Of a stretch of DNA of 20,473 bases, positions 1 through 20,473 are shown piece after piece. Location of the stretch: IMG/VR virus record IMGVR_UViG_3300046320_000191, positions 1-20,473 of that record; one strand, given 5' to 3'. This DNA comes from a virus. The notes under the pieces are model-generated. The model did not search any database, was not told the DNA's origin, and worked only from the letters and a program-made list of their open reading frames with translations. Each line of letters begins with the position of its first letter. The first letter of the stretch is position 1. A program made the position numbers and the translations under genes.

Positions 1-171
1 CGGGTTGAGAGAGTACGTCACCGCCTTTTTCGCCCCGTCCCACTTGGCTAGTAAAACGCCGGTGGCGACAACGTCGCTTAGGCCGTCTAGGTTAACCTGA
101 AAGTTTATGGAGGCCTGATCGGCCTCGCCGTCGCGTCCAAGAAGTATTTTTTTTAATGCGTCGAAGCTCAT
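1..171 (-). CDS. Start of an unrecognised gene, cut by the window edge
   Basis: An open frame of 57 codons starts with ATG at 171 and runs off the left edge without a stop. The start overlaps the stop of the receiver-domain gene as ATGA, and a GGGAGAG stretch lies a few bases upstream, so start choice is well supported. The visible protein begins MSFDALKKILLGRDGEAD and continues with alternating hydrophobic and polar residues suggesting beta strands. I do not recognise the family. Its tight coupling to the receiver domain gene means the two are made together, which makes this gene a candidate partner or simply the next late gene. Function is unknown. Confidence 0.75.
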   Translation of the reverse strand, partial: MSFDALKKILLGRDGEADQASINFQVNLDGLSDVVATGVLLAKWDGAKKAVTYSLNP

Positions 172-602
172 TTTTTCTCTCCCGTGTACTTGCCGTACAT
201 ATTTAGAGTAGACTTTATCTGGTCGATAATTTCTTTAGACTTGGTAGGCTTGGAAATCATTAAGTCGAACGTCATGTCCGCGTGGCGCTCCTTAACCTCC
301 TGGTCGTATGCCGAAAACAAAACTAGAAGAGCCGGTTTGGTTTTGCCCGCGTCGGCCACCTTTTTTATCATCGCGCGAACGAGCGAGACGCCGTCCATGC
401 CGGGCATCTGGTAGTCAGAAATAATCACGTTAATACTTTTTGAATAATCCGTTTTGTCCAGGCATAGCTGGGGGTCGTTGTACGAGATAAGATTCGCCGT
501 CGGGAAGTGGGCCTTAAAAGCCCTAGCGAGCCCTTCGGTTAAAAGCGCCTCGTCGTCGCAGTGAATAATTGTAACCGCTTCAATGCTACTTATAGTCGCC
601 AT
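168..602 (-). CDS. Stand-alone CheY-like response regulator receiver domain
   Basis: This 144-residue protein is a complete receiver (REC) domain with no output domain. The acidic pair D16-D17 sits in IIHCDDE, the phospho-acceptor is D63 in IISDYQMPGMDG, the conserved Ser/Thr position is S97 in LLVLFSAY, and the conserved lysine is K118 in the SKP motif. All residues needed for Mg2+ binding and aspartyl phosphorylation are therefore present. The ATG start overlaps the previous stop as TAATG and is preceded by AGGAGG. In bacteria such domains receive phosphate from histidine kinases. With no DNA-binding or enzymatic domain, this one could act by protein contact or as a phosphate sink; that is inference. 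No kinase is visible in the window. A REC gene in a phage late operon is unusual. Domain assignment is firm, role unknown. Confidence 0.9.
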   Translation of the reverse strand: MATISSIEAVTIIHCDDEALLTEGLARAFKAHFPTANLISYNDPQLCLDKTDYSKSINVIISDYQMPGMDGVSLVRAMIKKVADAGKTKPALLVLFSAYDQEVKERHADMTFDLMISKPTKSKEIIDQIKSTLNMYGKYTGEKK

Positions 603-961
603 TAGTCCTCCTCGGTTTCGCGTTCGATTTTAACTAAAATTCCTTGAATCATTCCCGAGGACTTCGAGATTTTTTCGGTGAGCACGTCGAGCTTTTGAAA
701 GCAGGTCTGCTGCGACCGCTCAAGCAGCGTTACGCTTTTATTAGCGTCCGCCGTGTCCCTCCTGGTGTGGGAGAACTCGCCCTCCAAGCGGTTTAGCTGC
801 GCTTTCAGCTCGCCCGTCGCCTTCACGGCTTCCTCAAGCTCTTTCTCGAAACGGTGGAACTCCCGCTTGACTAGCGCCCACAGCAAAGCCGCCGCCGCGG
901 CGATTAGGCCGGTGCCGCTCAAAATGGACTCTAACGGTATTTTCGACTCACCTGGTGTCAT
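602..961 (-). CDS. Small membrane protein with long coiled coil, possible lysis-associated
   Basis: The 119-residue product has one hydrophobic segment at about residues 13-31 (a run of Ala and Leu ending LLWALV), followed by KREFHR and a charged helical region at about 32-100 with heptad-like spacing. The positive-inside rule suggests N-terminus out and C-terminus in the cytoplasm, opposite to a classical inner-membrane spanin. The layout of N-terminal membrane helix plus coiled coil recalls the Mu-like DUF2730 family and some holin-like proteins, but I cannot assign it. The ATG at 961 follows AGAGGAG at good spacing. Its stop overlaps the start of the receiver-domain gene by one base, so the two are coupled. 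It lies after the tail fibre, where lysis genes often sit. Confidence 0.75.
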   Translation of the reverse strand: MTPGESKIPLESILSGTGLIAAAAALLWALVKREFHRFEKELEEAVKATGELKAQLNRLEGEFSHTRRDTADANKSVTLLERSQQTCFQKLDVLTEKISKSSGMIQGILVKIERETEED

Positions 962-992
962 AACTAATCTCCTCTGAAAAGGTGTTAACTGC

Positions 993-1295
993 TTACGCTG
1001 GTTGGTCCCCGGAGCCGGCCTCCTCCGCGCCGGCCTCCGCCTTTGGCTGTATAACGGGCGGGGGCGAGTAGGGCTTGACGGGCTGGCCGGGGTCCACCTT
1101 AAAGTCTTTAAAAAGATTTTGAATGCTAGCGACCGTGGCGGCGCTTAGCCCCTCCTTAAATGATAGGGTTAGGGCCTCGGGAGTTGTGCAGGAGAACAGG
1201 TAGTGCTCATACGCCGCGCGAACCTCCCTCTCAAACGCGTATACGTCGATTTTAAAAGGCTTCCACTTCAGCTCAATATCGAATTTTTCTGACAC
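993..1295 (-). CDS. Hypothetical small protein next to the tail fibre gene
   Basis: A 100-residue product starts at GTG 1295, with AGGGGAAG about nine bases upstream overlapping the end of the fibre gene. The first 65 residues look folded, with mixed strands and a helix rich in Tyr, Phe and Glu. The last 30 or so are Pro, Ala, Glu and Gly rich and probably disordered. I do not recognise the family. A gene of this size directly after a tail fibre is often a fibre assembly chaperone, and that is the main guess from position alone. The gap to the next gene is 31 bp and contains only its ribosome binding site. Confidence 0.65.
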   Translation of the reverse strand: MSEKFDIELKWKPFKIDVYAFEREVRAAYEHYLFSCTTPEALTLSFKEGLSAATVASIQNLFKDFKVDPGQPVKPYSPPPVIQPKAEAGAEEAGSGDQPA

Positions 1296-1308
1296 GGTAT
1301 GCTTCCCC

Positions 1309-3240
1309 TTACGTTTTGATAATGTAGTTTACGGCGATATTAGCGGGCCGGGTTTCCGACCCGGTGCGTGGCGCACCGCTAGGGCCATCATTCGCGGGTG
1401 TGCTTGTTGAGCCGCTGAACGCGTGGGAGTGGTCAGCCGAAAATCCGCCGCTATTCTGAGGCGCGGCCCACCCCTGGGTGCCGGCAACAAAAGTCGTCCC
1501 CGGTAGGCCGTAGGCGTTTGTACTCCCCGTGTAGGCGCCGTGGCTAATATAGTGGGAGTGGTTAACGGATTGGCCGCCGGTGTTACCGCCGTAGGTGTGT
1601 ATATGCCCTTGCGCCTGGTCGCTCTGGGAGGCCCCACGCGTGGCCGAGTAGCTAATACTATTTATGCTCTGGGTTCCCGCCCCCCGCAGAAATACGCCCT
1701 GGGTGTTCGGCAGGTTGAATGTGTTCACGCCATCCCCCGCGCCGTGGGTCACGCCGATTACTGCAAAAAGGGCGCTATAGGTGAGCCTAGATACGGCCGA
1801 GCCGTCGGCCATCAGCCACCCCGCCGGGGCGGTGGCCCCTCCGAACGGGGCTATTAGGCCCGTCGGGTTTAGGGCCGCAGCGACCGCCGCCACCAGGTTT
1901 GCCAGGGTGACCGTGTCGCTTGCGATCTGCGCTCCGGTTACGCTAGCGGGAATTAACTTTGTGCCGGGCACCGAGGCGTCCCCAATTTGGGTTCCGGTTA
2001 CGGTGGCCGGGGCTAACTTTGTGCCGGGCACCGAGGCGTCCCCGATTTGGGTTCCGGTTACGCTAGCAGGAATTAACTTTGTACCGGCGATCGAGGAGTC
2101 TGGAACGCGGGTAATTAAAAGCCGTAGGGTCGTGGCTGATAGGGCCGTGCCCACGCCAACCACGCCCAGCGTTGAGCCCGTGGGCTGGGTGGCTGTTATC
2201 CCCCCCGGCGTCGCTGGGTCAAGGTAGTAGGCCGCCCCGGCGGTCAGGCCGGTAAACCCCGCCACGGTCCCCTCCGTAACAACATAGGCGGTGGCCCCGG
2301 TTGAAACCGACGCGGCCGACGTCGCAACGCAGCCCAGCACTTGGCTTCTGAGCGCCTGGTTTGTGGCCCCCGCGTCGGCCGGGTAAACCGCGCCTACCGT
2401 TCTTCCAGACCCGGCAAGGGCCGTGTAAACAAACTGCCTGTTGGTTAGGCCCTGCCCGGCCGGAAGCGAGGCGGACGAAAGGAACCCGGGGCCGTCAAGC
2501 GTTCGCACTTCGGTGTCCCGAAGGTATGCCTGCCCGGACGTTGCACCAATCGCGCAGGCGCCGCCGGAGGCCCTAGCAATAACTATCGTAGCCGGCCCTG
2601 GAACGAGGGCCGAGACGTCGCACGACTGCACCGTAATTGCGGGCGTGCCATAAAATGAAACCTGGGCGGCGCCGGATGCCGTAGCGCCCGCGCTTAGAGT
2701 TACGGTCTGTCCGCTGACCGCGATCACGGTGGCCCCAGCCGGAATACCCGGCCCAAAAACGTACTCTCCTACGTCGATGCCAATCTCGTAATTCATTTTG
2801 ATCTGCGGCGACCCTAGAACGGTTGTGGCCAGGGCCGAGAACGGAATATTCGCCGAGATATAGGCAACGGACGTCTCCCCTAGAACCACGCTTCCCGCCG
2901 CGAACGTATTAGCCGTGTCCAGAATACCGGGCACGCTAAGCCCGCCGGCCGCGCTCCAGCTTAGAGTTCCGGTGGATGCGTTCCAGGACCAGTCCCCACC
3001 GCCTAGTAGCCGAACGGAGGGTAGCAGGGTGAGGAGCGAGGCCTCGCTACTAACTTGCTCATCGAGGTACTGCACCCACTGGTCCGTTAACCACCACATA
3101 TAGTTCATGTGCTGATAGGCCGGGGGCTGCCCGGCCGTCCAACCGCTGGCCTGTAGCGCGGCCGACGGCTGCGCGATCTGCGTCGGTAGGGCGTCTGGGG
3201 TCCACCCCAGGTAGGTGGTCGGCTTTGTATTTAGCGGCAT
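1309..3240 (-). CDS. Tail fibre protein with phage collar domain
   Basis: The 643-residue protein has the layout of a receptor-binding tail fibre. Residues 1-65, with LGWTPDALPTQIAQPS and a Trp-rich stretch ending WVQYLDEQ, resemble the conserved baseplate-attaching N-terminus of many fibres. Residues 145-198 look like a beta module also present in baseplate J. Residues near 390-445 contain a 20-residue repeat with GTKL and VTGTQIGDAS. Residues 461-515 match the phage tail collar domain (GLIAPFGG, GWLMADGS, FNLPNTQGVFLRG). The tip has three HxH motifs (GHIH, NHSH, DHSH); in T4 gp37 such motifs bind iron in a trimeric needle. The ATG at 3240 follows GGAG at eight bases. It is the last large tail gene of the cluster, as expected for a host-recognition protein. 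Confidence 0.87.
   Translation of the reverse strand: MPLNTKPTTYLGWTPDALPTQIAQPSAALQASGWTAGQPPAYQHMNYMWWLTDQWVQYLDEQVSSEASLLTLLPSVRLLGGGDWSWNASTGTLSWSAAGGLSVPGILDTANTFAAGSVVLGETSVAYISANIPFSALATTVLGSPQIKMNYEIGIDVGEYVFGPGIPAGATVIAVSGQTVTLSAGATASGAAQVSFYGTPAITVQSCDVSALVPGPATIVIARASGGACAIGATSGQAYLRDTEVRTLDGPGFLSSASLPAGQGLTNRQFVYTALAGSGRTVGAVYPADAGATNQALRSQVLGCVATSAASVSTGATAYVVTEGTVAGFTGLTAGAAYYLDPATPGGITATQPTGSTLGVVGVGTALSATTLRLLITRVPDSSIAGTKLIPASVTGTQIGDASVPGTKLAPATVTGTQIGDASVPGTKLIPASVTGAQIASDTVTLANLVAAVAAALNPTGLIAPFGGATAPAGWLMADGSAVSRLTYSALFAVIGVTHGAGDGVNTFNLPNTQGVFLRGAGTQSINSISYSATRGASQSDQAQGHIHTYGGNTGGQSVNHSHYISHGAYTGSTNAYGLPGTTFVAGTQGWAAPQNSGGFSADHSHAFSGSTSTPANDGPSGAPRTGSETRPANIAVNYIIKT
1921..2100 (-). 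repeat. Three tandem 60-bp repeats inside the tail fibre gene
   Basis: Three consecutive 60-bp units (1921-1980, 1981-2040, 2041-2100) are nearly identical. Each has a GGGTTCCGGTTACG-like stretch (GCTCCGGTTACG in the first unit), then AACTTTGT, then an ACCGAGGCGTC or related end. They encode the 20-residue fibre repeat with GTKL and VTGTQIG. The unit keeps the reading frame, so copy number could change without breaking the gene. They are coding repeats, not a CRISPR array: units abut without spacers. Confidence 0.95.
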
Positions 3241-3276
3241 ACTGTTTCTCCAAGTCGTTCGTTTAAAATAGAGTAG

Positions 3277-3930
3277 TTATATAAGCGTGGCAAAGCAACC
3301 GCCAACAAACGCATTATTTACGTCACCCAACCCAAAGGGCCAGGGGTCCAGGGCGGTGGGGGTAAACCCCGGGGCCGCCTGCGCCGTCCACGACTGCGGC
3401 CCGGCCATAGCAAAGCTCCCGCCGGCCTTGAACACAGTTACCTCGTCCACGGACACACCCGCGGCCACAGAGTTGGAAAGAATTCCTTTTACCGCCGGGT
3501 ATAGGTTTGGGGAAATAGCCGGGCTTCCCACCCCCAACGAAACCCCCGCCGAGGAGTTCGCGCCCGGGGAGTTCGGCGTTTTAATAAAAAGGCTTGAGGC
3601 CCTAAACAGCGAGGCGATGTTTCCGAACACTCGCGGAATCGTCGAGTCGCTCGTGTTCTGCGTGATCGTTCCGTACAAAAATAAAAGGTACTCGGGGTCT
3701 CCCAGCTCGCCCCGCTTGCGGCCGACGAGTTCCCCCAGGCCGTCAAGCTGCGCCCCGGAGGCGTTTGCAATTTGCCTTCCGGCGTCCAGGGCATAGATGG
3801 CATTCTCTAGCGGTTGAACGCCGGAGAGAAGGCCAGTAAGAAGCGCGGTTACCAGGGGGGCGCCCCGGTACTGGTGTAGAAGCCGCCCCAGGGCGTCCTC
3901 GGTGTGGCTTGTAATCGTGGCTGCTAGCAT
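3277..3930 (-). CDS. Baseplate wedge protein, gp7-like (DUF2612 type)
   Basis: This 217-residue protein has at residues 58-110 a stretch characteristic of the DUF2612 baseplate family: GAQLDGLGELVGRKRG, then DPEYLLFLYGTITQNTSDST and a hydrophobic helix. Members sit next to baseplate J and help form the wedge that carries the fibres. The C-terminal half (about 115-217) is Gly, Ser and Pro rich and probably beta structured. The ATG at 3930 is preceded by AAGGAGG. It starts nine bases after the baseplate J stop and lies just upstream of the tail fibre gene, which fits a role linking wedge and fibre. The family call is from remembered motifs. Confidence 0.78.
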   Translation of the reverse strand: MLAATITSHTEDALGRLLHQYRGAPLVTALLTGLLSGVQPLENAIYALDAGRQIANASGAQLDGLGELVGRKRGELGDPEYLLFLYGTITQNTSDSTIPRVFGNIASLFRASSLFIKTPNSPGANSSAGVSLGVGSPAISPNLYPAVKGILSNSVAAGVSVDEVTVFKAGGSFAMAGPQSWTAQAAPGFTPTALDPWPFGLGDVNNAFVGGCFATLI

Positions 3931-3939
3931 TTTACCTCC

Positions 3940-6036
3940 TTAAACATAGGTTACGCTCGTGTTGAAGGTGGCGAAGTAGGGCACTTGCTCCGGGAGCATT
4001 TGAATATTCGCGTTTGACGTCGGGTTCTGTGACGTTCCAAAGTTGAGCGAGTACGATATTATTCCCGGTATATTGTTAAACGCGCCAATCAGGCCGTTAT
4101 ACCCGAACCCAATCACAAGCCCGCCTATCCCAACGGTCCCTCCTATGGCCACCAGCTCGCTTTGCACGGCTAAAATGCTAGGCGCTTTAAAGACCGACTT
4201 AGGGTTAAACCCGGAGCTAACCACGCCGGGAACCAGGTACAGGTCTGTAATCAGCGTCACGGAAACGTAAATAGGAATCTGTGCGGGGCGGGAGAAGCTA
4301 ATCATAAACTGATTGCCGTAGGTGTCCGCGACTATTCCGCCGTGAAAAAACGAAACCGGGGTGTTTGAAACCGTTGAAAGGGCCGGGAGAGATATCATTA
4401 CGTTAGACCCCGAGGTGCTTAAAACGACGGCTCCGACCTGAACCCCGGTGGCGGCCACGGCAAGCCCGGGAACGATGCCGGTGGTGCTTGACACCGCTAG
4501 CGTTGTGGACCCGGCTGTGGCCGACCCGGTTGTTGACAGAACCGGGGAGCCGTAGCTGTTAATTCCGGCCGGGAGCGCGTTATAAATAGCCTGGGCTATG
4601 GCCGCGCTCGCGCCGCCGGCGGCGATAATCTCGACGCTTTTCGGCGGCCTTCCCCATGCCGTCGTAATGCTTGACCCCGTTGTGTTTGCCGTGACCCCTA
4701 TAGCGTCCTGCGCCTGGCCCCCGTCCGAGCCGTTGAAGTCGACGGTAATACCGGCCGCAATGCTTCCCGTGGCGACCAGGTAGATATACCCGCTGGCCGC
4801 CGCTAGGGCCGATTGAACCTGGCCCGCCGTGGCGTTGTAGGGGATCGGGGTTGTAACGGCCCCGTTTACGACAAGCGAAAAGCTCCCGGAGATAGGCGCC
4901 GGCGAAAAGGTTAGGATCTGTAGAGCGGCGTTCGTAGTATTCTGCACGCCGTAGGTCGATGTAACGCCGAGCACGTTTGCCACCTTAGCGATAATCGAGG
5001 ACAGGGGGCCGTTAGCGGAGGCCGACAGCAGGCCCGACCTTCGCAGCATAGCCGCCGCGTCGGACTCGAGGAGGGCCCCAGGAATTGCGTCTAGCTGATT
5101 TATAACGGATGTCCACCCGGACACCGGCGTTCCGATAACAGTAATGGTTCCCGCCGGAGCGTAGCTTGGGCCGTTCACGACGCAGGTCGCGGTGCCCACG
5201 CCCATAGCCGGGCTTCCCGCGGTTAGACTTGCAACGGAGGTGTTCGTCGCAGTCGTGCCGGCTAGCATAGTATTAGACCCAACGGCTATAAGCGGCTGTG
5301 GCTTTGCCCCCGAGGCGGGGTTCCCCGTGGTTGGGGTGCCCCCTCCGAAGGTAAACGTGATCGACCCGGCCGCCGTTGACCCGGTCACGGTGACGTCGGT
5401 GAACGGGTAAAGGAGGGTTCCGGTGTCCTGCAGGGCGGCCACCGCCGCCTGAACCTGGGCGGCCGTAGCGTTATAAGCAACCGCGGGCGTGGTGGCCGCG
5501 GCGCCGGACGGCGTTGCAAGCGAAAGGGTGAACGAGCCCGTGGTGGGTGCGTTTCCGAAAAAAATAGTCTGCAGGGAGTTCGCCGGGGCCGCGATAGTTA
5601 CCGGGCTATCTAGCTTAAATGAAACCGGGGGGCTCGCGGACGTTTGAATAATACTATCCGCCGGCACCACAGTTCCGGGGATGCCATAGAGAGCGAGGCC
5701 GTAGAGCGTGACGCCGTTCGACTGCGCGAGCGGGGAAGGGTTTGTAACGGTCGGCTGGGGCTGCAAGCGCTTAAGCCCGTTCAGGCTCAAGATATTATCC
5801 ACGCTGGCGCCCTCCGCCCCCGAAGGGTACTGGCTATTATAAACCGCCTCGGCTAGCTGCCATAGTAGCGCCTCGCGCTCGGACTGAACCCCGATCAGCT
5901 GTCCAAAAACAGACGTGGGCGCTAGGTTTATATTTTGTCCAAACGCCGCCTGAAGGCTCGCCTGCATTTCAAGAACAATATCGCTTTGCTGTTTACTAAC
6001 AAAGCCCGCCGAAGTGAGCCCATAACTCGTTGCCAT
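3940..6036 (-). CDS. Baseplate wedge protein J (gp6-like) with three inserted beta modules
   Basis: The 698-residue protein (ATG 6036, with AAGGGG seven bases upstream) is a baseplate J protein, the wedge subunit that rings the hub. Core motifs are EGASVDNILSLNGLKRL at residues 75-91, an LESDAAAMLRRSG helix near 323-335, GRPPKSVEIIAAGG at 462-475 and FSRPAQIPIYV near 581-591. It is clearly longer than simple J proteins. The core appears interrupted three times: about 155-262, about 371-456 (both with YNATAxQVQ and strand-rich flanks) and about 500-565 (GSTTLAVSSTTGI with following strands). The first two look like copies of one module. The frame is open 21 codons further upstream, but that part overlaps the gp25-like gene and has no better ribosome site. 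Insert limits are estimates. Confidence 0.87.
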   Translation of the reverse strand: MATSYGLTSAGFVSKQQSDIVLEMQASLQAAFGQNINLAPTSVFGQLIGVQSEREALLWQLAEAVYNSQYPSGAEGASVDNILSLNGLKRLQPQPTVTNPSPLAQSNGVTLYGLALYGIPGTVVPADSIIQTSASPPVSFKLDSPVTIAAPANSLQTIFFGNAPTTGSFTLSLATPSGAAATTPAVAYNATAAQVQAAVAALQDTGTLLYPFTDVTVTGSTAAGSITFTFGGGTPTTGNPASGAKPQPLIAVGSNTMLAGTTATNTSVASLTAGSPAMGVGTATCVVNGPSYAPAGTITVIGTPVSGWTSVINQLDAIPGALLESDAAAMLRRSGLLSASANGPLSSIIAKVANVLGVTSTYGVQNTTNAALQILTFSPAPISGSFSLVVNGAVTTPIPYNATAGQVQSALAAASGYIYLVATGSIAAGITVDFNGSDGGQAQDAIGVTANTTGSSITTAWGRPPKSVEIIAAGGASAAIAQAIYNALPAGINSYGSPVLSTTGSATAGSTTLAVSSTTGIVPGLAVAATGVQVGAVVLSTSGSNVMISLPALSTVSNTPVSFFHGGIVADTYGNQFMISFSRPAQIPIYVSVTLITDLYLVPGVVSSGFNPKSVFKAPSILAVQSELVAIGGTVGIGGLVIGFGYNGLIGAFNNIPGIISYSLNFGTSQNPTSNANIQMLPEQVPYFATFNTSVTYV

Positions 6037-6047
6037 AACTTTACCCC

Positions 6048-6704
6048 TTAGCTTCCAATGGTTCCTCTGTAGTCGACCACACCGCCTGAGACGGTGCATG
6101 AAAAAATAATCCCCAGCGAGCGCCGTGAAAAGTCGGGGGCAAAGCTATACGCGTCGAGCGTAAGGACCCCCGGCGTGCCTAAAATTGTGGCGATCAGCAT
6201 CGCGTCGATCGACTTCTGGTCCGGGTTTTTAACCAGGATCTGGCCAAACCAATCGATGCCCGCCGAGGTGTCCATAAACCACTCGCCGTAAAACGTGCTT
6301 ATTCGCTGGATAATATCTTGCAGAATAGCGCCGGGGCCTGGGGCGGGCACCTCTAGGTCCACGGTGGACGTTAGAAGGAGGTCACCCGGGGCGGACGAGA
6401 ACTGGGCAAGAGTTAGATTTGACGAGACGGCGGCGCTGACCGGGTACAGAGGGTTGACCGCCCCGATAGCGAGTGAAGACCCGGCCAGGGTCGCGGAGAA
6501 TGGGCTACCCCCCGGGGCGCCTGTTACCGCGGCCCCAAGCGCCGTAAGAATTACCGCGTTTCCGGCGGCTGCGTTCGCCGAGGTCTGGTAGGCGACCCCG
6601 TTTAAAATAAGAGTGAAGGCTTGCACGCCGGTCAGGCCCGCGGCGACGTTTACAATATAAGTGTTTATCGTTGCGTTAGTTGTGTTCAGTCGTAGGTCAC
6701 TCAT
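6048..6704 (-). CDS. gp25-like baseplate wedge / sheath initiator with extra N-terminal module
   Basis: Residues 108-218 of this 218-residue protein match the gp25-like family: ILQDIIQRISTFYGEWFMD with GEWF at 140-143, AGIDWFGQILVKNP, then TPGVLTLDAY and a final strand-rich part. In T4 and simple myophages this protein joins the wedge and nucleates the sheath. Simple family members are roughly 110-150 residues; here the N-terminus carries about 80 additional residues (about 18-98), Ala and Gly rich with alternating strands, similar in style to the inserts in baseplate J. The ATG at 6704 overlaps the previous stop as ATGA. The next gene, baseplate J, starts 11 bp downstream, the usual partner order. 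Confidence 0.85.
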   Translation of the reverse strand: MSDLRLNTTNATINTYIVNVAAGLTGVQAFTLILNGVAYQTSANAAAGNAVILTALGAAVTGAPGGSPFSATLAGSSLAIGAVNPLYPVSAAVSSNLTLAQFSSAPGDLLLTSTVDLEVPAPGPGAILQDIIQRISTFYGEWFMDTSAGIDWFGQILVKNPDQKSIDAMLIATILGTPGVLTLDAYSFAPDFSRRSLGIIFSCTVSGGVVDYRGTIGS

Positions 6705-7168
6705 GGCAGCACCTGCGTGGTTACGGTTATTGTTGGGGCGACGCCGCCCAGGGAGGGGAGCGCGAAGCTCGGGACGGCGGGCATGGACGGCAGGGCCGGG
6801 AAGGTAATAGACGGCAATCCTAGGCTCGGAAGTGGGAGAGCCGGGGTCGGGATTGCCGGGAAGGCTAAGGACGGCCCACGGAGCGATATAGAGGGCTTAG
6901 AGGGCATAGACGGCAGGGCCGGGAAGGAAACGGAGGGCAGGCCCAGGCTTGGGAGCGGGAGGGCCGGGATCGGGATTGCCGGAAGTGCTAACGAAACACC
7001 AAAGCCCGAGAACGTGGGCGCCGAGGGCATAGCCGGAATGGCCGGAAAGCTTAAGGACGGTAGGCCTAGGCTTGGAAGGGGAAGCGCCGGGATCGGGATT
7101 GCGGTTGAGGTTTTAAAGATAACCCTATCCCCCACCTTTCCGGTTGTAGTCGTCAGTAGGCTACTCAC
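6701..7168 (-). CDS. Proline-rich protein of three 41-residue repeats, baseplate cluster
   Basis: The 155-residue product starts at GTG 7168, overlapping the previous stop as GTGA. After a 22-residue leader with GKVGDRVIFKTS, residues 23-63, 64-104 and 105-145 are three 41-residue repeats, each beginning AIPxPALPLPSLGLPS and continuing with FPA(I/L)P(A/S)MP; a ten-residue Thr and Val rich tail follows. About a quarter of the repeat residues are proline, placed at the same positions in each copy. The repeats hold only one Lys and one Arg and no acidic residue. This suggests an extended rod or fibre-like polyproline structure, not a globular enzyme. It sits between spike and gp25-like genes, where other phages may encode spike-tip or plug proteins; a baseplate role is inference. 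I recognise no family. Confidence 0.8.
   Translation of the reverse strand: MSSLLTTTTGKVGDRVIFKTSTAIPIPALPLPSLGLPSLSFPAIPAMPSAPTFSGFGVSLALPAIPIPALPLPSLGLPSVSFPALPSMPSKPSISLRGPSLAFPAIPTPALPLPSLGLPSITFPALPSMPAVPSFALPSLGGVAPTITVTTQVLP
6734..7102 (-). repeat. Three tandem 123-bp repeats encoding the 41-residue proline-rich units
   Basis: The units occupy 6980-7102, 6857-6979 and 6734-6856 (first to last in reading direction). The first half of each unit is best conserved, with the plus-strand string GGGATTGC followed by the reverse complement of the PALPLPSLGLPS codons. The second half has diverged, so the duplications are not very recent. The spacing is exactly 41 codons in both steps. Confidence 0.9.
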
Positions 7169-7701
7169 GCGACCCCCACGGCCCCAACGAGCGGCGTTGG
7201 CGTTGGCACGATCATATTCATGCCGGAGAGGGTGTACTGAAGGGCGGCGAAGGCGTTATAAAGAGCGATCGGCATAGCCGACTCGCTAGCCAGCGAGGCT
7301 ATGGCGCCCGCCCCTAGGGTCGACGTAATAACCGCCGCGCCGGCGGCCGGAATGGGAACGGCGGTGGGCGGTGCGGCGAAAAGGGTCGCCGGTGTTGGGG
7401 CCCCGATATACGCCGTAGAAACGATAAACGTCGAGGCCAATATGGCGCTTTGCCAAGCCGAGGCCATACTTTGAATATTTGAGCTAGACGACGAGGACGG
7501 CTGAAGCCCGGCTATCGCTGCGGAGAAGGCGCCCTGGGCGAAAGTGAAAACGGCGGAGCCGCCGTCCGGCGGGGCTATCGATAGCTTCCCGGTAACGCGC
7601 GAGGAAATATAAGAGGCTAGGTTCATCGGAAACATCGTACCCGTTGAGTCGAGCGGTATTAGCGCCCACTCGCTTTGCCAAACTGGTAGCAGATCCATCA
7701 T
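7165..7701 (-). CDS. Unrecognised baseplate-cluster protein, Ala/Pro/Ser rich
   Basis: A 178-residue product begins at ATG 7701 (ATGATG), overlapping the spike stop as ATGA. Residues 1-60 look like a compact fold (WQSEWALIPLD, then FPMNLASYISSR). A run of five serines lies at about residues 68-73, and the rest is dominated by Ala, Pro, Ile and Val with almost no charged residues, ending in PTPTPLVGAVGVA. I do not recognise a family. Position directly after the spike and before the proline-rich repeat protein and gp25-like gene makes a baseplate or spike-associated role likely. The hydrophobic C-terminal half could instead be a packing or membrane-contact segment. Gene reality is well supported by overlaps on both ends. 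Confidence 0.75.
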   Translation of the reverse strand: MMDLLPVWQSEWALIPLDSTGTMFPMNLASYISSRVTGKLSIAPPDGGSAVFTFAQGAFSAAIAGLQPSSSSSSNIQSMASAWQSAILASTFIVSTAYIGAPTPATLFAAPPTAVPIPAAGAAVITSTLGAGAIASLASESAMPIALYNAFAALQYTLSGMNMIVPTPTPLVGAVGVA

Positions 7702-8672
7702 GACAGCTTCACCACCGTGGACAGAAAACTGGTGCCGGGGGAGGCGTTATTCATGCTAGGCGATATGAGCGGCGGGCCGCTCGGCCCCAAAACCGTAGGG
7801 TGAACGTGGGAGCCCAGGTAGGTAGCGAGCTGTTCGCCTAAAACGGCGCTCATCGTCGAGCCGCCGACCGTCACGCTTTGCCCGTTTATCGTGACCGAGC
7901 CGCTGCTCAAAACTTGAACCTGGCCCTTGTTCACGGTGACCATGTCGCCCCCGTCGCCTTGAACCATCGCCAAGCCGGCCCCAATGCTCAGAAGCGAGCC
8001 GGTGCTGCTCGTCGCGCTGATTGTTTTTTTCGCCCCGTTCAAAAATATATAGGACCCGTCCGCAGCGACGACCTTAATATCGCCGGAGGAGTCAATCTCG
8101 ATTCGGGCGCCTGTTTTATGAATCAGGTACACGCCCTCTTTCCCGGGCGTCTCGTCAAACGCGAGGATGTGCCCGGCGCCGGCCTTCTGCGGGTTGTTAA
8201 TAGATATTTCCGTACCGCCGTTTTTAATGACCAGGTCGGTGGCCGCGCCGGTGGCCTGGGCGTTGAGCGGGTACAGGCCCGGGATAAACACCGCGTCGCT
8301 CAGGTCGTGGGTCCGCGAGTCGGCCGGATCTACGAGGCCGCCCGCCACGAGCCACGCGTCTAGGGACCGTTCGCAGAAAAGGGCTATGCCCGTGTCGCCT
8401 TCTGAAATCGGATATTTAATACCGTAGTTGGTTCCGCGAGGCATTTGCACCGGGACGTTTTGCACGACGGGAAGCGTGACAAGGGCGCCGTCTTTATAAA
8501 ATCTTTGCAGCAGCGGCTGGATATCGACCTGTTGGTTCCCCCGCACTTTGACAACGGAGGCCGGGAGCCAAACGTGGAGGTCCTTCATAGCGGCCTCTAC
8601 GGCGCCGGATATTAAAACGTCTAGCGTTGTGGACCCTAGCTCCTCGTCTGCTGATGAAAGCGGTATCGGCAT
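7698..8672 (-). CDS. Baseplate central spike, Gp138 N-terminal domain type
   Basis: The 324-residue protein (ATG 8672, overlapping the hub stop as TAATG) carries at residues 30-112 a Gp138-type OB-fold region: LHVWLPASVVKV, VDIQPLLQRFY, then VQNVPVQMPRG and ISEGDTGIALFCERSLDAWL. This domain sits on the hub and holds the spike. Residues about 145-275 form a strand-repeating region (TGARIEIDSSGDIKV, GSYIFLNGAKKTI, GSVTINGQSVTV) expected of an intertwined beta-helix needle. H289 and H291 (SHVHP) with a following GPSGPP resemble the metal-binding HxH tip region of phage spikes. No lysozyme domain is seen. The frame is open 25 codons upstream but only inside the hub gene. Confidence 0.85.
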   Translation of the reverse strand: MPIPLSSADEELGSTTLDVLISGAVEAAMKDLHVWLPASVVKVRGNQQVDIQPLLQRFYKDGALVTLPVVQNVPVQMPRGTNYGIKYPISEGDTGIALFCERSLDAWLVAGGLVDPADSRTHDLSDAVFIPGLYPLNAQATGAATDLVIKNGGTEISINNPQKAGAGHILAFDETPGKEGVYLIHKTGARIEIDSSGDIKVVAADGSYIFLNGAKKTISATSSTGSLLSIGAGLAMVQGDGGDMVTVNKGQVQVLSSGSVTINGQSVTVGGSTMSAVLGEQLATYLGSHVHPTVLGPSGPPLISPSMNNASPGTSFLSTVVKLS

Positions 8673-9607
8673 TAGATATTCCCCCCCTGGTTTTGCAGCG
8701 CGCCGGGCTTCCCCGCCACCACGGTGCACTCGCACGAGGTCTGCCACTTCTCGGCGTGGCTATCGCCCTCGAATTTTGCCTTTGTGATCTTATATAAAAA
8801 CGGCTTTCCCCCGGTGAGCACGGACTGCAGCAGCACCGGGGCCCCCGGCAGGAGCTTAGGGTTCAGCAGAGAGGTAAATGAAACTATGTCTTTATTTACG
8901 GTGGGCACACCGATAAGCCCGGTCTGCGCCGATATAAGCTCCGCCTGCGCGCCCGTCGTATGCGTGCGCGGAAGGATTTGAAGGTGGCCGTTTTGAACGG
9001 ACCACTCCAGCCCGTTTGCCCGGGTGAGCTTATCGAGCTGAAACTTAACGGACCCGAGCGCCGGGTACCCTTTTTGAAAAACTACGTCTGGTATGCCGGT
9101 GACAGAGGACACGCCGGGTAGGCCCAGCTTCTCGACGAGATCCGCTATTACCCCCTTAAGCGTTGTGCCCGCCGGGTAGCTCTTTTCGTGCCTCGCAGAT
9201 AAAAGGTTTTTTTCACCGTCGCCGCACTCAAACTTTGTGATGATATCCGCCCCCGCGCGCGCGGTTGTGCTATTAGCCGCCCACCCGGAGAAGAGCGTTG
9301 TTAGCCCCCCGCAGTAGCCGGCCTGGAGCCATACGAAGGCGCCCGAGGAGCTAATGGCCCCGTTCCCGCTAACGATCAGGCGCGAGTAGGCCGCGCGCGA
9401 GTCGGCCGACAGGTTATAAACCGATATTGTGCTTTTATTTGACGAAGACGCCGACGTCTTTTCGATATCAAAAGTCACGCGGAGGTTCGCGCCGCCGTCC
9501 TGCATAGCAAACCGGAACCCCGTGTTGGGAATGATCCCGCCCCGGCTATTTGTCTGCCCGAGCGTGAGGGCCCAGCTTCGGTCAAATAAAAAGCCCGGCC
9601 CGCTCAT
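8672..9607 (-). CDS. Baseplate hub protein, gp27-like
   Basis: The 311-residue protein starts at ATG 9607, overlapping the previous stop as ATGA. It begins GPGFLFDRSWALTLGQ and contains FDIEKTSASSSNKSTISVYN near residue 45, typical of phage hub proteins that form the ring under the tube. The middle has SYPAGTTLKGVIADLVEKLG and a QLDKLTRANGLEWSVQNGHL segment near residues 195-215, which recalls the gp27 / late control D fold. The C-terminus, ending in a FEGDSHAEKWQTSCEC stretch, also fits this family. It lies between the plug protein and the spike gene, the expected place for the trimeric hub that receives the spike. A longer frame from 9634 is less likely because it overlaps the plug gene. 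Confidence 0.8.
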   Translation of the reverse strand: MSGPGFLFDRSWALTLGQTNSRGGIIPNTGFRFAMQDGGANLRVTFDIEKTSASSSNKSTISVYNLSADSRAAYSRLIVSGNGAISSSGAFVWLQAGYCGGLTTLFSGWAANSTTARAGADIITKFECGDGEKNLLSARHEKSYPAGTTLKGVIADLVEKLGLPGVSSVTGIPDVVFQKGYPALGSVKFQLDKLTRANGLEWSVQNGHLQILPRTHTTGAQAELISAQTGLIGVPTVNKDIVSFTSLLNPKLLPGAPVLLQSVLTGGKPFLYKITKAKFEGDSHAEKWQTSCECTVVAGKPGALQNQGGNI

Positions 9608-9939
9608 GTGGCCCCCGTTGGGTCGAAGTACCAAAGTGTATGTGTCACCCCAAACGAGTTATACCCGGGCTGCGCGCCCGCGCCGGTATCGTCCACGGCG
9701 ACGAAGAAGCCGGCTAGGCCGGGAATGGCAAACCGTCCGGAGAGGTTTAAGTTTATTAAAATAGGGAGGCCGGCCGCCAGGTTATTATTCTGGGCGTCTC
9801 GAACGTCCATTACCCACCGCCCCATGCGGGTGTTAAAGCGGAAGCCTAAAGTGTAAAGGCCGCCGCTCAGGGTGAACTGAAAGTTGTGCCAAGGAGATCC
9901 TCCGAGCGGGATAACTACGACCGACGGGGTAGCCGCCAT
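9604..9939 (-). CDS. Baseplate plug protein, Pam3 gp18-like
   Basis: A 111-residue protein with MAATPSVVVIPLGGSPWHNF, then GLYTLGFRFNTRMGRWVMDV and DAQNNNLAAGLPI. This pattern is what I remember for the small baseplate plug family defined in the minimal cyanophage Pam3 and common in small myophages: a beta-barrel-like protein that seals the hub. The length fits. It begins at ATG 9939 three bases after the Dit-like gene; the upstream ribosome site is only a run of G residues, so re-initiation by coupling is likely. It ends in an ATGA overlap with the gp27-like hub. The family call is from memory, without a search. Confidence 0.72.
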   Translation of the reverse strand: MAATPSVVVIPLGGSPWHNFQFTLSGGLYTLGFRFNTRMGRWVMDVRDAQNNNLAAGLPILINLNLSGRFAIPGLAGFFVAVDDTGAGAQPGYNSFGVTHTLWYFDPTGAT

Positions 9940-9942
9940 ATA

Positions 9943-10686
9943 CTAGCCCCCCCCGTTTACAGGAGCGAAGGCCGCCCCGGCCGCGAAGCCGCTCTTTGCC
10001 TGGGCGGCTGTTGGATCGATGGCCTCTTTTTTACCGCCGTGCACTTCCGAGGAGCTTAGGCCCGGGTTGGAGAACCCAGAAATATCGGCCGACTTGGGGC
10101 CCACGATGGTGAGCTGTGTTAACTTCAAAGTAAAAGTTAGGGACCGCCCGCCGGACACCTCGCGCGGTGCCGACAGCGAGGTAATATACATCCCGGTGTA
10201 TAGCTTCACCGCGGTTAAAACGGAGAGCTTTTTCTTTCCAGCCTGCGCGTCCAGGAGCTGCTGAAAGGCCGCCGCACTCAGCGACGACGCCCCGGAAGCG
10301 GCGGATAGAAGCGCAAGCCCGGCGGACGCGGCCACCAGGCCCAGGGGCGGAACAACGCTTGAAACGGCGGTGGTGAGTATTCCCTTCGCAACGTCTATCG
10401 GGGTGTCCGTGATCAGCCCGGTTAGCTCCAGCGTTATAGGCTTCATTAAAATATGGTCGGAGGCCGTGGACCCCTCCTCTAGCTCAAACGTGGTGGCCGG
10501 AGACTCGCGCCCGTGCTTCTCCGACAGGCACGCGTCGAACTTCAGTAAAACTTTATTTCCGGCGTCCGGGAGTAGAATCTTCACGCCCACCGGGGCGCCG
10601 AGAAGCCCCCCGCTCAGCGAGCTTAAAAGGCTGTTACTTGGTAGGAGGCCGTCGCCGAATGTTTGCCCCGCGTCTAGTAAACCCAT
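9943..10686 (-). CDS. Dit-like distal tail / baseplate hub protein
   Basis: The 247-residue product lies directly after the tape measure, the normal position of the distal tail or upper hub protein. It has VKILLPDAGNKVLLKFDACL near residues 34-53, a short charged stretch, and an SLTFTLKLTQLTIVGP strand pair near residue 185-200, consistent with the Dit-like N-terminal fold of small myophages. Residues 108-145 are Ala and Ser rich. The C-terminal 45 residues are Gly and Ser rich and may be flexible. The ATG at 10686 follows AAGGGGTGG. In the virion it would ring the tail tube end and bind the plug and gp27-like hub encoded next. Specific family name is less sure than the role. Confidence 0.72.
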   Translation of the reverse strand: MGLLDAGQTFGDGLLPSNSLLSSLSGGLLGAPVGVKILLPDAGNKVLLKFDACLSEKHGRESPATTFELEEGSTASDHILMKPITLELTGLITDTPIDVAKGILTTAVSSVVPPLGLVAASAGLALLSAASGASSLSAAAFQQLLDAQAGKKKLSVLTAVKLYTGMYITSLSAPREVSGGRSLTFTLKLTQLTIVGPKSADISGFSNPGLSSSEVHGGKKEAIDPTAAQAKSGFAAGAAFAPVNGGG

Positions 10687-10698
10687 AAGCCACCCCTT

Positions 10699-12420
10699 TT
10701 AGTACGCCACGCCCGAGTAGGTTGAACGGCGGGCCTCACGAATCAGGCGCTCCATCAGCTCCTGCGCGGACTCCTTAACCTTTACCCCTAGCCCCGCGGC
10801 GTCGTGCCCGGCGCCGTAGATATTCATAACAATCGGGGCGTTCAGGGTTGTGGCCGCGCTACTATTATTATTAGTGGTTAGGCCGGGCTCCTCCCGGCGC
10901 CTGCGGTCCTCGCGCTCGCCCGGGCTTGCCCCCATGTCGCCAAGGGCTCCAACCGCGCTCGCTGCGGCTCCTGGGGCTGCGCTCATAGCGCGAAGCGCCC
11001 CGGCCACCGGCGCCGCTCCTGGGGCTAAAGACCTCCGCGCGGCTACGCCCTCCGGCGTGTCGTCGCGCCCGAACCTCGGCTCGGAGGTATTGGCCTCGTC
11101 GTGCATCACCCACTTCTTCCACCGGTCCCAGCCGCTAGAGAGGGCGGCCTTTGTGTCCTCGATTGTTTGAAAGAGGGCGAAAAATTTCTTCTCCACCCAA
11201 TCGGCTATTCCGGCCGCTTCAAGGAGCGACTGCGTCCACGTTTTGTCTCCGTGAAAGGCCTTCCAAAGATCATGTATAGCAAGCGTTAGCAGCGCTACGG
11301 CCGTTATAATCCACCCGATTGGCGTCGCCTCTAGGAGCGCGGCGAAGGATAGAAGCGCGTTGCTTAGCGCCGGGAAGGACGTTGCGGTGAGAATGGCGAG
11401 GCGGAGCGCAAGCGCCGTTACGACCTCAACCATCGATGTCAGAACCCACACGACGGGGGAGCAGGCCCACTTAAACGCGCCCCAAAGAAACATCAGGGCC
11501 GAGGCCGAGCCCTTTAGTATAAGCAGGGACGTTGATAGCCCCGCGGCGGCGGACGCTATTTGAAGAAGGTGGCCCTCGACGTGTAAGGCCTTAGCAAACT
11601 TTGTGACCCAAGCGGTGGCGGCCACGAAGAGGCCGGCGACAAAGCCCAGGTTCCACGCCAGGCTCATAAAAAAGGTGTGAATATTTAAGTCGAGAAGCCC
11701 CTTATTCGCGTTGAAAAAGGAGATGAACTCGGCGATTAAAACGTCAAACACGGGCGCGAATCGGGAGGCGACAACGGCGCCGAACGATTTAAAAAGCCCG
11801 TTTAATTTTTTAAAGCTTTGGTCCACGGACAGCAGGGACTCGACCTGGGACTCGGTGAGAACCAGCCCCATCTTCTCCCACTCCTCGCCGTACTGCTTTA
11901 TGGCCTCGCTGCCCTTAGACAAAAAGGCAATCATTCTGTAACCGCCGCGGCCGAAGAAGTCTTGAGCAACCGCGGCCTTTTTAAAGTTGTCTTTTAGGCC
12001 GGCCATCTTATTCGCAATGGCGTATATGGCCTGCTCGGAGTTTTTGAACTGGCCCGGGTCAAGGCCAAGGGTGCGAAACGACTTTTTCGCTTCGTCGCTC
12101 CCCTCCTTCGCGGCGTAGATCTTTCTGGATAAGATCGCCATCCCCTTCTGCATCTCCTCTGCGCTCACGGCGTTGTCCGCCGCGGCCGCGCTCAGCTTCT
12201 GGATTGCGTCGGTACTAATGCCCGCGGTCTTCGCGGCTATCTCGATCGACTCCCCGAACTCCCCGAACTTCTCGGCCATCTCGTAAAGCCGGTGAACGAC
12301 CTCGACGGTGGCTAGCAGCTCTAGCCGGTGCTTGATGCCCTCAAGGTTACTCTCGATTTTATGAAGCGCGGAATGGTCCGCCTCGAAATTAAATTTAACT
12401 AAAAGTTCTCGGACGTTCAC
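10699..12420 (-). CDS. Tail tape measure protein
   Basis: The 573-residue protein starts at GTG 12420, with AAAAGGGGG nearby. Residues 15-110 are helical and charged (coiled coil), residues about 120-245 contain the VAQDFFGRGG pattern often seen in tape measures, and residues about 247-385 are a long hydrophobic stretch with several membrane-like helices that could insert into the host membrane at ejection. Residues about 450-515 are Ala, Gly, Pro and Arg rich and likely disordered. It sets tail length; using about 0.15 nm per residue the tail tube would be near 85 nm, a short myophage tail. No peptidase or lysozyme domain is seen. The upstream chaperone frameshift pair and downstream hub genes confirm the context. 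Confidence 0.88.
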   Translation of the reverse strand: MNVRELLVKFNFEADHSALHKIESNLEGIKHRLELLATVEVVHRLYEMAEKFGEFGESIEIAAKTAGISTDAIQKLSAAAADNAVSAEEMQKGMAILSRKIYAAKEGSDEAKKSFRTLGLDPGQFKNSEQAIYAIANKMAGLKDNFKKAAVAQDFFGRGGYRMIAFLSKGSEAIKQYGEEWEKMGLVLTESQVESLLSVDQSFKKLNGLFKSFGAVVASRFAPVFDVLIAEFISFFNANKGLLDLNIHTFFMSLAWNLGFVAGLFVAATAWVTKFAKALHVEGHLLQIASAAAGLSTSLLILKGSASALMFLWGAFKWACSPVVWVLTSMVEVVTALALRLAILTATSFPALSNALLSFAALLEATPIGWIITAVALLTLAIHDLWKAFHGDKTWTQSLLEAAGIADWVEKKFFALFQTIEDTKAALSSGWDRWKKWVMHDEANTSEPRFGRDDTPEGVAARRSLAPGAAPVAGALRAMSAAPGAAASAVGALGDMGASPGEREDRRRREEPGLTTNNNSSAATTLNAPIVMNIYGAGHDAAGLGVKVKESAQELMERLIREARRSTYSGVAY

Positions 12421-12433
12421 GCGCTACCCCCTT

Positions 12434-13059
12434 TTACCCGGCCCTAGCTCTCGCCTCGGCCTGCTCCTTCGCGGCCAGGGCCTCGTGGGCGTCTAGTAGG
12501 TCGCCCAGGCTCCACCGCTCCTGCACGTTTATCAACGTGTCCAGCCCGGCCATCACCGGCCGCCATATCGCCCAATCAACGCCGCCGTTGTGAGCTAGGC
12601 CACCGAAACCGGCGTCTGGACCTGCTGCGGGCCGAGGCCCGGAGCGACCTTCTTGAGGCCAACGGCGCTTGTCGCCACGTTCAAAAAATTTCCGTATTGG
12701 ACCTCCAGGGCCGCGTACAGAACTTTAAATAAGTGGTCGAGCCGGCCCGCGTAGTGGCTATCGAAGACCACGCGCTGGTGGTCGCAGGTAATCGCCTCGC
12801 CGGTTAACTCTATGATCACCCCTAGAACAACGTCCTCGTCCATGCGGTCGATCAGGGCCTTCACGGCCTTTACCATTAGCTCCGACGCCTTCGCGTCCTC
12901 GTCGGCCTTGAGCGCCTCTATGGCGTTCCCGCCCCAGGCCATCGACTCGCCAAAGATAGCCACGAGCTTTCTTAAACACCGAAGGCTTCTGGTCGTTGCA
13001 AACTGTTGAATCTCGTAGGTGTGCCCGTCAACGACGCGCACTTTTATTTCTACCGCCAT
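12434..13059 (-). CDS. Tail assembly chaperone fusion made by predicted -1 frameshift
   Basis: This is the long form of the tail assembly chaperone, like lambda gpGT. Ribosomes would read 0 frame from 13059 to the slippery site at 12691-12682, shift -1, and continue for 82 codons to TAA at 12436-12434, giving about 208 residues. The -1 frame has no stop between the slippery site and that TAA. The end of the extension looks like real protein: VDWAIWRPVMAGLDTLI, then WSLGDLLDAHEAL and a charged helix. It has the size and place of the T domain in related phages, where it recruits the tape measure. The extension alone lacks a convincing start codon and ribosome site. Product coordinates are given as one span although the frame changes inside. 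Confidence 0.8.
12595..13059 (-). CDS. Tail assembly chaperone, short form (G-like)
   Basis: The 154-residue 0-frame product follows the tube gene and precedes the tape measure, the fixed position of tail assembly chaperones. It begins MAVEIKVRVVDGHTYEIQQF and has a helical middle (MVKAVKALIDRMDEDVVLGV) and a conserved-looking LFKVLYAALEVQYGNF just before the shift site. The C-terminal 29 residues after the shift site are low complexity (Val, Pro, Gly, Gln), as expected for the unselected short tail of a frameshift gene. The ATG at 13059 is preceded by AGGAG at six bases. Exact chaperone family is not assigned. Confidence 0.82.
   Translation of the reverse strand: MAVEIKVRVVDGHTYEIQQFATTRSLRCLRKLVAIFGESMAWGGNAIEALKADEDAKASELMVKAVKALIDRMDEDVVLGVIIELTGEAITCDHQRVVFDSHYAGRLDHLFKVLYAALEVQYGNFLNVATSAVGLKKVAPGLGPQQVQTPVSVA
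12682..12691 (-). promoter_or_regulatory. Programmed -1 frameshift slippery site
   Basis: In reading direction the bases are AAATTTTTTG, framed GGA AAT TTT TTG. Both A AAT TTT and T TTT TTG fit the X XXY YYZ heptamer rule, so two overlapping canonical sites are present. The sites encode residues 124-126 of the short chaperone. The GC-rich sequence downstream could form a stimulating structure, which I did not fold. Confidence 0.82.
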
Positions 13060-13075
13060 TTTAAACTCCTATTAT

Positions 13076-13507
13076 TTACTGCGAAAAGTTACCGCCGACC
13101 ACCATCGTGAGCTGAGCGGTGTCTAATATCCACTCGCGGACTCCGATGTCCTTTCCGAACTCCGCCGCCGGGAGCTTCTGCACCCAAACGGAAGCCGCGC
13201 CTAGGACCGTGGTACCCGAGCCGTCTTTGCAGGAGAACGGCACCACGCCCGAGTTAGATAACTCATCGGCCGTTGCTAGGGAGCTGAGGTCGTCGTTGGA
13301 GCTAGAGGACTGCATCAGTTTTATTTTAATCTGGCCGGTGGTGTTGTTTGTTTTCACCCTGGTTGTCTCGCCGTCAACGCCAGTTTTTTTTGAAAAAGCC
13401 TGATCCGTTCGCTCGACGCTGATCATCTCCCCGTCCGCCCACCCGTGAATGATAAAGGAGCCAACGGTCACCGATAATTTCTTGGGGTCAAATGTTTGTA
13501 TAGCCAC
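13076..13507 (-). CDS. Tail tube protein (DUF3277-like)
   Basis: This 143-residue protein starts at GTG 13507, nine bases after AGGAG. It follows the sheath and precedes the chaperone, as tube proteins do. Residues 1-50 (TFDPKKLSVTVGSFIIHGWADGEMISVERTDQAFSKKTG, in parts) match the start of the DUF3277 tube family, in which a strand pair is followed by a KKTG loop; the next part has NTTGQIKIKLMQSSSSND and a final strand ending WILDTAQLTMVVGG. Stacked hexameric rings of it would form the DNA channel. The length is typical for simple myophage tube proteins. Confidence 0.85.
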   Translation of the reverse strand: MAIQTFDPKKLSVTVGSFIIHGWADGEMISVERTDQAFSKKTGVDGETTRVKTNNTTGQIKIKLMQSSSSNDDLSSLATADELSNSGVVPFSCKDGSGTTVLGAASVWVQKLPAAEFGKDIGVREWILDTAQLTMVVGGNFSQ

Positions 13508-13524
13508 GCTATTTATCTCCTTTT

Positions 13525-14574
13525 TTAAATGGTTACTGTTCCGTTAACGGTTACAAAGTGGAAGGCGCCCGAGAGCCGGCAGCTAAAGGTCACCCCGGTT
13601 AGAACCCGGTTTGCCTTTGACGACTGCGGAAGGGAGGCGATAGAAGGAACCGTGACGGACATACCCTGCGTGCCGTCTAGAAACTTCGCGTCGACGCCCT
13701 GCTGAAGCGTTTGCCCAATGCCGCTACGAATAAGCTCCGCGCCTGCGTCGGTGTAGGGCGTTTTATTTGCCCCGCCCAGAAGCCCATAAATATTGTTTTT
13801 CATCGTGGAGGTCAGCCAGTCGAGGCCCACCGTGATATCGATAAACTGTCCGCCGGCCATAAACCCCTCTTCGGTCACTCCGCGGCCCGCGATAGTCTCG
13901 TAGATATTAACATTTTTGCCCGCCACGCCGCTTCCGGGGCCAACGCAGGCGGCCCGCTGGCCGGCCGACAGGTTATCCGGCAACACGCCCACAAGGGTTT
14001 TGAACTTCCAGGACGCGCTCCCCGGCGGGAAGGGTAGAACTCCGCCCACCCAGGCCGCCGCCGCGGGCGCTCCCGCCACTCCAGAGTATAGCAGCGCGGT
14101 TCTCTTATAGCTAAACGCCTGGAGCTGCGAACCAACGTCCGTTGTTACGCCGGTCAGAACGGCCGCGTCGTTCGTGTCGGCGATAAATATTTTTGTCTGC
14201 GTTTCAATATAGGCCGCAACGGCCAGGATATCGGCGGCGAGCTGGCTGCAAATGATTAGGGCATACCACCCGTCATACACCGCCTGTATCGCTTGGATAT
14301 CGGCGACCATAGACGCCGAGTTCGTGTACTTCCCAACGGCGAAGGTGGCCGGGCGGTTTGTCTGACTACAGAGCGCGACGGCCCGAATGTACTCCGGGTC
14401 GGTTAGCAGAAACCCGGCGGCGATCAGGTCCGATGGCTGCGAGTAGAGGCCGTAAAGGGCGCCTGTAATTCTACCGCTCGCGCCTAGGATCAGCGGAATG
14501 GCAAAGCTCGTCAGCGCGGGCGAGGTCGTTTGCTGCGAGACGGTAATGCTTACGATTTGGTCTATTGAGGCCAT
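13525..14574 (-). CDS. Contractile tail sheath protein (DUF3383-like)
   Basis: The 349-residue protein is a short tail sheath. It begins MASIDQIVSITVSQQTTSP, has FADVTDxxx-like strands in the middle (the visible stretch is TKIFIADTNDAAVL near residues 127-140) and a YKRTALLYSG motif near 155-165. Its C-terminus (SCRLSGAFHFVTVNGTVTI) is the strand that inserts into neighbouring subunits. This matches the DUF3383 sheath family of Bcep781 and AP22 type phages. The ATG at 14574 is preceded by AAGGAG, which overlaps the upstream stop. Presence of a sheath establishes a myovirus tail. The family's variable outer domains are absent or small here. Confidence 0.87.
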   Translation of the reverse strand: MASIDQIVSITVSQQTTSPALTSFAIPLILGASGRITGALYGLYSQPSDLIAAGFLLTDPEYIRAVALCSQTNRPATFAVGKYTNSASMVADIQAIQAVYDGWYALIICSQLAADILAVAAYIETQTKIFIADTNDAAVLTGVTTDVGSQLQAFSYKRTALLYSGVAGAPAAAAWVGGVLPFPPGSASWKFKTLVGVLPDNLSAGQRAACVGPGSGVAGKNVNIYETIAGRGVTEEGFMAGGQFIDITVGLDWLTSTMKNNIYGLLGGANKTPYTDAGAELIRSGIGQTLQQGVDAKFLDGTQGMSVTVPSIASLPQSSKANRVLTGVTFSCRLSGAFHFVTVNGTVTI

Positions 14575-14585
14575 TTATAATCTCC

Positions 14586-15155
14586 TTAAAATTGAACGTC
14601 TAATGTAAATAAAGTGCTTTCATCATCGCCTGTTAAAATCGGGGCCGAAACTACCGCGCCGGCAATTAGCCCGACGTTTTGCTCAACCACTGAAAACGAA
14701 ACCCCAAACTCCGCATCAAGGTGGGCGCGCCCCTCGTATGCGTTATTTATTAACATAGTAATATCTTTGACGCTCCCGATGCCGCAGATCGCGATGCCGG
14801 CCTCGGCGAAAGCGGCGCCTACGCCGAACTGGTTAAGCGCGAGCTGCCATCCGGACAGAATATTGTAGGCCTCTTCGTGGGTGTTACCGTAGCACTGGAA
14901 CGAGGCCACGACGCGTCGCTGCCCGCACCAGATGATATTCCCGGTCAGGACGCCGTCGGCGTCCCTTTCCTGAAACGGTTCGTCCCACCCGGCCTTCACG
15001 GCGGGGCTAGTAAATTTAAAGGTTAAGTACGGCAACGCCGGGCGGGGCGCCCCGGTTGTCTCGGGCTCCTGCAGCACGCAGGTAACGCCCATCGACGCCT
15101 CGGCCTGCGACACGATCGTCGCGCGAATGACGTTATAGTCTATCGGGAGGATCAT
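14586..15155 (-). CDS. Tail terminator / neck protein candidate
   Basis: The 189-residue product starts at ATG 15155, overlapping the previous stop as ATGA. A 22-codon upstream extension is open but sits inside the head-closure gene. The protein begins MILPIDYNVIRATIVSQAEA and has a RPALPYLTFKFTSPAVKAGW stretch near residues 37-56 followed by strands and a helix (THEEAYNILSGWQLALNQ). Alternating sheet and helix, plus its place right before the sheath gene, fit phage tail terminator proteins, which cap the tail tube and join it to the neck. The specific family is not certain. Confidence 0.65.
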   Translation of the reverse strand: MILPIDYNVIRATIVSQAEASMGVTCVLQEPETTGAPRPALPYLTFKFTSPAVKAGWDEPFQERDADGVLTGNIIWCGQRRVVASFQCYGNTHEEAYNILSGWQLALNQFGVGAAFAEAGIAICGIGSVKDITMLINNAYEGRAHLDAEFGVSFSVVEQNVGLIAGAVVSAPILTGDDESTLFTLDVQF

Positions 15156-15514
15156 GAAAGCGCCCCCGCGGAAGCGGCGGCGAGGGCCGCCCCGGTAATC
15201 TGCACCATCCTGGCCTGGCAAAAGTAGCCCCAGCTTTGAACCTGCTGGACGTGGTACGTGTCGCCTTCATAAAAAACCAGGTCGTTCACGTAGACGCGCT
15301 CGCGCGTGAAAATCAAAAAGTGTCCCTTGACCCACTCGCCCTCCGGCATGGCGGTAACCTCGTTATCCGGGAGGGGCGTAATGAGAGCTCTGATTTGAAG
15401 CCGCGCGGACGCGTTGTAAACCGGCTTCCCGCCGCTCCAGGTAACGTCTGCGTTGGCAAACGGAATGAGGCCCACGAACGGCGCGGTATCTAGGAGGTAA
15501 CTACTCTCCACCAT
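15152..15514 (-). CDS. Head closure (stopper) protein candidate
   Basis: A 120-residue protein starts at ATG 15514, seven bases after AGGTGG and overlapping the gp10-like gene by 14 bases. Residues 60-105 (EWVKGHFLIFTRERVYVNDL, then VFYEGDTYHVQQVQSWG) have the strand-rich YVxDLVxYxGxxYxV look of head closure proteins that plug the connector after packaging. It lies between neck and terminator genes, which supports that role. The C-terminus is an Ala-rich tail. It could also be another neck component. Confidence 0.62.
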   Translation of the reverse strand: MVESSYLLDTAPFVGLIPFANADVTWSGGKPVYNASARLQIRALITPLPDNEVTAMPEGEWVKGHFLIFTRERVYVNDLVFYEGDTYHVQQVQSWGYFCQARMVQITGAALAAASAGALS

Positions 15515-16028
15515 GGAGCACCACCTTGTGGGTAATGGACCGAATCAAAAGTGTCGTTGCGATAAGCGTTTTTGAGTGCCCAAAGTCCTCGTGCTTCTGG
15601 GCCTGGCGCCAGGCAATTCGAGCGGGGGAGTTCTTCGCCTCGGGGCGCCCGGTCCCGTAGGCCGGGTCAACACCGAGCGTGATCTGGTTTTTTATTAGCT
15701 CGGCTATTCTAAAGCCTAGGGCGTCTAGGGCGTTTTCATGCGACCGCTTGCCGGCCACAAACTCGCCCAGCAGCTTCTCCCGCCACTTATTTATTTTTTC
15801 GAGGTTGTCGTCTAGCGCAGAGCGGATGAAGGACCGCTCCGGTATTGACTCTGTTCCGAACTCATTCCAGAGCGCGACCTGCACAACCGTGGGCCCGCCG
15901 TCGCCGTAGGACCCGGCGCCCTCGTGCACGCCGATAGCCACGTAGGACCCGGCAAGCTCGTTAAAGCGCTTCTTAAACTTCTCAAACTCCTTGGCGCCCT
16001 TGTCCTCGACGGTAACCTTAGTTTTAAG
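15501..16028 (-). CDS. HK97 gp10-like neck / tail completion protein, TTG start
   Basis: The 175-residue form starts at TTG 16028, preceded by GGGGAG at seven bases and overlapping the connector stop. A longer frame to 16178 lies wholly within the connector gene and gives a low-complexity N-terminus, so it is not used. Motifs YVAIGVHEGAGSYGDG and VALWNEFGTESIPERSFIRS (residues about 25-75) are typical of the HK97 gp10-like family, whose members join head and tail. The C-terminal part holds VDPAYGTGRPEAKNSPARIA and a final strand. Role: neck ring at the head-tail junction. Confidence 0.82.
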   Translation of the reverse strand, partial: LKTKVTVEDKGAKEFEKFKKRFNELAGSYVAIGVHEGAGSYGDGGPTVVQVALWNEFGTESIPERSFIRSALDDNLEKINKWREKLLGEFVAGKRSHENALDALGFRIAELIKNQITLGVDPAYGTGRPEAKNSPARIAWRQAQKHEDFGHSKTLIATTLLIRSITHKVVLHGGE

Positions 16029-16485
16029 CAAGGCCCGACTCCCCGCCGTCTGGGCCGCCTTCGCCCGGGCCGACTTGGTTTTCTGGAAAGGTGAACATGT
16101 TTCTACTAAAGGCCGGGGGGTCGCGGTCTGGGTTCTTCTCGCGGGTCTGGATATCTGACACGGATATCCCACCGGCAAAGGGCACCATATCGGTTATCGA
16201 TAGCCGGCGGCGGAGGTCCGCCCCGAGCTTTCTATAACCTTCGGCCCTTTGGCTGAACGAGTTTCTCATCGGCCCGATTGACTCGTCCGACAGGCGGGAC
16301 AGCTTTGCAACGATGAACTCGCACGCGTGAATGCTCGCGTTCAGCGCGGCTCCGCCGTACTCGCCTAGCACCCATAAAATCTCTTCGTCTTCAAGAAGGC
16401 GCGCGGCCGAGTTGGTGTCGCCCACCATAAATCGCACAGCGTCTTTAGGCCCGGTCCCCGGGTTACCGCTGTACGACCACGTCAT
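16024..16485 (-). CDS. Head-tail connector / adaptor protein (gp6-like)
   Basis: The 153-residue protein begins MTWSYSGNPGTGPKDAVRFMVGDT, then LLEDEEILWVLGEYG and a long helical part (ALNASIHACEFIVAKLSRL). This WSYSGxP...DAVRFxxGDT...LxDEEI pattern is familiar from phage head-tail adaptor proteins that form a ring under the portal. The C-terminal 45 residues, Pro and Gly rich with a few charges, look disordered. The ATG at 16485 overlaps the previous stop as ATGA. It is the first of four consecutive connector and neck genes. Confidence 0.82.
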   Translation of the reverse strand: MTWSYSGNPGTGPKDAVRFMVGDTNSAARLLEDEEILWVLGEYGGAALNASIHACEFIVAKLSRLSDESIGPMRNSFSQRAEGYRKLGADLRRRLSITDMVPFAGGISVSDIQTREKNPDRDPPAFSRNMFTFPENQVGPGEGGPDGGESGLA

Positions 16486-16778
16486 AGGCCTTTACCCTTC
16501 TTTTTTAAGGGGGGCTTTACCGGCTGCGGGGCCTTAGCCCGCGGGGGCGCGGGGCTATCCGCGACCGCGGCGGCGGCCTCGTCAACCTCCGAGGGGGAGA
16601 GGGCGGGAGCCGACACCGTAGCGGCGGCGTCCCGTTCCTGAATCCACGTCCCCAGCTCTAGCATTTGCTTGAGCGAGGCGCCTGGAATTTTAGCTAGCAC
16701 CGAGTCGGTAAGCAGCTCGCCCGGCTTTACGGACGTTCCGTCCCATAAATTAATCGTAACAAGAGCGTAGTACCCCAC
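16482..16778 (-). CDS. Small unrecognised protein between capsid and connector
   Basis: A 98-residue product starts at GTG 16778 after AAGGCGG and ends in an ATGA overlap with the connector gene. Residues 1-50 (YYALVTINLWDGTSVKPGEL, then a helix with MLELGTWIQE) look like a small folded domain. The rest is Ala, Pro and Lys rich and ends in the basic tail PPLKKKGKGL. I do not recognise the family. A position between major capsid and connector, plus a folded head with a flexible basic tail, would suit a minor head protein that contacts DNA, but that is only inference. Confidence 0.7.
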   Translation of the reverse strand: MGYYALVTINLWDGTSVKPGELLTDSVLAKIPGASLKQMLELGTWIQERDAAATVSAPALSPSEVDEAAAAVADSPAPPRAKAPQPVKPPLKKKGKGL

Positions 16779-16803
16779 GGTTACCGCCTTTCTTTCTATT
16801 TAT

Positions 16804-17799
16804 TTAAGCGATTATATTTTTTAAATACACGCCCACGTCGGGGGCTATGACGCTCATGCAGTAGGCCATCTCGCCTTCTACGCGATCGGATTTTAGGTGC
16901 TCCATGCGGAATTTTGAGACGCGGTTCCCCTGGGCGCCCGCGCCGAACATTCCGGTCCAGGAGAAGATGTAGCCGCCGGAAACGTCCATAAGACCGGCGG
17001 TCTTAGGGGTGTAAACAAGCAGGCCGGAATTCTGCGCCATGAACTGCATGGTGGTTTGAATGCCGGAGCCGTTTTTTGTCGCGCCTGCAATCTCGGGGGA
17101 GGTCGCTAGCACGGCGGAGGCGATGACAATTTTATCTAGGCCCATGAGCGAGGCCATAATATCCTTCGTTAGGAGGCCAGTCTGGGTGTACTTGATTCTT
17201 TCCAGAATAACTGGGTGGTTTTTCAACGCGTTAAAAACGTCGTATGAAATAACCAGGGTGTTCGGCTCGTAGCTGGTGGAGCCCTTCACGCCGGACTTGA
17301 GGTCGTCAATTTCTGCGACGGGATTGGATGCTGGGTCCGCCCACTTTTTCGCAGGGACGTAGTCCGTCGTAGCGGTGCCGGCGCCGGTCCAGACGCCCGG
17401 GGTCATATACGTTCTCAGGAAGTCTATTTCACGGCGCAGCAGAAGCTGGCGAGTGACGAAGCGCGTTGCGTCAAGGTCGCAGTTGAGGGGCTCGTCCTGA
17501 TTTGCTCTCAGGTCGTCGCTCACGTCTTTATGCACCGCATAAATATCCGCGTAGTAGCTCGGGGTGGAGTCAATATTAAATCCGGTCCCGGCGCTCTCCG
17601 TGCCGCTCGCGCGCTTCTGCGCTTGGGTGGAGAACCAGCCGAACTTGTCGTATTTAAAATATCGATCGCTTTGCTTTTGCACGGGGCAGATCGGGAACAC
17701 CGACGCGCTGCAAAAGTCTGTTTCTGATTGGGCGTACAAAACGCTCATCGTTGTTAGGGGCCTGTTTACGTGGACGTCTGACCGTGTTGGGTTTGCCAT
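16804..17799 (-). CDS. Major capsid protein
   Basis: The 331-residue protein starts at ATG 17799, after AAGGAAG, next to the decoration gene. It has features of HK97-fold capsid proteins: an N-terminal arm (VNRPLTTMSVLYAQSETDF), ASVFPICPVQKQSDRYFKYD with a strand-rich E-loop like region, a long helix (FVTRQLLLRREIDFLRTYM) and, in the C-terminal half, the P-domain pattern (LVISYDVFNALKNHPVILER, then MGLDKIVIASAV). No obvious N-terminal propeptide is present, unlike HK97 itself, so processing may act on the scaffold instead. It is the expected main late product, and a promoter-like region lies upstream of the scaffold gene before it. Confidence 0.88.
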   Translation of the reverse strand: MANPTRSDVHVNRPLTTMSVLYAQSETDFCSASVFPICPVQKQSDRYFKYDKFGWFSTQAQKRASGTESAGTGFNIDSTPSYYADIYAVHKDVSDDLRANQDEPLNCDLDATRFVTRQLLLRREIDFLRTYMTPGVWTGAGTATTDYVPAKKWADPASNPVAEIDDLKSGVKGSTSYEPNTLVISYDVFNALKNHPVILERIKYTQTGLLTKDIMASLMGLDKIVIASAVLATSPEIAGATKNGSGIQTTMQFMAQNSGLLVYTPKTAGLMDVSGGYIFSWTGMFGAGAQGNRVSKFRMEHLKSDRVEGEMAYCMSVIAPDVGVYLKNIIA

Positions 17800-17831
17800 T
17801 TAAAGTCTTCCTTGAAGTTTAGTGGTTAAAG

Positions 17832-18209
17832 TTATTGTTTGCCAAAGGGCATAATGAGAGCGGTAACAAGGCCGCCGACAGCGACGCCGTTCTCCCACGC
17901 TTCCGCGACTGCAAACTGGCCGGCCGTAACCGGCACGAAGCGGCCGGTGGCGTCTGGGGTTAGAAGGCTTCCGGCCGGGAACACCGCGCCGGCCTGGACC
18001 TTACTCACGCCCGTGTGCATAATCTCCACGGTCTCGCCGATGGCCGGGTCGTTTTGAACGACGCCGGTAATCTGTCCACCAGCGGCCGGAAGGCCGGCGG
18101 AGCCGTCGGGCTTTACCTTGACGCCGGTATATTGGCTAGCGGCCTCGTTTGATAAGTCGACTGAGGTAACTAGCGTTCCACTTTTAAATCCTGGTATTTC
18201 GTATGCCAT
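17832..18209 (-). CDS. Capsid decoration protein (DUF2190-like)
   Basis: This 125-residue protein starts at ATG 18209, one base after the scaffold stop. The sequence alternates short strands and turns (YEIPGFKSGTLVTSVDLSNE, PDATGRFVPVTAGQFAVAEA) and includes an AGGQITGVVQNDPAIGETVEI segment, a pattern shared by DUF2190 and head decoration proteins that bind at three-fold sites to stabilise the shell. Order scaffold, decoration, capsid is typical. The ribosome site (GGGTGA) is weak, so coupling from the upstream gene is likely. Confidence 0.78.
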   Translation of the reverse strand: MAYEIPGFKSGTLVTSVDLSNEAASQYTGVKVKPDGSAGLPAAGGQITGVVQNDPAIGETVEIMHTGVSKVQAGAVFPAGSLLTPDATGRFVPVTAGQFAVAEAWENGVAVGGLVTALIMPFGKQ

Positions 18210-18210
18210 C

Positions 18211-18795
18211 TTAGTTCACCCGCCCTTTTTCAATTTCATACTCACGTTGGAGAGCGCGCCCCTCCTGCGTTGCCAGGAATAACTCCATAGCTTTCTCCGG
18301 GGTAACCGCGCCGCCGCTCTTGGCGACGTACCCTTCGGCACCCTTTTCGATCTTGGCGTACACAGCGTCGCCGGGGAGTACGCGGTCGGAGCCGCGGGAC
18401 GCCTGGGACTGGGTACCTAAGCCGCCGGGAAGGCTTGAACCCAGCTCTTTAAAAAGAGAGGAGTTCTTAGCCTGCTCGCTGACGGCGCCAAACATTTTAG
18501 TAATGCGTTCATAACTTTCTTTGCCGGCCTTCTTGGCGTCGCGGAGCGCGGCCACCACGTCGTCCTGGGCTAGCCCTAGGTGCGTGAACTCGGCGGACTT
18601 TTGAATAAGCTCGCGGGTCTCTTCGCGCTTTTCGGACTCTTCAAGCCTGGCCACCAGGTCCTGATTCGTTTTAAAGATCGCCTCGACCTTGGCGCGAACC
18701 GCCTCGGGCATAGCGTCCAAAATAGCTTGCTCGCCGGTAGGGGCGGACTTTGTAACCGTTTCCTTACTTTCGCTTTCCTTAGTTTCCTTCGTCAT
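18211..18795 (-). CDS. Possible nested scaffold product from an internal in-frame start
   Basis: ATG at 18795 (residue 153 of the longer protein) is preceded by GGAGAGGAAGAG and an A/T-rich spacer, a better ribosome site than that of the full-length start. It would give a 194-residue Lys and Glu rich helical protein beginning MTKETKESESKETV, which resembles a free scaffold. Lambda C/Nu3 is the known precedent for a scaffold encoded inside and in frame with a longer gene. The purine string also codes for Glu-rich sequence, so it may be coincidental; spacing of the strongest GGAG to the ATG is long. Confidence 0.5.
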   Translation of the reverse strand: MTKETKESESKETVTKSAPTGEQAILDAMPEAVRAKVEAIFKTNQDLVARLEESEKREETRELIQKSAEFTHLGLAQDDVVAALRDAKKAGKESYERITKMFGAVSEQAKNSSLFKELGSSLPGGLGTQSQASRGSDRVLPGDAVYAKIEKGAEGYVAKSGGAVTPEKAMELFLATQEGRALQREYEIEKGRVN

Positions 18796-19251
18796 TTTAT
18801 TTATCTCTTCCTCTCCTTCGAGTTGATTATCGCCATCGTTTAATAGGGCTAGGTGTGCGTCCGGGTACCCGTGGCCTAGCTCGTCCAGCATTTCGCGGAA
18901 CGCCTCGGCCGCGGCCTCCATCGCTTCGTCAAGGTCGGCCTGCGGGATCTCTCCGCGCGGGCTTTCAGAATCCGCCGCATCGACGCCTTCGGCCGCTCCG
19001 GCCACGGCCGGCGGGGCGGCGCCTTCAACGACCTCGCCCTCCTCCTCGCTGGCCTTTTTAATTTTTTTTATTTTTTTGCCTTCGCTGTCGTTTTTTTTCT
19101 TGGAGCTTCCGCCGGCCATAGGTGCTGGTTCCTTTTGTTTTGGGCCGCCCTCTTTAAACTTGAGAACGTGAAAACGCTGCTTATTCGCAGGCGTCTTCAC
19201 AAAGCTCACTTCGGCGACGTTCAAGCTGTGTAGCTTTCTAATTTTTTTCAT
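18211..19251 (-). CDS. Capsid scaffold-like protein with PANK-type N-terminus
   Basis: With ATG 19251 the product has 346 residues. Residues 1-32 hold NVAEVSFVKTPANKQRFHVL, a motif seen near the start of XkdF-region and scaffold proteins (EVSLVDxPANxR type). Residues about 35-150 are strongly charged and low complexity (Lys, Glu, Ala), then follows a helical scaffold-like region with EAIFKTNQDLVARLEESEKR and a C-terminal PEKAMELFLATQEGRALQRE. High helix and charge content, and a place between protease and capsid genes, support an internal scaffold. The ATG has no Shine-Dalgarno: upstream is a pyrimidine-rich stretch. A TTG at 19293 in frame also lacks one. A second product may start internally at 18795. 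Confidence 0.75.
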   Translation of the reverse strand: MKKIRKLHSLNVAEVSFVKTPANKQRFHVLKFKEGGPKQKEPAPMAGGSSKKKNDSEGKKIKKIKKASEEEGEVVEGAAPPAVAGAAEGVDAADSESPRGEIPQADLDEAMEAAAEAFREMLDELGHGYPDAHLALLNDGDNQLEGEEEINKMTKETKESESKETVTKSAPTGEQAILDAMPEAVRAKVEAIFKTNQDLVARLEESEKREETRELIQKSAEFTHLGLAQDDVVAALRDAKKAGKESYERITKMFGAVSEQAKNSSLFKELGSSLPGGLGTQSQASRGSDRVLPGDAVYAKIEKGAEGYVAKSGGAVTPEKAMELFLATQEGRALQREYEIEKGRVN

Positions 19252-19318
19252 AGAGAAGGAGTAAATCGTTACACGGCGCCAAGCGGCCGGCAATATTATT
19301 TTAATAAAAAAAAATTTA

Positions 19319-19324
19319 ATTATA
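19319..19324 (-). promoter_or_regulatory. TATAAT -10-like box upstream of the scaffold gene
   Basis: The minus strand reads GTTTATAATTAAAT, a perfect TATAAT. A start about seven bases downstream would leave a leader of about 60 bases before ATG 19251, including a T9 tract at 19306-19314. No good TTGACA is seen 16-18 bases upstream, so an activator or phage-modified polymerase might be needed. It lies in the only real intergenic gap of the window. Confidence 0.45.
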
Positions 19325-19349
19325 AACGGCTTACTACAAAAGGAATTTG

Positions 19350-19371
19350 ACTACGCTACAAGCGCGGTAGT
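19350..19371. other. Small imperfect hairpin in the protease-scaffold gap
   Basis: ACTACGC at 19350-19356 can pair with GCGGTAGT at 19364-19371, leaving one bulged G and a seven-base loop. It is not followed by a T run on either strand, so it is not a rho-independent terminator. It could be a protein binding palindrome or an RNA feature. Confidence 0.4.
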
Positions 19372-19380
19372 ATAGTTCGC

Positions 19381-19409
19381 GTCGAATAATACGGGGTCGA
19401 ATAATATGG
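19381..19409. repeat. Direct repeat in the protease-scaffold gap
   Basis: GTCGAATAATACGG (19381-19394) recurs as GTCGAATAATATGG (19396-19409): 13 of 14 bases agree, and the repeat period is 15 bp. It lies upstream of the TATAAT box on the minus strand, about 60-90 bases from it, where an activator or repressor could bind. Confidence 0.6.
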
Positions 19410-19424
19410 CCTATGGAATGAGGG

Positions 19425-20441
19425 CTAGTCCCGAGAGCCCCAGCCGCCAACGGAGAACCCGGTGTACTGACCGGACATTATCTTGCCCCACTCGGCGGCG
19501 TCGTGAACCTTCACGGCAATCACCCATGAGCCCTTTTTAATTTTTTCTTTCCCGAGCGGGCCGTCGCTCTCGAAGTCATCGGGGGCTACGTAAGATTCCA
19601 CGGTCGACGCCGCTATCGGTTCGGCGTGCGAGGATCCGATTACGCGGGAATTCGCTAGAAAGTCGTGGGCCGTTTTTTCAATTTCATCGGCGGTCATCGT
19701 GTCGCTATGCTCGTCAACCTCATCCGGCACCAAGACGGCGCCCTTCACGATCTGCTGCATGGCATCGACCTTAAAAATTATAGCGTCGCGCTCGGGGGCG
19801 GACTTAGAAACCGAGGCCTCGGGTGGGCGGCCGCCCGGCCGAGCCCGCGGCCTAGAGCTAGAGCCGCGCGCGGCCATAGCGAGCTTCCCCTCGTGAACCT
19901 GGCTTATATGGTGAAACGCGCGGTCCTCGTGGTGCTGCGCTACCGCCTCCTTCGCCGCTTTTTCGTGGGGCTGGGCGTTCCTTGCGGCCTCTACGGCCTC
20001 CACGCCCTGCTTCTGGTGGTAGTCAAATGCGGCCTTGTGGTCATCGACGTAGCCTTGGGTTCCCTTCGGGTGCGAACTTTCAGTCTGGTCCTTGGAGCTT
20101 GCCCCGCCGCCGGGCTGCGGGCCGCTTCCGGGACCGCCCTTTTTAATCTTAACCGACGTCAGCTTATCGATGTGGGCCTTCGCGGCGGCGCGGGTAGAAA
20201 ACGTGGTGTGGTAAAGGCCGCCGTCCGGCTTCGTAATGTGGTGCTCCTCGGTGTGGGGGGTCGAGTCGACTACGGTCTTACCCGTGTCGGTCGTTCGCGT
20301 GTACGAGCCGCCGGTTCTTTCCACGGTGTGGCCCTTATACCCCTCGCTCCTAGGCTCGCTAGGCTTGGCCTCCGCGGACCCGCCGCCCTTCCGCGGGCCG
20401 GACCCGGGGCCGCCTTTTAAAATAGCCGCTTTGGCAATCAC
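19425..20441 (-). CDS. XkdF-like prohead protease with GGPGSGP modules, 5' end uncertain
   Basis: The frame gives 338 residues from GTG 20441, but it stays open to the window edge at 20473, so the true start may lie outside. Residues 10-16 and 102-108 are two copies of GGPGSGP, each followed by a Gly-rich linker. Between them lies a small domain (GYKGHTVERTGGSYTRTT, then EEHHITKPDGG). Residues about 115-180 are a His-rich helical region (AVAQHHEDRAFHHISQVHEG). Residues about 213-338 are XkdF-like: AVLVPDEVDEHSDTMTADEI, VIGSSHAEP (H272), VESY (E282, S283) and GQYTGFSVGGWG (S331). H272 with E282, S283 or S331 are candidate catalytic residues. It would cleave scaffold or capsid during maturation. 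The next gene is the scaffold. Confidence 0.78.
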   Translation of the reverse strand: MIAKAAILKGGPGSGPRKGGGSAEAKPSEPRSEGYKGHTVERTGGSYTRTTDTGKTVVDSTPHTEEHHITKPDGGLYHTTFSTRAAAKAHIDKLTSVKIKKGGPGSGPQPGGGASSKDQTESSHPKGTQGYVDDHKAAFDYHQKQGVEAVEAARNAQPHEKAAKEAVAQHHEDRAFHHISQVHEGKLAMAARGSSSRPRARPGGRPPEASVSKSAPERDAIIFKVDAMQQIVKGAVLVPDEVDEHSDTMTADEIEKTAHDFLANSRVIGSSHAEPIAASTVESYVAPDDFESDGPLGKEKIKKGSWVIAVKVHDAAEWGKIMSGQYTGFSVGGWGSRD

Positions 20442-20473
20442 CCGCCCGGACGACTCCCGGGGCCTAGAATTAT

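Follow-up and report, generated by a model that had tools for sequence, protein, structure and literature searches.

Background

How the time of lysis is tuned to the condition of the host is a long-standing question; among the known inputs to lysis time are membrane potential and superinfection (T4, N4). In phage N4, a protein with one transmembrane (TM) segment and a long helix is a pinholin by experiment, lysis is modulated by a 2-TM protein next to it, and superinfection delays lysis (PMC12642591). Receiver (REC) domains that act on a membrane protein have been described in bacteria, for example in an exopolysaccharide regulator (PMC12802240) and in PorX, which is reported to bind PorL (PMC5005315). 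Receiver genes in Alteromonas phages have been read in three ways: G48 of phage R8W as a PhoB for low phosphate (PMC8228385), and the CheY-like genes of phages V22 (CDS-30) and A5 (gp11) as a class II auxiliary metabolic gene (PMC7289586) or as part of a shared host-recognition module whose neighbours are without known function (PMC10579305). In the literature that we searched, the coverage of which is incomplete, no paper links such genes to lysis and no experiments on any of these phage receivers were found. Here we describe a stand-alone REC gene that is coupled to a gene for a membrane-anchored coiled-coil protein (TM-CC), and show that this pair, which is not previously linked to lysis in the literature searched, recurs in phages.

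The receiver gene in the window

The DNA that was analysed (the window) is the whole of the IMG/VR virus record IMGVR_UViG_3300046320_000191, 20,473 bases, and all of its called genes are on the minus strand. Genes for a capsid, a sheath, a tape measure, a baseplate J and a collar fibre protein are recognisable in it by profile searches. Compared to diverse INPHARED phages, the capsid protein is up to 38% and the sheath protein mostly 30-40% identical, and no relative was confirmed in IMG/VR when the window hub and capsid proteins were used as probes. Two other proteins of the window have unusual repeats: a 155-aa protein amid the tail genes (6701-7168) has a repeated Pro/Leu-rich motif, roughly PIPALPLPSLGLPSxxFPAxPSMP, and a predicted protein upstream of the capsid genes (19425-20441) has two KGGPGSGP motifs, one near the N-terminus and one internal. 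The features around the REC gene are given in Table 1.

Table 1. Position and strand of the receiver gene and of its neighbours in the window
Feature	Position	Strand	Evidence or remark
Tail collar fibre gene	1309..3240	-	upstream of the REC pair
Gene for a 100-aa protein	993..1295	-	between tail fibre and TM-CC genes; possibly tail-fibre assembly
TM-CC partner gene, 119 aa	602..961	-	one transmembrane helix and a long coiled coil
AGGAGG ribosome-binding site of the REC gene	607..612	-	within the final codons of TM-CC
Stand-alone REC (CheY-like) gene, 144 aa	168..602	-	ATG start, Pfam, AlphaFold2, Foldseek, residues
Gene after REC, 5' part	1..171	-	overlaps REC by ATGA; truncated at the contig end

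An earlier note, made from the sequence alone, had claimed that the window encodes a complete receiver, without an output domain, inside a phage late operon. The product of the REC gene matched Pfam PF00072 Response_reg with an E-value of 1.2e-9 and 38.8 bits against a cut-off of 30.2 bits, and residues 12-129 of its 144 residues cover profile positions 1-110 of 111, that is, the whole domain. Response_reg was the sole Pfam family matched and no output domain was found in the protein. When AlphaFold2 was run with 24 viral RECs in the alignment, the predicted fold (pLDDT 89, pTM 0.83) had five alternating strands and helices, (beta-alpha)5, with a short alpha-4, and the 50 best Foldseek matches listed from the PDB were response-regulator or receiver structures throughout, CheY (2che) among them at 1.1e-6. 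Residues D16, D17, D63, S97, K118 and P119 can be read directly in the protein; S97 is one column off the usual Ser/Thr in the alignment and is taken as equivalent because of the 'SA' motif that closes strand 4. Thus, profile search and structure prediction both gave a receiver, and the claim of a complete domain with its acid pair, phospho-acceptor, Ser and Lys in place is borne out, as is that of a missing output domain. The window REC is intact and probably phosphorylatable, and its layout, a receiver without an output domain, is that of a single-domain response regulator.

The coupling of the gene on both sides was likewise verified: TAATG forms the junction with the TM-CC gene, in the 3' end of which the AGGAGG is found, and ATGA forms the junction with the next gene. 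The claim of a phage late operon held with one correction: head and tail genes are present, but no lysis genes can be seen in the window. The contig ends 167 bases past the REC gene, the partial gene there had no convincing family match in profile searches, and no endolysin, holin or spanin was found within the 20,473 bases, where the visible genes are head, tail and TM-CC genes. The lysis context that we propose for the window is therefore taken from its relatives; its own lysis genes would lie past the end of the contig.

Recurrence of the pair in virus genomes

Close relatives of the window REC were found neither in INPHARED (tblastn, E 0.01) nor in IMG/VR (peptide patterns). The relatives described here were found by scanning IMG/VR for DNA encoding DxxMPxMDG, with G or D/E/N/K at a variable place, and the loci whose REC neighbourhoods were read, in IMG/VR contigs and some cultured phages, are denoted by L-numbers. 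At least ten lineages of REC were found to contain a stand-alone gene that adjoins a TM-CC gene. The two genes are directly adjacent in the window, in the cultured phages R9Y1, H4/4, V22 and A5, and in L025, L042, L004, L128, L144, L158, L114, L182, L189, L177, L153 and L031, and the junctions of the 13 pairs that were measured range from -23 to +5 bp, mostly with overlapping start and stop codons. In the partners of L042, L153 and L031 the coil precedes the TM segment, and in L015 a 2-TM protein without a coiled coil is at the partner's place.

Where lysis genes are visible, the pair is usually among them. The order in L158 is 2-TM protein, TM-CC, REC and Rz-like spanin (1.5e-5); in L182 it is TM-CC, REC, endolysin (Hydrolase_2, 6.5e-18) and Rz-like spanin (4.8e-11); and in L144 it is 3-TM protein, TM-CC, REC, small TM genes and M15 endolysin (1e-20). 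An endolysin (3.5e-35) is near the pair in L177. In L007 the REC gene is directly before an Amidase_2 endolysin (1.9e-10) and the TM-CC gene is about 300 bp upstream, and in L042 REC is followed by the coil-first partner, a 2-TM gene, a lipoprotein-like gene and later a collar fibre gene. In L128 the pair is amid tail genes and no lysis gene was seen nearby. The expectation in the earlier note that receivers do not occur among phage structural and lysis genes is not supported by these loci; they recur there and some had already been annotated, as PhoB, CheY-like or hybrid kinase (PMC8228385, PMC7289586, PMC10579305).

When adjacency was tested on 65 dereplicated stand-alone viral RECs with home-made rules for TM segments and coiled coils, 11 of the 65 had an immediate TM-CC neighbour on the same strand. 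Of 660 other genes in these loci with a similar length, 27 had one (odds ratio 4.8, Fisher p 2e-4). The figure is indicative, since the rules are home-made, the 11 include the window, one of them (L009) looks false, and many of the 65 are probably in bacterial or prophage-flanking DNA.

Several other matches were set aside. REC matches in host-like contexts (L059, L065, L075, L021-L023 and others) were excluded from the set of pairs, and INPHARED REC records from faecal contigs, from 'Listeria phage LM' contigs and from Acinetobacter MD-2021a were not used, these being unannotated or complete host-type regulators that may be bacterial DNA. In Stenotrophomonas phage vB_SmaS_Bhz63 (OR797046; L173 2992-4538), a PhoP-like regulator and a downstream gene annotated as PRK11100-superfamily are beside DNA-metabolism genes; here the two-component genes of a phage are arranged differently, in the manner of a moron. 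A further arrangement was seen in L114, a 139.6 kb IMG/VR contig, where a REC gene, a TM and coiled-coil gene and then a gene for a histidine-kinase-like protein (HATPase_c 5e-16) follow each other (474-2783); this single virus contig apparently encodes a complete two-component set.

Cultured phages that carry the pair

The Alteromonas phages R9Y1-3, H4/4 and R8W were found by tblastn in INPHARED starting from L158; V22 was found through a structure match in BFVD and led to A5. These belong to different phage groups, V22 being a myovirus, H4/4 and R8W Autographiviridae, and A5 a member of the Schitoviridae and a relative of N4. R9Y1 has genes for a tail fibre, TM-CC, REC and a lysozyme (Glyco_hydro_108, 5e-24) in this order, with ATGA-type overlaps, and in H4/4 the order is tail, holin (3.3e-14), one-TM gene, REC, two-TM gene and terminases. 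In V22 a tail fibre, a chaperone and a papain-like amidase gene are followed by TM-CC, REC, an Rz-like spanin (7e-6) and a 2-TM gene, and in A5 a tail fibre and a chaperone gene are followed by TM-CC, REC, an Rz-like spanin (2.9e-8), a 2-TM gene and an annotated endolysin. The N-terminal hydrophobic stretch in V22 and A5 is weak, below the TM threshold, and the label TM-CC is given there by layout. V22, A5 and H4/4 are like the window in having a stand-alone REC after a TM-CC-type gene in the late region; the window REC and the RECs of the R9Y1 and H4/4 type are not close sequence relatives.

The search for phage REC genes after tail fibre genes, proposed in the earlier note, was thus positive for R9Y1, V22 and A5. 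That the pair follows the tail fibre block in these three phages and in the window is what would be expected if the REC gene were inherited with that block, as published for V22, A5 and P24, and acted in adsorption or injection, as virion cargo or as a passenger auxiliary metabolic gene. The assignment to a shared host-recognition module (PMC10579305) and the pair amid tail genes in L128 agree with this. However, the pair occurs with holin-, spanin- or endolysin-like genes in H4/4, L158, L144, L153, L042 and L007, and even in V22 and A5 the next genes are those for an Rz-like spanin and a 2-TM protein, with the endolysin in addition in A5. We consider a role in the tail or in host recognition quite unlikely.

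The homologue of the 'PhoB' in H4/4, a relative of R8W, is gp44 of NC_047834 (L171 5992-6453), a protein of 153 aa. Both gp44 and G48 of R8W are annotated as 'DNA-binding response regulator' or PhoB. Since gp44 has a REC domain only, the low-phosphate PhoB reading looks unsupported.

The membrane-anchored coiled-coil partner

The earlier note made no remark on the TM-CC gene, the key neighbour of REC. In its product, the transmembrane helix is short and rich in Ala and Gly (about residues 16-33), and a long coiled coil follows it. One TM helix followed by a long helix is a layout like that of holins or pinholins, or of spanins, and the TM-CC proteins of most lineages have it in common without clear sequence homology. 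Coiled coils match each other cheaply and often give weak profile matches. The window protein weakly matched PHROG families for a lipoprotein (1.1e-4) and for an Rz-like spanin (phrog_739, 8e-4), the latter no better than its Pfam matches to unrelated coiled-coil families, and the TM-CC proteins of two relatives had weak matches to holin families (2e-4 and 1.4e-3). When TM-CC proteins were compared with N4 gp63 by phmmer, with about a dozen sequences as the database, the E-value was 0.02 and the match covered the coiled-coil part only. N4 gp63 was kept as an analogy, and the window protein is not classed with the class III pinholins. A phospho-accepting His in the coil was also considered; a His is visible in several coils at inconsistent positions, and the idea was dropped.

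What several partners do share is a short C-terminal segment, just before the REC gene, that is common to R9Y1, H4/4, L189, V22 and L177. Its variants are RLTELTMHLLNQ (R9Y1), RLDDLMLHLMNQ, RFDTLMFQLMDQ and NLMELTMQL (V22), and this segment is a candidate REC-docking peptide.

The two halves of the pair are joined in L002, where a single protein consists of an N-terminal TM segment, a coiled coil, a PAS and a REC domain (Pfam PAS_3 2e-12, Response_reg 6e-14). Its AlphaFold2 model, made without an alignment, has a pLDDT of 42. PAS and REC domains are expected in the cytoplasm, and because the coiled coil is fused to them the arrangement implies that it faces the cytoplasm, at least in this phage. 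The gene for the fusion adjoins a gene for a holin-like protein of 174 aa and one for a protein of 190 aa that is lysin-like by eye and whose profile match is solely to an unnamed PHROG family.

The fusion bears on the question whether the TM-CC protein could instead be an inner-membrane spanin (Rz) with a periplasmic coil, to which REC is adjacent merely because both are in the lysis block. Such a role would fit the weak PHROG matches (1e-3 to 1e-2) to Rz-like spanins that TM-CC proteins have, that of the window among them. Yet L158, L182, V22 and A5 carry a separate, better-matching Rz-like gene in addition to TM-CC, L002 places the TM-CC part on PAS and REC domains expected to be cytoplasmic, and the coil before the TM segment in the partners of L042, L153 and L031 is unlike Rz. 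That the partner is a spanin is thus very unlikely.

Conservation and origin of the receivers

The acid pair, the phospho-Asp and the Lys are kept in 18 of 18 aligned RECs of such pairs, which argues for their phosphorylation rather than for dead scaffolds. Pairwise dN/dS indicates that both genes are under purifying selection in relatives; between L128 and L146, for example, it was 0.044/0.68 for REC and 0.077/0.74 for TM-CC. All eleven virus records that were checked, some of them fragments, had exactly one REC and no HATPase_c kinase; control genomes were positive for the two families in 12/14 and 14/14 cases, and L114, with its kinase gene nearby, is outside the eleven.

In the REC tree, the RECs that belong to such pairs are scattered, with nine label changes, at least three of which are forced by well-supported branches. 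One clade contains R9Y1, H4/4, L025, L158, L177, L182 and L189, and the window REC is alone on a very long branch. A single common origin of these RECs was rejected, as at least three origins are forced in the tree. From this scatter it is probable that the arrangement has arisen repeatedly and has also spread horizontally to some extent.

The G+C content of the window REC gene, 47.8% compared to 58.9% overall, is the lowest among the window genes and hints at a later acquisition. With the abundance of RECs in bacteria, this could also suggest an ordinary bacterial gene taken up as a moron, or contamination, with no defined function in the phage. Against this stand the translational coupling on both sides, the same strand as the phage genes, the presence of no second REC in the record, the recurrence of the arrangement in other phages and the purifying selection in relatives, and we regard it as highly improbable. 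A bacterial island misjoined to phage sequence, which the earlier note had named as the finding that would overturn its claim, is not what we see at this coupled gene.

A proposed role in the control of lysis

Our main reading, to which we give a probability of roughly 0.55, is that REC and TM-CC form a phage lysis-control module in which the phosphorylated REC acts on the membrane partner and shifts the timing of lysis. Single-domain response regulators act by protein contact, and the window REC would be such a regulator, paired with the product of the gene just upstream, the membrane-anchored coiled-coil protein. D63 would be phosphorylated by histidine kinases of the host or by acetyl phosphate, the kinase being that of the host. 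The cytoplasmic REC would then bind or release the coiled coil of its partner, a membrane protein resembling a holin, antiholin or pinholin, this partner would control or form the lysis pore, and the moment of lysis would thereby be shifted according to host physiology. That REC controls its partner and that the partner controls or forms the pore is suggested by the constant membrane partner, the late position and the repeated lysis neighbours. What the sequences show is the gene arrangement; that the coiled coil is on the cytoplasmic side, that REC binds it and is phosphorylated in the cell, and that the timing of lysis is affected, we infer.

A different role for the phosphorylation site would be in host takeover, with REC soaking up phosphoryl groups from a host kinase or mimicking its partner, TM-CC merely tethering it near kinases, and lysis not directly affected. 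An intact phospho-site with no output domain would suit this role, as would the finding that none of the records checked has a phage kinase, and other phage proteins, such as PIT4, are reported to act on two-component systems of the host (PMC10714779). What speaks against it is that the gene is in the late operon and not among early takeover genes, that REC is repeatedly linked to lysis genes and to a TM-CC partner in unrelated phages, and that L002 has the fusion. Host takeover is in our view unlikely. The earlier note had offered two guesses, a phosphate sink or the timing of lysis. The latter is favoured by the position of related pairs in lysis cassettes; the former has no specific support and leaves the constant membrane partner and the fusion unexplained. 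Lysis timing is the better of the two.

A broader proposal, which we put forward tentatively and at somewhat less than even odds, is that unrelated tailed phages have repeatedly recruited a bacterial REC as a phosphorylation-gated part of their lysis machinery, docked on a membrane-anchored coiled coil, reading the two-component or acetyl-phosphate state of the host and thereby fixing when lysis occurs, without DNA binding or a phage kinase. If lysis is controlled in this way, such a switch within the lysis cassette, worked by phosphorylation, would add a new input to lysis time and would be a new class of lysis control, and the published PhoB/low-phosphate, auxiliary metabolic and host-recognition readings would be corrected. 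The cultured carriers, Alteromonas phages R9Y1-3, H4/4, R8W, V22 and A5, make the switch directly testable.

Comparison with known systems

The cREC of jumbo phages (PMC7824862) is also a phage-encoded receiver fold; unlike the REC described here it is divergent and is linked to NAD/ADP-ribose enzymes and not to membrane/coiled-coil or lysis genes. No operon of such enzymes was found at the window REC, the neighbours of which are tail and TM-CC genes. The exopolysaccharide regulator (PMC12802240) and PorX are receivers reported to act by contact with a membrane partner, as would be expected for the phage REC, whereas they are bacterial and outside phages and lysis, and PorX has a further output domain. 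The N4 pair of gp62 and gp63, a lysis regulator and a class III pinholin, is alike in having a small one-TM protein with a long helix, and the topology of the L042 partner is like that of gp63. In N4 this helix is predicted to be cytoplasmic, the genes are in a lysis cassette and lysis is regulated, as is proposed for the REC pair. It differs in that the N4 cassette is described without a REC gene; the 'Receiver domain' of that paper is a region of gp63 and not a REC fold (PMC12642591). N4 may thus serve as a precedent for a regulated, single-TM, helical pinholin, by analogy and not by membership. In the window, as in V22, A5, R9Y1 and H4/4, the TM-CC gene is directly before the REC gene, in a late operon and after the tail fibre gene.
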